Shown one piece after another: positions 1 to 64,000 of a stretch of DNA of 64,000 nucleotides (positions within the stretch are counted from its first letter, which is position 1; each line of letters starts with the position of its first letter). A model generated the notes under the pieces. The model made no database searches. It was not told the origin of the DNA and worked only from the letters and a program-made list of their open reading frames with translations. The position numbers and the translations under genes were made by a program. Location of the stretch: assembly GCA_937146805.1 (NCBI GenBank), contig CAKZRR010000017.1, positions 62,001 to 126,000 on the forward strand. The letters are read 5' to 3'. Origin of the DNA: an uncultured Owenweeksia sp. Its GTDB lineage: Bacteria > Bacteroidota > Bacteroidia > Flavobacteriales > Schleiferiaceae.

Positions 1-653
1 CAGAACAAAACCGTGTGTGGAATGGCTTGGCGAAAGAAACTGCCCACCAAATTGGCACGCCCTTAAGCTCTTTAATGGGCTGGATTGAATTGTTGAGAGC
101 CCAACAGGGAACCGAAGAGGCCGTAATGGAAATGGAAAAGGATGTAGAGCGATTGAATATTATTACCGATCGCTTTTCTAAAATTGGATCGGTGCCGGTA
201 CTACGCCCGCTAAATTTGGTAGCTGTTACCGAGCAGGCGGTAGGTTACTTGTCTTCTCGCTCGCCTCGTAAGGTTATTTTCAAAACCCACTTTAGTCCCG
301 AGAGCAAGGAAGTGTTGGTAAAGCTTAATAAACCCTTGTATGCGTGGGTTATTGAAAACTTGCTGCGCAATGCGGTAGATGCCATAGGCGCCAAAGGGCA
401 AATTGATATAAGTATAAAGGTGCAAAACAGAAATATAGTGGTAGAGGTGGCAGATGATGGCAAGGGGATAGCGGTGAACAAACAGAAAACTATTTTTAGA
501 CCGGGCTTTACCACCAAAAAAAGAGGCTGGGGCTTGGGTTTAAGTTTAGCCCGCAGAATTATAGAAGAATACCACCAAGGAAAAATATTTGTAGCACACT
601 CGGAGGTGGATAAAGGAACAATTTTTCGTATTTTGTTGCGAAAAGCAAACTAA
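1..653 (+). CDS. Sensor histidine kinase, C-terminal part (5' end outside window)
   Basis: The reading frame is open from the first bases, so the gene starts upstream of the window. What is visible is the kinase core. A DHp-type H-box (ETAHQIGTPLSSL) carries the phospho-accepting His, followed by an HATPase_c domain with an N-box (ENLLRNAVDAI), a G1 box (DDGKGI) and a GWGLGLSL G2 box. The WNGLAKETAHQ context is common in Bacteroidota kinases with an N-terminal membrane sensor part. It would autophosphorylate and pass phosphate to a response regulator, which is not adjacent here. The stop is 1 bp before hemW, so the two genes are probably co-transcribed. The input domain cannot be seen, so the signal is unknown. 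Confidence 0.9.
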   Translation, partial: EQNRVWNGLAKETAHQIGTPLSSLMGWIELLRAQQGTEEAVMEMEKDVERLNIITDRFSKIGSVPVLRPLNLVAVTEQAVGYLSSRSPRKVIFKTHFSPESKEVLVKLNKPLYAWVIENLLRNAVDAIGAKGQIDISIKVQNRNIVVEVADDGKGIAVNKQKTIFRPGFTTKKRGWGLGLSLARRIIEEYHQGKIFVAHSEVDKGTIFRILLRKAN

Positions 654-654
654 A

Positions 655-1782
655 GTGTCCGGACTATATCTTCACATCCCTTTTTGTCGTCAGGCTTGTA
701 CCTACTGCGATTTTCATTTTTCTACTTCGCTAAAGCGGAAAGAGGAGATGATTGCGGGTATGGTGGCCGAAATGAAAATGCGGAAATCGTACTTACCCAA
801 TAAACCTTTGCAAAGTATTTACTTTGGTGGTGGCACGCCTTCGGTATTAGAGAAAGAAGATTTAATAAATATTTTTAAAGGCATTAAGGAGAACTTTAGC
901 TTGGCGCAGGATGCTGAAATAACTTTAGAAGCCAACCCAGATGATTTAACGGAAGAGAAGTTGAAAATGCTGGCCGAAACGCCTATTAACAGGCTTTCCA
1001 TTGGGGTGCAATCTTTTAATGACGATGATTTAAAAATGATGAATAGGAGTCATAATGCTGCACAAGCCACCCAGAGCATACAGCAGGCGCAGGCCTTGGG
1101 TTTCAGCAATATTACCCTCGATTTAATTTATGGTTTGCCGGATAGAAATGAAGTGCATTGGGAGCAGCAACTGTATAAAGCATTAGATTTAAATGTGCCT
1201 CATATTTCAGCTTATGCCCTTACGGTAGAAAAGGAAACGGTGCTGGAAAACTGGATTAGAAAAGGAAAAATTTCGCCTTTAGATGAACGTATTGCCGAGC
1301 GCAACTTTTACTTTTTGATAAAGATTTTACAAAAACATGGGTACGAGCATTACGAGGTATCAAACTTTGCCAAAAAAGGGTATCGCGCCAAACACAATTC
1401 ATCGTATTGGCAAGGTAAGCCGTACTTAGGTATCGGTCCTTCGGCTCATTCTTTTAATGGAAATAGCCGCCAATGGAATGTTTCTAACAATCATGTGTAC
1501 CTTGATTCTATCAACCAAGGAGAATTGCATTGTGAAAAAGAAACCCTATCCATAGCTGAGCAATACAACGAAAAGGTGATGACGGGCTTGCGCCAAAAGG
1601 AAGGTTTGGACTTGGAGCAGATAGACTTGTTGTTTGGAGTTCATTACACCCAGTTTTTGCTTAAAGAAGCTCAAGCACAATTGGAAAATGGTAGCTTGGA
1701 GCAAGTAGGCACCCATCTAGTGATTCCTACTCCACAGCGCTTTAGAAGTGATGGTATAGCAGCGGCACTTTTTTATATTTGA
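655..1782 (+). CDS. hemW: Radical SAM family heme chaperone HemW
   Basis: 375 residues, the usual family length. The radical SAM cluster motif CxxxCxxC is at residues 11-18 (CRQACTYC), directly after LYLHIPF. Other family marks are YFGGGTPS, the NPDD segment, SIGVQSF and the HNSSYWQGKPYLGIGPSAHS block typical of HemW/HemN-like proteins. HemW inserts heme into respiratory proteins; older annotations call it oxygen-independent coproporphyrinogen oxidase, but HemW lacks that activity. The start is GTG at 655, one base after the histidine kinase stop, which suggests coupled translation. A heme-delivery role fits the heme-rich respiratory cluster at 30.8-42 kb, though the two loci are not linked. 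Confidence 0.95.
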   Translation: MSGLYLHIPFCRQACTYCDFHFSTSLKRKEEMIAGMVAEMKMRKSYLPNKPLQSIYFGGGTPSVLEKEDLINIFKGIKENFSLAQDAEITLEANPDDLTEEKLKMLAETPINRLSIGVQSFNDDDLKMMNRSHNAAQATQSIQQAQALGFSNITLDLIYGLPDRNEVHWEQQLYKALDLNVPHISAYALTVEKETVLENWIRKGKISPLDERIAERNFYFLIKILQKHGYEHYEVSNFAKKGYRAKHNSSYWQGKPYLGIGPSAHSFNGNSRQWNVSNNHVYLDSINQGELHCEKETLSIAEQYNEKVMTGLRQKEGLDLEQIDLLFGVHYTQFLLKEAQAQLENGSLEQVGTHLVIPTPQRFRSDGIAAALFYI

Positions 1783-1806
1783 GCCTTTTAACAAGCACCC
1801 TACTTT

Positions 1807-2553
1807 ATGCAAGCGCGTATTTTATTTAGAGGCCAACCTTTTACGGTAAACTTAGCTCAAGGCATTAATTTATCGGCCAGTATGGGTATGCGTAGTAAGG
1901 AGTTTAAAGCTTGGTTTACGGATGATGTGGAGATTAGTCCTGAGCAAAGAGGTGATTGGACAGCGAGTGTAGAAAAGGGCTCTCCGGTAAACTTTTACAA
2001 TATTCGTTTTAATCCCCATGGTAATGGCACGCACACCGAAACCGTTGGGCATATTTCGCCATCGCGCGAAAGCGTAAACACCCACTTAAATAAGCACCAT
2101 TTTATGGCCAAAGTGGTATGGCTTAAGCCTGAAAAAAGAGGAGAGGATTGGGTGGTTAGCTTGGCCGCGTTGCAAAGCCAAACCCAAAACTGGGAAGGTG
2201 TAGAGGCGCTAATAATAAAAACGGGAGATTACCCAGACGGGCATGACTTTTCGGGTACCAACCCTACTTATTTTGAGTGGCAGTTGCTTGAGTTTGTTCG
2301 GGAGCAAGGGATAGAGCATTTTTTATGTGATTTACCCTCGGTAGATAGAGAAGAGGATCAAGGGGCTTTGTTGGCCCACCGTGCCTTTTGGAATTACCCG
2401 CAAGACCCTCGCACATCGGCCACTATTAGCGAGTTGTTGCAAATTCCAGCGCAAGCCAAACCCGGTTTATACTTACTTAATTTGCAAGTGGCTCCATTCG
2501 AAAATGACGCAGCCCCCTGTAGGCCAGTAGTTTTCGCTTTACAGGGTGAATAA
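1807..2553 (+). CDS. Cyclase family protein (kynurenine formamidase-like metal hydrolase)
   Basis: 248 residues. The metal-binding motif of the cyclase/KynB family (HxGTHxDxPxH) is recognisable as HGNGTHTETVGHI near residue 71, with Glu and Val replacing the usual Asp and Pro. A second family segment is IIKTGDYPDGHDFSGTNPTY, followed by a late HRAFWNYP block. No signal peptide is visible, so the enzyme is cytoplasmic. Known relatives hydrolyse N-formylkynurenine or other amides and lactones, but the substrate cannot be called from this sequence and no tryptophan-catabolism genes are nearby. It lies 24 bp after hemW and may be in the same transcript. Confidence 0.8.
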   Translation: MQARILFRGQPFTVNLAQGINLSASMGMRSKEFKAWFTDDVEISPEQRGDWTASVEKGSPVNFYNIRFNPHGNGTHTETVGHISPSRESVNTHLNKHHFMAKVVWLKPEKRGEDWVVSLAALQSQTQNWEGVEALIIKTGDYPDGHDFSGTNPTYFEWQLLEFVREQGIEHFLCDLPSVDREEDQGALLAHRAFWNYPQDPRTSATISELLQIPAQAKPGLYLLNLQVAPFENDAAPCRPVVFALQGE

Positions 2554-2580
2554 ACGCTGTGGCTACTCGGAAATTTACAC

Positions 2581-2588
2581 TACTTTTG
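2581..2588 (+). promoter_or_regulatory. Promoter -7 box upstream of queA
   Basis: TACTTTTG matches the Bacteroidota -7 consensus TAnnTTTG. It lies 49 bp before the queA start, in the short gap after the cyclase gene. No good TTG -33 box is seen at the expected spacing. Confidence 0.5.
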
Positions 2589-2637
2589 CCAGCTATTTTT
2601 TAATAATTTTCTAATTCAAACTCAAAGCCCGTAAGCT

Positions 2638-3693
2638 ATGAAAATGAAACTTTCCCACTTTACGTACAATCTTCCTAAGGAACTAATTGCTGATAGGCCA
2701 ATGCCGCATCGCGATGAAAGCCGCCTAATGGTTATGGACCGTAAAACAGGAGAAATTGAACACCGCCAGTTTAAAGATGTACTAGATTACTTTGATGATG
2801 GCGATATTATGGCCCTGAATAATACCAAAGTTTTTCCGGCTCGTATGTACGGAAACAAGGAAAAAACAGGAGCTCGTATTGAAGTGTTTTTACTTCGCGA
2901 ATTAAATGTAGAAAGCCGCTTGTGGGATGTATTAGTAGATCCTGCCCGTAAAATTAGAATTGGTAATAAATTGTACTTTGGCGAAGACGATAGTCTGGTA
3001 GCAGAGGTAATTGACAACACCACTTCGAGAGGCCGTACGCTTCGGTTTTTGTTTGATGGCAGCTACGAAGAATTTAGAGCCAAATTGGCCGAATTGGGCG
3101 AAACACCTATTCCTAAATATATTGGCCGTGAGCCAGACGAAGATGACGTAGAGCGTTACCAGTCTATTTTTGCAAAGCACGAAGGTGCCGTAGCAGCTCC
3201 TGTAGCCAGTCTGCATTTTTCTAAGCAGCTTATGAAACGCATGGAAATTAAAGGCGTTGATTTTGCTGAGCTCACCTTGCATGTAGGTTTGGGAACTTTT
3301 AGACCGGTAGAGGTAGAAGATTTGAGCAAGCATAAAATGGATAGCGAGCAATTTATTATTCCGGATGCCACGGCTCAAAGCATTAATAAATCAATGAATA
3401 ACAAAGGACGTGTATGCGCGGTAGGTACTACTAGCTTGCGCGCCATGGAAAGTTCGGTAAGCACTAACGGCCGCTTAAAGCAAGCCAATGGTTGGACGAA
3501 CAAATTTATCTTTCCTCCTTACGAGTTTAAAATTGCCGATGCTTTAATCACCAATTTCCATCCGCCACAAAGTACTTTAATGATGATGACATCTGCCTTT
3601 GGTGGTTATGATTTTACCATTAAGGCCTACAAAGAAGCCATTAAAGAGAATTACCGCTTTTTGAGTTATGGGGATGCGTTTATGATTCTTTAA
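2638..3693 (+). CDS. queA: S-adenosylmethionine:tRNA ribosyltransferase-isomerase QueA
   Basis: 351 residues, the normal QueA length. The N-terminus ([17 protein letters not shown]) and the blocks [44 protein letters not shown] and [12 protein letters not shown] are diagnostic. QueA adds the ribosyl part of SAM to preQ1 at the wobble base of tRNA, giving epoxyqueuosine; QueG, encoded at 46540-47466 in this window, then reduces it. Two in-frame ATGs lie two codons apart (2638 and 2644), and the second gives the more usual MKLSHF start. A promoter box precedes the gene and a strong terminator follows it, so it is probably monocistronic. Confidence 0.97.
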
Positions 3694-3710
3694 ACCATAC
3701 GAATATTATA

Positions 3711-3744
3711 AAGCCCCTTAGCAGACCTGCTAAGGGGCTTTTTT
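3711..3744 (+). terminator. Rho-independent terminator after queA
   Basis: A perfect 13-bp stem (3711-3723 with 3728-3740) with a 4-base loop is followed by a run of T to 3744. It begins 17 bp after the queA stop. Confidence 0.92.
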
Positions 3745-3808
3745 ATGAGCCCTATTTCCTACTAAATTTTCAGTATCCTTGTGTTTCAATAATTTAACCT
3801 CCTGTACA

Positions 3809-5302
3809 ATGAAACAATTTACTTTTTTCACATTCTTTTTATCGCTTCTTTTTTGTTCCGTACTAAGAGCTCAACCTAGTAGTGTAGAGTGGGATCTGCT
3901 ATCTGGAGAAGAGATCCCTGCCAATAAATATAGATGGTTTAAAAAACACCATAATGGCGCGGTCTATAGATATAAAAAAAGCAAAAATCAAGTTACTATT
4001 AAAAAATACAGCATAAGTCCGTTTAAAAAATTATATGAATTAGAATTAGAGCGTAAGGAGGAGGGTGATAAAAACTATAGTCAGTTTATTGTAATGGATA
4101 ATGCTGTACATGTGTTCTATTGGCAGTTTGATAAAAAAAGAAAAGTACTGAGTCGCTACGTTAGAAAGGTAAACGCTTCTGGGTCTATAGGTCCGTTTAA
4201 ATTAATTGCAGAGATTCCTTCTTCAAAATCATATAAGGCTGTTATAGGTCAGCGATTTTCTAGAGATGGCAAAACGTTAATGCTGCTAAAGCAATTTGAA
4301 GTTAAGAAAGGTGAAAATGCCAAGTACGGTTTAGAGGTCTATGATGAAGACTACAATAAAATGTGGGAGGATGAAATAACCTTTCCTTATACAGCGAAAG
4401 AGTTTACAATTAAAAAATGGAGTGTCACGAACGATAGAGCGGTAGTAGCATTAATGAGAAGTCGGGATGACCAAAATAAGCTAAGTGTTAATCTGGTTAA
4501 GTTCATGGGAGACTCTTATGAAAAGCTTCCTGTAAATTTTGAGGAACCCGTATATAGTGATGATGTAATGAGTGTTGATTTGATTCCCGGAAAAATTGTA
4601 CTTCATGCCTGGACTCACCCCAAAAAGAGTCATAAATTAAAAGGATTAATGGTGTACACCTTTGATTATAAAACGTGGAAAGAAACAAATAGAGACGTTC
4701 AAAAATTTAGTGAAAAGATGAACAGTAGGATTCTGAATCACTCAGGACATGGTTGGGCAGATGGAAGCCTTTCCTCGATGGAGATGCGCAGAGCAATTCC
4801 AAAAAAAGGAGGAGGCTTTTATATATTGGCAGAGAAACAGATGACGCAAAAAGTAGAAATAGATGAAAAGGTTACGTACCTATATTACGATATAGATATT
4901 TTTGTGTGTAGTGTAGATGGCCATGGTAATATAGATTTTATGGATGTTATTCCTAAGTTTCAAGAGGTGAAAAGTGAAAGACACTTTGTGAACATGAGTT
5001 CATTTGGGTATTACGCTGATAGTCAGGATAATTTACATATTTTTTATACGGATCATGTTGAAAATAAAAATAATATGGCGGGCTCTGGTGTAGAGCTAAA
5101 GGCGATGAAGAATCCTGTGAAAGGAGCCATTATGCATGTGGAGGTAAATGAAAACGGAATTGGTAAAAAGAATCAGGTGAAACTGAATAGCAAAGTTTTT
5201 ACGCCTAAATTTAGGAGCGGTTTTCCAACAGAGTTTGGTATTTGTCTTCCCGTAAAGGTGAGTAATAAAGTTATTAAACTGGGGACCTTAAGCGTGCCTT
5301 AG
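3809..5302 (+). CDS. Secreted protein of unknown function, 497 aa
   Basis: I do not recognise the family. The ATG at 3809 starts a clear Sec signal peptide (MKQFTFFTFFLSLLFCSVLRAQ), cleaved after Ala-Gln; an in-frame TTG at 3779 lies outside it and is unlikely. The mature part is rich in Lys, Tyr and aromatic residues. It has repeated beta-strand-like stretches of the type 'KYGLEVYDEDYNKMWEDEI' and 'ILAEKQMTQ', resembling the large secreted beta-propeller-like hypothetical proteins of marine Bacteroidota. There is no T9SS sorting domain at the C-terminus and no transmembrane helix after the signal. The location is therefore periplasm or outer-membrane face. A near-consensus -7 box (TATCCTTG, 3774-3781) lies upstream. 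It converges on korB with 2 bp between stops. Confidence 0.7.
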   Translation: MKQFTFFTFFLSLLFCSVLRAQPSSVEWDLLSGEEIPANKYRWFKKHHNGAVYRYKKSKNQVTIKKYSISPFKKLYELELERKEEGDKNYSQFIVMDNAVHVFYWQFDKKRKVLSRYVRKVNASGSIGPFKLIAEIPSSKSYKAVIGQRFSRDGKTLMLLKQFEVKKGENAKYGLEVYDEDYNKMWEDEITFPYTAKEFTIKKWSVTNDRAVVALMRSRDDQNKLSVNLVKFMGDSYEKLPVNFEEPVYSDDVMSVDLIPGKIVLHAWTHPKKSHKLKGLMVYTFDYKTWKETNRDVQKFSEKMNSRILNHSGHGWADGSLSSMEMRRAIPKKGGGFYILAEKQMTQKVEIDEKVTYLYYDIDIFVCSVDGHGNIDFMDVIPKFQEVKSERHFVNMSSFGYYADSQDNLHIFYTDHVENKNNMAGSGVELKAMKNPVKGAIMHVEVNENGIGKKNQVKLNSKVFTPKFRSGFPTEFGICLPVKVSNKVIKLGTLSVP

Positions 5303-5304
5303 TT

Positions 5305-6309
5305 TTAGCTCACCGTCCAGCTATTCTTCCCTTTTATTAAGGCATTCATATCGCCTGTTCCTTTAGTTTTTAGGGAGGTATCCATTTGTTCAGTTAGGGC
5401 TTCTTCGTAACAACTGCGCTCTGTTTGGTACAGTACGCCAAATGGTCTTGGGTCGGCATCACTAAAAAGGCGGCTTAATAAGTGGGCTTTAGTAGCATCT
5501 TGGCTATCGTGTATCCATAAGTCATTTTCTGAGTAACCATTGGCTAATTCAACCACTTGGGGCTGTAATCCGTTTAATCGAAGGCCTTTTTTGCCGCCAT
5601 CAAAAACAATGGGTTTGCCTTGTTCCAGAAACAAACTGGTACTGTCGCGCTGTTTTTTATCCGTGTATTTTTCAAAGGCCCCATCGTTAAAAACATTGCA
5701 ATTTTGGTAAATCTCCACCAATGATGTGCCTTTATGCTCATGTGCTTGTTGCAAAACTTCTCGCAGTCTTACGGGGTCTCTATCCATAGTGCGTGCAACA
5801 AAAGTAGCCTCGGCACCTAAAGCCAGCGCTATGGGGTTAAAAGGATGATCGATACTACCCAGCGGGCTACTTTTGGTTTGTTTTCCAATTTCAGAAGTAG
5901 GCGAGTATTGTCCTTTAGTAAGGCCGTAAATTTCGTTGTTAAACAACAAAATGTTTACGTTGAGGTTTCTTCGTAATAAGTGTATCAGTTGGTTGCCACC
6001 AATAGAAAGCGCATCGCCATCTCCAGTTACAATCCATACACTTAAATCGGGGTTTGCCAGTTTAAGGCCGGTAGCTACCGAGGGCGCTCTACCATGTATG
6101 CTGTGCATCCCATAACTATTCATATAGTAAGGAAACCGCGAGCTGCAACCAATACCTGAAATAAAGACTAAGTTTTCGCGAGCAATACCCATGCTAGGTA
6201 GCACGGTTTGCATTTGTTTTAAAATGCTGTAATCGCCACAACCGGGGCACCAACGTACGTCTTGGTCGCTCGCAAAATCTTTAGAGGTAAGTGTTTCGTT
6301 ATTACTCAT
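5305..6309 (-). CDS. korB: 2-oxoacid:ferredoxin oxidoreductase, beta subunit
   Basis: 334 residues. Thiamine-diphosphate binding is shown by the WCPGCGDY segment near the N-terminus and by the GDGDALSIGGNQ motif with the downstream NNEIYGLTKGQ block. This subunit pairs with the alpha-gamma subunit just upstream to convert 2-oxoglutarate (or a similar 2-oxoacid) plus CoA to acyl-CoA, CO2 and reduced ferredoxin. It is the last gene of the - strand operon, 1 bp after korA. KorAB-type enzymes are common in Bacteroidota; 2-oxoglutarate as substrate is inferred from the family and not proven by the sequence. Confidence 0.93.
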   Translation of the reverse strand: MSNNETLTSKDFASDQDVRWCPGCGDYSILKQMQTVLPSMGIARENLVFISGIGCSSRFPYYMNSYGMHSIHGRAPSVATGLKLANPDLSVWIVTGDGDALSIGGNQLIHLLRRNLNVNILLFNNEIYGLTKGQYSPTSEIGKQTKSSPLGSIDHPFNPIALALGAEATFVARTMDRDPVRLREVLQQAHEHKGTSLVEIYQNCNVFNDGAFEKYTDKKQRDSTSLFLEQGKPIVFDGGKKGLRLNGLQPQVVELANGYSENDLWIHDSQDATKAHLLSRLFSDADPRPFGVLYQTERSCYEEALTEQMDTSLKTKGTGDMNALIKGKNSWTVS

Positions 6310-6310
6310 G

Positions 6311-8137
6311 CTACACGTGTTTTTCTATCTCCTCCAAAATTTCCTTCGCCTTAAAAGGCAAGCCTTGAATTTTATTTAAGCCAACAATACGGCCTTTAAA
6401 CTCTTGATTTAAAACCTTTACCAATTGTCCGTTGTTAAGCTCGGGCACTATAATGGTTTCAAACTGAGCCAATATTTCGCCTAAGTTAGTATCCAACGGA
6501 AATAAATGCTTAATATGTACTTGCGATACAGACAAACCTCCTTCAATGGCCCAGCGCACAGCTACTTTAATGGCACCATAGGTGGAGCCCCAACCTAAAA
6601 CCAATACTTTTCCGCTAGCCGCTCCCTGCAATATTTTTAAGGGGGCATACGTATTTGCCATTAAGGCCACTTTTTGAGCGCGAGTATGTACCATTTTTTC
6701 GTGGTTCTCCGGGTTGTAGCTTACATTTCCCGTTTGGGCTTCTTTTTCTAAACCTCCTACTCGGTGTTCTTTGCCCGGTGTCCCGGGAATGGCCCATTTA
6801 CGGGTTAGATTTTTATCTCTAGCATAGGCTAAATAGGTTCCATTATCGGTTGCAAATGGTGCTGCCATTGCTGGTAAGTCTTCCATTTTAGGAAATTTCC
6901 AAGGCTCGCTTCCATTGGCCAAATAACCATCAGATAGGAGTATAACGGGCGTCATTCGCTCTACTGCCAAACGGCAAGCTTCTACCGCAGTGTCAAAACA
7001 ATCAGAAGGTGTAGCGGGAGCCAAAACAGGAATGGGAGCCTCGCCATTTCGGCCATACAATGCTTGAAACAAATCAGCTTGTTCTGTTTTTGTAGGTAAG
7101 CCTGTGGAGGGGCCACCGCGTTGCACATTCACAATTACCATGGGAATTTCGAGCATAACGGCCAAACCCATTGCTTCGCCTTTTAAGGCAATACCAGGCC
7201 CCGAGCTCGCGGTAACGGCCAGCGCACCACCAAAGGATGCACCAATTGCAGCAGTAACGGCAGAAATTTCATCTTCGGCTTGAAAAGTTTTAACGCCAAA
7301 GTTTTTTTGACGAGCCAAAAAATGAAGAATATCCGAGGCCGGTGTAATAGGGTAGCCGGCAAAAAACAACTCTAAGTTGGCTTTTTGAGCGGCCGCCATT
7401 AACCCTAAGCTCAAACTCTCGTTACCTACAATATTGCGGTAATCGCCAGCCGGTAAATCGGCTTTTTCTACTACAAATCTTTCGCTCGCTTCAATAGTTT
7501 CTCCGTAGTGATAACCTGCTTTTAAAGCTTTTTGATTGGCTTCTAAAATTACGGGTTTCGCCTTAAATTTATCCTTCAAAAAATCCAAAGTAGGTGCTAA
7601 GTCTCGGCTGTAAAGCCAATACACAAAGCCCAGTACAAATAAGTTTTTAGATTGATCTTTCTCCTTTGTTGAAAGAGTGAGTTCTTTTACGGCATCGCGG
7701 TTTAGTTGGCTAATATTGATATTAAAGACTTTGTAATCGCCTTCGGCTATTTGCTCTAAAGGGTTTTCGTCTTCGGGGAGTTTAGCCAGCTTTAAATTTC
7801 GTTTATCAAAACCAGATTCGTTAACTATTAGTATGCCTCCTTTTTTTAGATTGCCAAAGTTCTTACTAAAAGCAGCGGCATTCATGGCTACTAGTACATC
7901 GGGCTCCGACCCAGGTGTGTCAACAGCAATGCTACCAAAATGAATTTGAAAGCCCGATACGCCTGCAATGGTGCCTATGGGTGCTCTAATTTCGGCTGGA
8001 AAATCGGGAAAGGTACGCAGGTCGTTTCCTTGTAAAGCGGTAGTGGTGGTGAATTGAGATCCAGCCAATTGAATGCCGTCTCCCGAATCGCCAGCAAAAT
8101 GAATAATTACCTTTTGAAGGACGGTAGCTTGAGCCAT
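6311..8137 (-). CDS. korA: 2-oxoacid:ferredoxin oxidoreductase, fused gamma-alpha subunit
   Basis: 608 residues. The gamma domain is at about residues 10-190 (FAGDSGDGIQLAG). It is followed by the pyrimidine-binding alpha domain with the hallmark segments FAGYPITPASDILH, QAEDEISA and RGGPSTGLPTKTEQADL. This fused arrangement is the standard form of KorA in many Bacteroidota. It forms the catalytic heterodimer with the beta subunit immediately downstream. The start lies directly against the stop of the NifU-like gene, so translation is probably coupled. Confidence 0.94.
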   Translation of the reverse strand: MAQATVLQKVIIHFAGDSGDGIQLAGSQFTTTTALQGNDLRTFPDFPAEIRAPIGTIAGVSGFQIHFGSIAVDTPGSEPDVLVAMNAAAFSKNFGNLKKGGILIVNESGFDKRNLKLAKLPEDENPLEQIAEGDYKVFNINISQLNRDAVKELTLSTKEKDQSKNLFVLGFVYWLYSRDLAPTLDFLKDKFKAKPVILEANQKALKAGYHYGETIEASERFVVEKADLPAGDYRNIVGNESLSLGLMAAAQKANLELFFAGYPITPASDILHFLARQKNFGVKTFQAEDEISAVTAAIGASFGGALAVTASSGPGIALKGEAMGLAVMLEIPMVIVNVQRGGPSTGLPTKTEQADLFQALYGRNGEAPIPVLAPATPSDCFDTAVEACRLAVERMTPVILLSDGYLANGSEPWKFPKMEDLPAMAAPFATDNGTYLAYARDKNLTRKWAIPGTPGKEHRVGGLEKEAQTGNVSYNPENHEKMVHTRAQKVALMANTYAPLKILQGAASGKVLVLGWGSTYGAIKVAVRWAIEGGLSVSQVHIKHLFPLDTNLGEILAQFETIIVPELNNGQLVKVLNQEFKGRIVGLNKIQGLPFKAKEILEEIEKHV

Positions 8138-8398
8138 TTACACTTTTTCAATCATACTTATTTCAAGCACACGAGTTACTTCCGGAGCGTGCTTTTTAAC
8201 AGTCATTTCCACTCCGCTTTTTAGCGTCATTTGATTTACAGAGCAGCCAATACAAGCGCCATGTAATTCTACTTTTACAGTGCCGTCTTTCTCCAGTTTA
8301 ACAAAACTAATATCGCCACCATCCGATTCTAAAAAAGGGCGAATTTCGGCCAAGGCAACTTTAATTTTGGAAATGGTTTCTTCTTTGTTTGCAATCAT
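8138..8398 (-). CDS. NifU-like C-terminal domain protein (Fe-S scaffold)
   Basis: 86 residues, a stand-alone NifU C-terminal domain. The cluster ligands are Cys49 and Cys52 (GACIGCSVNQMTL), preceded by the typical PFLESDGGDI segment. Such proteins carry and transfer Fe-S clusters. The gene sits between an Mrp-type Fe-S carrier and a ferredoxin-dependent oxidoreductase with 0-3 bp gaps. It probably helps deliver clusters to the KorAB enzyme or its ferredoxin; that link is inference from context. Confidence 0.92.
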   Translation of the reverse strand: MIANKEETISKIKVALAEIRPFLESDGGDISFVKLEKDGTVKVELHGACIGCSVNQMTLKSGVEMTVKKHAPEVTRVLEISMIEKV

Positions 8399-8401
8399 GG
8401 T

Positions 8402-9544
8402 TTAGGCCTTTTGTTTAGCAGCCGAACATCCGGCCATGGTGGTGATACGTGTGATTTCGGTAGGCGGAAGTTTATCGTTGCGCTTTACCAATTCGGTTAC
8501 AATATTTTGACTCAATAAATCAAAAGCTTCGCTTATCACCGTGTTTTCTTGCAATGCTGCAGGGCGGCCTACGTCTCCACTTTCACGGATAGATTGCACC
8601 AAAGGAATCTCTCCTAAAAAAGGCACATCCAACTCCTGACTAAGATATTTAACACCTTCTTTTCCAAAGATATAATATTTGTTATCAGGCAGCTCAGCGG
8701 GCGTGAAATAAGCCATGTTTTCTACCATGCCCAAAACGGGTACGTTAATGCTATCCAGTTTAAACATACCTACGCCCTTACGCGCATCGGCTAAAGCCAC
8801 GGTTTGAGGTGTACTTACAATTACGGCTCCTGTAACAGCAACGGCTTGTACCAAACTAAGGTGAATATCGCCTGTTCCGGGAGGTAAATCAATCAATAAA
8901 AAATCAAGCTCGCCCCAATGCGAATCACGAATAAGCTGATTTAATGCCTTGGAGGCCATAGGGCCACGCCACACCACCGCTTGGTTTGATCCGGCAAAAA
9001 AGCCAATGGACATTACTTTTACTCCATAACTTTCTACTGGATCCATTTTTACCTTTCCATCTACTTCAATACTGCCCGGTTTGGCATGGTCAATATCAAA
9101 CATTAAGGGTTGAGATGGGCCATATATATCGGCATCTACTACTCCAACTTTAAACCCTTTTTCGGCCAAATTAACGGCTAGGTTAGCAGTAATGGTAGAT
9201 TTACCCACACCTCCTTTACCAGAGGCAATGGCAATAATATTTTTAATTCCAGGTAACTCGGCACCTCTAATTTGCTGTGGTTCTTCTTTGGCCTTAGCAG
9301 GTACCTCAAGGTTTACTTTTATTTTTAATTTTTCATGCACTTTTTGGTGCAGTACTTTTAAAATTTCAACCTCCAATTTTTTCTTGATATGCAGCGCAGG
9401 CGTTAGGCAAATGGCGTCTACCACTACTTCATCTCCAAATATTTGAATGTTTTTAACGTGCTGTGCTTCTACCAAATTTTGTTTTCCATCGGTAGAAGTA
9501 ATGCTGCTTAGTGCATCGGTAATTTGTTGCTTAGAATAAGCCAT
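8402..9544 (-). CDS. apbC: Mrp/NBP35-family P-loop Fe-S cluster carrier ATPase
   Basis: 380 residues. An N-terminal MIP18/DUF59-like domain covers about residues 1-90. A ParA-like ATPase domain follows, with the deviant Walker [10 protein letters not shown] near residues 109-117, [10 protein letters not shown] and [13 protein letters not shown]. The family assembles or carries 4Fe-4S clusters. The usual CxxC pair after the VENM segment is absent here: the stretch reads [15 protein letters not shown], which I believe is usual for Bacteroidota members, and the only late Cys is in the C-terminal AGCSA tail. It is the first gene of the Mrp-NifU-KorAB operon, with a promoter box 18 bp upstream. 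Confidence 0.93.
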
Positions 9545-9561
9545 GGGTATGTAATTTGAGG

Positions 9562-9569
9562 CAAAGGTA
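9562..9569 (-). promoter_or_regulatory. Promoter -7 box upstream of apbC operon
   Basis: Read on the - strand the sequence is TACCTTTG, an exact match to TAnnTTTG, 18 bp before the apbC start. No TTG at the usual spacing is seen. Confidence 0.5.
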
Positions 9570-9642
9570 CGTAATGCGCCTGCAATTTAGTCTTGTAATA
9601 TGGGTGGTAAATGGGGTTATTTAGGCTTTCGATATTTGAGAA

Positions 9643-10314
9643 TTATTCCCCAAAACGAGCCTTTACCAGTTCCAAAAAGCGACTTTCGGTTTCTTCTTTA
9701 TCTGTCCAGTTGTAATCGGGTTTAACCATATTAACAACAAAATTTTGTGCCTCGCTGTAAGTAGTGTAGGTGTTTATTTGCGATAACACACGGTTCAAGT
9801 CTTCTTGCGAGCCGTCAAACAATTGATTTTGAAAGGCAATACGATCATTAAGTCCTAGGCTAATGGTACCCATTCCGTAGCGCTCGTTAATAGAATTTTG
9901 TTTGCCACTATTTTGTTTGCTACTTTTTTGAGAAATAGGTTCTGCTTCCTTTTTTTCAACCACTTTAATAGGAGGCGGTGCTGTTTTCTCTTCTTTTTTA
10001 GGAGCTGGTATAAACTCAATCGCTTCAGGCTCGGGTTGTTTTGCTTCAGGCTCAGGGGTTTCTTTTTTTGGTGCTTGTGCCTCGGGTTGAGCAAAGGGTT
10101 TAGTTACATTTAACGTAGGCTTTGGCTCTGCAACCACTTCTTTGTCAGTAGGTTTTGTGCTGGTGGGTTGTTGGGTTGCAACATAATTTAGCACCAATAG
10201 TTTTTCGTATAAAGCCCTTGTATTTTGCAGTTGCTCTTCAAAGTTGCTTGGGCTAGAGGCACTTAAAATAGCTTCGCATAAGCTTTTTAACTCCTGTTTA
10301 ATTTGATCTTCCAT
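9643..10314 (-). CDS. Conserved hypothetical protein with disordered middle
   Basis: 223 residues, function not recognised. A short helical N-terminal part (about 1-50) is followed by a low-complexity linker rich in Pro, Glu, Lys and Gln (about 52-150). A compact C-terminal domain (about 150-223) contains ERYGMGTISLGLNDRIAFQ, LFDGSQEDLNRVLSQ and YNWTDKEETESRFLELV. This C-terminal pattern is common to uncharacterised Bacteroidota proteins. There is no signal peptide or membrane helix, so it is probably cytoplasmic. It is divergent from tdk and separated from apbC by about 100 bp. Confidence 0.75.
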   Translation of the reverse strand: MEDQIKQELKSLCEAILSASSPSNFEEQLQNTRALYEKLLVLNYVATQQPTSTKPTDKEVVAEPKPTLNVTKPFAQPEAQAPKKETPEPEAKQPEPEAIEFIPAPKKEEKTAPPPIKVVEKKEAEPISQKSSKQNSGKQNSINERYGMGTISLGLNDRIAFQNQLFDGSQEDLNRVLSQINTYTTYSEAQNFVVNMVKPDYNWTDKEETESRFLELVKARFGE

Positions 10315-10417
10315 TAAAATTATTCTTTGAGTAGTTTTGTGGCTGCAAAATGCGCGGCTCTAATTGGTAGCTAAGCTACTTTGTTTTATGTTATTTTTAG
10401 CGCTTTAGTTTCAAAAA

Positions 10418-11014
10418 ATGTTTCTCGAAAATCCGATAAATACTCACAAAAATACTGGCTGGATAGAAGTCATTTGCGGATCCATGTTTTCGGGTAAAAC
10501 CGAAGAGTTGATTCGCAGATTAAAAAGGGCGCAATTTGCGCAGCAGTCGGTAGAAATTTTTAAACCTTTGGTAGATACACGCTATGCCGAAGAGGATGTG
10601 GTAAGCCACGATCAAAACTCTATACGATGCACGCCCGTAGAAAGCAGTTCTAATATTTTGCTGCTGGCCGATGGCGTAGATGTGGTGGGTTTAGATGAGG
10701 CTCAATTTTTTGATGAAGGAATTGTAGAGGTGTGTAACAAATTGGCCAATAGCGGAAGTAGAGTGATTGTAGCCGGATTGGATATGGATTTTAAAGGGAA
10801 ACCTTTTGGCCCAATGCCCAATTTAATGGCCACGGCTGAGTACGTTACCAAGGTACATGCTATTTGCGTAAAAACGGGAAATTTGGCGCATCATTCGCAT
10901 CGTAAAAATGCCAACGAAAAGTTGGTAATGCTGGGCGAAGAACAGGAGTATGAACCCTTAAGTAGAGCCGCTTTTAATAAAGCACTGCAACAAGATGATG
11001 AGGCGAAGCCTTAA
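10418..11014 (+). CDS. tdk: Thymidine kinase (type II)
   Basis: 198 residues. The Walker A is GSMFSGKT at 21-28, and the Walker B/lid segment is DEAQFF near 93. The substrate-loop segment [15 protein letters not shown] is complete. It phosphorylates thymidine to dTMP in nucleoside salvage. The zinc-binding Cys pairs seen in most type II enzymes are degenerate: only Cys150 remains in the first site and the last one reads EPLSRAAF. The 3' end overlaps murF-alr by 20 bp, so the two are translated from one mRNA. Confidence 0.95.
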
Positions 11015-13481
11015 TGAAATAGTAAGCTTATTGCAAAGCGAGGGCTGCGAATTGGAAACTCATTTTGAGGATGATTCCAGTCCCATTACTTCGCTGCTGC
11101 TAGATAGCCGAAATGCCATTACGGGTGTTCGCAATTTGTTTTTCGCTTTACGCGGAAAAAACCACGATGGCCACCAGTATCTTAAAGATTTAAAAGAGCG
11201 GGGCGTTACCAATTTTGTGGTAGAAGAACTGCCCAAAAACACCAGCGGAGCGAACTATATTTTAGTAAAAAATAGTTTGCAGGCTTTACAGCAATTGGCA
11301 GCAGCCATTAGAGCTCAAAGCGAGGCGGAGGTAATAGCCATTACCGGCAGCAACGGAAAAACAGTTGTAAAAGAGTGGCTTTTTAAAGTAATAAATAATC
11401 AGTTTAATACTTTAAAAAGCCCCTTGAGCTATAACTCGCAAGTGGGGGTTCCATTATCGGTTTGGCCTTTAAGCAAAAGTCATCAAATGGCGGTGTTTGA
11501 AGCCGGCATTAGTAAGCCAGGCGAAATGCAGCTCTTGGAAAAAATATTAAAACCTACGTTAGGTATTTTCACCAATTTAGGTTCGGCTCATAGCGCCAAT
11601 TTTAAATCGCGCCAAGCCAAGGCGTTGCAAAAGCTGTTGCTTTTTAAAAGTTGCCAAAGCCTTATTTATTGCGAGGATCAAGAAGAAGTAGCGAGCTTAA
11701 TTACTGATTTTTGCCATCGAAATAATGTAGCAAAATGGAGCTGGAGTTTTAAAAACGCAGCCGCCACCCTATGGGTTAACAAAGTTGAGCAGCAAGCTAA
11801 TACCACGTTGCTTAGCGCGATATATAAAAGCAATACGTTTCAAATTTCGGTACCCTTTACGGATGATGCCTCCATCGAAAATGCAGTACAGGTATGGTTA
11901 AGTGGCCTTTATTTGGGCATGGATAACGAAAAGTTGAAACCTTTGTTTGCCGGTTTAGAGCCTATTGCTATGCGCCTAGAAATGAACGCGGGCTTTAATG
12001 ATAATTTGGTGATTAACGATGCCTATAATTCGGATATAGAATCGTTGAAAAACGCCTTAAACTTTTTGGATCAACAGGCGGGTAACCGCGAAAAGGTGCT
12101 GGTGCTTTCGGATATTTTACAAAACGACTTGCCTATAGATAAGTTATACGAGCAAGTACAGCGTATTTTGTTACAGCACCAGTTAAGCACGGTTATAAGT
12201 ATTGGTGCGCAAGGCGAAAAGTTTAATTGGGCCAAAGAGCTAAATGTGGTGAGCTATGCTGGTACAGGCGCTTTTTTAAAAAACTTGTTTGCGCTAGATA
12301 TTAAGAATAGTGCCGTGCTGCTAAAGGGCGCCCGTAGTTTTCAGTTTGAAAAAATAAGCAGCCGATTAGAGGCTAAATCGCATGAAACAGTGCTCGAAAT
12401 TAATTTGGGTAACGCGGTACGAAACCTCAATTACTTCCGCGCTAAGCTAAAACCAAGCACCAAAATAATGGCTATGGTAAAGGCCTTTTCATATGGCAGT
12501 GGAGCCTACGAAATTGCCAGTTTATTGGAGTATCATAAAGTAGATTACTTAGCTGTGGCCTATACAGACGAAGGAGTGGCTTTACGCCAAGCTGGAGTAA
12601 CGGTGCCTATTATGGTGCTAAATGCTGAGGTTTCATCGTTTGCCGATTTATTGAATTACCACTTGGAACCTGAGATATATAGCCAAACGCAATTACATTC
12701 TTTCAGTACGTTTTTAAGCAGGCAAGGCCAAATTTCAGATTATCCCATTCATGTAAAACTGGAAACGGGTATGCACCGTTTGGGTTTTGAAAGAGAGGAT
12801 TTAACCAAACTATTAAACTTTTTAAAAACAGATACACACGTGAAGGTGGCGAGTGTGTTTTCGCATTTAGCCGCTAGTGATAACCCCAGCCATAAGGCGT
12901 TTACACTAGGTCAAATTAATGCTTTCGCGGAAATGAAGCATTACCTTGAAAAGGAGTTGGAGCAACCCTTTTTGACGCATATTTTGAACTCATCGGGTAT
13001 AAGCAGTTTTGCCGATGCCCAGTTTGATATGGTACGCTTGGGTATTGGTTTATACGGAATAAGTGATGATGTAGAAGTGCAGAAACACCTCAAAGTGGTG
13101 AGCTCGCTTAAAGCTACTGTATCTCAAATACGGAAAGTAAAAAAAGGCGAAAGCGTGGGCTATGGGCGAGCTTTTGTAGCCGCTAAAGAGTGCCAAATAG
13201 CCGTAATAAGTATTGGCTATGCCGATGGATTTAGACGAAGCCTAGGCGAAGGTATTGGCTCGGTAATAATTAAGGGTTTACGCTACCCAGTAGTGGGTAA
13301 GGTGTGCATGGATATGTGCATGATTAATGTTACAGATGGCAATGTGGAAGAAGGTGATGTAGTAGAAATTTTTGGTGCCCACCTCTCTATATACGAGCTC
13401 GCCAAAACTATGCAAACCATACCGTATGAGGTGCTTACAGGAGTTTCGCAACGGGTAAAACGGGTGTATTTAACGAGTTAG
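10995..13481 (+). CDS. murF-alr: Bifunctional UDP-MurNAc-tripeptide:D-Ala-D-Ala ligase / alanine racemase
   Basis: 828 residues, a fusion that is standard in Bacteroidota. The MurF half (about 1-450) has the Mur-ligase P-loop ITGSNGKT at 116-123, followed by the ligase C-terminal domain with NDAYNSD. The Alr half (about 455-828) has the pyridoxal-phosphate Lys496 in [29 protein letters not shown] with the second catalytic Tyr, and GYADGFRR. It makes D-Ala and joins D-Ala-D-Ala to the peptidoglycan precursor in the cytoplasm. It overlaps tdk by 20 bp. It is the last + strand gene before the retron, with no clear terminator. Confidence 0.95.
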
Positions 13482-13550
13482 TGACTTGGGGTTATTCCTC
13501 GACTTGTAATGGATGTATTTTTAAGTGTCCAGTGTAACGTTTTTCTAAGT

Positions 13551-14423
13551 TTAAATTTTTGAATTAGTTCCGTGTGGGCTTTTCATTTCAGCTATTTTTT
13601 TTACATACTTTATTCGCTGAAGATGCCCATTTCTAGAGGTTTCTTTAATTGTTTTGTCAACTGAACGTTCAAATGTGTGTGGCAATGGTGTGATTCCGTT
13701 GTTTTTAACCTGAATACCTGTAACTTTTGGGTTAAATGTACAGTAGTGTGTCTTTTCAAAATTTATTTTCAAACCACGATTGCGTAATTCATCTAAAATT
13801 CCGTTTGTTTTATTTTTGAAGTCAATTGGACTTGAGATAGTAATATCATCAACATATACTGAAACAGCTAAACCTTCCATTTTTAATTTTTCAAAAAGGT
13901 CTCCACAACTATGATAAACTACTAAAGAAGCCAAAAATGAAGAGGTAGGACAACCTTGAGGAATTGCACCTTCTTTTGTTGAAATTCGAGTAATTAATTT
14001 TGCAACATCTGGATAAAACCCTTCTTTTCTAAGTGCTTTTTCAACACTTGTAAAATGGATAGAAGGATAAAAATCTTTTAAATCTGTCAGAAAGAAGTAT
14101 TTATTCCCTTGATGAAAACGAGCGTTTAATACGGCATCTTTTTTCTTTATTCCGCCAAAAAAGTATTCAGGTAATTTGATTTGGTATAAAACATTAATCA
14201 ACAATTTAGATTGTACTTCTTTTAATTTTTTTACAGGAGCATTTATCGGTCTTGTTAAAGCAACTCCATTTTCAAATCTTGGTTGTTTTTTTTCGTCCGT
14301 TTTAGGTTCGTCCCAATTTCTGTAAAATTTTCTTTCATTTAAATCAAGAGAAGAGGATAACTTGACTAGCAAATTTTTATCAATTTTTAAAGTATAAGCT
14401 ATGTCTTTTATCCTTTTTTTCAT
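13551..14423 (-). CDS. Retron-type reverse transcriptase
   Basis: 290 residues. Visible RT features are the retron region X motif NAxxH at 100-104 (NARFH), motif A DLKDFYPSI with the catalytic Asp at 114, and PQGCPTSSFLASLV from 155. The active-site YVDD is at 190-193 and the retron region Y motif VTG at 234-236. NAxxH and VTG separate retron RTs from group II intron and DGR enzymes. In retrons this enzyme primes from a 2'-OH of a G in its own ncRNA and makes a branched RNA-DNA. The tail after VTG is short (54 residues) and ends KSPHGTNSKI, so the thumb may be slightly truncated. It is the last gene of the - strand operon ncRNA - small protein - HTH - RT, 10 bp after the HTH gene. The region is more AT-rich than its neighbours, which fits acquisition by transfer. 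Confidence 0.93.
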   Translation of the reverse strand: MKKRIKDIAYTLKIDKNLLVKLSSSLDLNERKFYRNWDEPKTDEKKQPRFENGVALTRPINAPVKKLKEVQSKLLINVLYQIKLPEYFFGGIKKKDAVLNARFHQGNKYFFLTDLKDFYPSIHFTSVEKALRKEGFYPDVAKLITRISTKEGAIPQGCPTSSFLASLVVYHSCGDLFEKLKMEGLAVSVYVDDITISSPIDFKNKTNGILDELRNRGLKINFEKTHYCTFNPKVTGIQVKNNGITPLPHTFERSVDKTIKETSRNGHLQRIKYVKKIAEMKSPHGTNSKI

Positions 14424-14433
14424 TTATGAATTT

Positions 14434-14724
14434 TTATGAAATGAAAACATCACTTATCAAACCTTTGATTGAAGGTTCTAACATTCTGTATGCATCTTGT
14501 TTAGCTTCTGCAATATCTTCTTTGTCAAGTGAAAAGAAAACTAAAACAGGCATTGGAATAGAAAGAGCACTAGCAATTTGCTTTAGAATACTTAAAGTAG
14601 GCTCTTTTCTACCTTTCTCAATTGAGGAAAGATAAGATTGCGACAAACCACATTGGACAGCAAAATCGGTTTGTTTTAAACCTTTTTGCTGCCTTAAGTC
14701 TTTTATGGCATTACCTATATTCAT
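14434..14724 (-). CDS. Xre-family HTH protein of the retron
   Basis: 96 residues. An Xre/Cro HTH covers about residues 3-60 (IKDLRQQKGLKQTDFA, then CGLSQSYLSSIEKGRKEPT). A 35-residue tail ending LEPSIKGLISDVFIS may form a partner-binding helix. It lies between the small-protein gene (38 bp upstream) and the RT (10 bp downstream), so all three are probably one transcript. A small HTH protein as the RT partner is what I remember for type VI in the published retron classification. Its role may be autorepression, for example at the inverted repeat at the operon promoter, or part of the retron complex. It could also be a plain regulator. Confidence 0.88.
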   Translation of the reverse strand: MNIGNAIKDLRQQKGLKQTDFAVQCGLSQSYLSSIEKGRKEPTLSILKQIASALSIPMPVLVFFSLDKEDIAEAKQDAYRMLEPSIKGLISDVFIS

Positions 14725-14762
14725 AATAATATTTGGTTTTTGAAAAAAATGAGAAGTGGGAA

Positions 14763-14999
14763 TTAGAATAACTTAGTGATATCGTCAACTCCGAAGAATT
14801 TCAGAAATCTAAGAAGTAGGGAGAGAACTTTCAAAAGTTCGTCTGGACTATTGTCCGTTTCGTTGTTTGACATCTCTTCCAACTCTATTAAAATTGCATT
14901 TAATAAAGCTTTATCCTCTTCCGAGAACGCGTACCCGCTCTTAGCGAGTAATGACTTCACTCCACTTTGGAGTTGGTCAATTCCGTGTTTGTGTTTCAT
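14763..14999 (-). CDS. Small protein of the retron operon, candidate effector
   Basis: 78 residues, no family recognised. The N-terminus is basic (MKHKHGID), the middle acidic (IELEEMSNNETDNSPDE). The C-terminal third is a strongly hydrophobic amphipathic stretch (LLKVLSLLLRFLKFFGV) of the kind seen in small membrane-active toxins. It is the first coding gene after the ncRNA. The 12 bases directly before its AUG are complementary to the ncRNA 3' hairpin, so translation looks to be under control of the retron RNA. Its position and control argue that it is the effector, with the RT and HTH as keeper and sensor. The ATG at 14997-14999 has no Shine-Dalgarno sequence. Confidence 0.75.
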   Translation of the reverse strand: MKHKHGIDQLQSGVKSLLAKSGYAFSEEDKALLNAILIELEEMSNNETDNSPDELLKVLSLLLRFLKFFGVDDITKLF

Positions 15000-15080
15000 A
15001 CTGTATCGTATTTATTAATTAAAAATGGGAGCACTATGCTTCCTGCTTAATTAGCTGCGTGAACCCATATAGGATACAGT
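15000..15080 (-). promoter_or_regulatory. Anti-start pairing between ncRNA 3' hairpin and the small-protein start
   Basis: On the - strand the ncRNA segment at 15080-15069 (ACUGUAUCCUAU) is complementary to the leader segment at 15011-15000 (AUACGAUACAGU) at 11 of 12 positions, including 8 in a row. The leader segment touches the AUG at 14999. The same ncRNA segment can also fold locally as the UAGGA-CUGUA-UCCUA hairpin (15083-15069). The two structures exclude each other, as in a translational switch. Confidence 0.6.
15014..15054 (-). promoter_or_regulatory. Leader hairpin upstream of the retron small protein
   Basis: Between the ncRNA end and the AUG the leader can fold as a hairpin. TAATTAA (15053-15047) pairs with TTAATTA (15022-15016), and inside it GGA-GCA pairs with TGC-TCC (15043-15028, one bulged A, 3-base loop). 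Its 5' arm contains the second copy of the TTAAGCAGGAA element. Confidence 0.45.
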
Positions 15081-15109
15081 CCTACGACACTTCTCGATTT
15101 CCTGCTTAA
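15040..15109 (-). repeat. 11-nt direct repeat in retron ncRNA and leader
   Basis: TTAAGCAGGAA occurs at 15109-15099 inside the ncRNA (in the part that should be copied into DNA) and again at 15050-15040 in the leader. A DNA copy of the first would be complementary to the second. Confidence 0.7.
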
Positions 15110-15324
15110 ATAAAAAAAAACAAAACCTCTAATACTGATTAAATTCCTCTTTAAGCAAATTAGTAAGGGGTTGAATAACCTTAAAAGCTGTCTTCTGTCC
15201 ATCTTCTCTTTCGAGTTGTACATTAGTTCAGTCGTTAGGTTTCTTGTTGCCTTTACAAAGACCCACTACGGGTGGAGGGAAAAACCCTCTTCAATAGTTT
15301 TAAAATAAAAACTCTTGGGTTCAC
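15059..15324 (-). ncRNA. Retron msr-msd RNA
   Basis: About 266 nt, non-coding, directly upstream of the retron genes. The ends are a perfect 9-bp inverted repeat that fits retron a1 (15324-15316, GTGAACCCA) and a2 (15067-15059, TGGGTTCAC). Next to a1 come three short msr-like hairpins: AGTTTT/AAAACT (15313-15296), GAGGG/CCCTC with a T5 loop (15289-15275), and ACCC/GGGT (15273-15261). A longer msd-like hairpin lies at about 15173-15121, with a CTAAT/ATTAG core and an inner TTAAA/TTTAA stem. A small hairpin UAGGA/UCCUA precedes a2. G residues right after a1 could serve as the branch point. The msr/msd border and exact ends are not certain. No sequence family was recognised; the call rests on structure and position. 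Confidence 0.75.
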
Positions 15325-15352
15325 TACACAAACATTTCAAAGAACTACAATG

Positions 15353-15382
15353 CGAATATACATATATTATTTCTGTGAGCAA
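15353..15382 (-). promoter_or_regulatory. Retron promoter (-33 TTG, -7 TATATTCG)
   Basis: On the - strand TTG (15382-15380) is followed after 19 bases by TATATTCG (15360-15353). This matches the Bacteroidota TTG-N19-TAnnTTTG pattern with one mismatch. Transcription would start near 15346, about 20 nt before a1 of the ncRNA. Confidence 0.6.
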
Positions 15383-15439
15383 TAAAATAGGCGAAAAAGA
15401 TTAGATTAATCACCATCAGAAATAATTTGATTTTATTGC
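15379..15439 (-). repeat. 10-bp inverted repeat spanning the retron -33 box, possible operator
   Basis: GCAATAAAAT (15379-15388) and ATTTTATTGC (15430-15439) are exact reverse complements. The first copy contains the promoter's -33 TTG. A second, 6-bp inverted repeat (CCATCA 15413-15418 / TGATGG 15441-15446) overlaps the same span. Binding by the operon's Xre-type HTH protein would block the promoter; this is inference. Confidence 0.45.
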
Positions 15440-15514
15440 TTGATGGAGGTAGAGTATTGTAAATGAAACTTGTCTTAACCCCAAAATACCGCTTATTACC
15501 TCGGTTTCTCCCAC

Positions 15515-15550
15515 AAAAAAAATCCCCAAACTACCGAAGTAATTTGGGGA
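15515..15550 (-). terminator. Rho-independent terminator after the M1 aminopeptidase gene
   Basis: On the - strand an 8-bp stem TCCCCAAA/TTTGGGGA (15543-15550 with 15523-15530) with a 12-base loop is followed by eight T (15522-15515). It ends the aminopeptidase transcript and marks the upstream border of the retron. The stretch 15383-15514 holds the retron inverted repeats and otherwise nothing I can name. Confidence 0.92.
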
Positions 15551-15577
15551 CACTTGAAAAGTTAAATGCGCTAAGCT

Positions 15578-17452
15578 TTATTCGTGACCTAAAAGTTTGT
15601 CCATTGTTTCGCGGCTTACCGCATGGTAATTAGGGCGTGCTTTGGCATAAATATCATTGGCCATAGTAGCTTTATCGGCATTAAGCAAAGCTTCGTAGGT
15701 TGGGGTTAAGAACTTTCTTCGTCCTACCGATACTAAAAAGGCTTCTACCCTTGGGTAAACGGCTTGGTAACCCGCTTTAATAGTAGGTTGAAACCAAGCG
15801 GCTACAATTTCGTTGTTACCGCTTTGGGTAAAACCATACCAGCCGTCAAGCTGCATTAACTGTTCGGTGCTGGTACCTTCGGGCAATGAGTTTATAAAGT
15901 GCAACCACTCGTGCGTACTCCAATTGCCTGTAAGCTCAACATTGGGCTGGGTGCCGTTGCTTGTAAAGTTGCTTAACTCGGTATTTACCAAAGCAAATTT
16001 ATTAGAGTGTACCTCGGGTAAGTTATCAGGAATACCGGGTTTATAAATCCAGTCATTGGCTTTAATGGTGGTGTATTGCTCTTCGCTTAATAAGTTCTCT
16101 TTTATATAAACGATAAAGTCTTCGGTGGTCATTACTTTAAACTTATTGGTTTCGAAGTAATTTTTCAAGAAAACATCAAAAGCATCTCTACCCACTGTCT
16201 CTTCAATTAAACGTAAAAAGAAATAGCCTTTATCGTAAGGAATACTGGTAACGCCATCGTCTGGGTTACGGCCTTGTAATTCTAGTTTTAGTTTGGTGTC
16301 GTTAGGTACTTCTACCAACATGCGAGCGGCATCTTCTACCAGTCCATCACGTGTAAGGCTAGCCAGCATTTCGGCATAATCGTGACCGTAAACTTCCTCC
16401 ATAATGCGGTGTTCAAAGTACACGGTAAATCCTTCGTTTAACCAAAAGTCGTCCCATGTAGCATTGGTAACCAAGTTACCGCTCCAGCTATGAGCCAATT
16501 CGTGCGCTACTAGGCTCACCAATGATCGGTCTCCTGCCAAAATAGTGGGAGTAGCAAAGGTTAAACGTGGGTTTTCCATTCCCCCAAAAGGGAAAGAAGG
16601 AGGTAAAACAATAATATCGTAACGGCCCCAAGCGTAGGGTCCGTAAAGGCCTTCGGCCGCTTTTATCATATCTTCTAAATCGGCAAACTCATACACCGAA
16701 GTATCTAATAAAGAAGTTTCGGCATATACACCTGCACGGTCGCTAATAGCTTTAAAATGCACATCTCCCACCGACATGGCCAATAAATAAGAAGGAATAG
16801 GCTGTGGCATGCTAAACTCATAAACACCCGTTTCGTTTTTAACTTGTGGGTTTTCGGCACTCATCAAGGCAATCATATTTTTAGGCACGGTTACCGTAGC
16901 GTTGTAGGTAAAACGAATACCTGGGCTATCTTGACAAGGAACCCATGAGCGTGCCAAAATAGCTTGGGACTGCGTAAATAAGAAAGGTGCATTTTTGCCA
17001 GCAGTTTGTTCCGCATCTAGCCATTGTAGGGCACGGGCGTTTTTGCCAGTTTCGTAGGCAATGCTCACTTTTTTAGAGCCAGCTGTAATAGGAATAGCAA
17101 CGGGCTTGCCTTTATGCTCATCAAAATCGCCTACATTAAACTTGGCTTTTACGCCATCAACTCTTACCTCAAATATTTTAAGGTCAAATATGTCGAAAAC
17201 AATTTCGTTAGCGCTATCGCTGGTTTCAATATCCCATTCGGCAGTAGCCATGATTTTTTTCTGATCAAAATCTACTATCGCGCTCCAGTTAAGGTGCGTA
17301 ACTTTTGCCATACTGGGGTTGGCGTAGGTATGCACATCGGTGGCGGAAGCAGGTTTTTCGGTAGTCGTGTTGTCAGTAGTCACGGTGTTGTTGTTTTGTT
17401 GGCACGAAAAAAGTAAAGACAAGGCGGTGAAACCTAAAAGGATACGTTTCAT
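15578..17452 (-). CDS. M1 family metallo-aminopeptidase, lipoprotein
   Basis: 624 residues. The N-terminus is a lipoprotein signal with lipobox LLFSC (Cys17), followed by an Asn/Thr-rich linker. The M1 signature is complete: the exopeptidase motif GGMEN, the zinc motif HELAHSW, and NEGF with the third zinc ligand 19 residues later. The C-terminal ARM-like part resembles leukotriene A4 hydrolase-type aminopeptidases. It would trim N-terminal residues from peptides in the periplasm or at the outer membrane. It is transcribed divergently from the holin-like gene and ends at a strong terminator. Confidence 0.93.
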   Translation of the reverse strand: MKRILLGFTALSLLFSCQQNNNTVTTDNTTTEKPASATDVHTYANPSMAKVTHLNWSAIVDFDQKKIMATAEWDIETSDSANEIVFDIFDLKIFEVRVDGVKAKFNVGDFDEHKGKPVAIPITAGSKKVSIAYETGKNARALQWLDAEQTAGKNAPFLFTQSQAILARSWVPCQDSPGIRFTYNATVTVPKNMIALMSAENPQVKNETGVYEFSMPQPIPSYLLAMSVGDVHFKAISDRAGVYAETSLLDTSVYEFADLEDMIKAAEGLYGPYAWGRYDIIVLPPSFPFGGMENPRLTFATPTILAGDRSLVSLVAHELAHSWSGNLVTNATWDDFWLNEGFTVYFEHRIMEEVYGHDYAEMLASLTRDGLVEDAARMLVEVPNDTKLKLELQGRNPDDGVTSIPYDKGYFFLRLIEETVGRDAFDVFLKNYFETNKFKVMTTEDFIVYIKENLLSEEQYTTIKANDWIYKPGIPDNLPEVHSNKFALVNTELSNFTSNGTQPNVELTGNWSTHEWLHFINSLPEGTSTEQLMQLDGWYGFTQSGNNEIVAAWFQPTIKAGYQAVYPRVEAFLVSVGRRKFLTPTYEALLNADKATMANDIYAKARPNYHAVSRETMDKLLGHE

Positions 17453-17493
17453 ATTAAATTGTTTTATTTTACGGTTTGTAAGCAGATGATGTT

Positions 17494-17844
17494 ATGAGTA
17501 AATGGGTATTTAAATTGGTAGTTAGTACGATCGGTGTTTTTATTACTTCATGGATTTTAGAACCGCATGTGGCGGTAAATAGTTTTGCCACAGCCTTAGT
17601 AGTGGCACTGGTTTTATCGGTTTTAAACCTTACACTAAAACCGGTATTGGTGGTTTTTACATTACCAGTAACGGTTTTTAGCTTTGGGCTGTTTCTATTT
17701 GCAATTAATGCCCTTGTTATTTTGGCAGCCGATGCCCTTATTCCGGGTTTTATGGTAGCCAACTTTGGTTGGGCCTTGTTATTCAGTCTTATTTTATCGG
17801 TAGTAAACTCTCTTTTGCACCAGTTGGGTAAATCCAAAAATTAG
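17494..17844 (+). CDS. Phage holin family IV-like small membrane protein
   Basis: 116 residues with four predicted transmembrane helices (about 4-24, 28-50, 54-78 and 85-108) and Lys/Asn-rich ends. The pattern (VVALVLSVLNLTLKPVL, then LPVTVFSFGLFLFAINALVILAADALIPGF) is that of the 'phage holin family protein' (mycobacterial 4-TM holin superfamily). The family is widespread in chromosomes without phage context, so lysis activity should not be assumed. Its role here is unknown. The 3' end overlaps the convergent T9SS gene by 4 bp. Confidence 0.85.
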   Translation: MSKWVFKLVVSTIGVFITSWILEPHVAVNSFATALVVALVLSVLNLTLKPVLVVFTLPVTVFSFGLFLFAINALVILAADALIPGFMVANFGWALLFSLILSVVNSLLHQLGKSKN

Positions 17845-19823
17845 TGAATCACAATTTTTTGTGTTTTTTGTTCGGCACCAAGGTTAATTTGCAAGCTGTA
17901 CACGCCTTTCGGCAGATGACTTAAATTAAGCTCTTGACTGTACACACCGTTTGCACTAACACTATTTTGGTATTGAAGTTTTCCTGTTAAATCGAGCACT
18001 TTAAGTTGAGCTTCATAACGCCCATCCTTGGCCACATCAACATAAAAAATACCATTACTCGGATTTGGATATACCTCCATGATGGTTTCCTCAATTTTAC
18101 TTTCACTAATGCCAATGCCGTAGCCTACGGTAAATTGTTCTTTAATTTCGGTACCAAAGTTGGAGTTAAAGTTTTTAAAGAAAAAATTACCACCATCGTT
18201 TTGAAACTTGGCAGAACCGGCACCATCGTTATTAAACGAAAAGGACAAGCCATTTTTACTTCTATCCTCTAAATGGAAAGTGTAGCAGCCCGGTGCTAGA
18301 TTTAGGTTTTCGGTATAAGAAGTATTGCTGCTTAAGTTATCTCCAGATACTATTACAGTTCCGCTGTGATCGGTTAATCTCCAATGGGTATCGCTGCCTA
18401 CAGCATTGGTACGCAAACTAAATTTTAATTTGGCCGGATACACGGTAGGTGCAGTTACCATGGTTTCTTTTAGGTTGTTGAGATCATTTTGATCCCAAGT
18501 ATTGTTTGGATTATTGGCTACGGCAAAAAACTGTAGTGAGCCAGTATAAGTATTCCAGTCACCTTGGTCGCCAAAGGGTAGTTGTACTACTTCCGATTCT
18601 AAAAAGCCTAAGTTTCCTGTCCAGTTATATACGCGGTGTGTTCCATCATTCATCCCGTAGGTAATGGTACAAGAGGTTAGGTTTTGAGAGCCTTTATTCT
18701 TAATTATTACAGTAGCATTACCACAAATGGGGTTTAATCGCTTGCTTTCGTCTTCGCTACTTGGGGCAATAATTCGTTCCAGCTCTACATCGTCTGTATG
18801 ATTAGGATTTCCGTACTGAAACAGTTGTAGCGCGTAATTATAGCTTGCAGGAGATTCCCCTTGTGGAACGGTATAGCTATAGGCTTCAATATCTACATTT
18901 AAATCAAGTGTATCTCCTGTAAGATACGATGTTAACTCGTGGTTTCTAAATAAAGATTTATCACCAGGGCACCAGTTGGCACGATCGTAAAGCCAAGTAC
19001 CCGCTTGTGGCCAAATGTTGTTCAATCCACAATCTTCTCTCCAAATAGATTGCGTTACTACGCGTTGTCCACCTACTTCCACGTAATAGTCTTTTTCGCA
19101 AAATTCGGCACAGTTGAGTGCGTTTACAAAGCCGTGACCCGAAAAGTTGGCTCGTAGGCTTGCGGCAGTAGTAGCGGGGTTTAAAATAATAGATTGGGCC
19201 GGTAAATTTTTGTCTTCAAAATCTTGGGCAATTAAATAGCTTCCACCTCCGTGATATACGTTTTGAACATCTAATACATTACGCGCAGGCGTACCTTCAA
19301 TAAAGGCAAAATCGAGTGTGGCGCTAAAGCCGCTGCTCCAGCCTTGGTACTGCACAAAAATCTCTACGTCATCTTTTAGTAATGGAGCAAAATCGGTTAA
19401 ATCGTAAACAAAATCGTGTTCCCAGTTGTTGCTTAAATTTCCACCGTAAGGGGTAATTACCCGAGCCAGTTCGTAAGGAATTTTCACTTCAAAAACATTC
19501 CAAGTAGTGTCTATTTGTAAGGGGCTGGTAGAAATAGTGTCTATTTTAGAAACACTCGAATCCATACTTCCCGTGGCATGCATTAGCAATACTCGGGTAG
19601 TGTAATCCCAATCGCTACAGCCATTGCTGGCACAGCCCATGGTGTAGTGTAACATTATTTTGTGATAGGAAAGGCTGCCATCTGGAAAATGGGCAGTGTC
19701 TTTATAGCTTCCATACCAAGTAAGATCTGTTTTGTTGTGAGCGGTTACCCAAGTAGTGTCACCAGGACCAGCAAAAGTTGATAGGCTAAAAAGCAGTAAA
19801 AGAGATAGGTAAAATTTTTTCAT
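17841..19823 (-). CDS. PNGase F-like domain protein with T9SS sorting domain
   Basis: 660 residues. A Sec signal peptide (1-18) is followed by a region resembling the N-terminal beta-sandwich of peptide-N-glycosidase F-related proteins (GCSDWDYTTRV, then FEVKIPYELARVITPYGG). Many Cys and Trp suggest disulfide bonding outside the cell. The last ~75 residues are a type A T9SS sorting domain (EVYPNPSNGIFYVD, then LSHLPKGVYSLQI). It should be exported by the SprA translocon encoded in this window and anchored or released at the cell surface. Glycosidase activity is uncertain, because I cannot confirm the catalytic acids of PNGase F. Confidence 0.8.
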   Translation of the reverse strand: MKKFYLSLLLLFSLSTFAGPGDTTWVTAHNKTDLTWYGSYKDTAHFPDGSLSYHKIMLHYTMGCASNGCSDWDYTTRVLLMHATGSMDSSVSKIDTISTSPLQIDTTWNVFEVKIPYELARVITPYGGNLSNNWEHDFVYDLTDFAPLLKDDVEIFVQYQGWSSGFSATLDFAFIEGTPARNVLDVQNVYHGGGSYLIAQDFEDKNLPAQSIILNPATTAASLRANFSGHGFVNALNCAEFCEKDYYVEVGGQRVVTQSIWREDCGLNNIWPQAGTWLYDRANWCPGDKSLFRNHELTSYLTGDTLDLNVDIEAYSYTVPQGESPASYNYALQLFQYGNPNHTDDVELERIIAPSSEDESKRLNPICGNATVIIKNKGSQNLTSCTITYGMNDGTHRVYNWTGNLGFLESEVVQLPFGDQGDWNTYTGSLQFFAVANNPNNTWDQNDLNNLKETMVTAPTVYPAKLKFSLRTNAVGSDTHWRLTDHSGTVIVSGDNLSSNTSYTENLNLAPGCYTFHLEDRSKNGLSFSFNNDGAGSAKFQNDGGNFFFKNFNSNFGTEIKEQFTVGYGIGISESKIEETIMEVYPNPSNGIFYVDVAKDGRYEAQLKVLDLTGKLQYQNSVSANGVYSQELNLSHLPKGVYSLQINLGAEQKTQKIVIH

Positions 19824-19846
19824 GTATATATTATTGGAGTGGCAAA

Positions 19847-20407
19847 TTAGTTAATTTCGTCCATTTGAGTAACCCCACCACTAACCGTATATTTCATTAG
19901 TTCAGAAGCGTTTACTTTAAGAGGGGTAATGTAGCTTTCGGGTATGAGATAAAGGTTACCCGAAATATTATAGGAATGGGGAAGATATACGGTGAGTAAA
20001 TCATTGGATTTACCCATTTTTTTAAAATTTTCGTTGGTTACAAAACCCAACCGTTGAATTTCAGATGTTTCAGAAAGGCGCACGCTAACGGGTTTGTTGA
20101 AACTTTTTTTGTTGCCCACAAAGGCATTGAGCAAATCTTTAATGGCGGTATACACCACATTTACCAAAGGGGCTTTAGCAATAATTCGGTTGGAGTATTC
20201 TTTGAGTTTATCGGAAATAAGATGTTGACCAACTACTCCAATTAAGGTAATAACTCCAAAGATGAGTAATAAGCCCAACCCAGGAATATCAAAAGGGATT
20301 AATCCATCTAGCCAAATAAATACTTGCCATATAAAATATATAGTAACTACCAACGGAACTGAGTATAACAGCCCTTGTAAAAAGTATTTGATTATTTTTT
20401 TGGTCAT
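19847..20407 (-). CDS. DUF502 family membrane protein
   Basis: 186 residues. Two N-terminal transmembrane helices (about 8-30 and 42-62) are followed by a cytoplasmic or periplasmic domain with the DUF502 pattern (PLVNVVYTAIKDLLNAF, VYLPHSYNISGNLYLIP, LMKYTVSGGV). Function is unknown in bacteria; plant homologues are LIKE-COV proteins. The ATG overlaps the stop of the MmcQ gene (ATGA), so the two are translationally coupled. Confidence 0.88.
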   Translation of the reverse strand: MTKKIIKYFLQGLLYSVPLVVTIYFIWQVFIWLDGLIPFDIPGLGLLLIFGVITLIGVVGQHLISDKLKEYSNRIIAKAPLVNVVYTAIKDLLNAFVGNKKSFNKPVSVRLSETSEIQRLGFVTNENFKKMGKSNDLLTVYLPHSYNISGNLYLIPESYITPLKVNASELMKYTVSGGVTQMDEIN

Positions 20408-20757
20408 GAGTTTATCTCTTGTTGCAGCTTTTTGCTAAGCTTTTCAAATATTAGTTGGTAGGAGTGGTCTATGAGTTCTTGTATCATTTTTTGGTTTAAC
20501 GAGCCATCTAACTTTACGGTGTTCCAATGTTTTTTGCTCATGTGGTAACCAGCTGTTATAGCAGGGTATTCTTCTCTCAAACTAATGGCTCTTTCGGGAT
20601 CGCATTTTAGGTTGATGGATGGAGTCTCTGCCTCTAGCGGAATGAGAGCAAACATTTTGTTACCTACTTTAAAAACCAAGGTTTTATCGTCAAAAGGGAA
20701 GGATTCGGTACTGCCGATTTTAGACAGACAGTAGTCTCGTAACCACTCAACATTCAT
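20404..20757 (-). CDS. MmcQ/YjbR family protein
   Basis: 117 residues with the family hallmarks CLSKIGSTESFPFDDKTLVFKVGNKMFAL cut into the usual blocks (ESFPF, FKVGNKMFA), VNLKCDP-like INLKCDPE, and YHMSKKHWNTV near residue 70. These proteins have a CyaY-like fold and are often labelled DNA-binding, but no clear function is established. It overlaps DUF502 downstream by 4 bp. Confidence 0.88.
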   Translation of the reverse strand: MNVEWLRDYCLSKIGSTESFPFDDKTLVFKVGNKMFALIPLEAETPSINLKCDPERAISLREEYPAITAGYHMSKKHWNTVKLDGSLNQKMIQELIDHSYQLIFEKLSKKLQQEINS

Positions 20758-20847
20758 ATACTTACTTTAAGAAATGTGAAGTTCAAATTTCCAAATTATT
20801 TGGAAGTCTTTAAAGAGGGTGATGAGTGAGTTTTTAACGAAGGATTG

Positions 20848-21543
20848 TTACGCTTGTATTTCGCCTAATCCATTAATAAAAGCTTCCACACTTTGCGCAT
20901 TTTCTACCAAATGTGTCCCAATTTTGGTTCTCCTTAGTTCGGCTAAGTGGCCACCACAGTCCAGAGATTTTCCAAAATCAAAAGCTAAACTTCTTATATA
21001 AGTGCCTTTGCTGCAATTCACTCTAAAGTGAATATCTAAACCTTCTATTTTGGTTATTTCAAATTCAGTGATTTCTACTTTTCGACTGGGCAGTGTAATA
21101 TTGGCTCCCTTTCGAGCTAATTCGTAGGCGCGCTCACCGTCTTTTTTTATCGCTGAAAATAGAGGAGGAATTTGATCAACAGTTCCAATAAACTGATGGC
21201 AATTTGCTAAAATCAGTTCATCAGTAAGATGCTCGGTGCTAAAAGTTTCACTGACTTGGGTTTCTAAATCATAGCTGGGTGTGTTACCTCCCAAACGAAT
21301 AGTGCCCGTGTACTCCTTAGGCAATCCCATGTAATCGTTTATTTTTTTGGTGTGAGCACCGGTACAAATAATCAATAAGCCAGAGGCAAGGGGGTCAAGA
21401 GTTCCAGCATGTCCTACTTTTATTTTTTTAAGTTGGAAACGTTTCTTGATGCTGTAGCGCAACTTATTAACTACGTCAAATGATGTCCATTCGAGTGGTT
21501 TGTTAATTAAAAGAGTTTGACCAGTAAGGTATGGGTTATCCAA
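20848..21543 (-). CDS. truB: tRNA pseudouridine(55) synthase TruB
   Basis: About 231 residues from the chosen start. The catalytic motif is HAGTLDPLASGLL, with the conserved Asp, and KPLEWTSFDVV, TGTIRLGGNTPSYDLE, RKVEITEF and CSKGTYIRSLAFDFG are all present. TruB makes pseudouridine 55 in the T-loop of tRNAs. The frame is open upstream to 21615, but that stretch lies inside uppP and does not look like TruB. The TTG at 21543, overlapping the uppP stop by 8 bp, gives a normal TruB N-terminus. It belongs to the ftsX-DUF3098-uppP-truB operon. Confidence 0.92.
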   Translation of the reverse strand: MDNPYLTGQTLLINKPLEWTSFDVVNKLRYSIKKRFQLKKIKVGHAGTLDPLASGLLIICTGAHTKKINDYMGLPKEYTGTIRLGGNTPSYDLETQVSETFSTEHLTDELILANCHQFIGTVDQIPPLFSAIKKDGERAYELARKGANITLPSRKVEITEFEITKIEGLDIHFRVNCSKGTYIRSLAFDFGKSLDCGGHLAELRRTKIGTHLVENAQSVEAFINGLGEIQA

Positions 21544-22351
21544 TTTGCAAATCGTATTCAAAAGCAAAAGTGGACAGTATAGCGAGTCCTCCAACAATAA
21601 AACAGTACAGTGCAAAGAAGTTGAGGTTGGCTCGTTTTACGATGTCAATCATCCAAGCACATGCCCATAATCCGGTAACAAACGCGCCACCAAATCCTAA
21701 AATAAGGTGCATAGGCTGAATGCTATCAACATTAAAGGCTCCATCTAAAATGTCCTTCGCTATTTTACCAAATATAAGGGGTACTACCATTAAAAAGGAA
21801 AATCGTGCAGAGGTGGTTTTGTCCATTCCTAGGAGGATAGAGGCTGAAATGGTAGCCCCCGATCTACTAATACCGGGTAGAATAGCGATGGCTTGTGCAA
21901 TTCCAATAACAATGGCACGACCATAGCTGATATCTTTATCACCTGTTTTAGCATTATTAGCAAAAATGAGTAACACCCCAGTAATCAGTAGCATACATCC
22001 TACCAAAAGCACTTGTTGGTTAAAGAGGGTCTCTAGAATGTCATCAAAAAGCACTCCTACTATAGCGGCAGGAATCATCGAGATGATGATAGCGAGATTA
22101 AATCGAGTAATCTCCTTTTTCTTAAAGTTGAAAAGACCCTTAATTAGGTGTGTTACCTCATGTCTAAAAACAATAATAGTGGCTAATGCCGTAGCAAAGT
22201 GAACTACTACTGTAAAAAGCATGCTTTCTTCAGGTAAACTTTCATCCCCAAAAAGAGCTTTGGCCAGCTCTAGGTGGCCACTACTACTAACCGGTAAAAA
22301 TTCGGTTAACCCTTGAATAATTCCTAAAAATAAAGCTTCTAATCTGCCCAT
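21536..22351 (-). CDS. uppP: Undecaprenyl-diphosphatase UppP (BacA)
   Basis: 271 residues with about eight transmembrane helices. The two active-site segments are QGLTEFLPVSSSGHLELA near residue 15 and ILPGISRSGATIS near residue 160. It recycles the undecaprenyl carrier lipid for cell-wall synthesis at the inner membrane. It lies 4 bp after the DUF3098 gene and overlaps truB, within an envelope/division operon headed by ftsX. Confidence 0.96.
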   Translation of the reverse strand: MGRLEALFLGIIQGLTEFLPVSSSGHLELAKALFGDESLPEESMLFTVVVHFATALATIIVFRHEVTHLIKGLFNFKKKEITRFNLAIIISMIPAAIVGVLFDDILETLFNQQVLLVGCMLLITGVLLIFANNAKTGDKDISYGRAIVIGIAQAIAILPGISRSGATISASILLGMDKTTSARFSFLMVVPLIFGKIAKDILDGAFNVDSIQPMHLILGFGGAFVTGLWACAWMIDIVKRANLNFFALYCFIVGGLAILSTFAFEYDLQIG

Positions 22352-22355
22352 TGTG

Positions 22356-22580
22356 TTATTTTCCTTTGGTCATAATTGCAAAAACTTCTAATAATAAGCC
22401 TGCAATAATAAGTATTGGTGCAATAATAATACGTCCTGCCGAAAAAATTTCGGGATTGAATTCTTCCGGATTAGCACTGCCTCCGCCCATCATAAAAAGA
22501 TATCCAATTATCATTAATACAATACCGGCAACTACCATTAGGTAGTTTTTGCGCTCGAATATAAAGGTTTGTTTTTCCAT
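22356..22580 (-). CDS. DUF3098 family small membrane protein
   Basis: 74 residues: a short cytoplasmic N-terminus (MEKQTFIFERKNYLMV), then two transmembrane helices (about 13-31 and 48-68) around a loop with GGGSANPEEFNPEIFS. This is the standard DUF3098 pattern of Bacteroidota, nearly always found between ftsX and uppP as here. Its function is unknown; context suggests the cell envelope or division. Confidence 0.9.
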   Translation of the reverse strand: MEKQTFIFERKNYLMVVAGIVLMIIGYLFMMGGGSANPEEFNPEIFSAGRIIIAPILIIAGLLLEVFAIMTKGK

Positions 22581-22581
22581 G

Positions 22582-23460
22582 TCAAAAGTATAATTGATCT
22601 GTAGTAAGTTTTAAATATTTTTTAAGGGCAAAGTAAGTGCAGCCGGAGGTAATGGCCATGCCTATTAATAGGATACCTGCAAAAAGAATAGAAAGTTTAA
22701 ATAATCCTAAAATCTCAGCTATTGCGGGCATCTCATTGGCCGCGTAAAGATAAAGTCCTAAAATAAGCCCGCAAGCAATAAGTCCTCCGTAAAGCCCATG
22801 ACGTAAGCTCCTCCATAAAAAAGGCATACGTATAAAGGTGCGCGTAGCCCCTACTAATTGCATGGTTTTAATGATAAACCGCTTTGAGTAAATAGACAGT
22901 CTTATGGAGCTGTTAATTAGTCCAATGGAGATGAGTGTTAAAAAGGCACTTCCGAAAATCAAAAACAAGCCAATCCTTTTAATATTGTCATTCATCATTT
23001 GGATAAGCGGCTTATCGTACACTATCTCATTGATAAACGTTCCTACCAAAAACTCCTTTTCAAATTGTTCAATGAGAGATGACTCAACAAATTGTGCATT
23101 TAAGTTTATTTCTATCACGTTTAGTAATGGATTGTAGCCTAAAAAATCCATAAAATCTTCCTCTAGATCCTTCTTAAGGTCTTCAGCCGCTTCTTCTTTT
23201 GAAATATATTGTATGGATTTGACTTCGGGTAAAAGCTGTAGGCTTTTTTGAAATTGTCGCACTTCCAACTCAGAGGCTTCGTTATTTAAAAGCACCGTTA
23301 CAGCAAAGTCCTCTCGTACCTTATCCGCTATAGCATTAGCATTGAGCAATAATAGCCCAAACACTCCTAGCACGAAAAGTACCAATGAAATACTTATAAC
23401 TACAGAAAAGTAGGATGATCGTAGTCTCCTACGCGTATATTTATCAGAAAATTGACTCAC
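22582..23460 (-). CDS. ftsX: Cell division protein FtsX
   Basis: 292 residues. One N-terminal transmembrane helix (about 20-42) is followed by an extracytoplasmic domain with the FtsX ECD pattern (VTVLLNNEASELEVRQFQKSL, YISKEEAAEDLKKDL) in about 45-165. Three C-terminal helices contain the permease-like segment ISIGLINSSIRLSIYSKRFIIKTMQLVGAT. With the ATPase FtsE (not in this window) it regulates peptidoglycan hydrolases at the septum. It heads the operon ftsX-DUF3098-uppP-truB. Confidence 0.93.
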   Translation of the reverse strand: MSQFSDKYTRRRLRSSYFSVVISISLVLFVLGVFGLLLLNANAIADKVREDFAVTVLLNNEASELEVRQFQKSLQLLPEVKSIQYISKEEAAEDLKKDLEEDFMDFLGYNPLLNVIEINLNAQFVESSLIEQFEKEFLVGTFINEIVYDKPLIQMMNDNIKRIGLFLIFGSAFLTLISIGLINSSIRLSIYSKRFIIKTMQLVGATRTFIRMPFLWRSLRHGLYGGLIACGLILGLYLYAANEMPAIAEILGLFKLSILFAGILLIGMAITSGCTYFALKKYLKLTTDQLYF

Positions 23461-23643
23461 GAAATATGGGTTGGCGGCTAAAGTAATAAAAATAGCTCCT
23501 AGCTTATATAATAGCGTGTTAACTTAGGTTAGAAAGCTGTTAATAAAATGGCAGTTTGTAAATGATTTGGGTAAAGTTGTCGAATTTTCCCTAAATGTTT
23601 TGTTGAAAAATTTATCTTGCAACCTTGTATTAATTAGTCTCTT

Positions 23644-24141
23644 ATGAACGGTTTTGTGAAAAATTTGTGGAAGTACATTTTACCACTTCTAATTTTAGTA
23701 GGTATAGCGCTTATTGATTTTGATTTCGAAATAAAAAATCCCTTTGCAAAGGAAAGTGTGGTAGATACTATTGGCGTCTCGGATACTGAGGGGGTGGATA
23801 GCTTAGTTATGGACGAGTTAGATAGCTTGGAAATGAGTTTGGCAAGTACAGATAGTTTAAGACAAGATTCATCGGAACCAAGCCAAGAAGTAACAACCGA
23901 TTATGAATATTTTAAAGGAGATGGAGATCCCCAATGGCGTTTAGTTGTAGCAAGCGCAAAGAGCGAGGCTGGAGCCCAAAAAATGGTAGAACGACTTGCT
24001 GGGGATGCTGAGGTTGTATTTATTGAGGAGATAAGTGCTTATAGAGTAGTGCTGCAAAGTTTTAACGATTTGAGCAGTGCTCAAATCGCGTTTGATCAAA
24101 ACATGTCAAGGTTTCCAGATGCGTGGCTAGCACGCTTTTAA
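23644..24141 (+). CDS. Membrane-anchored protein with SPOR-like C-terminal domain
   Basis: 165 residues. One transmembrane helix (about 10-25, KYILPLLILVGIALI) is followed by a Ser/Asp-rich linker (about 45-95). A C-terminal ~70-residue domain reads WRLVVASAKSEAGAQKMVERL, then YRVVLQSFNDLSSAQIAF, as in SPOR/peptidoglycan-binding folds. It is probably anchored in the inner membrane with the domain in the periplasm, where SPOR domains bind denuded glycan strands at division sites. SPOR similarity is by pattern only. It is divergent from ftsX. Confidence 0.7.
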   Translation: MNGFVKNLWKYILPLLILVGIALIDFDFEIKNPFAKESVVDTIGVSDTEGVDSLVMDELDSLEMSLASTDSLRQDSSEPSQEVTTDYEYFKGDGDPQWRLVVASAKSEAGAQKMVERLAGDAEVVFIEEISAYRVVLQSFNDLSSAQIAFDQNMSRFPDAWLARF

Positions 24142-24179
24142 TCTGAAGAAAGCCTGGTTTTTTAAGATTCAGATTTTTT
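24140..24179. terminator. Possible bidirectional terminator between convergent genes
   Basis: AATCTGAA (24140-24147) pairs with TTCAGATT (24168-24175) across a 20-base loop. A T run follows on the + strand. It overlaps both stops; the large loop makes the call weak. Confidence 0.35.
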
Positions 24180-24539
24180 AAGCAGCTTCTTGATGCGTGT
24201 TGAAAGCTCTTTAGGGCTAAAGGGTTTTGTCATGTAATCATCAGCACCCAGTTCAAAAGCTTTTAATACTGCGTTTTCTGAGTTTAATGAGGTGAGTAAT
24301 AATACAGGCGCCTGTGTGCCTCTTTCTTTTAATATTTTAAGCAGCTCAAAGCCACTAATAAAAGGCATCATTACATCTGAAATAACAATGTCAAACTTTT
24401 CATTGTCAATTTTTTCGATGGCCTTTTCCCCATCTTCAGCAGTTTCTACATTATAACCTTCTTTAGTCAGTTTAAATGCTAGTGCGTCCCTAATTAAAGG
24501 TTCGTCATCTACTATTAAGATTTTAATTTTATCACTCAT
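24162..24539 (-). CDS. Single-domain response regulator
   Basis: 125 residues, only a receiver domain. The acidic pair is Asp11-Asp12, the phospho-acceptor Asp55 (VISDVMMP), with Thr83 and Lys105 (MTKPFSP) complete. There is no output domain, so it should act by protein contact or as a phospho-relay intermediate. No kinase is adjacent; the kinase at the window start is more than 23 kb away and no link can be claimed. Confidence 0.95.
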   Translation of the reverse strand: MSDKIKILIVDDEPLIRDALAFKLTKEGYNVETAEDGEKAIEKIDNEKFDIVISDVMMPFISGFELLKILKERGTQAPVLLLTSLNSENAVLKAFELGADDYMTKPFSPKELSTRIKKLLKKSES

Positions 24540-24670
24540 TGCAATGTTATAAGTATAAGTTTGGCCAGCAATTTACGAACCAAATATAGTAGTATTTCAA
24601 AATTTTCCTTATTTTATTTTCTAAAGTTTAGATTCTAAGGATAATATATTTTTTACAAAAAGCTTAGGTA

Positions 24671-25405
24671 ATGAAATTCACCTCATTAGACGCTCTCGAT
24701 TTGGGAGGTATTAGTTCCAAAAGTAGAATAACAGTGCTTACAGGAGCCGGAATAAGTCAAGAAAGTGGCATTGCAACCTTTAGAGGAGCTAAGGGGTTGT
24801 GGGAAAATCATGCTATAGAAGATGTGGCAACACCACAAGCCTGGGTGAAAAACCCAGAGTTGGTTTTGCGATTTTACAACGAGCGTAGGGCGCAGGTTAT
24901 AAATGCACGGCCAAACCTTGCACATAAGCTCTTAGCACAATTAGATAATGATTATGACGTGCAGATAATTACTCAAAACGTGGATGATCTACACGAGCGT
25001 GCGGGATCACATAATATATTGCATCTTCATGGGGAGATTGTAAAAGCCCGAAGTAGCGTAAATGAAAATTTGATATATCCCATTTCAGGCAGCGTGTTGA
25101 ATTTAGGTGATAAATGTGCGCATGGGGCTCAATTGCGTCCACATATTGTATGGTTTGGCGAAATGGTTCCAGAATTTGAGAAAGCCATTGCGCTCACACA
25201 TCAATCGGATTTACTCCTTATAATAGGAACCTCTTTGCAAGTATATCCTGCTGCAAGTTTGGTGAAAGAGGTGGGTTTAGAAATTCCGGTTATTATTGTT
25301 GATCCCGAAATGCCTAGATTAAATTCATGGACTCACTGGTGTTTTATTCCTAAAAAAGCAACAGAAGGAATGGAAATATTGAGTGCCAAATTAATGCGTC
25401 AGTAA
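24671..25405 (+). CDS. cobB: Sirtuin NAD-dependent protein deacylase (class III type)
   Basis: 244 residues. The NAD-binding motifs are GAGIS (25-29), FRGAKGLW (37-44) and TQNVDDLHERAG (101-112), and the catalytic His is at 120 (LHGE). Tyr69 and Arg72 (FYNERR) match the Tyr-x-x-Arg pair that lets class III sirtuins bind succinyl- or malonyl-lysine, so desuccinylase activity is possible. The four zinc Cys are missing: after LHGE the sequence reads IVKARSSVNENL, and the only Cys are at 149 and 224. Loss of the zinc site appears in other flavobacterial sirtuins, so the fold is probably kept. It is a single gene just upstream of the rimP promoter. Confidence 0.9.
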   Translation: MKFTSLDALDLGGISSKSRITVLTGAGISQESGIATFRGAKGLWENHAIEDVATPQAWVKNPELVLRFYNERRAQVINARPNLAHKLLAQLDNDYDVQIITQNVDDLHERAGSHNILHLHGEIVKARSSVNENLIYPISGSVLNLGDKCAHGAQLRPHIVWFGEMVPEFEKAIALTHQSDLLLIIGTSLQVYPAASLVKEVGLEIPVIIVDPEMPRLNSWTHWCFIPKKATEGMEILSAKLMRQ

Positions 25406-25432
25406 CTCTTTAAAATACTGAATAATAATATC

Positions 25433-25440
25433 TATATTTG
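25433..25440 (+). promoter_or_regulatory. Promoter -7 box of the rimP-nusA-infB operon
   Basis: TATATTTG is an exact TAnnTTTG match, followed by GCGGC. The start of transcription would be near 25446, just before a strong leader hairpin. Confidence 0.6.
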
Positions 25441-25451
25441 CGGCCTCTAAC

Positions 25452-25477
25452 AAGAGGGGACAAGTGTCCCCTCTTTT
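25452..25477 (+). promoter_or_regulatory. Leader hairpin upstream of rimP (possible attenuator)
   Basis: A perfect 10-bp stem (AAGAGGGGAC 25452-25461 with 25466-25475), loop AAGT, then TTTT. It lies between the promoter box and the rimP start, where a terminator-like hairpin could act in attenuation of the operon encoding NusA itself, or protect the 5' end of the mRNA. A GTG at 25464 lies inside it and is not a credible start. Confidence 0.55.
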
Positions 25478-25487
25478 GGTAAGGTGC

Positions 25488-25952
25488 ATGATAGATTCGG
25501 CAAAAGTTAATGAAGTGTGTAGTGAAACTTTAAAGGAGCAAGGCGCCTTTTTGGTGGAATTAATGGTGAGTGCAGGTAATCAAATTTTAATCCGTGCGGA
25601 TCATCCGGATGGTATGAATTTGAAAAAACTGGCGCAAGTGCATAGGGCAATTGAGGGGGCTTTTGATAGAGAGGAAGAGGATTTTGATATTGAAGTGTCT
25701 TCTCCTGGTGCGACAGAGCCCTTTAAAGTGTTGGAGCAATATTTAAAAAATGTGGGTAGAGATGTAAAAGTAACTACTCACCAAGGCGAAGTTCACCAAG
25801 GTGTGCTAGATAAATTTGAAAACGATCAACTTACACTCAGTTGGAAAGAAAGAGTTCCGAAAGAGATAGGTAAAGGTAAAAGGACAGTAACGCGGGAGTG
25901 TTGCGTAGCATTAAGTACAATTAAAGAAACACGATTAGAATTAAAATTTTAA
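25488..25952 (+). CDS. rimP: Ribosome maturation factor RimP
   Basis: 154 residues from the ATG at 25488. The RimP N-domain (LVELMVSAGNQILIRADHPDG, CxxVHRAIE-like AQVHRAIEGAF) is followed by DIEVSSPG and FKVLEQYLKNVGRDVKV, then the SH3-like C-domain. RimP binds the 30S subunit during assembly. The frame extends upstream to a GTG at 25464, but that codon sits in the leader hairpin, so ATG 25488 is preferred. It heads the conserved rimP-nusA-infB operon, with 14 bp to nusA. Confidence 0.93.
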   Translation: MIDSAKVNEVCSETLKEQGAFLVELMVSAGNQILIRADHPDGMNLKKLAQVHRAIEGAFDREEEDFDIEVSSPGATEPFKVLEQYLKNVGRDVKVTTHQGEVHQGVLDKFENDQLTLSWKERVPKEIGKGKRTVTRECCVALSTIKETRLELKF

Positions 25953-25966
25953 TCACCAATTAGAAA

Positions 25967-27202
25967 ATGGAAAATCAGGCTATAATTGAAAGTTTTTCTG
26001 ATTTTAAAGAAGAAAAAAACATTGACCGGGTAACCCTAATGGCGATCATTGAGGATGCCTTACGGAATCAGCTCAAGAAGAAGTACGGTGACGATGATAA
26101 TTTCGACATTATTGTAAATCCTGACAAAGGAGATTTAGAAATTTGGAGGAATAGAACCATTGTGGCCGATGGCTTTGTGGAAGATGATAACTTGGAGATT
26201 GAGCTTACAGAGGCATTGAGAATTGAACCTGACTTTGAAGTTGGAGAAGAGGTTTCGGAGGAATTGAAATTAATTGACCAAGGAAGAAGGTTTATTTTGG
26301 CTTTTCGTCAAAATTTAGTGCAAAAAGTGCAGGAGCACGATAATGGCATTATATATAAAAAGTACAAGGATTTAGAAGGAGAAATAATGACAGGAGAGGT
26401 GCATCATGTACGCCCTCGAGCGGTTATTATTTATGATGACGATCAAAACGAATTAGTATTGCCAAAAGATCAACAAATACCAAGCGATTATTACCGCAAA
26501 GGTGATACAGTAAGAGCTGTAGTTAAAAATGTTGATTTAAAAGGTAATAAGCCGGTAGTGATTTTATCACGTACCAGTAACAAGTTTTTAGAGAAGCTCT
26601 TTGAACAAGAAATACCGGAGGTTTTTGATGGTTTAATTTTGGTTAAAAACGTAGTTCGTGAGCCAGGGGAAAAAGCCAAAGTAGCGGTGGAATCTTATGA
26701 TGACAGGATAGACCCTGTAGGTGCTTGTGTGGGAATGAAAGGAAGTCGTATTCACGGAATTGTTCGTGAATTAGGAAACGAAAATATTGACGTAATTAAC
26801 TTTACGAATAATACACAGTTGTATATTCAAAGAGCTTTAAGCCCGGCAAAAATTACTTCTATTCATCTTGAAGATGGCTCTGAAAGAGCAGAGGTGTTTT
26901 TAAAGCCAGATGAGGTTTCGAAGGCAATTGGAAAAAGAGGACTTAATATTAAGTTGGCAGGCAGGTTAACTGGATACGAAATTGACGTTTACCGTGATGT
27001 AGATGAAAATGAGGATGTAGAGTTAACAGAGTTTGGTGATGAGATAGAAGGTTGGATCATTGAAGAGCTCAAGTCGAAGGGTTGTGATACTGCTAAAAGT
27101 GTTTTAGATTTATCCGTTGAGGAATTAGTTTCTCGAACAGATTTAGAACAAGAAACAGTGGAGGAAGTTCGCAGCATACTACGATCTGAATTTGAAGAAT
27201 AA
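25967..27202 (+). CDS. nusA: Transcription termination/antitermination factor NusA
   Basis: 411 residues. Domains in order: N-terminal domain (about 1-130), S1 domain (about 135-200, GEIMTGEVHHV), and two KH domains (about 205-345) with DPVGACVGMKGSRIHGIVREL and VSKAIGKRGLNIKLAGRLTGYEIDVY. A short acidic C-terminal region has one degenerate helix-hairpin-helix-like repeat. NusA binds RNA polymerase and nascent RNA, controlling pausing and termination. It is the middle gene of rimP-nusA-infB. Confidence 0.96.
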   Translation: MENQAIIESFSDFKEEKNIDRVTLMAIIEDALRNQLKKKYGDDDNFDIIVNPDKGDLEIWRNRTIVADGFVEDDNLEIELTEALRIEPDFEVGEEVSEELKLIDQGRRFILAFRQNLVQKVQEHDNGIIYKKYKDLEGEIMTGEVHHVRPRAVIIYDDDQNELVLPKDQQIPSDYYRKGDTVRAVVKNVDLKGNKPVVILSRTSNKFLEKLFEQEIPEVFDGLILVKNVVREPGEKAKVAVESYDDRIDPVGACVGMKGSRIHGIVRELGNENIDVINFTNNTQLYIQRALSPAKITSIHLEDGSERAEVFLKPDEVSKAIGKRGLNIKLAGRLTGYEIDVYRDVDENEDVELTEFGDEIEGWIIEELKSKGCDTAKSVLDLSVEELVSRTDLEQETVEEVRSILRSEFEE

Positions 27203-27219
27203 TTATTAGAATAAAATAA

Positions 27220-30141
27220 ATGGCAGAAAAGTCTCCTAGACTTAGTCAGTTGGCCAAAGAGTGTAATACTGGGGTCAGCACTTTGATTGAATACCTTGAG
27301 GAAAAGGGCTTAGATGAAAAACTACGCCCCAATACTCGTATTGCTGATGACTTTGTTCAACTGGCATTGGAAAAGTTTGCCCCAGACATGGCGCGCAAGG
27401 AACAATCCGAAAAGGTAAGTCAGCAGAAAAAAGAAGAAAAGGAAAAGCTTCGTGCTGAAATCGAAGAGAAGACGGCTGCTGAGCCCGCTAAGGTGATAAA
27501 AGCTCGCACCGAGCTGAGTGGCCCTAAGATGGTGGGTAAAATTGATCTAGACAAGCCAGCCGTAGCTCCTGATGAAAAAGAAGAAGAGGTAGAGGCCACA
27601 GCCCAAGAGGTGGATGCTGTAGAACCTGTTCCTGTTGTTGAGGAAATACAAGCCGAAAAAGCTCCTGTGGTGGAGGTTGCTGAGGTGGAAGAGCCTGTGG
27701 TTGAAAAAGTAGTGGAGGAAGCTCCCGCTCCTGTTAAAGCTGAAGAGGTTAAAGAGGCAGCAGAAGTTAAAGAGGTAAAGCCCGTTGCTGAAGAGAAATC
27801 GGAGGTGGTTGAGGATATCAAGGTTGCGCCTGAGCCAAAGAAAGAAGATATTAAGGAGAAACCTATTGAGGTGAAATCTCCAGCGCCTCCAAAAGCAGCG
27901 GAAGAGCCTAAAACTGCTGAAAAACCTAAGGAAGAAAAGCCGAAAGAAGAAGCGGAAGCGTCTTCTGAAAAGAAAGAGGGATCCGATTCGATAAAAACAC
28001 AGTACACCAAACTTTCGGGGCCTAAATTTACAGGAGAGAAAGTAGATTTATCGAAGTTTGAGCGACCTAAAAAGAAGGTAGCCAGTAGCAGCGACAAGAA
28101 AACAGAAGGCAAACGTAAACCACAACGTAAACGTATTAGTTCGGGTCCTGGTGCTAAGCCAGGCGGTGGGCAGCAAAGAGGTCCTGGAGCTAGAAACGAG
28201 CGTAGAGGTCGCAAGGCGGAACCTAAAAAGGAGCTTACCGAAGAAGAAGTACAAAAACAGATTAAAGAAACACTCGAGAAGTTAACCGGTGGTGGTAAGA
28301 AATCAAAATCGTCTAAACTTAGAAGAGAAAAGCGTTTAGAGCGGAGAGAACAGGAAGCCATTGATGAAATGCTTCAGGTTGAGGAAAACAAGACAATTCA
28401 GGTTACGGAGTTTGTAACGGTAAGCGAGCTTGGAAACATGCTTAATGTATCGGTAAACGAGGTTATTTCAGCTTGTATGTCGTTAGGTATGATGGTGACG
28501 ATGAACCAGCGTTTGGATGGTGAAACGTTACAAATAGTAGCAGAAGAGTTTGGCTTTTCAGTAGAGTTTGTTAGTGCAGATGTTACTGAGGCAATTGAAG
28601 ATGAGGAAGATGCTGCTGAGGACTTAAAAGATAGAGCACCTATTGTTACGGTAATGGGTCATGTAGATCATGGTAAAACTTCGTTGCTGGATTACATCCG
28701 TAAAGCGAACGTAATTGCCGGTGAATCGGGTGGTATTACGCAGCACATTGGAGCTTATTCTGTAAAAATTGAAACAGGCCAAAACATCACATTTTTAGAT
28801 ACACCAGGTCACGAGGCGTTTACAGCCATGCGTGCACGTGGTGCCAAAGTTACAGATGTAGCTATTATTGTAATTGCTGCTGATGACGATGTGATGCCTC
28901 AAACAAAAGAAGCTATTAGTCATGCGCAAGCAGCTGGTGTGCCTATAATATTTGCTATTAATAAGGTGGATAGAGAAGTAGCTAATCCTGATAAAATTAA
29001 GGAAGCCTTGGCGCAAATGAATTTGTTGGTAGAAGATTGGGGCGGTAAAATACAGTCTCAAGATATATCGGCAAAAACCGGATTAGGTATTAATGAGTTG
29101 CTGGAAAAAGTACTGTTAGAAGCCGAACTTTTAGAGCTGAAAGCCAATCCAGATAGAAATGCCACGGGTACAATGGTGGAAGCTTCACTGGATAAAGGCC
29201 GTGGATATGTGTCTACCATATTAGTGCAAAACGGAACCTTGAGTATTGGCGATTATGTGCTAGCTGGTAAATACAGCGGTAAGGTTAAAGCAATGCTAGA
29301 TGAAAGGGGACAGCGAATGGAAAAAGCGGGTCCTGCAAGACCAGTAAGTATATTAGGTTTAGATGGAGCTCCACAAGCTGGTGATACCTTTGTGGTAATG
29401 TCTGATGAGCGTGAAGCCAAGGCAATTGCAGCAAAAAGAATGCAACTGCAAAGAGAGCAAAGTGCCCGTTCGCAAAAAAATCTTACGCTCGAGGAAATTG
29501 GACGAAGATTGGCTATTGGAGATTTCCAAGAGTTGAACGTGATTGTAAAAGGTGATGTGGATGGTTCTATTGAAGCGTTGTCAGACTCTTTACAAAAATT
29601 GAGTACCGATGAAATTCAAGTAAATATTATCCATAAGGCTGTTGGGCAAATTAGTGACTCCGATATTTTATTAGCGACAGCCTCGGATGCAATTATCGTA
29701 GGTTTCCAAGTTCGTCCATCGTCCAATGCACGTAAACTGGCCGAAAAGGAAAATGTAGATATTCGTCTTTACTCGATTATATACGATGCCATCAATGAGA
29801 TTAAGGATGCTATGGAAGGCATGCTTTCGCCAGATGTTAAGGAGGAAATCACTTGTAATATTGAAATTAGAGAAACCTTTAAAATATCTAAAGTGGGTAC
29901 CATTGCAGGTTGCTTTGTTTTAGATGGAACGGTTACTCGAAATACTAAGATTCGCTTAATACGTGATGGAGTAGTTATGTACACCGGAGCTTTAGGTTCG
30001 CTAAAACGATTTAAAGACGATGTGAAAGAAGTGAAGAAAGGCTACGAATGTGGTTTGAATATCAAGAACTACAACGATATTAAAGTAGGCGATATAATTG
30101 AAGGATACCAAGAAGTAGAAGTAAAGAAAACACTTAGCTAA
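27220..30141 (+). CDS. infB: Translation initiation factor IF-2
   Basis: 973 residues. A small N-terminal helical domain (about 5-55, [23 protein letters not shown]) is followed by a long Lys/Glu/Pro/Ala/Val-rich disordered region (about 70-350). Then come the IF2-N domain and the G domain, with GHVDHGKT at 480-487, DTPGHEAF and NKVD; domains II, III and IV follow to the end. IF-2 places initiator tRNA on the 30S subunit. It ends the operon at a terminator about 27 bp downstream. The long open frame on the opposite strand across the repeat-rich N-terminus is a composition artefact. Confidence 0.97.
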
Positions 30142-30167
30142 TTGGATTAATCCATTCAGACTGAACG

Positions 30168-30208
30168 AAAAAAGCAGCCGCGCTATTTAAAGTGTGGCTG
30201 CTTTTTTT
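30168..30208 (+). terminator. Rho-independent terminator after infB
   Basis: GCAGCC (30174-30179) pairs with GGCTGC (30196-30201), extended by an A run on the left and a T run on the right. The structure closes the rimP-nusA-infB operon and may also serve the convergent gene on the - strand. Confidence 0.85.
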
Positions 30209-30264
30209 ATGGGAAATACTTCTCCTAGATTTACGGATGATTCTCTGGCAAAAGCCGAAGGTTT

Positions 30265-30672
30265 TTATATTTTAGGAATCTCTATTTTGGTTTTTACAAC
30301 AAAGCCAATTTGCATTTGTGAGTACACCGAATTCAGAAATTTTTGTGCTTCTAATCGCGTTCTAAAGTCGCCTACTTGTAGCTTGTACTCGGGTGTTTCA
30401 TACACAATGTGCGTAGCCACATTTGGAAAGTAAGATCGGAATTCTGACTTTTTTTGATTTGTTACATTTTTGTTTCCGTTGTAAATTTGAACGCGATAGC
30501 CCTCAATGAATTTATTTTGAGCGTTTTGCTCATTATAGCGCTCCAAGTACTGCGCTAAATTTGGATCCATTTTCACCTGTATTTTGGCTTCTAAACTGTC
30601 GTTTGATTGGCCAAAAACAGGGGCTAAAGCAAGGCAAAAAACAGGGGTTAAAATAGATTTTAATACGCTCAT
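30265..30672 (-). CDS. Secreted SPOR domain-like protein
   Basis: 135 residues from the ATG at 30672, which begins a Sec signal peptide (MSVLKSILTPVFCLALAPVFGQ); the frame stays open 12 codons further upstream without a good start. The C-terminal ~85 residues (IEGYRVQIYNGNKN, then YETPEYKLQVGDFRTRLEAQKFL) match the SPOR fold pattern, where YRVQI and YKLQVGDF are the two strand motifs. It should be periplasmic and may bind septal peptidoglycan. A perfect -7 promoter box lies 22 bp upstream of the start. Confidence 0.8.
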   Translation of the reverse strand: MSVLKSILTPVFCLALAPVFGQSNDSLEAKIQVKMDPNLAQYLERYNEQNAQNKFIEGYRVQIYNGNKNVTNQKKSEFRSYFPNVATHIVYETPEYKLQVGDFRTRLEAQKFLNSVYSQMQIGFVVKTKIEIPKI

Positions 30673-30693
30673 TATCTGATAAATTAGAGGGTT

Positions 30694-30701
30694 CAAAGGT
30701 A
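30694..30701 (-). promoter_or_regulatory. Promoter -7 box of the SPOR-like gene
   Basis: Read on the - strand the sequence is TACCTTTG, an exact TAnnTTTG match. It overlaps the upstream extension of the reading frame, which supports the downstream ATG at 30672 as the start. Confidence 0.5.
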
Positions 30702-30800
30702 GTTTCAAAAAGTGAGGTACTAAGGGGTGTGGTATTTATTTAGAACCATTATAAATTTAAAACCCGAGCACCAACAACTGTTAAAAGTGGCTTTTAGTTT

Positions 30801-30808
30801 TAAATTTG
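30801..30808 (+). promoter_or_regulatory. Promoter -7 box of the act-cox operon
   Basis: TAAATTTG is an exact TAnnTTTG match followed by CG, 37 bp before the actA start. No clear TTG lies at 19 bp. Confidence 0.55.
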
Positions 30809-30845
30809 CGCTCCGAAGAAGACCCGCTATATTTAGCCACAAACA

Positions 30846-32084
30846 ATGAGAAAACGTTTAATCGACCAAGTTTCGCGTCTAGTCCTTTCATCTTTTTTAA
30901 TGCTGTTTACTTTAACAGTATTTGCCGAAGAAACGGCAGGTGACCCCGCAAAAGGAAAATCGCTTTTTAATAGTAACTGCGCTTCTTGCCATAAGCTAGA
31001 CAAGAAAGTAGTTGGCCCTGCCTTAGCGGGAATCACGGAAAAGAGAGATGCCGAATGGCTTTTTAGTTGGATTAGAAATAACCAAGAATTGCGTGAATCT
31101 GGCGATGCGGATGCGATAGCTATTTTTGAGGAATACAATGGTTCGGTAATGACCAACTTCCCGCAGTTAAGCGATGAAGACATCACCAATATTTTGGCTT
31201 ATACCGATGCGGCTCCTGCTCCTAAGGTAGTTCCGGTTGAGAGAGGTTCAGGTAGTGCATCGGCATCAGAGGATACTAGCTACACTAATTTATACATTTT
31301 AGGTGCGGTATTGCTAGTGTTGGTTTTATTGTTGGCCAAAATCAAAAACACCTTAAAGCAAGTAAAAGGTGATCCTGCTTCAACACTTATTGAAGAAGCG
31401 GACGTGATGACACGTACTGCGTTGAAAAACCCACGTATTGTTACCATGTTGGTTCTTTTAGTAGCTATTATTTTACTACAACAATCGTATGTGGCGATGG
31501 TAGCTGTAGGTATAACTCAAGATTACCAACCAGAGCAGCCTATTAAATTTTCGCATAGAATACATGCGGGTGATAACAAGATTGACTGTAATTACTGTCA
31601 TTACGGGGCGCGTAAGAGTATGGTGTCTAATATTCCATCGGCCAGCGTTTGTATGAACTGCCACACCTATATTCAGGAGGGAGCCGAAACGGGTACTGAG
31701 GAAATCAATAAAATTTACGCAGCAGTAGGTTTTGACCCAGAAGAGGGAAAGTACATTGAAGATTACGAAGAGCAGCCTATTAACTGGGTTCGTATTCACG
31801 ACCTTCCTGATTTATCGTATTTCAATCACTCTCAGCACGTAACGGCTGGTAATGTTAAATGTCAAACTTGCCATGGTCCTGTAGAGGAAATGGATGAGGT
31901 GTATCAATATTCGCCCTTAACGATGGGCTGGTGCGTAAACTGTCACCGCGAAACAGAAGTGGATGTTAAATCGAACGCTTACTACAGCGATATGCACGAA
32001 AAACTTAAGGAGAAGTACGGTGCGGATGCCAAAATCACGGTTGATATGATTGGTGGTTTGGAGTGTGGTAAATGTCACTATTAA
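30846..32084 (+). CDS. actA: Alternative complex III subunit ActA, hexaheme cytochrome c
   Basis: 412 residues with a signal peptide or anchor at the N-terminus. There are six CxxCH sites. One is in an N-terminal class I-type cytochrome c domain (CASCH at 45-49). A transmembrane helix (about 145-165) and a second one (about 200-220) follow. Five sites lie in the C-terminal ActA domain (CNYCH, CMNCH, CQTCH, CVNCH, CGKCH). The pentaheme part is the canonical ActA; the fused extra cytochrome c domain is usual for Bacteroidota. It takes part in electron flow from the menaquinol-oxidising core to downstream cytochromes. First gene of actABCDEF-coxBA. Confidence 0.93.
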   Translation: MRKRLIDQVSRLVLSSFLMLFTLTVFAEETAGDPAKGKSLFNSNCASCHKLDKKVVGPALAGITEKRDAEWLFSWIRNNQELRESGDADAIAIFEEYNGSVMTNFPQLSDEDITNILAYTDAAPAPKVVPVERGSGSASASEDTSYTNLYILGAVLLVLVLLLAKIKNTLKQVKGDPASTLIEEADVMTRTALKNPRIVTMLVLLVAIILLQQSYVAMVAVGITQDYQPEQPIKFSHRIHAGDNKIDCNYCHYGARKSMVSNIPSASVCMNCHTYIQEGAETGTEEINKIYAAVGFDPEEGKYIEDYEEQPINWVRIHDLPDLSYFNHSQHVTAGNVKCQTCHGPVEEMDEVYQYSPLTMGWCVNCHRETEVDVKSNAYYSDMHEKLKEKYGADAKITVDMIGGLECGKCHY

Positions 32085-32109
32085 TTTAAAGAATAACTTT
32101 CCCCGAATA

Positions 32110-35100
32110 ATGGCTGAAAACAAGAAATACTGGAGAGGAGTTGAGGAGCTTACGGATTCGAATCTTACCCAAGAATTGAGTGCAAAAGAATTCCCTACAG
32201 AAATTCCTACAGACGAGTTTCTCGGTAATAAGGAGGCACTAGAGGAGTCGTCTACTAGCAGACGTGACTTTTTAAAGTACATGGGTTTTTCTACAGCAGC
32301 GGCTACATTGGCAGCTTGCGAAACGCCTATCAGTGAGTCTATTCCTTATGTAATAGCCCCAGAAGAAATTATTCCAGGAGTGGCCAATTACTACGCTACT
32401 TCTTTCTACGATGGTCATGATTTTGCTTCTATCTTGGTGAAAACCAGAGAGGGGAGACCTATTAAAGTAGAGCATAATAAAATGGCAGCCATAAATGGTG
32501 GTGCTAATGCTCGTATTCATGCCTCGGTATTAAATTTATACGATGCTACCCGTATGCAATCTCCCATGGTAAATGGAGAAAAGGCAGATTGGAGCACAGT
32601 TAATAAAACAGTAAAAGCTGGTTTAGATGCAGCTGAGGCTGGTGGAAAGCAAATAGTGATGCTTACTTCTACCGTAATCAGCCCATCAGCTCAAAAATTA
32701 ATAAACGAGTTTGGTGCTCAGTACAGTAACTTTAAGCACGTAAGCGTAGATGCCTTTTCCTTTTCAGGAAAATTAGACGCGCATAAAGCAGCTTCAGGTA
32801 CGCGCGCTTTGCCATTATATCACTTTAATAAGGCTAAGGTTATTGCCAGTTTTGGTGCCGACTTTTTGGGTGATTGGATAGGGCAGAGTGTAGCAGGAGA
32901 TTACGCTACTACACGTAAGCCGGGTAAAGGCATGAGTCGCCATATTCAGTTCGAAAGCAATCTATCTTTAACAGGTAGTAGTGCCGATAAGCGTTATAAG
33001 CTTACACCAACTGAAATGAATACGGCTTTAGTGGCCTTGTACAATGAGTTGAGCGGGTCTTCATTAGCAGGCGGCAAAACAAATTTTAGCAACGAGATTA
33101 AATCCCTAGCTAAGGAACTAAAGGCAGCAGGAAACGAAGCCTTAGTAGTTAGTGGATCGAATAATAAAGATGTAGAAAGCCTAACCATTGCCATTAATCA
33201 GTTATTGGCCAATGAAGGAACTACAATTAGCAACGATCATCATAACCTTTTAAGAAAAGGAAACGATACCGCTTTTAATTCGCTAGTGGCGGATATGAAT
33301 GCTGGTAGCGTAGGTGCGGTGTTAATGGATAATGTAAATCCAGTGTATCATTTCGCGAATAACGATAAGGTAATGGCTGGATTGAAAAAGGTTAAAACCT
33401 CTGTTTACTTTACCGAGAAAAATGACGAAACAGCACAGGTTGTTTCTGTGGTATGTGCTAAACACAACTTTTTAGAAAGTTGGGGAGACGCGATGCCAGC
33501 TACAGGCCATTATGCTTTGCAACAGCCTACTATTCAACCATTGTTTGATACCAAGCAAATGGAAGATTGTTTGATGGCATGGAGTGGTAATGACGGAGAT
33601 TATTTAGATTATATGAAAGCCAATTGGGGCGTAGGTATTTTAGGGTCAAGTGATTGGTCAACCGCGCTTCACGATGGTGTTTTGATGAGTACTACGGCTC
33701 CGGTAATGGAAGAAGCTGCCACCGAAACGGAATCTTCGGAAGAAGAAATGGAAGTAGAAACGACCGGCATGGACGTAAGCGCTTCAGCTTCTAACTTATC
33801 TAAAATTAAGGGGGCTGCTTTAGAGCTAGCCGTGTACCAAAAGTCGGCAATGGGTACGGGTAATTTGGCAAACAACCCTTGGTTACAAGAGTTGCCAGAT
33901 CCAATTTCTCGTGTTACTTGGGATAACTACTTAACGGTTTCAGCAGCGGATGCACTGGAACTAGGAATTGAAAACCGCAATGTTTCAAATGGCGCCTTAA
34001 ATGGTAGTAAAGTAAACATTACGGTAAACGGAAAAACCATTGAGGGTGTACCTGCGTTGATTCAACCAGGACAAGCTAAGGGTACCATGGGCTTAGCTTT
34101 AGGCTATGGCCGACAAGGTGTTGGTAAAGTAGCTGATGCAGTGGGTGTTAACGCTTTTGCATTGATGAAAGATGCGCAGCATACAGCAGCTATTACAGTT
34201 GATGTAGCAGAGGGTGAACACGAATTTGCTTGTACACAATTGGCCCACACCATGATGGGTAGAAAAATTGTAAACGAAACTACTTTAGATACTTTCTTAA
34301 ACGAGTCTCCTTCTAACAGTAGAGGAGATGGTTGGAATCAAAAAGTAGAATATGCCACGTTTAAAGGCCCAATGGCTGCGGACGAGGTAAACCTTTGGGA
34401 TGACTTTGATCACGAAACAGGTCACATGTGGAACATGTCAATAGACTTGAACATGTGTAATGGTTGTGGAGCATGTGTTATTGCTTGTCATGCCGAAAAT
34501 AATGTACCTGTAGTAGGTAAGGAAGAAGTTCGTAAGTCTAGAGATATGCACTGGTTGCGTATTGATCGCTACTACAGTAGTGATATGACGGAAGAGGTTG
34601 CGGAAGAAACGGGCGTTAGTAGTTTTGCTAAATTTGATAAGATGGAAGATCCTTCTGCTAGTCCAGATGTTTTCTTTCAGCCGGTAATGTGTCAACACTG
34701 TAATCACGCACCATGTGAAACAGTTTGTCCAGTAGCGGCTACCACTCATAGTAACGAAGGTTTAAATCACATGGCGTATAACCGCTGTATTGGTACCCGT
34801 TACTGTGCAAATAACTGCCCTTATAAAGTACGTAGATTTAACTGGTTCCAGTACCACGATGGTTCTAAGAGCGAGTTTGATATCAACTACTCTATGAATG
34901 ATGATTTGGGACGTATGGTATTAAATCCAGATGTAACAGTTCGTTCAAGAGGGGTAATGGAAAAATGTTCACTTTGTGTGCAACGCATACAATTAGGTAA
35001 GCTGGAAGCTAAAAAAGCAGGTCGTCCGGTTAAGGATGGCGATGTAACTACCGCTTGTCAATCGGCTTGTGATACGGGTGCTATCTCTTTTGGAGATGTA

Positions 35101-35220
35101 AACGATCACAACAGTGAAGTATTCGAGTTAAAGAAAGATAAGAGAATGTACCATTTACTTGAAGAAGTAGGTACACAGCCTTCTATATTTTATCAAACTA
35201 AGGTTAGAAACAGAGCTTAA
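32110..35220 (+). CDS. actB: Alternative complex III subunit ActB (molybdopterin-like domain fused to Fe-S domain)
   Basis: 1036 residues from the ATG at 32110. A twin-arginine signal lies internally near residue 55 (SRRDFLKYMGFSTAAATLAAC), also giving a lipobox-like Cys. The large N-terminal part resembles molybdopterin oxidoreductases, but ACIII subunits of this type bind no Mo cofactor. The C-terminal ferredoxin domain has four Cys clusters: CNGCGACVIAC, CQHCNHAPCETVCP, CIGTRYCANNCPYKVRRF and CSLC. The frame stays open 20 codons upstream inside actA; the ATG 26 bp after actA fits the family N-terminus (MAENKKYWRG). Confidence 0.94.
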   Translation: MAENKKYWRGVEELTDSNLTQELSAKEFPTEIPTDEFLGNKEALEESSTSRRDFLKYMGFSTAAATLAACETPISESIPYVIAPEEIIPGVANYYATSFYDGHDFASILVKTREGRPIKVEHNKMAAINGGANARIHASVLNLYDATRMQSPMVNGEKADWSTVNKTVKAGLDAAEAGGKQIVMLTSTVISPSAQKLINEFGAQYSNFKHVSVDAFSFSGKLDAHKAASGTRALPLYHFNKAKVIASFGADFLGDWIGQSVAGDYATTRKPGKGMSRHIQFESNLSLTGSSADKRYKLTPTEMNTALVALYNELSGSSLAGGKTNFSNEIKSLAKELKAAGNEALVVSGSNNKDVESLTIAINQLLANEGTTISNDHHNLLRKGNDTAFNSLVADMNAGSVGAVLMDNVNPVYHFANNDKVMAGLKKVKTSVYFTEKNDETAQVVSVVCAKHNFLESWGDAMPATGHYALQQPTIQPLFDTKQMEDCLMAWSGNDGDYLDYMKANWGVGILGSSDWSTALHDGVLMSTTAPVMEEAATETESSEEEMEVETTGMDVSASASNLSKIKGAALELAVYQKSAMGTGNLANNPWLQELPDPISRVTWDNYLTVSAADALELGIENRNVSNGALNGSKVNITVNGKTIEGVPALIQPGQAKGTMGLALGYGRQGVGKVADAVGVNAFALMKDAQHTAAITVDVAEGEHEFACTQLAHTMMGRKIVNETTLDTFLNESPSNSRGDGWNQKVEYATFKGPMAADEVNLWDDFDHETGHMWNMSIDLNMCNGCGACVIACHAENNVPVVGKEEVRKSRDMHWLRIDRYYSSDMTEEVAEETGVSSFAKFDKMEDPSASPDVFFQPVMCQHCNHAPCETVCPVAATTHSNEGLNHMAYNRCIGTRYCANNCPYKVRRFNWFQYHDGSKSEFDINYSMNDDLGRMVLNPDVTVRSRGVMEKCSLCVQRIQLGKLEAKKAGRPVKDGDVTTACQSACDTGAISFGDVNDHNSEVFELKKDKRMYHLLEEVGTQPSIFYQTKVRNRA

Positions 35221-35239
35221 AAAAAATAGAACTTAGAGT

Positions 35240-36625
35240 ATGCATTACGAAGCTCCCATAAGAGAACCCCTAATTAATGGTGACAAAAGTTACCACGATA
35301 TTACGGTTGATGTTGCCGCTCCAGTAGAGAGCAAGGCGCCCCGATCATGGTGGATAGTTTTTAGCCTTGCGCTAATAGCCTTCCTTTGGGGAATAGGTTG
35401 TATTCTTTACACCATTGGTGTAGGTATTGGAACCTGGGGATTAAACAAAACCGTAGGCTGGGCCTGGGATATTACCAACTTTGTATGGTGGGTAGGTATT
35501 GGTCATGCGGGTACATTAATTTCAGCGGTACTGCTTTTATTCCGTCAAAAATGGCGTATGTCTATTAACCGTTCTGCGGAGGCAATGACCATTTTCTCGG
35601 TAATTCAAGCAGCTTTGTTTCCGGGTATTCACATGGGACGTATCTGGTTGGCGTATTTTGTGTTTCCTATTCCAAACCAATTTGGTTCACTTTGGGTAAA
35701 CTTTAACTCGCCACTATTGTGGGATGTATTTGCCATCTCCACATACTTCTCCGTATCAGTAGTATTTTGGTACGTAGGACTTATTCCAGATTTTGCGATG
35801 ATTCGCGATAGAGCGGTAAGACCCGTTACCAAGCATATTTATAAGATTTTAAGTTTTGGATGGGGTGGTAAAGCCAAACACTGGCAACGTTTCGAAGAAG
35901 TGTCTTTGGTACTAGCAGGTTTAGCTACACCACTGGTACTTTCCGTACACACCATTGTATCTATGGACTTTGCTACATCTGTTATACCAGGATGGCACAC
36001 CACTATTTTTCCACCTTACTTTGTAGCAGGCGCTATTTTCTCTGGTTTTGCCATGGTAAACACACTGCTTATTATTGTGCGTAAGGTGTTTAAAATGGAA
36101 GACTATATTACCTTAGGGCATATCGAAATGATGAACATCATTATTATGCTTACTGGTTCTATAGTGGGCGTAGCTTATATTACAGAGCTATTTATTGCGT
36201 GGTACTCTGGCGTAGAATACGAGCAATATGCTTTCTTAAATAGAGCTACCGGGCCTTACTGGTGGGCGTACTGGAGTATGATGACTTGTAACGTGTTTAG
36301 TCCGCAGTTTATGTGGTTTAAAAAATTACGTACCAGTCTTATTTTCTCTTTTGTAATTTCTATTGTGGTAAACATAGGTATGTGGTTTGAGCGTTTCGTA
36401 ATTATTGTAACCTCGCTACACCGTGATTATTTACCTTCGTCTTGGACTAAGTTCTCTCCATCATTTGTTGATATTGGGATCTTTATCGGAACCATAGGAT
36501 TCTTCTTTGTATTGTTCCTATTATACGCCCGTAGCTTCCCTGTAATTGCGCAAGCTGAATTGAAAACTATTTTGAAATCATCTGGCGAGAACTATAAAAA
36601 ATTGCACGATAAAGATGGCCACTAA
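35240..36625 (+). CDS. actC: Alternative complex III subunit ActC (NrfD/PsrC-like quinol-binding)
   Basis: 461 residues, about ten transmembrane helices. The NrfD family pattern is clear: NFVWWVGIGHAGTLISAVLLL, HMGRIWLAYFVFPIPNQ, WYVGLIPDFAMIRD and VVFW-type segments. ActC is an integral membrane subunit that binds menaquinol in the ACIII. The gene lies 19 bp after actB and overlaps actD by 11 bp. Confidence 0.95.
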   Translation: MHYEAPIREPLINGDKSYHDITVDVAAPVESKAPRSWWIVFSLALIAFLWGIGCILYTIGVGIGTWGLNKTVGWAWDITNFVWWVGIGHAGTLISAVLLLFRQKWRMSINRSAEAMTIFSVIQAALFPGIHMGRIWLAYFVFPIPNQFGSLWVNFNSPLLWDVFAISTYFSVSVVFWYVGLIPDFAMIRDRAVRPVTKHIYKILSFGWGGKAKHWQRFEEVSLVLAGLATPLVLSVHTIVSMDFATSVIPGWHTTIFPPYFVAGAIFSGFAMVNTLLIIVRKVFKMEDYITLGHIEMMNIIIMLTGSIVGVAYITELFIAWYSGVEYEQYAFLNRATGPYWWAYWSMMTCNVFSPQFMWFKKLRTSLIFSFVISIVVNIGMWFERFVIIVTSLHRDYLPSSWTKFSPSFVDIGIFIGTIGFFFVLFLLYARSFPVIAQAELKTILKSSGENYKKLHDKDGH

Positions 36626-37148
36626 AGACAAAAACATAATCAGCGCCCTGTACGATGACGATGACGTACTACTAAGGGGTATTAAGGATGTTAGAGATAA
36701 GGGCTTTGATGTTACCGAAGTGTACTCACCTTTTCCTATCCACGGTTTAGATCCAGTTATGGGTTTAGAGCGAACAAGAATTTCGATGGCAGCCTTTTTA
36801 TACGGTTGTTTAGGATTGGCCACGGCTATATCACTTACCTACGGTATGATGGTAGTAGACTGGAGCATGAATATTGGCGGTAAACCTAGCTTTAGCTGGG
36901 GCGAAAACATGCCAGCCTTTGTGCCCATTATGTTTGAACTTACCGTGTTTTTTGCGGCTCACCTTATGGTGTGGACGTATTTTGTACGTAATGGTTTGTA
37001 TCCAGGGCGTAAAGCACAAAATCCAGACCCAAGAACTACAGACGATAAGTTTTTAATGGAAGTAGATTTGGGACATGGAGATAAGGATCAATTGATGAGC
37101 TTGTTGAAAGATACAGGTGCCATTGAGATTAATGAAAATAGTAAATAA
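36615..37148 (+). CDS. actD: Alternative complex III subunit ActD (DUF3341)
   Basis: 177 residues. A cytoplasmic N-terminal DUF3341 domain (DVTEVYSPFPIHGLDPVMGL, about 28-50) is followed by two transmembrane helices (about 58-82 and 98-122), a typical ActD layout. It is a structural subunit without cofactors. The start overlaps the actC end by 11 bp. Confidence 0.94.
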   Translation: MATKDKNIISALYDDDDVLLRGIKDVRDKGFDVTEVYSPFPIHGLDPVMGLERTRISMAAFLYGCLGLATAISLTYGMMVVDWSMNIGGKPSFSWGENMPAFVPIMFELTVFFAAHLMVWTYFVRNGLYPGRKAQNPDPRTTDDKFLMEVDLGHGDKDQLMSLLKDTGAIEINENSK

Positions 37149-37157
37149 GAAACTCTG

Positions 37158-37826
37158 ATGCTAAAAAGAAGTTTTTTACATATTGCTTTTGCCGCCTTAG
37201 GAAGTGCTTTAGTACTTACTTCGTGCCACGATGAAAGTACGTTTAGAGGGTGGGAGTATATGCCAGACATGTACCGTGGCCCGGCCGTGGAAACCTATCA
37301 AAACCTTTCGAAAGATGGGAGTAGCGATAGTATTTCGGCTATGCTTCCTGTTGAGGGAACCATTCCTCGTGGTTTTATGACCTACCAAGAGTTTGATCCT
37401 GGTCAATCAGGTTTAGATTCAGCTAGAGCCGTATTAACCTTGCCGGCTAATATTATGGCCAATGCCGAAACAATGGAGGAATCTAAAGAATTGTACCGTA
37501 TTTTTTGTGGCCATTGCCATGGAGATAAAGGAGACGGGCAAGGTGTTTTGGTTAAAAACGAAAAGTTTTTGGGTGTACCTAACTATGCGGATAGAGATAT
37601 CAATTTAGGCTCTATTTTTCACGTAGTAACTTACGGAAAAGGAGTAATGGGATCACATGCGGCTCAGTTAACTCCGGAAGAGCGCTATAAGGTAGCTTTG
37701 TACGTAATGCAATTGCGTAAAGAGCTAACGGGCGAAACGGAAGAAGAGGTTGTAGAAGCAGAAGAAGCAACTACAGAGGCAGCCAGCGATTCTACGGCAG
37801 TATTGACAGAAACAGAACAAGGATAA
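37158..37826 (+). CDS. actE: Alternative complex III subunit ActE, monoheme cytochrome c lipoprotein
   Basis: 222 residues. Lipoprotein signal with lipobox VLTSC (Cys23), then an N-terminal ActE-type segment (DMYRGPAVETYQ). A cytochrome c domain has CGHCHGDKGDG near residue 115 and a Met ligand in GVMGSHAAQL. The C-terminus is an acidic, Glu/Ala/Thr-rich tail (about 195-222), probably flexible. It is the membrane-tethered electron carrier that passes electrons to the oxidase. Confidence 0.93.
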   Translation: MLKRSFLHIAFAALGSALVLTSCHDESTFRGWEYMPDMYRGPAVETYQNLSKDGSSDSISAMLPVEGTIPRGFMTYQEFDPGQSGLDSARAVLTLPANIMANAETMEESKELYRIFCGHCHGDKGDGQGVLVKNEKFLGVPNYADRDINLGSIFHVVTYGKGVMGSHAAQLTPEERYKVALYVMQLRKELTGETEEEVVEAEEATTEAASDSTAVLTETEQG

Positions 37827-37847
37827 ATTCTAAATTAGAAAGAAAAG

Positions 37848-39284
37848 ATGTTTGAATTTACCGGAAAATTAAAGAACCTTTCCATCATTTTAATGCTAAT
37901 CGGGGTAATCTCGGTAGCAGGAAGCTTTATGTTTAATGGTGGCGGTCATCACGAAGAAGGCGGACACGGAGAGGAAGCACATACCGAGCATGCCAAAGAA
38001 GGGCATCACGAGGAAACAGGACATGATGAGGCACACGCTAGTCACGATCCTAATGCACATTACTACGAAACGCCTATTGAGCGTGATTACCACAAAACCT
38101 CTTCAAGAGCAACGCCAGATAATAACCACTTTGATGTTACCAATGGTGCCAGTACTTTAACAGATGAGCAAATTCATCACCAAATAGGAAATAAGCCTTG
38201 GGCCAATCTTTTGGTAAATACCTTTTTCTTTTTAGCGATTGGTTTAGGAGCTATGTTTTTTATGGCGGTACAATATGCTGCTCAGGCAGGATGGACGGTT
38301 GTAGTTTTAAGAGTAATGGAAGCCATGGCCAGTTTTATGTGGGTGCCAATGATAGTAATGCTGATACTTATTGTTACAGGCATGGGGCATGTAGGCGGTA
38401 ATCACTTATGGCACTGGATGGCAGAAGGAATTATGGATCCTACCAGCCCACATTACGATTCTATTATTGCTGGTAAAGAAGGCTACTTGAATAATCCTTT
38501 TTACCTAGGAAGAACAGTTGTATATTTTATTGGCTGGGTAGGCGCTGCGTTTATGTTGCGTAAGATGAGTATTGGTATGGAAACTACCAACGATACGGCT
38601 GCACAGTGGAAAAAGATGCGTAATTTCTCAGCAGGCTTCTTAGTATTCTTTGCAGTTACATCATCTATGATGGCTTGGGATTATATCATGAGCATTGATA
38701 CGCACTGGTTTAGTACTTTATTTGGCTGGTACATATTTGCGGGTATGTTTGTAACCGCACTTACAGTGCTTACACTTATCGTTTTATACTTAAAAAACAA
38801 AGGCTATATGCCAGAGGTTAATCATAGCCACATTCAGGATTTAGGGAAATTTATGTTTGCCTTTTCAGTATTCTGGACGTACTTATGGTTTTCGCAGTTT
38901 ATGCTTATTTGGTATTCCAATATCCCCGAAGAGGTAACCTATTATATGGCGCGCTGGGGAGAGTACAAAGGTTTGTTCTTAACCATGGTGGCGTTAAATT
39001 TTGTGTTCCCTATTTTAATTTTAATGAGCCGTGATAGCAAACGTAACTACGGATTTTTGATTACTGCAGGAGCCATTATGTTGATAGGACACTGGTTGGA
39101 CGTGTTTATTTTGATTACACCAGGTTCAGTAGGTGGTCAATGGAGCATTGGTTTAACGCACATAGGAACGTTCTTAGGATTTGCTGGCTTGTTTATTTTC
39201 GTGGTGTTTAAGGCCTTGGCCAAGGCACCATTGATGCCCACCAAGCACCCCATGTACGTGGAGAGTAAACATCATCATATTTAA
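37848..39284 (+). CDS. actF: Alternative complex III subunit ActF
   Basis: 478 residues, about ten transmembrane helices, related to ActC/NrfD. The N-terminal loop after the first helix is strikingly His-rich (about 30-70, HHEEGGHGEEAH and GHHEETGHDEAH), a possible metal-binding stretch. Core segments include MRNFSAGFLVFFAVTSSMMAWDYIMS and FWTYLWFSQFMLIWY. It completes ActA-F; the quinol:cytochrome c oxidoreductase works at the inner membrane. Confidence 0.93.
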   Translation: MFEFTGKLKNLSIILMLIGVISVAGSFMFNGGGHHEEGGHGEEAHTEHAKEGHHEETGHDEAHASHDPNAHYYETPIERDYHKTSSRATPDNNHFDVTNGASTLTDEQIHHQIGNKPWANLLVNTFFFLAIGLGAMFFMAVQYAAQAGWTVVVLRVMEAMASFMWVPMIVMLILIVTGMGHVGGNHLWHWMAEGIMDPTSPHYDSIIAGKEGYLNNPFYLGRTVVYFIGWVGAAFMLRKMSIGMETTNDTAAQWKKMRNFSAGFLVFFAVTSSMMAWDYIMSIDTHWFSTLFGWYIFAGMFVTALTVLTLIVLYLKNKGYMPEVNHSHIQDLGKFMFAFSVFWTYLWFSQFMLIWYSNIPEEVTYYMARWGEYKGLFLTMVALNFVFPILILMSRDSKRNYGFLITAGAIMLIGHWLDVFILITPGSVGGQWSIGLTHIGTFLGFAGLFIFVVFKALAKAPLMPTKHPMYVESKHHHI

Positions 39285-39308
39285 AATTTTAAAGAGAGCT
39301 ATTAAAGA

Positions 39309-40343
39309 ATGGAAACTGTTCTAAAAATTGTCATTGGAATATTAGGTGTGGTTGCTGTTTGGCAAGCAATCCGTGTATTCGAAATTTCGGCTAAAATTAA
39401 AGGTAGTGATACCGACCAAGATGTAAATGATAAAGACAATAAGACGCAGGGCTTTTTGTTGGCTTTGTTTGTTGTTGGATTGATTGGTAGCTTCTTTTGG
39501 ATGGTATCAGCGTATGCACCAATGGAATTGCCTAAATCGGCATCAGTACACGGTGAGGATATTGATAATCTTTGGGATATCTCCATGGGTCTAATCATTA
39601 TCGTATTTCTAATTACACAGCCTTTATTATTTGGATTTGGTTATTGGTTTAGAGGAAAAAAGGGTAGAAAAGCCGTTTTTTTAGAGCACGATAATAAACT
39701 AGAATTTATTTGGACGGTAGTGCCAGCTTTAGTTTTAGCGGTATTAATTATTTATGGTTTAACCACTTGGAGTGAGGTAATGAATCCATCGAAGGATGGA
39801 GAAGAACCCATGGTTGTAGAGATTTACTCTAAGCAATTTGGTTGGACAGCACGCTATGCCGGTGCTGATAATACTCTAGGTTATGCCAACGTACAAAAAA
39901 TTGAAGGTGCCAACGTATTGGGTGTGGATTCAACCGATAAGTTTTCGGCCGATGATGTGGTGGTTACGGAATTGCACTTACCAGTAGGTAAGCCAGTTTT
40001 ATTAAAGTTTAGAAGTCAGGATGTTATTCACTCGGCTTACTTACCGCATTTTAGAGTACAGATGAACTGTGTGCCAGGCACGCCTACGCACTTTCAGTTT
40101 GTACCCAGTGTAACTACCGCTGACATGCGTTTAGACGAGCATGTAATTACCAAAACAAACAACATCAACGAAATTAGAAAGGCCAAAGGAGATGATCCTT
40201 ATGAGTTTGATTACTTGTTGCTTTGCAACAAAATTTGTGGGTCGGCACACTATAACATGCAGTTAAAAGTGGTTGTTGAAACACAAGAGGAGTATGATAA
40301 CTGGATGAAGGACCAAAGGGCATTTGCCACATTGACCAAGTAA
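39309..40343 (+). CDS. coxB: Cytochrome c oxidase subunit II
   Basis: 344 residues. Three N-terminal transmembrane helices (about 1-20, 50-70, 90-112) precede the cupredoxin domain; the extra helix is usual in Bacteroidota. The CuA site is complete: the upstream His in RSQDVIHSAYLPHF and CNKICGSAHYNM near the C-terminus. It takes electrons from cytochrome c/ActE and passes them to heme a in CoxA. It follows actF by 24 bp in the same operon. Confidence 0.95.
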   Translation: METVLKIVIGILGVVAVWQAIRVFEISAKIKGSDTDQDVNDKDNKTQGFLLALFVVGLIGSFFWMVSAYAPMELPKSASVHGEDIDNLWDISMGLIIIVFLITQPLLFGFGYWFRGKKGRKAVFLEHDNKLEFIWTVVPALVLAVLIIYGLTTWSEVMNPSKDGEEPMVVEIYSKQFGWTARYAGADNTLGYANVQKIEGANVLGVDSTDKFSADDVVVTELHLPVGKPVLLKFRSQDVIHSAYLPHFRVQMNCVPGTPTHFQFVPSVTTADMRLDEHVITKTNNINEIRKAKGDDPYEFDYLLLCNKICGSAHYNMQLKVVVETQEEYDNWMKDQRAFATLTK

Positions 40344-40377
40344 ATAGAGCATTAAAAAGAAAGAATTTAAAGAGGAT

Positions 40378-42159
40378 ATGGCTGCAGAAGATTCACACGA
40401 AGACGGGCATCACCATCACGAAGAAACATTTATTTCTAAGTACGTTTTTAGCTTAGATCATAAAATGATTTCTAAGCAATTTCTGGTAACAGGAATGATA
40501 ATGGGGATTATTGGAGTTAGTATGTCACTACTGTTTCGTTTGCAGTTGGCATGGCCCGAAAAGGAATGGCCCATTTTTGAAGCTCTTTTAGGTAAATGGG
40601 GAGTTGATGGTGTAATGAGTCCTGAGATGTACTTAGCCTTAGTTACTATTCACGGTACTATTATGGTGTTTTTTGTGCTTACCGCTGGTTTAAGTGGTAC
40701 GTTCTCCAACCTTTTAATTCCGCTACAAATTGGAGCAAGAGATATGGCTTCAGGCTTTATCAACATGCTTTCATACTGGTTTTTCTTTGCTAGTAGTGTA
40801 GTAATGATAATGTCTCTTTTTGTAGAGAGTGGACCTGCTTCGGCCGGTTGGACTATTTACCCACCTTTAAGTGCTTTGCCTCAAGCAATGCCAGGTTCAG
40901 GTATGGGTATGACACTTTGGTTGGTTAGTATGAGTTTGTTTATTGTTTCGTCACTATTAGGGGCGCTAAACTATATTGTAACGGTATTAAACCTGCGTAC
41001 CAAGGGTATGTCAATGACCCGTTTACCTTTAACCATTTGGGCATTTTTTGTAACCGCTATTTTAGGGGTTCTTTCTTTTCCAGTGTTGTTCTCGGCAGCG
41101 TTATTATTGATTTTCGATCGTAGTTTTGGTACTAGTTTTTATTTGTCAGATATTATGGTGTCAGGCGAGTTACTTTCCAACGCAGGTGGTAGCCCCATTT
41201 TATTTCAGCATTTATTTTGGTTTTTAGGTCACCCTGAGGTTTACATTATTCTTTTACCAGCTTTAGGTATTACCTCCGAGGTAATATCCACTAATGCCCG
41301 TAAGCCTATTTTTGGTTACCGTGCCATGGTTGGATCTATTTTGGCCATTGCATTCCTCTCCTTTATTGTTTGGGGTCACCACATGTTTATTACAGGTATG
41401 AACCCATTCCTAGGATCGGTGTTTACGTTTACTACCCTGCTTATTGCAATTCCTTCGGCTGTTAAGGCCTTTAACTATATCACCACTTTATGGAAAGGTA
41501 ACTTGCGTTTAACGCCTGCTATGCTTTTCTCTATCGGATTGGTGTCAACCTTTATTACAGGTGGTTTAACGGGACTTATTTTAGGGGATTCAGCTTTGGA
41601 TATTAACGTGCACGATACCTACTTTGTGGTAGCGCATTTCCATATTGTAATGGGCTTATCTGCCATTTTTGGAATGTTTGCGGGAGTGTACCATTGGTTC
41701 CCCAAAATGTACGGCCGTAGAATGTTTAAAGGATTGGGCTATGCACACTTTTGGCTAACGTTTGTTTGTGCTTACGGTGTTTTCTTCCCAATGCACTTTA
41801 TGGGTATGGCTGGTTTACCTCGTAGGTATTACACCAATACCTCTTTCCCAATGTTTGATGACTTAGCAGATATTAACGTGTTGATTAGTGTATTTGCCAT
41901 TGTAGGGGGTATTGCTCAGTTGATTTTCTTATTCAACTTTTTCTACAGCGCAGTTCGTGGTCAAAAATCTACTAGAAACCCTTGGCGTTCTAACACTATG
42001 GAGTGGACTACTCCAGTAGAACATATTCATGGTAACTGGCCAGGAGAAATTCCTGAGGTGCACCGTTGGGCTTATGACTACAGTAAGCCGGGAGCAGATG
42101 ATGATTTTATCTCACAAATTGAGCCTTTAAAGGAAGGCGAGGTAGAGACGGGACATTAA
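40378..42159 (+). CDS. coxA: Cytochrome c oxidase subunit I
   Basis: 593 residues, about twelve transmembrane helices. The A-type heme-copper signature is complete: an N-terminal heme His (TIHGTIMVFFVLT), the CuB/Tyr segment FWFLGHPEVYIILLP, the His-His pair in WGHHMFITGM, and VAHFHIVMG for the last heme ligands. It reduces oxygen and pumps protons. No subunit III gene follows; the operon stops here and the next DNA is the cassette-like insert. Confidence 0.97.
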   Translation: MAAEDSHEDGHHHHEETFISKYVFSLDHKMISKQFLVTGMIMGIIGVSMSLLFRLQLAWPEKEWPIFEALLGKWGVDGVMSPEMYLALVTIHGTIMVFFVLTAGLSGTFSNLLIPLQIGARDMASGFINMLSYWFFFASSVVMIMSLFVESGPASAGWTIYPPLSALPQAMPGSGMGMTLWLVSMSLFIVSSLLGALNYIVTVLNLRTKGMSMTRLPLTIWAFFVTAILGVLSFPVLFSAALLLIFDRSFGTSFYLSDIMVSGELLSNAGGSPILFQHLFWFLGHPEVYIILLPALGITSEVISTNARKPIFGYRAMVGSILAIAFLSFIVWGHHMFITGMNPFLGSVFTFTTLLIAIPSAVKAFNYITTLWKGNLRLTPAMLFSIGLVSTFITGGLTGLILGDSALDINVHDTYFVVAHFHIVMGLSAIFGMFAGVYHWFPKMYGRRMFKGLGYAHFWLTFVCAYGVFFPMHFMGMAGLPRRYYTNTSFPMFDDLADINVLISVFAIVGGIAQLIFLFNFFYSAVRGQKSTRNPWRSNTMEWTTPVEHIHGNWPGEIPEVHRWAYDYSKPGADDDFISQIEPLKEGEVETGH

Positions 42160-42197
42160 TAATGTTCTAGGAAAAAATTTGATCCCCTGTTTACTGT

Positions 42198-42879
42198 AAT
42201 GTTACCCACCATGATTGCAAAATGAAGTACATCTTATTTGTAATCTTGCTTTTTCCAGTATCTGAATCCAATGCGCCATATTCGTTAGTCAACGATTGTT
42301 TGGATATTTTTATTAAACTGGACTCAGCAACAGCCAAATACAAACGGACTGTACAAACTGAAACAGACAGGCAACAATTGGTCAAGGAAATCAAAGAATA
42401 TGTGGACCAGCTGGTTATGTATTCAATGAATCGACTTAACAATCACACCAAAAGTGAAGATACTCTGATACAACAAGTAGCTAAGGATTTAATAGGTGTC
42501 CTTTCCAACATGGTGCGAATCAACTACCAATATTTGAAATTTGTAACGAACACCGCATCATCGAATAAAGGACTTAAGAAGCAAGGACAGGAAACTCTGA
42601 ACATCTTAGAGCAAGAGAGTCGGAAATTCATTGACATTTCAACTGGAATTTGCATGACAACTGTCAACCCAAATCAGAAAACCCTGAATCAACTACAGCA
42701 TTTGTGGCTAACAAAAGAACAGCGGGACAACTTGACCACTAAAATGAGCAATGCTTTTACCGGCCTTGACAACCAGAACAAAGCGGAAAGTACCAACTAC
42801 GAAAAATCAACGGCCATTTTGTATCATTTCCTGAACTTGAAATCTGAGTTTTTGGAGAATGAATAAGGTGGGTAACATT
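42198..42879. mobile_element. Cassette-like segment bounded by 13-bp perfect inverted repeat
   Basis: AATGTTACCCACC (42198-42210) and its exact reverse complement (42867-42879) frame one gene with almost no extra DNA; the right copy starts directly after the stop codon. No transposase is inside and no clear target-site duplication is seen. It could be a passively moved gene cassette or MITE-like unit, or a hairpin placed by chance at both ends. Confidence 0.45.
42222..42866 (+). CDS. Hypothetical secreted or membrane-anchored helical protein
   Basis: 214 residues, family not recognised. A short hydrophobic N-terminus (MKYILFVILLFPVSESNAP) looks like a signal peptide. The rest is mainly amphipathic helix (KRTVQTETDRQQLVKEIKEY, RKFIDISTGICMTTVNPNQ) with many Gln, Asn, Lys and Thr. 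The base and codon use differs from the flanking cox genes, with more CAA/CAG and ACT/ACC. It fills the 13-bp inverted repeat unit almost exactly, so it is probably accessory cargo. Nothing suggests a role in respiration in spite of the position after coxA. Confidence 0.6.
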   Translation: MKYILFVILLFPVSESNAPYSLVNDCLDIFIKLDSATAKYKRTVQTETDRQQLVKEIKEYVDQLVMYSMNRLNNHTKSEDTLIQQVAKDLIGVLSNMVRINYQYLKFVTNTASSNKGLKKQGQETLNILEQESRKFIDISTGICMTTVNPNQKTLNQLQHLWLTKEQRDNLTTKMSNAFTGLDNQNKAESTNYEKSTAILYHFLNLKSEFLENE

Positions 42880-43230
42880 TGCTATGAATGAATGGGGTTT
42901 TATCGGTCAGGATATTTTCGTGAGGATTGGAGAGTCTGCCACTATTTATAAATTTAAACAAACGTGTGGCTATGTGCGAGACGAGAGGTTAGAGCTTTCT
43001 AACCCCCACTCATCATAGCTTGGCGTAAGCAGTGTTTTTTATGTCCTTTAATTACGGTTCAATTGTGACTATTTGTTTCAGGTTTTATAGGAGTTTTTAG
43101 ATACCGCGCTCTATAATGTTAGCTGTTAAGTAGCAGTTTCCTAAAAGCGTAGAAAAGTGGCTGTTTTGGTGCTTACCCAGACAAAGGATCTAGCCTTGGC
43201 TTTGTTTCCAAGTTATTATGATAGGTTATG
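42880..43230. other. Non-coding stretch after the cassette-like unit
   Basis: About 350 bp with no credible gene. It holds the imperfect hairpin at 42962-43026; the remainder shows nothing I can name. It ends at the strong terminator at 43231-43276. Confidence 0.6.
42962..43026. repeat. Long imperfect hairpin in intergenic DNA
   Basis: Nested stems: ACG/CGT (42962-42964, 43024-43026), GCTATG/CATAGC (42969-42974, 43014-43019) and GGTTAGA/TCTAACC (42987-42993, 42998-43004) with loop GCTT. The arms carry unequal internal loops, somewhat like a folded recombination site, but no attC core boxes were found. Confidence 0.5.
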
Positions 43231-43276
43231 AATCAAAAAGCCGGCAGGAATAATTATTCCCGCCGGCTTTTTGATT
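43231..43276. terminator. Bidirectional terminator
   Basis: A nearly perfect 46-bp palindrome: AATCAAAAAGCCGGC pairs with GCCGGCTTTTTGATT (43231-43245, 43262-43276) around a palindromic centre. A and T runs on both sides make it work for the + strand cox/cassette transcript and the - strand T9SS gene. Confidence 0.92.
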
Positions 43277-43292
43277 TTTAAGGGTCTCTGGA

Positions 43293-45341
43293 TTATCTCA
43301 CCACAAGGCGATGTGATTCGTTTACGTTTTGTGATTTCACGTGTACCAGGTAGGTTCCTTTACTCCATTTGCTGGTGTTTAAGTTTACCATACGGGTTGT
43401 TTTGCTAGAGATCATTTCCTCATAAACTACCTTTCCAGTAACATCTACTATTTCAATGCTTACATTACCTTTTGCATCCTCAAAAGAGATGTTGGTTAAA
43501 CCTGCTTCTACAGGATTAGGGTAAATACGTACTTTGGCATCTGGCCCCAAAAGTTCTTCTGTAATAGAAACCAAATTACCAACCCAAAAGCCATTCGCAA
43601 TGGCCTGATTAATGGTAGTAGAACTGCCGTTATCTATAGAGCCATCCTCTTTGATTAACATTCCAACTACATGCATTTTGCTAACATCCCAACTAGGGTC
43701 AATTGTAAAGTTAAAATTAAACGTAAAGCGATCGTTGGCGTTTACGGTTGCCGGAAAAACGTTTGCTTGCCCTTCAAAACTTGGGCTAATGGCGCGCGCC
43801 ACATGGTTATATACGCTCATATTAGCAGGTACAGGGTTGGGTAAACTTGACCAATCTATGTTGTCAGGCCCTACAAGTGGGCCTCCAGTATTGTAATAAT
43901 TTACTTGAGCGTAACCAGAGGCTGTTCCAGTTACACTATCTTCAATTAGCACACAGGCTACCTTCCAATTATCGTTGGCGGGAGCCTGAAAGTCCACAAC
44001 GAGAGCTACTTCTACTAAGTCGCGGCTGGCATCGTATTGAGCACCATTATATAACAGAGCCGTTGGAGCCTCAGCTAGGTCGGTATGTATCTCGGCCCAT
44101 ATAGCACTTGGATCAAGATCAGCACCACGATCAACTAAGGCACTTGGGTAACCGGATATTTTGGTTCCGATTCCTGCGTCATATACGCTGTTTACCATTG
44201 GGTCTCCATTGTGTACGGCAATACCTTGGGCAAACCCGTGGTAATCTCTATCTAAAAATTGCAGGGCAACCGTACCTCTTGGGCACCAGCCGCACCAAGT
44301 ACCTGTGGCTTCTTCTACAATTACTAGTTTCCCTGGGGCTGGAACTAGAGGCTTAAAGTTTACGGTTTTCGTATCATCAGTGGGGTCATCATCAGCGTTG
44401 CTTCCATTTACATTAGATATAGTCGCGGAAACGGATGTGCTAGCGGCCGAAATAAGGACACCAGGAGTCAACTCTACCGCATAAGTAGCAAGGCTAGCAA
44501 GATTTAAGTTGAATACCGTTTGGGTTATTTGATTTCCGTTGTAATCCAAAGTTAAGTCAAAAGAGTTGATAGTTTGTGATCCTAAGTTACGCACCATTAC
44601 GGATGGAATTGAAGTTTTTCCATCAAGAGCAACTCCCGGAAAATCGATTCTGTAAACTGCCCCATTCTTACTAGGAAGTGTATATGGTGTATGCGTAAAG
44701 CTTACATCATCAATCCAAAACTCAGACTGATTATTACTGCTAGGTATTGAATTGTTGGTAGGGTAAATGTCCAAAGAAGCAATTTGATTCTCATCATTTT
44801 GAAATTCGCCCTGTGATACACCGTCTAAAAACACTTCCCAAATATTGGTGTTTAAATTAACAACTAGCTTAAAAGCAACCCAGCCATTAGCTGTAAAAGG
44901 GGTATTTACTACTTCGTTTCCTTGGTAGGCCACTTGCATGGTGCCGTCTTGAAAAAAGTTCACGTCTAAAGCCCAAGTGGTTCCAGGTGTCGTTTCGGCT
45001 TGAAAGTTAAAATAAGCCGCTTTATTGGTGGTGACAAAAATGGATTGCTCAAACTCAAATAAACCTGTGTTATGGGCAGCACCAAACTCAAGAACCACAT
45101 CTTGAGGGCCGCCATTGGCCGCTGTGGAGGCAAAGTAGATAGAGTTGGCGCCACTCTGTGCTTGGGCAGTATTTATTTGAGCATCTTCCGTAGTGCCGGG
45201 AGATCCATTCCAAGTAGTCCAGTTGGCATCTTTAACACCAATATAATCTCCAGCATTTAAGCCGTCAAAGTTTGTAGAATATTGGGCTTGTGATAAACCT
45301 CCAGCTAGTAGTGCCAGAGCCAATAAGTAGCTTTTTTTCAT
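43293..45341 (-). CDS. Large Omp28-type protein with T9SS sorting domain
   Basis: 682 residues. Signal peptide (1-19), then a beta-sandwich lectin/LamG-like region (about 20-215) and a CARDB-like strand region (about 225-330). A thioredoxin-like Omp28 domain begins VIVEEATGTWCGWCPRG near residue 345. A T9SS type A domain closes the protein (VRIYPNPVEAGLTN, KWSKGTYLVHV). The CGWC pair is placed like the active site of thioredoxins. It should be exported via SprA to the cell surface. It is a paralogue of the 51266-53332 protein. Confidence 0.85.
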   Translation of the reverse strand: MKKSYLLALALLAGGLSQAQYSTNFDGLNAGDYIGVKDANWTTWNGSPGTTEDAQINTAQAQSGANSIYFASTAANGGPQDVVLEFGAAHNTGLFEFEQSIFVTTNKAAYFNFQAETTPGTTWALDVNFFQDGTMQVAYQGNEVVNTPFTANGWVAFKLVVNLNTNIWEVFLDGVSQGEFQNDENQIASLDIYPTNNSIPSSNNQSEFWIDDVSFTHTPYTLPSKNGAVYRIDFPGVALDGKTSIPSVMVRNLGSQTINSFDLTLDYNGNQITQTVFNLNLASLATYAVELTPGVLISAASTSVSATISNVNGSNADDDPTDDTKTVNFKPLVPAPGKLVIVEEATGTWCGWCPRGTVALQFLDRDYHGFAQGIAVHNGDPMVNSVYDAGIGTKISGYPSALVDRGADLDPSAIWAEIHTDLAEAPTALLYNGAQYDASRDLVEVALVVDFQAPANDNWKVACVLIEDSVTGTASGYAQVNYYNTGGPLVGPDNIDWSSLPNPVPANMSVYNHVARAISPSFEGQANVFPATVNANDRFTFNFNFTIDPSWDVSKMHVVGMLIKEDGSIDNGSSTTINQAIANGFWVGNLVSITEELLGPDAKVRIYPNPVEAGLTNISFEDAKGNVSIEIVDVTGKVVYEEMISSKTTRMVNLNTSKWSKGTYLVHVKSQNVNESHRLVVR

Positions 45342-45497
45342 CGAATGAAATTTTGATTAGAATTTTAGGGAATGGCTAAGCTAATAAAAATGAAGTATAA
45401 CTTGGGTCAATCAGACTACGGCAATAGGTTAGTGTTGGTTTTAATAAGTAGCCAAAAAACAACCACTGCTAAGGTATTTAAAGCAGGGTGAAGCATG

Positions 45498-45505
45498 TAT
45501 CTTTG
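45498..45505 (+). promoter_or_regulatory. Promoter -7 box of ruvB
   Basis: TATCTTTG fits TAnnTTTG exactly and lies 16 bp before the ATG at 45522. It overlaps an earlier in-frame ATG (45495), which is therefore unlikely to be the start. Confidence 0.55.
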
Positions 45506-45521
45506 TACAAAACAGAAAACC

Positions 45522-46550
45522 ATGGATAGATTGGTGGATGGTGATGCAGCCCACTTTAGCCCCGATGAGCAGGATTTGGAAAAGCAGCTTAGACCCTTAA
45601 GTTTTGACGACTTTGCGGGTCAAGAAAAGGTGCTGGAAAACTTGGGTATTTTTGTGGAGGCTGCCAATCAACGTGAGGAAGCTTTGGATCACGTTCTTTT
45701 ACATGGCCCTCCTGGTTTGGGTAAAACCACCTTGGCGCATATTTTGGCCAACGAGTTGGGAGCAGGTATTAAAATTACCTCAGGCCCTGTAATTGATAAG
45801 CCAGGAGATTTGGCGGGTTTGTTAACCAATTTAGAGGAGCGAGATGTTCTTTTTATTGATGAAATACACCGTTTAAGCCCCGTGGTAGAAGAGTACCTAT
45901 ACTCGGCCATGGAAGATTACAGAATTGATATAATGATAGAAACGGGGCCTAATGCACGCAGTGTGCAAATTGGGCTTAACCCGTTTACACTTATAGGAGC
46001 CACTACGCGATCGGGTTTATTAACCTCTCCTTTACGGGCGAGATTTGGCATAAACAGCCGCTTACAGTATTATTCTACCGAGCTTCTTTCTACTATTATA
46101 GAGCGCTCGGCTGGTATTTTAGATGTACCCATTCAATCCAATGCGGCTATAGAAATTGCACGTAGAAGCCGAGGAACACCACGTATTGCCAATGCACTTT
46201 TAAGACGAATGCGCGATTTTGCGCAGGTAAAAGGAGACGGAACGATTAGCTTAGAAATAGCGCGTTTTGGTTTAGATGCTTTGCATGTGGATGATTACGG
46301 CTTGGATGAAATGGACAATAAGATATTGACCACCATTATAGATAAGTTTAAGGGTGGCCCTGTAGGTGTTGGTACTATTGCCACTGCCGTGGGAGAGCAA
46401 GCAGGCACTATTGAAGAAGTATATGAACCCTTTTTAATTCAGGAGGGTTTTATGATGCGTACCCAGCGCGGAAGAATGGTAACCGAGAAGGCATATCATC
46501 ATTTGGATAGAAAATTACCTACTCAACAAGGCGGCTTGTTTGACACCTAA
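45522..46550 (+). CDS. ruvB: Holliday junction branch migration helicase RuvB
   Basis: 342 residues from ATG 45522 ([13 protein letters not shown]). Walker [10 protein letters not shown], Walker [10 protein letters not shown], sensor GATTRSGLL and the arginine-finger region SPLRARFGI are all present, with the C-terminal winged helix (RTQRGRMVT). RuvB hexamers drive branch migration with RuvA, whose gene is at 54354 in a different operon. The 3' end overlaps queG by 11 bp. A promoter box lies just upstream and excludes the earlier ATG at 45495. Confidence 0.96.
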
Positions 46551-47466
46551 AACTACATATGCAAGTTTAATTAAAGCCGAAGCAAAACGCTTGGGCTTTT
46601 TGGATTGTGGTATTGCCAAAGCTGATTTTTTAGAAGAGGAAGCACCTCGACTAGAAGAATGGCTTACCAAGGGCTATCATGGCAAAATGAGCTGGATGGA
46701 AAACTATTTTGATAAACGGTTAGACCCGCGTTTATTGGTAGATGGAGCCAAATCGGTGGTATCGGTTTTACTCAATTATTTTCCTGAAGCAACACAGCCG
46801 GAGGGAGCACCAAAAGTTGCCAAATACGCGTATGGAGAGGACTATCACTTTGTAATTAAGAAGAAACTAAAGGCTTTAACCGAATTTATTCAACAAGAAA
46901 TTGGGGAGGTAGGCGGTCGTGCTTTTACCGATTCGGCCCCAGTAATGGATAGAGCATGGGCCGAACGCGCTGGATTGGGCTGGACAGGAAAGCACAGCTT
47001 ATTGCTAAATAAGGGTACGGGTTCTTTTTTTGTGATAGGTGAGCTTATTTTGGATATTGAATTAGAGCCAGATATACCAACAGCTGATTATTGTGGAACT
47101 TGTACCAAATGTATTGATGCCTGCCCAACAGGCGCTATTGTGGATCCTAAGGTGGTAAATGGTAGTAGGTGTATTTCTTATTTAACGATTGAGTTGAAAG
47201 ACCAAGTGCCGGCAGCGTTTAAGGGACAGATGGAAAACTGGGCTTTTGGTTGTGATATTTGTCAAGATGTATGTCCTTGGAATCGATTCTCACATCCCAC
47301 GAAAGTGGAAGAATTTACGCCACACCCAGATTTATTGACGATGGAAACTCAACAATGGGAAGAAATTACGGAAGAGGTATTTCGGAAAGTTTTTAAAAAA
47401 TCGGCTGTAAAGCGGGCTAAGTACCAAGGCTTGGCGCAGAATTTGGCGTTTATAAAGAAAAATTAA
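46540..47466 (+). CDS. queG: Epoxyqueuosine reductase QueG
   Basis: 308 residues. The N-terminal cobalamin-binding half has [14 protein letters not shown] and [12 protein letters not shown]; the two 4Fe-4S clusters are in [16 protein letters not shown] and [11 protein letters not shown]. It reduces epoxyqueuosine to queuosine in tRNA, the last step after QueA (encoded at 2638 here). The start is TTG at 46540, overlapping ruvB; no in-frame ATG lies near the expected N-terminus. The 3' end overlaps the convergent PorT-like gene by 4 bp. Confidence 0.95.
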
Positions 47467-48101
47467 TCTTCGGGTTTAAATAGATAAACGAGGGCGAAAC
47501 TAAGGGAAACGTTTCGCTGTACATAGCGGCCGGGCACTACTTGTTGGGGTTTATCGGCTCGAGTACGCCCATCTCTAATGGCGGTAAGCGAGTTGTTGGT
47601 TCTAAACACAATGGCCCATTTTTCAGAAAAATCCCACCGCACCCCGGCAATACCGGTAAGACTAGTGGTATTAAACGGAACACCATTATTAAATGAGCCA
47701 CCAATGTCTTCTTCTTTATACGATACCAAAATATCTACAGCCAAGCCAAGCTCAAAGCTAAGATCTTTCCAGTAGTACCTATAAATCAGTGGAATTTCGA
47801 GATAGTTAAGTTTTAGCTTGTAAAAGTTACCAAAATTGGTGCTGTCTTTTGGTGGGACGCGTGCGCCTTTTTGCACCCAAGCCAGTTCTAGCATAATTTC
47901 GGATTGCTTTAAAATAGAACGACTGGTAAATACGCCTAAATTAGCACCGGGCATATCGTAGCCCGTTATATTGTCGCCATCTACTTGGCTGGTGGTTAAG
48001 CCAAAAAAGGCACCCGCATCAAATTGTTGTGCTAAAAGATAGCCCTGTGAAGAAACCCACAGGGCTAACAATAATATTGATTTTTTAGTGCAGGCCAGCA
48101 T
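47463..48101 (-). CDS. PorT-like outer membrane beta-barrel protein
   Basis: 212 residues from the ATG at 48101 ([25 protein letters not shown], split as signal peptide). The remainder is an eight-strand-like barrel with alternating aromatic residues ([42 protein letters not shown]). The pattern is that of 'PorT family / outer membrane beta-barrel' proteins; it is not evidence for the true T9SS component PorT. It overlaps the Omp28 lipoprotein gene upstream by 17 bp, so it is the last gene of that operon. Confidence 0.8.
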
Positions 48102-48918
48102 GTTGGGCTTGATACACTTCTTGAGTGCTGGCATTAAGAACAAAAACTACGGCACTTATTTTAGAAGTGTTCCAAACGTTCCATGTGCTGTCGGTTACCG
48201 ATATGTTTAAGTTTCGGGTAACGCGTTGGCTTTCTTCAAAGCCATTAGCAGATATCATGTTGCCTTGTACACCGGTAAAGGATTTTCTAAATACATGGTT
48301 GTGTACATAGTCATCTACAATTACACCATTGTCCAATTGTGGTGCTACGATGGAATCCTCCACCAAGTAAGCCACCAAGTGAATAGGGTCAGAATCGGTT
48401 AAAGACTGTATACCAAATACTTGTGTATTAAGATTAAACGTTTTGTTTGCGGTGTCTATTTCTAGTTCAGATTGCAGCGAAAAGCTAGCGGGTTCGGCTA
48501 ACCGGGCTATAAGCAAGCCATCCCAATCAGCAGGGTTTTTAAAAACATCGTTTGGATAGCCGCCTCTATCGAACATACCACCTGGTAAGCCACCACTGCC
48601 CATAAAGGTGTATAGTTCTTCACCATCATCGGATCTAAAATCGTATGGGGTAGAAGGGTTTGGAATGGCAAAACCACTGGCATGCATTGCCACAGTAACC
48701 ACGTTTTCGGGGTTGGCATCAATGTAACCCTGAATTTTACGAGCTCCGTTAGGACAAAAAGTACAGCTGGTTCCGGTAAACTCCTCTATAAGCACTGTTT
48801 TATTGGTTTCGGGTAAATCAATAAAACCATATTCATCTTTAAGGGGATCCTTAATTTCATCACAACACGAAAGTGTTAAGCCCATTGCAATTACTGCGAT
48901 CGTTATGTTTTTCATCAT
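48085..48918 (-). CDS. Omp28-related lipoprotein
   Basis: 277 residues from 48918 (a second Met follows at 48915). Lipoprotein signal with LTLSC lipobox, then an Omp28 domain with VLIEEFTGTSCTFCPNGARK near residue 45; the CTFC pair resembles a thioredoxin site. A C-terminal beta domain follows (LVAYLVEDSIVAPQLDNG), shared with the two T9SS Omp28 proteins nearby. It lacks a T9SS domain, so it is held at the membrane by lipid. It is 1 bp after the DUF6029 gene and overlaps the barrel gene. Confidence 0.87.
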   Translation of the reverse strand: MMKNITIAVIAMGLTLSCCDEIKDPLKDEYGFIDLPETNKTVLIEEFTGTSCTFCPNGARKIQGYIDANPENVVTVAMHASGFAIPNPSTPYDFRSDDGEELYTFMGSGGLPGGMFDRGGYPNDVFKNPADWDGLLIARLAEPASFSLQSELEIDTANKTFNLNTQVFGIQSLTDSDPIHLVAYLVEDSIVAPQLDNGVIVDDYVHNHVFRKSFTGVQGNMISANGFEESQRVTRNLNISVTDSTWNVWNTSKISAVVFVLNASTQEVYQAQHAGLH

Positions 48919-48919
48919 C

Positions 48920-50650
48920 TTAAAAATTACTTGTAACACCTACTGTAAATCCATTAGAGGCAGGCACCGTACGGCAAATACCTCCAACACAAAACACGCC
49001 TGATTGCTGGCGCCCATAGCCCAATTGAAACTTAGTAGTACCTACTGTATAACCCACGTTTACATTTAGGTAGTGTACCTGTAAATCCTCATCGGGGTTA
49101 CCATAGTTATAGGCGTCTTGTACAGCGATAAACCAATGGGGGGCAACGGAGTATTCCAATAGTATTAGTCCCCAGTCACCGCGGTCTTTCTCTGTAAACA
49201 AACCTTGAATTTCGGTACGAAGAGAGTGCTTGGATTTTATCTTGTAAAAGAGTTCAATTACGCCAGCGTTAATATGGTAAAGGTGCGCTTCTTCTCCACT
49301 AATGTGGAAGTTGTAATCAGAAGTCCCTTTGCGCTGTACATCGTTGTTAAACAAAAAGTTGTAATAGGTAAAGGTTCCTTTTAATTTTTTGTTGAATTTC
49401 TTTTTAACCTCTACATGAAAATCTTGAAAATAGGTATGGTCTCCTTTTCCAAAAAAATCTGATTCGTAGCCATCTGTTCCAGCATCGGTGTATCCAGTAA
49501 TACTGGTATCAATGGGTGAATATAATGGGCGATCAATTCGGTCGCCATTTTCATCCACAAAATTTTTCGCCAAGCTGGTGCTGATTGCATAACTTACTTT
49601 TACTTGCATACCATATTTCCCTCCAATTTTAGTTTTTCGCTTAAAATTATATGATAGCTCACCTTGCAAACCTTGCTCACCGGTAGCAATGGTATTAAAG
49701 GAATAAAGCGCAGGAAGCGAATAAGTGTGAAGGGTTGTTAAGGACGGTAAGTAGTTGATTAACAATTGCTGAGGATCGGTTACTCTTTCTGATCGAAAGG
49801 AGAAATTATCGTAACGCTTGGCACCTAGCGAAAGACCAAGATTATTTTTGGCGTAGGTAGCGGTTAGATATAAAGCATTACCCTCCTTATAAATAAAGTT
49901 ATTATCTACACTAGGGTCATTACATTTATAGGCATACTCACCCAAAATATTCCAAGTTCCGGTAATTAGGTTAGCCCTAACTGCGCCAGAGGCAACATTC
50001 TCAGGAAGATTGTATAGTGGGTCATTGGCCTCTTGAAACTTGGAAACAAAACTTCCTCCCAATATAAAGTTGGTATTGCTTTCCCATTTCAAGGTGTTTT
50101 TCAGACTCCATTCCACGTCTGCACCGCGTACAATCCCTTCACTTTTTTCAAAGTAATTACGCTGGCGCCCCATAATAGCTTTTAGGGTAACTCCTTCGGT
50201 GGGCGTAAACGCCATTCTAATACCATCTAGGTTATTATCTATACCTAAACCGCGCTCTTCATAAGCTCTAAGTGTTAGGCCGCTGCCAAATTGTTCGTAA
50301 AAGTTACCTACGGTTACATCAAAGCCATCTTTAATAAAGCGGGCGTAGCGATAGGCAATACCCTCTCCCTTATAGCCGTCAGGCAATCCAATACGGTTGT
50401 TCTGATAGTTTTCATATCTCATACCTGCCATAAAGTTGCCTTTGGCGTAGGTAAGGTTAAAAAAACCAGTACCCAAAAAGCGTTCATCTGGGTAGGCTTC
50501 TCCTAAGGGGTCAATTATTTCGTCTTCTAAATAGTATTGTCCATCAGCTTGAAAGTTACCACTAATGGTTCCGTAATCTTTTTTGCCATTCTGTGCTGTA
50601 GCAATCACTCCGGTTGTAAGCAAGAAGGCGCTCAGTAATAGTTTCTTCAC
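48920..50650 (-). CDS. DUF6029 family outer membrane protein
   Basis: 576 residues. Signal peptide (MKKLLLSAFLLTTGVIATAQ), then a long porin-like barrel pattern with alternating hydrophobic strands (NFMAGMRYENYQNNRIGLP, TVGNFYEQFGSGLTLRAYEERG, LGLSLGAKRYDNFSF), ending in an aromatic C-terminal strand (FTVGVTSNF). DUF6029 proteins are restricted to Bacteroidota and nearly always sit beside Omp28/TlpA-type genes. The function is unknown; context suggests transport or display of something linked to thiol chemistry. Confidence 0.85.
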   Translation of the reverse strand: MKKLLLSAFLLTTGVIATAQNGKKDYGTISGNFQADGQYYLEDEIIDPLGEAYPDERFLGTGFFNLTYAKGNFMAGMRYENYQNNRIGLPDGYKGEGIAYRYARFIKDGFDVTVGNFYEQFGSGLTLRAYEERGLGIDNNLDGIRMAFTPTEGVTLKAIMGRQRNYFEKSEGIVRGADVEWSLKNTLKWESNTNFILGGSFVSKFQEANDPLYNLPENVASGAVRANLITGTWNILGEYAYKCNDPSVDNNFIYKEGNALYLTATYAKNNLGLSLGAKRYDNFSFRSERVTDPQQLLINYLPSLTTLHTYSLPALYSFNTIATGEQGLQGELSYNFKRKTKIGGKYGMQVKVSYAISTSLAKNFVDENGDRIDRPLYSPIDTSITGYTDAGTDGYESDFFGKGDHTYFQDFHVEVKKKFNKKLKGTFTYYNFLFNNDVQRKGTSDYNFHISGEEAHLYHINAGVIELFYKIKSKHSLRTEIQGLFTEKDRGDWGLILLEYSVAPHWFIAVQDAYNYGNPDEDLQVHYLNVNVGYTVGTTKFQLGYGRQQSGVFCVGGICRTVPASNGFTVGVTSNF

Positions 50651-50672
50651 GAATTTTATTTTTTGAAAGGTC

Positions 50673-51179
50673 TTAGTCTATGCTGCCTGTCGCTACTAAT
50701 TTTTCAATAAGCTCATATAAATGCTCTTCATCTCCTGGGATATATCCGTTGTGTTGCCACACGATATTTCCTTCACCATCTAGTAAAAAGGTATGGGGAA
50801 TGTTGTTCACGTTTAAAGCGCGTCTAAGTTCTGAATTTTCATCTAAGTAAATGTCATACTCCCAACCTTGGCTGGTAATAAATGGACGAACTTTTGCTGA
50901 TTGACGACTATCGTCAATAGAAATAGCAATTAATTTCACTTTAGTTTCATCAACCCAGTCTGGGTATAAATCATGAATGGCATTTAGTTCTCTTACGCAA
51001 GGCTTACACCATGTGGCCCAAAAGCTAATCACTACGGGGTTTCCATCATTGCTAAGGGTAGAAGCATCTACCGCGTTACCCGTCATATCTTTTATTTTGA
51101 TAGCGGGCATTTTATCCTGAGCTATTGAGGCAGTTGTGGCACCAAGTAAAAGGGCAATTCCAAAAATCAGTTTTTTCAT
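50673..51179 (-). CDS. TlpA-like periplasmic thioredoxin
   Basis: 168 residues. Signal peptide (1-20), then a thioredoxin-fold domain with the active site WATWCKPC (Cys58, Cys61) and the cis-Pro segment NIPHTFLLDGEG. It would reduce or rearrange disulfides outside the cytoplasm. It is 22 bp before DUF6029 and follows the large T9SS Omp28 gene, so it probably serves the Cys-x-x-Cys proteins of the same cluster; this is inference. Confidence 0.92.
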   Translation of the reverse strand: MKKLIFGIALLLGATTASIAQDKMPAIKIKDMTGNAVDASTLSNDGNPVVISFWATWCKPCVRELNAIHDLYPDWVDETKVKLIAISIDDSRQSAKVRPFITSQGWEYDIYLDENSELRRALNVNNIPHTFLLDGEGNIVWQHNGYIPGDEEHLYELIEKLVATGSID

Positions 51180-51265
51180 AATGTTTGTCTATAGTATTAA
51201 AAAAATTAGCCGCGAGACGAAAATATCGAATCGCGGCTAATTATAAAGCAATTATCTAACCAAAA

Positions 51266-53332
51266 TTACTTGATAGCAATTCTTTGGCTCGAAGTTTTAT
51301 TTCCACTAGCAACGTTGATTACGTATACACCAGCAGCTAAAGAAGCTGTGTTTAGTACCGCACGATCAATGTTAGTGTAATCTACATTCATTACAACCTC
51401 ACCAATAGCATTTACAACTTGTACGTTGAAATCTTGTAAGTCGTTTAATTTAACGGTTACAAAATCGTTAGCTGGGTTAGGGTAAATATTTGTATTTAAG
51501 ATAGCAGATTCTTTAACGCTAACGTCTCCCCACATGTGAGCTTTGTCAGCATTTACTATTTCGTAGTTAGCATTGTTCAATAACAAGATAGCTACTTCAC
51601 ACTTAGTAACATCCATTACGCTACTAGGTAGGCTAAATTGCATTTGATGAGATACAGTTTGACCTTGTGTAATAGTTCCAGGAATACTGTTAGCCTCACC
51701 AAAGAAACCTGGCTCAATAGAACGAGCAACGTGATCGTATACCATATCACCAAAAGGAACTGAAGAAGCTGCAGCAGCAAAGTCAACACCGTTAATCATA
51801 GCCATTGGACCTTGACCACCACCAGAGTAAGCATTAGATTGATTATAGGAAGCATCTGTACCGATGATTCCGCTTTCCAATACTACAGCAGCTAAGCGGT
51901 AATCAATGTTGTTCATAGGAGCAATAAAGTTTACTGAAACATCTACAGTGATATTACCACCAGTTTCAAAAACACCATCAATTGCTACAGTAGCAGCAGG
52001 AATTACATCTCTACGTTGGTTGTAAGCAGACTCTAATTCATTTACGTTAGGATCTGGACCTAAAACACGATCAACAGATGATCCAGGGTATCCACCAGGA
52101 GCAACCGTACCAATGTTACCATCGTACTCAGCTACTACCATTGGGTCACCATTGTGAACTGCGATAGGAATAGCACTGTTAGGGTAAGTAAGACCCATGT
52201 ATTCCATACCTACAGTACCACGAGGACACCACTGACACCAAGCACCTGTTTTTTCTTCAATAACAACTTTTCTTTCAGGAACAGTTGCAGTAGCTACTAA
52301 AGTAGTAGAAATAGTATCATTGCTCATGTCCCCATCAGCATTACCATTTAAGTTACTTAACCACATTTTAACTTCATACACGCCATCAGCAGCAGGAGTA
52401 AAAGCAGTAGGGCTAGTTAAGGTAGCAAAAATACCCGAAGTAAGGTTTGAAATTCCAGCGGCAGGAGCTTTAGTTACAGAACCACCATTAATAGTATAGT
52501 TAAAATCAGCACCGCCTAATTGACTAGCGCCTAAGTTTCTAAAGTAACCACCAATATTTACAGCGGTACCTGTTTTAACAACAGAAGGCATATCTCCTCT
52601 GATACCCATCATGTCATCCAACATTTGAGTTCCATAAATAAACTCATAGTAACTGTTGTCACTTGGGTTAGGGTCTGTTCCGGCAAGGCTAGCTACGGCA
52701 GGAGAACCATTTACTTGTGTAGTATTGGTAGTAGAAACTTGAACACCAACTGTTAAGGCAGTAACTCCGTTTCCAGTGCGTTGATCCACTACATAAATGT
52801 TATCGCTAGACTCTTCTAATACGATAGACCAATAAGTCCAACCATTAGCAGGAAGTCCTCCACCTGAAGCAGAGCTCCACTGAACCCATAACTGACGGTT
52901 AGGGGCAGTGCCAAATACTTTAGATACAATGTTATCACTACCAACACCACTAATATTCAAGCCCCAAACACATACGGAATTGTCAGGAAGTAATCCATTG
53001 GGTAAAGCAGCATTAGTGGCAGGAATAGTACCTGTTGGTGAAGCACTAAAGGTTATAACACCGTTATTAGAAACCAAAAAGCTTGTAACTGGACTCCCGT
53101 CAAAATTAAAAGCGAAAGGAATCGTTTGAGCTGAAGACCATTGATCAGTAGTAGTTCCAGCCATAAGAACACTCCATCCTGGCGCAGCACCACCGCCTTG
53201 AGGGTACTCAACATCTTTATTGATGTCTCCAGGGTTCATGCCTGCATTAAGTGCAGGCAGTACGTAATAACTTTGAGCCATAAGTCCGGTAGATACCGCT
53301 ACGCTCAAAAGCAATGCATAAAAATTTTTCAT
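51266..53332 (-). CDS. Large Omp28-type protein with T9SS sorting domain
   Basis: 688 residues from ATG 53332 (MKNFYALLLSVAVSTGLMAQ, a signal peptide); the frame extends 26 codons upstream without a plausible start. Order: N-terminal beta domain (about 25-230), CARDB-like region (about 240-355), an Omp28 domain with VVIEEKTGAWCQWCPRG near residue 360, and a T9SS type A domain (NIYPNPANDFVTV, LAAGVYVINV). It is a paralogue of the 43293-45341 protein and heads the - strand cluster with TlpA, DUF6029, Omp28 lipoprotein and the barrel protein. Confidence 0.85.
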   Translation of the reverse strand: MKNFYALLLSVAVSTGLMAQSYYVLPALNAGMNPGDINKDVEYPQGGGAAPGWSVLMAGTTTDQWSSAQTIPFAFNFDGSPVTSFLVSNNGVITFSASPTGTIPATNAALPNGLLPDNSVCVWGLNISGVGSDNIVSKVFGTAPNRQLWVQWSSASGGGLPANGWTYWSIVLEESSDNIYVVDQRTGNGVTALTVGVQVSTTNTTQVNGSPAVASLAGTDPNPSDNSYYEFIYGTQMLDDMMGIRGDMPSVVKTGTAVNIGGYFRNLGASQLGGADFNYTINGGSVTKAPAAGISNLTSGIFATLTSPTAFTPAADGVYEVKMWLSNLNGNADGDMSNDTISTTLVATATVPERKVVIEEKTGAWCQWCPRGTVGMEYMGLTYPNSAIPIAVHNGDPMVVAEYDGNIGTVAPGGYPGSSVDRVLGPDPNVNELESAYNQRRDVIPAATVAIDGVFETGGNITVDVSVNFIAPMNNIDYRLAAVVLESGIIGTDASYNQSNAYSGGGQGPMAMINGVDFAAAASSVPFGDMVYDHVARSIEPGFFGEANSIPGTITQGQTVSHQMQFSLPSSVMDVTKCEVAILLLNNANYEIVNADKAHMWGDVSVKESAILNTNIYPNPANDFVTVKLNDLQDFNVQVVNAIGEVVMNVDYTNIDRAVLNTASLAAGVYVINVASGNKTSSQRIAIK

Positions 53333-53437
53333 AATTGAATTTAATGATTTGTTAATATATAAGAAAATATGGGCTGTAAATTTAATCTTTTTCAAACATT
53401 GGCCTATCATTAAGCTTAAAATTTATCTTTAAAGTTC

Positions 53438-53445
53438 TAAATTTG
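53438..53445 (+). promoter_or_regulatory. Promoter -7 box of the small T9SS protein gene
   Basis: TAAATTTG followed by CGGC is an exact TAnnTTTG match, 41 bp before the ATG at 53487. Confidence 0.55.
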
Positions 53446-53486
53446 CGGCATTGATAGCCTTAATAGGAAAAGAAAAAGAAATTAAC

Positions 53487-54200
53487 ATGAAAAAAATACT
53501 ACTTAGTTTATTGGTAATAGCCTTTGTTCAAGGGGTGTCCGCTCAAAATTTTCACTACAAAACGTCTAATTCATCGTATGATGGTAACATGGCTGGAGGG
53601 ACATTTACACAAACCTTAAAGTTGGCTAAAAACCAAAATGGAGACCCAATTACATTTGTTTGGGAAACTATTTCTGTGGATACCGTTTTAACAGGTGCTA
53701 ATGCGAGCGTTGCTTTTGGGGTTTGTGATAATGTTTCTTGCTATCCTAATTTTGTGGGTAATGAATACACGATGAACCCCGTTAGTGGTGCGGGCAGTTA
53801 TGGTAGTTTTAAGCTACAATGCTTTAGTGCGGTTGGAGATGTGCGTTTAACGGTTAAAATTTTGGTTTGGGATCAAGCAAATACTGGTACGGCAGATACC
53901 ATAACCATGGAATGGAGCACACCAAAGATTGGTGTAGAAGAGTTAGCTCAAGCGGCCATCTTAGAGGTGTTTCCAAACCCGGCCAGTGGGGTGGTTAATA
54001 TAAACTATGAGTTAGAGTCTGGCGAACAGGCCCAATTTGACTTAGTAAATGTTTTAGGAGCCACGGTGTTCAGTAAAGAATTGTCCGAAATGGACGGTAA
54101 ATTTCAATTGAATTTAGAGAATTTGCCTCAAGGCGTTTATTTTTATGTATTAAAGATAAATCAAGAAGCTGTTATTTCAAGAAGATTAGTAGTTGAATAA
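53487..54200 (+). CDS. Small secreted protein with T9SS sorting domain
   Basis: 237 residues from ATG 53487 (MKKILLSLLVIAFVQGVSAQ, a signal peptide); an in-frame ATG at 53451 lies before it but is unlikely. The middle (about 22-150) is a beta-rich domain of unknown function with two Cys (FGVCDNVSCYP). The C-terminus is a T9SS type A domain (LEVFPNPASGVVNIN, LENLPQGVYFYVL). It is a monocistronic gene between a promoter box and a strong terminator. The substrate or role cannot be told. Confidence 0.8.
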   Translation: MKKILLSLLVIAFVQGVSAQNFHYKTSNSSYDGNMAGGTFTQTLKLAKNQNGDPITFVWETISVDTVLTGANASVAFGVCDNVSCYPNFVGNEYTMNPVSGAGSYGSFKLQCFSAVGDVRLTVKILVWDQANTGTADTITMEWSTPKIGVEELAQAAILEVFPNPASGVVNINYELESGEQAQFDLVNVLGATVFSKELSEMDGKFQLNLENLPQGVYFYVLKINQEAVISRRLVVE

Positions 54201-54229
54201 TAGACAATTGACTATTTAAAAACTTTAAA

Positions 54230-54263
54230 ACTCCTTTGGATTTCCCAAAGGAGTTTTTTTTTG
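54230..54263 (+). terminator. Rho-independent terminator
   Basis: AACTCCTTTGG (54230-54240) pairs with CCAAAGGAGTT (54246-54256), 5-base loop, followed by nine T. It ends the small T9SS gene. Confidence 0.93.
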
Positions 54264-54286
54264 TTAGGTGGGTATATGAAATTTCT

Positions 54287-54294
54287 ATTTTTGC
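54287..54294 (+). promoter_or_regulatory. Promoter -7 box of ruvA-sprA
   Basis: TATTTTTG matches TAnnTTTG, with a TTG 22 bp upstream (54262-54264, inside the preceding terminator tail). It lies about 60 bp before ruvA. Confidence 0.5.
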
Positions 54295-54353
54295 CGTTTT
54301 TAAAAGCCTGCTTACGGGCATTTTTTATTGAAAACAACTCCTAATAGGTATTC

Positions 54354-54932
54354 ATGATATATCACATAAACGGAAAATTATGTGAAGTTACGCCAGCGTA
54401 TGCGGTGGTGGACTGTGGTGGAGTAGGCTATCAGCTGCAAATTACTCTTCAAACGTATTCCAAAATTAGTGGACAAAAGCAGGTACACCTTTTTGTACAT
54501 CCTATATATAAGGAGGATTCGCAGGTATTGTTTGGTTTTGTTGATACCTTGGAGCGAGACCTTTTTAGGCAGCTTATCTTGGTTTCTGGAGTTGGTGGAA
54601 ATACCGCACGGGTAATTTTGAGTAGTGCAAGTCCAACAGAAGTTGTAGAGGCTATAGCTACCGAAAATGTAAAAATGCTACAGTCTATTAAGGGTATAGG
54701 AAGTAAAACGGCTCAGCGTATTATCATAGATTTAAAGGATAAAGTGAGTGGATTGGAGCTTTCCTCCGCTTTAAGCACAACCAATGTTGGGGTAAGACAA
54801 GAGGCACAAAGTGCTTTAGAGGTATTGGGTTATCAAAATAAACAAACCGAAAAGGTGTTGCAGCGTATAATAAGCGAAAACCCCGATGCCAGCGTGGAAT
54901 TACTAATTAAAGAAGTACTGAAAAGGTTATAG
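54354..54932 (+). CDS. ruvA: Holliday junction DNA helicase RuvA
   Basis: 192 residues. Domain I OB-fold (MIYHINGKLCEVTPAYAVVDCGGVGY), domain II with two helix-hairpin-helix motifs (LVSGVGGNTARVILS, SIKGIGSKTAQRIIIDLKDK) and domain III after a variable linker (ALEVLGYQNKQTEKVLQRI). RuvA binds four-way junctions and loads RuvB. The stop directly precedes the sprA ATG, and this ruvA-sprA pairing is common in Flavobacteriia. Confidence 0.96.
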   Translation: MIYHINGKLCEVTPAYAVVDCGGVGYQLQITLQTYSKISGQKQVHLFVHPIYKEDSQVLFGFVDTLERDLFRQLILVSGVGGNTARVILSSASPTEVVEAIATENVKMLQSIKGIGSKTAQRIIIDLKDKVSGLELSSALSTTNVGVRQEAQSALEVLGYQNKQTEKVLQRIISENPDASVELLIKEVLKRL

Positions 54933-57900
54933 ATGCAGGGATTTAAAGTGCCATTAAGCCTTATCGCATTTCTAGTGGTTGCACTAGCCTTAGCGGGATT
55001 GCCAGGTTCTCGATCAGTGAGCTTGCTGGAATGGCCCAATGAGGCTATTCATGGATTGGTGGATACCAACGATCCAGATTCAACCTTGCCTTATCCTATT
55101 AAAGGAGATGAAGGTATTAACTTAAAAGACCCTGCCAATTATGGGCAAAATGTAGAATATAATGAGGCAACGGGTCAATATATAGTTACCCAAAAAATTG
55201 GTGGGCTGGTAAATAAACCACCCATGATTATGACTCCGGAGGAATACCGTGAGTACATTGCCAAAAAACAGGTTAGCGATTATTGGGGAACCAAAACGCA
55301 GGGCACAAATGGAGCTGCCAATGCTGGAGGAAAAGATGAAGGCCGAGATCCAGGGTCCTCCTTAATTCCTCAAATTCAGGTGAATAATAAATTGTTTGCC
55401 ACCATCTTTGGAAGTAATACGATAGATATCCGTCCGCAAGGTTATGCCGAACTGCGTTTTGGTGGCCGTTTCCAAAAGGTTGATAATCCGCTTATCCCGG
55501 AAAGAAACCGAAGCACTTTCACCTTTGATTTTAAGCAGCGTATTCAAATGAATATTTCAGGTAAAATTGGAGAGCGCTTAACTTTGGCTACCAATTACGA
55601 TACCGAGGCCACTTTTAGCTTTGAGAATCAAACCAAGTTAGAATATACCGGAGGAGAAGATGACATCATTAAAAAGATTGAGCTCGGAAATGTAAGCTTG
55701 CCACTTAATAGTTCTTTAATTAGTGGAGCGCAGAGTCTGTTTGGAGTTAAAGGACAGTATCAGTTTGGAAAATTAACCCTTACCAGTGTTTTTTCGGAGC
55801 AGCAAAGTCAGTCATCATCTATTAACGTTCAAGGCGGTGCTACCACCACGGACTTCGAAATAAATGCAGATCAATACGAAGCCAATCGCCACTATTTTTT
55901 ATCTCAGTATTTTAGAGACCGTTACGAAGCGGTGCTGGCCACACGTCCGTTAACAAGTTCGCCTGTTCAAATAACCAAGGTAGAAGTTTGGGTTACCAAC
56001 ACACGCCAGTCAACCGAAAACACACGAAACATTGTGGCGTTTATGGATTTAGGTGAACGAGATGGAAAAGCTTATAGAAGCACATCGGCTGGTAAATCGG
56101 GGCCCAATATTTTTGGCCGCTTCTTTCCATACAAGGGTTTTCCCGATAACCGTAATAATGCCTTAGACCCTAAGATCATGCAAAATGATATACCGGGTGT
56201 TAGAGATATATCTAGGGTAACCAGCTCATTAAGTGGATATGGTTTTGAAGAGGCGGTAGAGTTTACCGAACTTTCCAACGCACGTAAACTAAATTCTTCG
56301 GAATTTAACTTTGACCCACAGTTGGGTTTTATCTCATTAAATAGCTCCTTAAATCAAGATGAAGTATTGTCTGTGTCCTATCAATTTACCGCAGGTGGAA
56401 AGACTTATCAAGTGGGTGAATTTTCTACCGATGGGGTAGCGCCTCCCAACACATTGATTACCAAAATGCTTAAGAGTACTATTCTTAATGTTAAGGTTCC
56501 GATGTGGGATTTAATGATGAAAAACGTGTACTCATTAAATGCGTATCAGGTTAATAGAGAGGATTTTAGGTTAGATATTTTATATAGAAACGATGAAACG
56601 GGTACGCCTATTCCGTTTTTGCCGGAAGGGAATTTAAGTAAACAACTTCTTTTAAGAGTTACGGGTTTGGATACATTGAATAATAACAACGACCCCCAGC
56701 CTGATGGATTTTTTGATTTTATACAAGGAGTAACAATTTCTCCTCAAAATGGACGTATATACTTTCCAGTACTGGAGCCTTTTGGAAGCAATCTATCACG
56801 GAAGCTTAATGAGGAGGAAATACGCGAAAAGTATGTTTTTCAGCAGCTATATGATTCTACCCGATTTAAGGCGCAAAATGAAACGAGGCTTAACAAGTAT
56901 ATTCTAAAAGGACAGTTTAAATCTACCAGCTCCAGCGAAATATCTTTAAACGCTTTTAATATACCAAAGGGGTCGGTAAAGGTTACTGCAGGAGGACAGT
57001 CGCTTACCGAAGGAGTGCAATACACGGTAGATTACAACTTAGGCAAGGTTAAGATTATTGACGATGGAATTTTAAACTCAGGCGTACCCATTAAAGTAGA
57101 TTTTGAAAACAATGCGCTGTTTAATTTTCAAACCAAAACTTTTATTGGCTTAAACGGGGAGTACAAGTTTAACGACAATATTAATTTGGGTGCTACGATG
57201 GTTCGCATGAGCGAAAAACCTTTAACCCAAAAGGTAAATATTGGCGATGAACCTATTGCTAATACTATGTGGGGTTTAAACGGATCGTATTCGAAAGAAG
57301 CCCCGTATTTAACTCGCTTTGTAGATGCCATCCCTTTTATAGATACCAAAGCGAAATCTACTATTACGGCTAATGCCGAATTTGCTCAATTGGTTCCAGG
57401 TTCACCTAGAGGTATTGAAATAGACGGAGAAGCTACCACATATTTGGATGATTTTGAGAGCAGCCAAACTACTATTGATTTACGTAACCCCCTTGCTTGG
57501 CGCCTAGCCAGTACACCGGGCGGACAGCCTGATGCTTTTCCCGAATATAGCAGCAATGGCTTAGAGTATGGTTACAACCGAGCCCGTTTAGCATGGTATA
57601 CCATTGATCCCTTGTTTCATAATGAAACCAATGCGCCCAGCAATATTAACAGCAATAAGGATTTACAGTCGGGGCAAGATGTTAGAAGGGTACTTTTAAG
57701 GGAGATTTTCCCGAATGTACAACGTCAGGCTTCAGATATTCCTTATATCCCAGTAATGGATATGGCCTTTTATCCTTCGCAAAGAGGGCCTTATAATTTT
57801 GATGTAGAACCGACTACCGTTTCAGCGGGTATGGATCCCGATAACGGACAGTTATTAGAGCCCCGAACTAGGTGGGCAGGAGTAATGCGCGATTTATCAA

Positions 57901-60900
57901 CTACCAACTTTGAGGAGCAAAATATTGAATTTGTACAGTTTTGGATTTTGGATCCGTACTCATACAACCAAAATAGAGATACAGGTTTAACGGCAGGAGA
58001 TGGTGGAGACATTTACTTGCATTTAGGAAGTGTTTCGGAAGATATACTGCGAGATGGTAAGCAGGCGGTGGAGAATGGTTATCCGGCCAACGGTGATTTA
58101 ACCAAGCTAGATTCTACTTATTGGGGTTATGCTCCCAAAGTGCGCCCAACTGTGGTAACATTTGATAATGATAACGCGGTAAGAAACTTACAAGATGTGG
58201 GTTATGATTTGCTGGATAATGCTGGTGAAAGAGCTTGGAAAAGCAATGGTAATACGCAAAGCTATTTGGAGCGCGTAGGATCTTTTGCTACGCTAGGGCA
58301 AGCATCGGTAGCCTATGCAAAAGCTAATGCCGATCCGGCTTCGGATGATTTTGCGTATTACAGAGGAACCACCCAAGATCAAAATGGGGCTAATATATTG
58401 GAGCGTTACCGCAGATACAATAGTCCGCAAGGGAACAGCCGTGCCACCCAAGTAGATGGGGTATCGGCTTTTGCTACAAACAGTCCTGATATTGAGGATA
58501 TTAATAACGACCAAACTTTAAGCAAAACCGAAGCATATTACCAGTACCGCATTAGCATGCGAGAAACTGATTTGGATCAGGTAGGTGAAAATTACATTAC
58601 GGATATTATAGAAATTAGAGACGGAGAAGGTTTACCTGATTTGCCAAACGGCAATAAAATTAAGGCGCGTTGGATTCAGTTTAAAGTACCCGTTTTTAGT
58701 CCTGATAAAAAGGTAGGGCCAATCAATGATTTCCGCTCGGTACGTTTTGCTCGTTTAATTATGAGTGGCTTTAGCAAGCCTGTGGTGGTGCGTATGGCGC
58801 GCATGGAATTGGTTAGAGGTGAATGGCGTAGGTATACCGATGATTTGGATTTAATTGGCGATCAATTAGGTTCGGATAAAGAAGACGGAACTTTGTTTGA
58901 AGTTAACGCTGTAAATATTGAACAAAACGGATCGCGTAGCCCAATACCCTATGTATTACCTCCAGGTATTGACAGGCAAGTATTGTTTGGTACCACCCAA
59001 GCTACCAAGCAAAACGAGCAATCACTTTCTTTACGTGTAGGAAACTTACAAGAGGGCGCAGGTAGAGCGGTTTTTAGAAACTTTGATTTTGATATGCGTA
59101 ACTACAATCGCCTTCGCATGTTTGCGCATGCCGAAGATGGTAGAGAAGGGATAGGTGATTTAAGTGAATTACGTGATGGAGAGCTGGAACTATTTATTCG
59201 ATTGGGTAGTGATTACAATCAAAACTATTATGAGTATAAACTACCACTAATGGTTACATCGCAAAATGGTAGTCATACCGATGAAGATATTTGGCCAGAG
59301 GCTAATAATGTTGATTTTGCTTTAGATGTTTTAAAGGAGGTAAAGCTAGAGCGTAATCGTGAGTACCGAGGGAATGGCAACTCGCTAACCGTGCCATACG
59401 AAGTGGCTAGAGCAGGAGGCTTGGTAAGAGTAGTTGGTGCGCCTAATTTGGGTAATGTTAGAACCATTTTAATTGGGGTACGAAACCCTAGAAAGAGATT
59501 GGCTAGTGATGCAGACCCTGGTACACCGGTATTTGCCGAAGTTTGGATTAACGAATTGCGTTTAACAGAGTTTGATCAACGTGGTGGTTGGGCTGCCAAT
59601 GCAAGGGTGGCGGCTCAATTGGCCGATTTTGCTAACATAAGTATAAGCGGTAGAACCAGTTCTGTTGGCTTTGGAGGTATCGATCAATCAGTGAGTGAGC
59701 GCCAAAAAGAACAAATGGTGGGTTATGATTTTCAGTCCAATTTTGAATTAGGAAAATTTTTCTCCAAAGAATCAGGTTTGCGCGTTCCTATGTTTTTCTC
59801 TCAAGGAGAAGAATGGAAAAATCCACAGTTTAATCCGCTAGATCCAGATATTGAGTTTCAAGATGCCCTTGATAATCTAGAAACTAACGAAGACAAGGAA
59901 ACGCTTAAAAAAATTGCACAAGATTATACCCAACGTAAATCTATAAACTTTACCAATGTGCGTAAAGAACGTACGGGTGCCAAAGCAAAGGGGCCATCCA
60001 AACCTTGGGGCATCGAAAACTTTAGTGCTACTTATTCGTTTAATGAGGTGGTACGAAGAAACATCTCCACGAAGGTGGATTTAAGACGCGACCATAAGGC
60101 CAATTTAAATTATACCTACCGCACCAATGCTAAGCCAGTAGAACCTTTAAAAAATGTGTCCTTTTTACAAAGTAAACACCTTAGTCTTATTAAGGATATT
60201 AATTTCAACTACCTGCCTAAGCAAGTCTCGGTAATTGGATCTATTGATCGCAGCAGCCATAAGCTGCAAATGCGAAATACAGATAACCCTACCAACCCGC
60301 TTTACGAACTGCCCATTACTTATAACAATTCCTTTGGTTTTGATAGAAAGTACAGCGTATTGTATGATCTTACTAGAGCCCTAAAAATTGACTTTAATGC
60401 CAATATGCGCACTAGGGTGGATGAGCTGGTGGGGATTGATCCTATTACTGGATTAGAATATACCGATCAGCAAAAGAAGGATGAAATGTGGAAGAATTTT
60501 GGTGAATTTGGACGACCCACCAACTACCATCAAACCTTAAATGTAAATTGGCAAGTGCCTATTAACAAACTCCCATATTTTGACTTTGTAAATGTACAAG
60601 CTCGCTATAGCGGAGATTACGATTGGGCGGCCAATACTTTATTAGCACAACAGGGGCCGGACTCACTTAATTTTGGAAATACCATTCAAAATAGCCAAAC
60701 GTGGCAGTTAAATAACAACTTTAATTTAATTGCTCTTTACAATAAAGTGCCCTACCTCAAAAAGGTAAATGATGGCGGGAAACCGCAAAGAGGAGGCGCT
60801 CGTAGCCGTAATCCGCGCACGCCAGTTCCCGAATCGCGTGCAGGCGCAGAGAAAGAGGAGGAGGAAGAGAAATCTACCGCCACTAAAATACTAGAAGCTA

Positions 60901-62303
60901 CGGTACGTACTTTAATGATGACGCGAAATGCTTCTTTAAACTACACCCGAACCAGAGGTACGCAATTACCCGGCTTTAAACCAACCGCCACGTTTATGGG
61001 CACCGAACCAGGGCAAAATGGTGCGCCCGGTTTTGGTTTTGTTTTTGGAGATCAGCGAGATATAAGAGGAGATGCAGTGGATAATGACTGGTTGGTGCGC
61101 ACGCATTTGCTAAACAACCCTTACACACAAACGTTTAATGAAAATTTAACGGCTAGAGTTACTCTAGAACCGGTAAAGGGATTACGATTGGTTTTAAATG
61201 CTAGCCGTACCAATAGTTATAATGAATCTGAATTTTTTAGATGGAATGATGAGGAAGGTTTCTTTGATAGCCAAAACCCATTTAGAACAGAGAATTTTTC
61301 TATGAGCTACTTTATGTTGCCAAGCGCTTTTGAAAAGCTAGAAGGCCCTGATTACAGCTCAACAGCCTACCAAGAATTTTTGGACAATAGAATTTTGGTT
61401 TCGGAGCGACTGGCTATACAATACGCCCAAAATGATACCACCGGCTATGTGGCCAGTATTATTGGTGAACAAGATTCTTCCAATTACGGCTACCGCTATT
61501 TTAGTCATACTGCTACAGATGTGCTTATTCCATCCTTTTTAGCGGCCTACTCGGGTAAAGATGCCAAAAAGGTTTCTCTATTAACAAAACCAAGAGTGCC
61601 ATTACCCAACTGGACATTGACCTATGATGGTTTGGGCAAAATTAAAAAGCTTAAGAAGTGGTTTAATAATGTAACGTTAAATCACGGTTACCGATCTATG
61701 TACACGGTGAGCAACATTTCAACCAATTTGCTACGAGAGCAGGCTTTAGAGGAGTTTCCGGATAGAGCACCGCTAGATCATAATGGAGATTTATTGGCTG
61801 AAAATCAGATAGGGGCGGTAGTGCTTACCGAAAACTTTTCACCCTTATTGGGGGTTAACGTTAAGTTGAAAAACAACGCCACTATAAAGTTAGAGTACAA
61901 AAAGAATAGGAATATTTCGTTGAGTATGGCCAATGCGCAGGTTACCGAAACCAAGGGCTCAGAGTGGGTAATTGGTGCAGGTTATATTTTTAAGGATGTC
62001 CGTTTAAAGTTTGTGCGTATTGGCGTCCGTAAATCAAATCCGGTAAGCAATTTAGAACTTAAAGTGGATGTGGGTATTCGCGATAATATCACGGTAATCC
62101 GAAAAATTGTAGAGGACATAGATCAAGTTACGGCTGGTCAAAAGGTAATTACCTTAAAGTTCTCGGCCGATTACCAAATGAGCAAGAGAGTAACTACTAA
62201 GTTGTTTTACGATTTAAATTTATCCCGATTTAAAACCTCTAATGCTTACCCGCTTACCACGCATCAGTTTGGTATTAGTTTGAGATTAAATTTGGGTAGT
62301 TAG
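54933..62303 (+). CDS. sprA: Type IX secretion translocon SprA
   Basis: 2456 residues, in the normal range for SprA. An N-terminal signal/anchor (about 1-25) is followed by the repeated beta-strand segments of a giant 36-strand barrel. Family blocks are NTIDIRPQGYAELRFGGRF (about 165), FDFKQRIQMNISGKIGERL, NISLPLNSSLI-like NVSLPLNSSLISGAQSLFG, and a C-terminal strand ending HQFGISLRLNLG. SprA is the outer membrane pore of T9SS and should export the T9SS-tagged proteins at 17.8, 43.3, 51.3 and 53.5 kb. It is directly coupled to ruvA. No frameshift is seen. Confidence 0.96.
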   Translation: MQGFKVPLSLIAFLVVALALAGLPGSRSVSLLEWPNEAIHGLVDTNDPDSTLPYPIKGDEGINLKDPANYGQNVEYNEATGQYIVTQKIGGLVNKPPMIMTPEEYREYIAKKQVSDYWGTKTQGTNGAANAGGKDEGRDPGSSLIPQIQVNNKLFATIFGSNTIDIRPQGYAELRFGGRFQKVDNPLIPERNRSTFTFDFKQRIQMNISGKIGERLTLATNYDTEATFSFENQTKLEYTGGEDDIIKKIELGNVSLPLNSSLISGAQSLFGVKGQYQFGKLTLTSVFSEQQSQSSSINVQGGATTTDFEINADQYEANRHYFLSQYFRDRYEAVLATRPLTSSPVQITKVEVWVTNTRQSTENTRNIVAFMDLGERDGKAYRSTSAGKSGPNIFGRFFPYKGFPDNRNNALDPKIMQNDIPGVRDISRVTSSLSGYGFEEAVEFTELSNARKLNSSEFNFDPQLGFISLNSSLNQDEVLSVSYQFTAGGKTYQVGEFSTDGVAPPNTLITKMLKSTILNVKVPMWDLMMKNVYSLNAYQVNREDFRLDILYRNDETGTPIPFLPEGNLSKQLLLRVTGLDTLNNNNDPQPDGFFDFIQGVTISPQNGRIYFPVLEPFGSNLSRKLNEEEIREKYVFQQLYDSTRFKAQNETRLNKYILKGQFKSTSSSEISLNAFNIPKGSVKVTAGGQSLTEGVQYTVDYNLGKVKIIDDGILNSGVPIKVDFENNALFNFQTKTFIGLNGEYKFNDNINLGATMVRMSEKPLTQKVNIGDEPIANTMWGLNGSYSKEAPYLTRFVDAIPFIDTKAKSTITANAEFAQLVPGSPRGIEIDGEATTYLDDFESSQTTIDLRNPLAWRLASTPGGQPDAFPEYSSNGLEYGYNRARLAWYTIDPLFHNETNAPSNINSNKDLQSGQDVRRVLLREIFPNVQRQASDIPYIPVMDMAFYPSQRGPYNFDVEPTTVSAGMDPDNGQLLEPRTRWAGVMRDLSTTNFEEQNIEFVQFWILDPYSYNQNRDTGLTAGDGGDIYLHLGSVSEDILRDGKQAVENGYPANGDLTKLDSTYWGYAPKVRPTVVTFDNDNAVRNLQDVGYDLLDNAGERAWKSNGNTQSYLERVGSFATLGQASVAYAKANADPASDDFAYYRGTTQDQNGANILERYRRYNSPQGNSRATQVDGVSAFATNSPDIEDINNDQTLSKTEAYYQYRISMRETDLDQVGENYITDIIEIRDGEGLPDLPNGNKIKARWIQFKVPVFSPDKKVGPINDFRSVRFARLIMSGFSKPVVVRMARMELVRGEWRRYTDDLDLIGDQLGSDKEDGTLFEVNAVNIEQNGSRSPIPYVLPPGIDRQVLFGTTQATKQNEQSLSLRVGNLQEGAGRAVFRNFDFDMRNYNRLRMFAHAEDGREGIGDLSELRDGELELFIRLGSDYNQNYYEYKLPLMVTSQNGSHTDEDIWPEANNVDFALDVLKEVKLERNREYRGNGNSLTVPYEVARAGGLVRVVGAPNLGNVRTILIGVRNPRKRLASDADPGTPVFAEVWINELRLTEFDQRGGWAANARVAAQLADFANISISGRTSSVGFGGIDQSVSERQKEQMVGYDFQSNFELGKFFSKESGLRVPMFFSQGEEWKNPQFNPLDPDIEFQDALDNLETNEDKETLKKIAQDYTQRKSINFTNVRKERTGAKAKGPSKPWGIENFSATYSFNEVVRRNISTKVDLRRDHKANLNYTYRTNAKPVEPLKNVSFLQSKHLSLIKDINFNYLPKQVSVIGSIDRSSHKLQMRNTDNPTNPLYELPITYNNSFGFDRKYSVLYDLTRALKIDFNANMRTRVDELVGIDPITGLEYTDQQKKDEMWKNFGEFGRPTNYHQTLNVNWQVPINKLPYFDFVNVQARYSGDYDWAANTLLAQQGPDSLNFGNTIQNSQTWQLNNNFNLIALYNKVPYLKKVNDGGKPQRGGARSRNPRTPVPESRAGAEKEEEEEKSTATKILEATVRTLMMTRNASLNYTRTRGTQLPGFKPTATFMGTEPGQNGAPGFGFVFGDQRDIRGDAVDNDWLVRTHLLNNPYTQTFNENLTARVTLEPVKGLRLVLNASRTNSYNESEFFRWNDEEGFFDSQNPFRTENFSMSYFMLPSAFEKLEGPDYSSTAYQEFLDNRILVSERLAIQYAQNDTTGYVASIIGEQDSSNYGYRYFSHTATDVLIPSFLAAYSGKDAKKVSLLTKPRVPLPNWTLTYDGLGKIKKLKKWFNNVTLNHGYRSMYTVSNISTNLLREQALEEFPDRAPLDHNGDLLAENQIGAVVLTENFSPLLGVNVKLKNNATIKLEYKKNRNISLSMANAQVTETKGSEWVIGAGYIFKDVRLKFVRIGVRKSNPVSNLELKVDVGIRDNITVIRKIVEDIDQVTAGQKVITLKFSADYQMSKRVTTKLFYDLNLSRFKTSNAYPLTTHQFGISLRLNLGS

Positions 62304-62323
62304 TAGTGTTTCAGAATAAAAAT

Positions 62324-62331
62324 TAAATTTG
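62324..62331 (+). promoter_or_regulatory. Promoter -7 box of gcvH
   Basis: TAAATTTG matches TAnnTTTG exactly and overlaps an in-frame TTG at 62329. This supports the ATG at 62350 as the gcvH start. Confidence 0.55.
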
Positions 62332-62349
62332 CCCGAAAATATTGTAAAA

Positions 62350-62730
62350 ATGAATTTCCCTAGCGAATTAAAATATACGAAAGATCACGAGTGGATACGC
62401 ATTGAAGGTGATATTGCTACTGTGGGTATTACCGATTTTGCTCAAAGTGAATTAGGTGATATTGTATTTGTTGAAATTGAAACGGAAGGCGAGGAGTTAG
62501 ATAAGGAAGAAGTGTTTGGGTCGGTAGAAGCCGTAAAAACAGTTTCGGATTTATTTATGCCCATTTCTGGAGAAATTATGGAGTTTAATAGTTCTTTAGA
62601 GTCGGCACCAGAAGTAGTAAACCAAGATCCTTACGGAGAAGGTTGGATGATAAAGATACGTATAAGTGATGCCAGTGAGCTAGATGCTTTATTGGATGTA
62701 GAGACTTATAAAAGTGAAGCGGGTGTTTAA
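62350..62730 (+). CDS. gcvH: Glycine cleavage system H protein
   Basis: 126 residues from ATG 62350 ([21 protein letters not shown]). The lipoyl Lys is at 63 in [11 protein letters not shown], and the C-terminal [11 protein letters not shown] block is present. It shuttles the aminomethyl group between the P, T and L proteins of the glycine cleavage complex; the other genes are not in this window. It overlaps the VanZ-like gene by 17 bp. Confidence 0.96.
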
Positions 62731-63118
62731 ACACATCGTTTTACAAAAGATAAAACCTTTTACCCTAGCCATTGGCTGGGGTATTTTTGTTTTTGGGGCA
62801 AGCTTGACTCCCGGAAACGAAGTGCCTAAAATTTTTGAGCTTACCAATGATAAGCTCATTCATGCTGCCATATATTTTTTACAGGCCGCTCTAATAATTG
62901 TTGGATTTACCCGTTTTAAAAAAAGCAACACACCAACCAAAACCATTTTGTTGTACGCTTTGGGTATCTGCCTTTTTATGGGTGGTATTATTGAAATAAT
63001 TCAAGAAATATTGATACCTAAAAGAACCGGAGATTGGCTCGATTTTATAGCCAACAACACCGGGTCGGTAATGTGCGCGCTTATATTCGTTATTCAACGA
63101 AAAGCGAAAGCCTATTAA
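62714..63118 (+). CDS. VanZ-like family membrane protein
   Basis: 134 residues with four predicted helices (about 16-34, 45-66, 76-98, 110-130). The VanZ-like core is [16 protein letters not shown] with the Asp-x-x-x-His pattern, then [27 protein letters not shown]. VanZ domains are linked to envelope functions, and resistance should not be inferred. The start is GTG at 62714 or 62723, inside the gcvH end; a gcvH-vanZ pairing is frequent in Flavobacteriales. Confidence 0.85.
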
Positions 63119-63158
63119 GCTCTTTACGAGCACACTTGCTTTATTTTATTTCAAATTT

Positions 63159-63872
63159 ATGGAACCTAAAAAAAATCCAAACGCCCGACTGGAAGGAAAA
63201 AGTAGTTTATTCTTTTTGGTGGGAGCCACCCTTAGCCTGTTAATGGTAATTGCTATAATACAATATGAAAGAGCCTATAGCACACCCGTGCTGGAGTCAC
63301 CGGTTACTGCTAGTATTGATGATGATCCAACTCCAATAACCATAAGGGTGGTTGACAAGCCAAAAGTGGAAAAGAAAATTGAGCCTAAAATGGTTGATCC
63401 AAATAAGCTGGTAGTTACCATAAAAGACCCAGTAATTGAGTTGCCAACCGACTGGATTGATACGCCTGATGATGAAATGCCAGAAGTAATTGGTTTTGAT
63501 GAGGAGGAGGCAGAGGTGTTTGAGTTTGTAAGAATTGAAAATATTGCAAGACCTATTCTCTGCGAGAAGCACGGAAGTAAAGACTTACAGATGAGATGTT
63601 TTAACAGTTGGATTAAAACCTTTATTGCTGAAAATACAAACTATCCAGCTAAAGCAGCCGCTATTGGTTTAGAGGGAACTGTTTATGTGAGTTTTGTTAT
63701 CTCGGATTATGGAATGGTAGAAAAAGTAAAAATTGAGAAGGGTGAGTACCCTTTGTTAAATGAGGAGGCAAAACGAGTTATTTCTTCTATGCCAAAGATG
63801 ATTCCTGGAAGGCAAGGTGGAAAAAAGGTAAAAATGAGCATGGTAGTGCCAGTAAAGTTTAAGTTGAGTTAA
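63159..63872 (+). CDS. tonB: TonB family energy transducer
   Basis: 237 residues. A basic N-terminus (MEPKKNPNARLEGKSS), one transmembrane helix (about 18-35), and a Pro/Lys/Glu-rich linker in the periplasm (about 50-130). The C-terminal TonB domain has NYPAKAAAIGLEGTVYVSFVI and ends VPVKFKL. It would pass proton-motive energy from ExbB/ExbD to outer membrane receptors. A close copy begins at 63955, so the gene is tandemly duplicated. Confidence 0.92.
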   Translation: MEPKKNPNARLEGKSSLFFLVGATLSLLMVIAIIQYERAYSTPVLESPVTASIDDDPTPITIRVVDKPKVEKKIEPKMVDPNKLVVTIKDPVIELPTDWIDTPDDEMPEVIGFDEEEAEVFEFVRIENIARPILCEKHGSKDLQMRCFNSWIKTFIAENTNYPAKAAAIGLEGTVYVSFVISDYGMVEKVKIEKGEYPLLNEEAKRVISSMPKMIPGRQGGKKVKMSMVVPVKFKLS

Positions 63873-63954
63873 CAGCTAAAAATTAACGCACTGCCAGTTT
63901 GCAAAGCCCAATTAATAAGTATCTTTAGCCCCTTATTTAATAAATCCAGTTTTT

Positions 63955-64000
63955 ATGGAACCCAAAAAAAATCCAGAAGCCGATTTAGAACGTTCACGCG
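63955..64000 (+). CDS. Second TonB-like gene, N-terminus only (runs off window)
   Basis: The first 15 codons read MEPKKNPEADLERSR, nearly the same as the start of the preceding tonB (MEPKKNPNARLEGKS). This shows a tandem paralogue. A near-consensus -7 box (TATCTTTA, 63920-63927) lies 27 bp upstream, so it may have its own promoter. The rest is outside the window. Confidence 0.75.
   Translation, partial: MEPKKNPEADLERSR

Follow-up and report, generated by a model that had tools for sequence, protein, structure and literature searches.

RESULTS

A type VI retron locus and its relatives

The window, meaning the whole stretch of 64,000 nucleotides analyzed here, carries on its minus strand a presumed noncoding RNA (ncRNA) region at about 15350-15012, followed by three genes in the order SP-HTH-RT. 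SP is a small protein of 78 amino acids (aa) (14763..14999; PADLOC SP_VI, E value of 4.4e-8), followed by a 96-aa HTH protein (14434..14724; PADLOC HTH_VI, E value of 5.2e-31; Pfam HTH_3) and a 290-aa retron reverse transcriptase (RT) (13551..14423). All features described below lie on the same strand. The top PADLOC match of the RT, among the best 25 listed from 66 families, is PDLC02952 RT_VI (3.1e-61), and the protein contains VYVDDI (the YxDD active site), NARFH, and VTGIQV; we take NAxxH, VTG, and YxDD together to be retron RT motifs. Because SP, HTH, and RT match PADLOC SP_VI, HTH_VI, and RT_VI, the locus is, judged by its proteins, a type VI retron, in what is reportedly the classification of Mestre et al. 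2020. A search of Rfam gave no match in the window at the gathering threshold and no retron family at an E value of ≤5 in 13400-15600; an Rfam match is no requirement for retron membership, and its absence is no disproof.

The structure predicted for SP has three helices (mean pLDDT, 74), and its comparison with the PDB gave a best E value of 1.2 and none at 0.001. Pfam searches of 42 SP members found no family in more than three of them. Among 24 stretches of viral contigs, no SP relative was confirmed; for the RT, phage records gave no match at 1e-20 and plasmids gave two records, with 39.5% and 36.1% identity. The retron stands alone between housekeeping-like genes (window 10995-15577), which we take to be an 828-aa MurF/alanine-racemase-like open reading frame (ORF) and a 624-aa M1-peptidase-like ORF. 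Three genomes of the same genus had no RT match at an E value of ≤1e-40.

Relatives were collected by an RT alignment scan of 84,980 species genomes, which gave 99 relatives, the best 80 of which were kept. Among these best 80 of 99, the nearest ten all carry SP-HTH-RT in the gene order of the window; nine of their RTs are 73 to 84% identical to that of the window, and the tenth (L075) is 47% identical. Another 42 loci have an RT with a recognizable SP, and an HTH gene was found in 40 of them. The window, the nearest ten, and these 42 make up the 53 systems (RT plus SP) analyzed here, with HTH in 51 and not found in L088 and L105. Two alignments were used, A3 with the window and the nearest ten and A2 with the 21 systems of a second clade (clade 2). 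The profile search covered loci L031-L060 and L066-L145; exact copies of later loci (L031, L034, L035, L036, L040, and L050), the window's own genome (L049), and L038, which is 95% identical to L113 and has the same helix, were left out. The SP start was shifted to an ATG before scoring in 11 loci, and the position of the boxA-like element described below, termed the box, was set by hand in L075, L109, and L133. An HTH_VI search of 198 relatives was positive in all 14 control genomes, and therefore the analysis relied on just the three hits below 1e-27.

In an RT tree of 84 rows, the window falls in a clade of 11, and the other systems are distributed among many Bacteroidota families and some Ignavibacteriota. 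L079, whose contig is labeled as a Clostridia MAG, groups with Bacteroidota retrons in this tree, perhaps owing to a binning error.

Layout of the presumed ncRNA and its leader elements

Read from 5' to 3', the region begins with a -7-like promoter element, a boxA-like element, the 5' arm of a long-range helix that we call O, and an a1-like arm, continues with hairpins, a variable stretch, the first copy of a GCAGG repeat, and an a2-like arm, and ends with the second GCAGG copy with its hairpin, the SP AUG, and the O 3' arm inside the SP codons.

The -7-like element TATATTCG (15353..15360), just upstream of the ncRNA, has one mismatch to TANNTTTG, presumably the promoter element named -7 in Bacteroidota. 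Of 51 systems, 41 have an exact TANNTTTG in the 60 nucleotides (nt) preceding the box, 26 of them at -16; the window is among the 10 that do not. Since the element precedes the box so often and is found between box+20 and the SP AUG in only 6 of the 51, SP probably comes from the ncRNA transcript. A conserved stretch at about 15365-15390, upstream of that element, reads TTATTGCTCACAG and, in clade 2, TTATTAACTGTCAG; it is perhaps a -33 region or an operator for the HTH protein. Near it lies an 11-nt perfect inverted repeat (15378-15388/15430-15440).

The boxA-like element AGUUCUUUGAAA (15335..15346) starts the ncRNA, 345 nt before the SP AUG, and a box (TTCTTTG or CTCTTTG) was assigned in 51 of the 53 systems. 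GTTCTTT[A/G] also stands 65 to 121 nt before the 16S gene in 18 of 23 rRNA loci of the same order (L146-L169), and some rRNA leaders of the order carry AGTTCTTTGAAA letter for letter. The window element has one mismatch to GYTCTTTAANA, the gamma-proteobacterial boxA consensus given in PMC5725501. These likenesses suggest possible Nus antitermination or a Nus-based control of the retron.

The a1-like arm GUGAACCCA (15316..15324) and the a2-like arm UGGGUUCAC (15059..15067), recovered by the repeat search, by the swapping test, and in A3, form an inner helix. Over 51 systems, own arms scored 21.75 versus 16.67 (standard deviation [sd], 0.43) for swapped arms, a level reached in 0 of 20,000 swaps. 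The inner helix presumably represents the a1/a2 inverted repeats that bound the ncRNA and would be used as such by the RT; retron RT-DNA is primed from a guanosine 2'-OH, as described in PMC8989520. Three msr-like hairpins are predicted downstream of the a1-like arm by the minimum-energy fold and aligned in A3, namely, hairpin 1 (15296..15313), hairpin 2 with GAGGG/CCCUC (15275..15289), and hairpin 3 with ACCC/GGGU (15261..15273). A variable stretch follows (15068..15260), the presumed template (msd), whose extent we infer from length variation among homologues and from its place relative to the a2-like arm. The two copies of the GCAGG repeat (direct repeat D1), copy 1 at 15099..15112 and copy 2 in the SP leader at 15040..15053, flank the a2-like arm; GCAGG is unchanged at either position throughout the 11 sequences of A3, copy 1 is almost invariant in clade 2, and the copies are possible protein-binding sites. 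From the a2-like arm to the AUG there are 59 nt in the window and 37 to 109 nt (median, 63) in 38 systems, and the SP leader with its start codon is enclosed between O and the inner helix. For a retron type without an Rfam match here, the analysis thereby supplies candidate ncRNA boundaries.

A covarying helix between the ncRNA 5' end and the first SP codons

The O helix joins 15334-15326 (UGUUUGUGU), at the ncRNA 5' end just after the boxA-like element, to 14994-14986 (ACACAAACA), inside SP codons 2-5, and both arms were recovered by the repeat search, the swapping test, and covariation. All O cells in A3 are paired, with compensatory changes in three of nine pairs (four cells). Both sides changed together relative to the window in L068 (5' arm UGUUUGUUU, SP arm AAACAAACA) and in L075 (5' arm UGAAUGUUU, SP arm AAACAUUCA). 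The change in L068 is a compensated G-C to U-A, and this locus is nested among G-C bearers in the RT tree (90/82); therefore, it is likely a separate event from that of L075. In clade 2, 8 of the 12 pairs of O show double changes, as do 4 of the 8 in the inner helix, and 86.5% of the O cells are paired, with failures mostly in the outermost pairs. For the O and inner helices jointly, the covariation in A2 is 0.362 versus 0.191 (sd, 0.014) in shuffled alignments, and sliding the register by one to three columns lowers the pairing from 91% to 25 to 45%. Two synonymous codon changes in L133 (CAA to CAG and AAC to AAT) are both matched by Watson-Crick changes in the noncoding arm, which places the constraint on the RNA. 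By these alignments, evolution demonstrably keeps the O pairing while changing its letters.

The swapping test covered 51 of the 53 systems, excluding L039 and L087, which are without a box. Own O arms scored 20.36 versus 14.93 (sd, 0.40) for swapped ones, with 0 of 20,000 permutations reaching the own value. For shuffles within each locus, the 53 loci were thinned to 43, of which 41 have a box; the combined z was 17.2, and 29 of the 41 thinned loci were at a P value of ≤0.05. The corresponding controls stayed near zero, with a z of 0.3 when the O 5' arm was scored against SP nt 46-93 and of -0.4 when the SP start was scored against the 30 nt of ncRNA that follow the arm. In the window by itself, O is not striking, being reached by 189 of 5000 shuffles, and the window lies outside the 29 significant loci.

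A geometry rule, which itself demands the first codons, describes 44 of the 51 own pairs (34 different helix sequences), with the 3' arm within SP nt +3 to +30, versus 760 of 2550 foreign pairs (30%). The seven that depart from it comprise L084, L092, L102, and L105, with 7-bp helices, and L106, L111, and L115, with none convincing; L095 and L096 conform and are weak, in that 20 and 25 of 50 foreign starts, respectively, pair at least as well. These last five loci (L095, L096, L106, L111, and L115) all have SP-HTH-RT and a box with no convincing O helix, which may reflect another register, another start, or loss.

Thirteen HTH-bearing loci were held out (L041, L042, L116, L119, L124, L127, L128, L130, L135, L136, L141, L142, and L145). 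In this set, which includes several close kin of loci in the earlier tests and, for L128 and L124, a start picked by hand from two candidates, own pairs scored 20.15 versus 15.10 (sd, 0.84), with 0 of 20,000 as high; L042, L128, and L135 are without a good O helix, and L041 has only a G-U-rich one. Fifteen systems without HTH (L032, L076, L078-L083, L085, L086, L089-L091, L098, and L104), several of them near-copies of one another and scored with box variants permitted, gave 21.10 versus 18.49 (sd, 0.54), again with 0 of 20,000, L076 and L078 being weak. This scoring omitted L094, L097, L101, L033, and L037, and L123 was left unscored. The HTH-less systems have a related RT (L032, RT_VI, 1.1e-77) and a different basic small protein, e.g., KKKKKPSKRGKKA; in several of them a hairpin, GCCUUC...GAAGGC, lies inside the ORF and would compete with the O 3' arm. 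L003, outside all tests, has UUACACGAG after its box, which pairs with CUCGUGUAG at nt 29 of a small ORF.

In predicted folds, the pairing probability of O is 0.98 in the window, with a mean of 0.81 over the 51 systems; it is 0.12 in L068, the covariation case, and ≤0.10 in L096, L106, L111, and L115. Holding the O 5' arm unpaired is predicted to cost 7.4 kcal/mol in the window.

Proposed exclusion between ncRNA folding and SP translation

On balance, we favor the reading that the ncRNA and SP lie on one transcript, in which the O helix makes RT-competent folding and SP translation mutually exclusive. In the state folded for reverse transcription, the SP start would be held in a long-range duplex, and SP translation would be poor. 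In the other state, ribosomes translating the first codons of SP would undo the O helix and leave the ncRNA 5' end loosened. Removal or unfolding of that end, whether by cleavage, RT loss, or altered Nus-factor binding, would in turn raise SP synthesis. From the helix we infer exclusion as such, and control might run in either direction, from ncRNA folding to SP translation or the reverse. Antisense pairing within the first five codons classically blocks 30S binding. The O 3' arm lies inside this range in the window's clade, at SP nt +6 to +14, and at about +19 to +30 in clade 2; the clade 2 arm, being beyond five codons, may affect elongation, or it may be the ribosomes that affect the O helix.

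The same helix could be a structural clamp only, lengthening the a1/a2 duplex for RT priming, with an incidental overlap with SP codons and no translation control. Its position directly outside the inner helix, 1 nt away on the 5' side in the window, fits such a role, as does the design of canonical retron ncRNAs, which PMC8989520 describes as insulated by a1/a2 repeats beside the priming guanosine. The O 3' arm, however, is separated from the a2-like arm, by 64 nt in the window and by 45 to 128 nt in 38 systems, and it falls in the first codons of a small ORF in three groups of systems despite the free leader, so that we regard a clamp without translation control as unlikely. Improbable, in our view, is a processing signal, by which a double-strand RNase would cut the O and inner helices, free the ncRNA, and destroy the SP message. 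Long-range helices do flank the ncRNA, but O measures only about 7 to 12 bp, which is short for RNase III, and with a cut inside the SP codons no processed transcript would be able to yield SP.

A second pairing directly before the SP start codon

The initial annotation of this DNA had singled out another pairing, between an anti-start segment ACUGUAUCCUAU (15069..15080), which ends 1 nt before the a2-like arm, and the leader segment AUACGAUACAGU (15000..15011), directly before the SP AUG. The inverted repeat is there as described (12 nt, 92% complementary), with 11 of 12 pairs and one C-C mismatch, ending at the AUG of the 78-aa ORF, and the local hairpin ascribed to the same ncRNA bases is readable as AGGA-CUGUA-UCCU. 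Dinucleotide shuffles of the ncRNA gave 11 of 12 pairs in 1 of 5000 cases for exactly that 12-mer and in 19 of 500 for any 12-mer from the 30 nt preceding the AUG. Ensemble prediction for the window RNA assigns this helix a probability of 0.00; imposing it on the fold costs 2.1 kcal/mol and disrupts the a1/a2-like helix.

Paired changes on the two sides, which had been named as the evidence to look for, are absent from the 11 sequences of A3 (0 pairs changed on both sides). The cells of this helix are paired in 82.5% versus 82.1% after shuffling, and its covariation is 0.030 versus 0.051, with 481 of 500 shuffles as high. All 11 pairs are intact only in the window, L066, L067, and L070; L069, L071, and L072 have one G-U, L073 has lost one pair, and three of the 11 (L068, L074, and L075) have a broken helix. 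One-sided changes, regarded in the annotation as counterevidence, occur in part of the set, with the leader alone altered in L069, L071, L072, and L073.

Beyond A3, the leader was scored in 42 systems against the 25 nt that precede the a2-like arm. Own pairs gave 11.45 versus 9.79 (sd, 0.34) for swapped ones (0 of 20,000) and, without the window's clade, 9.95 versus 9.40 (sd, 0.32; 1043 of 20,000); in this comparison, the segments equivalent to 15069-15080 outside the clade pair little better than swapped ones. A wider test of the pre-AUG leader gave 14.82 versus 13.02 (sd, 0.31; 0 of 20,000) by swapping and a z of 4.4 against within-locus shuffles, with 8 of 43 loci, among them the window, at a P value of ≤0.05. 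Its control stretches were also raised (z of 2.6 and 3.1), and for this reason a general pre-AUG helix was not accepted despite the z of 4.4; as compared here, leaders pair upstream somewhat above expectation, without a shared covarying partner.

The 15069-15080 helix was thus rejected as a conserved control, since it shows no covariation, is broken in 3 of 11 sequences, and has little excess outside the clade; at most, it is an additional local pairing in some close relatives. What stands of the claim that the ncRNA pairs with the SP start region is that some pairing is kept, the kept contact being with codons 2-5 and not the helix originally named. The further claim that copying by the RT frees the start does not follow from this contact, because the O 5' arm lies outside the presumed template, although copying would reach 15069-15080 at its outset if the RT is primed canonically from the inner helix. 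The rarity of the exact 12-mer, its place 1 nt before the a2-like arm, and the excess of leader pairing over swaps and shuffles are outweighed by the missing covariation, the broken helices, the fading of the signal without the window's clade, the raised controls, and the predicted competition with the a1/a2-like helix, and we find it hardly credible that 15080-15069 masks the leader 15011-15000 until reverse transcription frees the SP start.

DISCUSSION

The mutual exclusion of RT-competent folding and SP translation by the O helix could be part of a larger switch, which we put forward only tentatively. The ncRNA may be a cis-acting RNA antitoxin and sensor, whose Nus-bound 5' end would clamp the start of a toxic or signaling SP and whose clamp would be held by the RT; phage-caused loss of RT-ncRNA folding, or ribosome traffic over the first SP codons, would then flip the transcript between a reverse-transcribed and a translated state. 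If true, the retron trigger would be an RNA switch on effector synthesis and not the release of a ready-made effector from an RT-ncRNA-DNA complex. In PMC12548924, retrons are described as having a toxic effector held in an RT/ncRNA/RT-DNA complex until phage infection.

Taken as a set, the O helix is supported over 80 systems with two kinds of small protein, and control of these retrons would lie partly in the RNA itself. The helix predicts which bases to change, and the system may fail in constructs in which the SP start is recoded or relocated or the ncRNA 5' end is shortened.

With the type VI retrons, the locus shares the proteins (RT_VI, HTH_VI, and SP_VI) and the order SP-HTH-RT. In the open-licence literature, we found no description of pairing between a type VI ncRNA and SP codons and nothing on how type VI retrons work. 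The mRNAs of hok-like type I toxin-antitoxin systems have long-range 5'-3' pairing, and, as in hok, a distant part of the same mRNA would hold the start of a small protein in a duplex. Unlike in hok, the distant part would here be a retron ncRNA, adjoining the presumed RT priming helix, and the toxicity of SP is hypothetical. A likeness also exists to DRT2, in which a reverse-transcribed ncRNA yields a gene: in both, by the description of DRT2 in PMC12039810, a defense RT and an ncRNA would decide whether a protein is made. The RT of DRT2 builds the gene from the ncRNA, whereas the ORF here preexists beside the ncRNA.

PMC5725501 describes boxA as repressing suhB translation in Escherichia coli and controlling a ParE-like toxin gene in C. 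koseri, and the retron resembles these leaders in having a boxA-like element in the leader of a gene, its role here being putative. In suhB, according to that source, boxA lies near the Shine-Dalgarno sequence and an RNA loop to RNA polymerase is proposed, with no RNA-RNA helix; in the retron, by contrast, the box lies 345 nt upstream of the AUG, beside an RNA-RNA helix.
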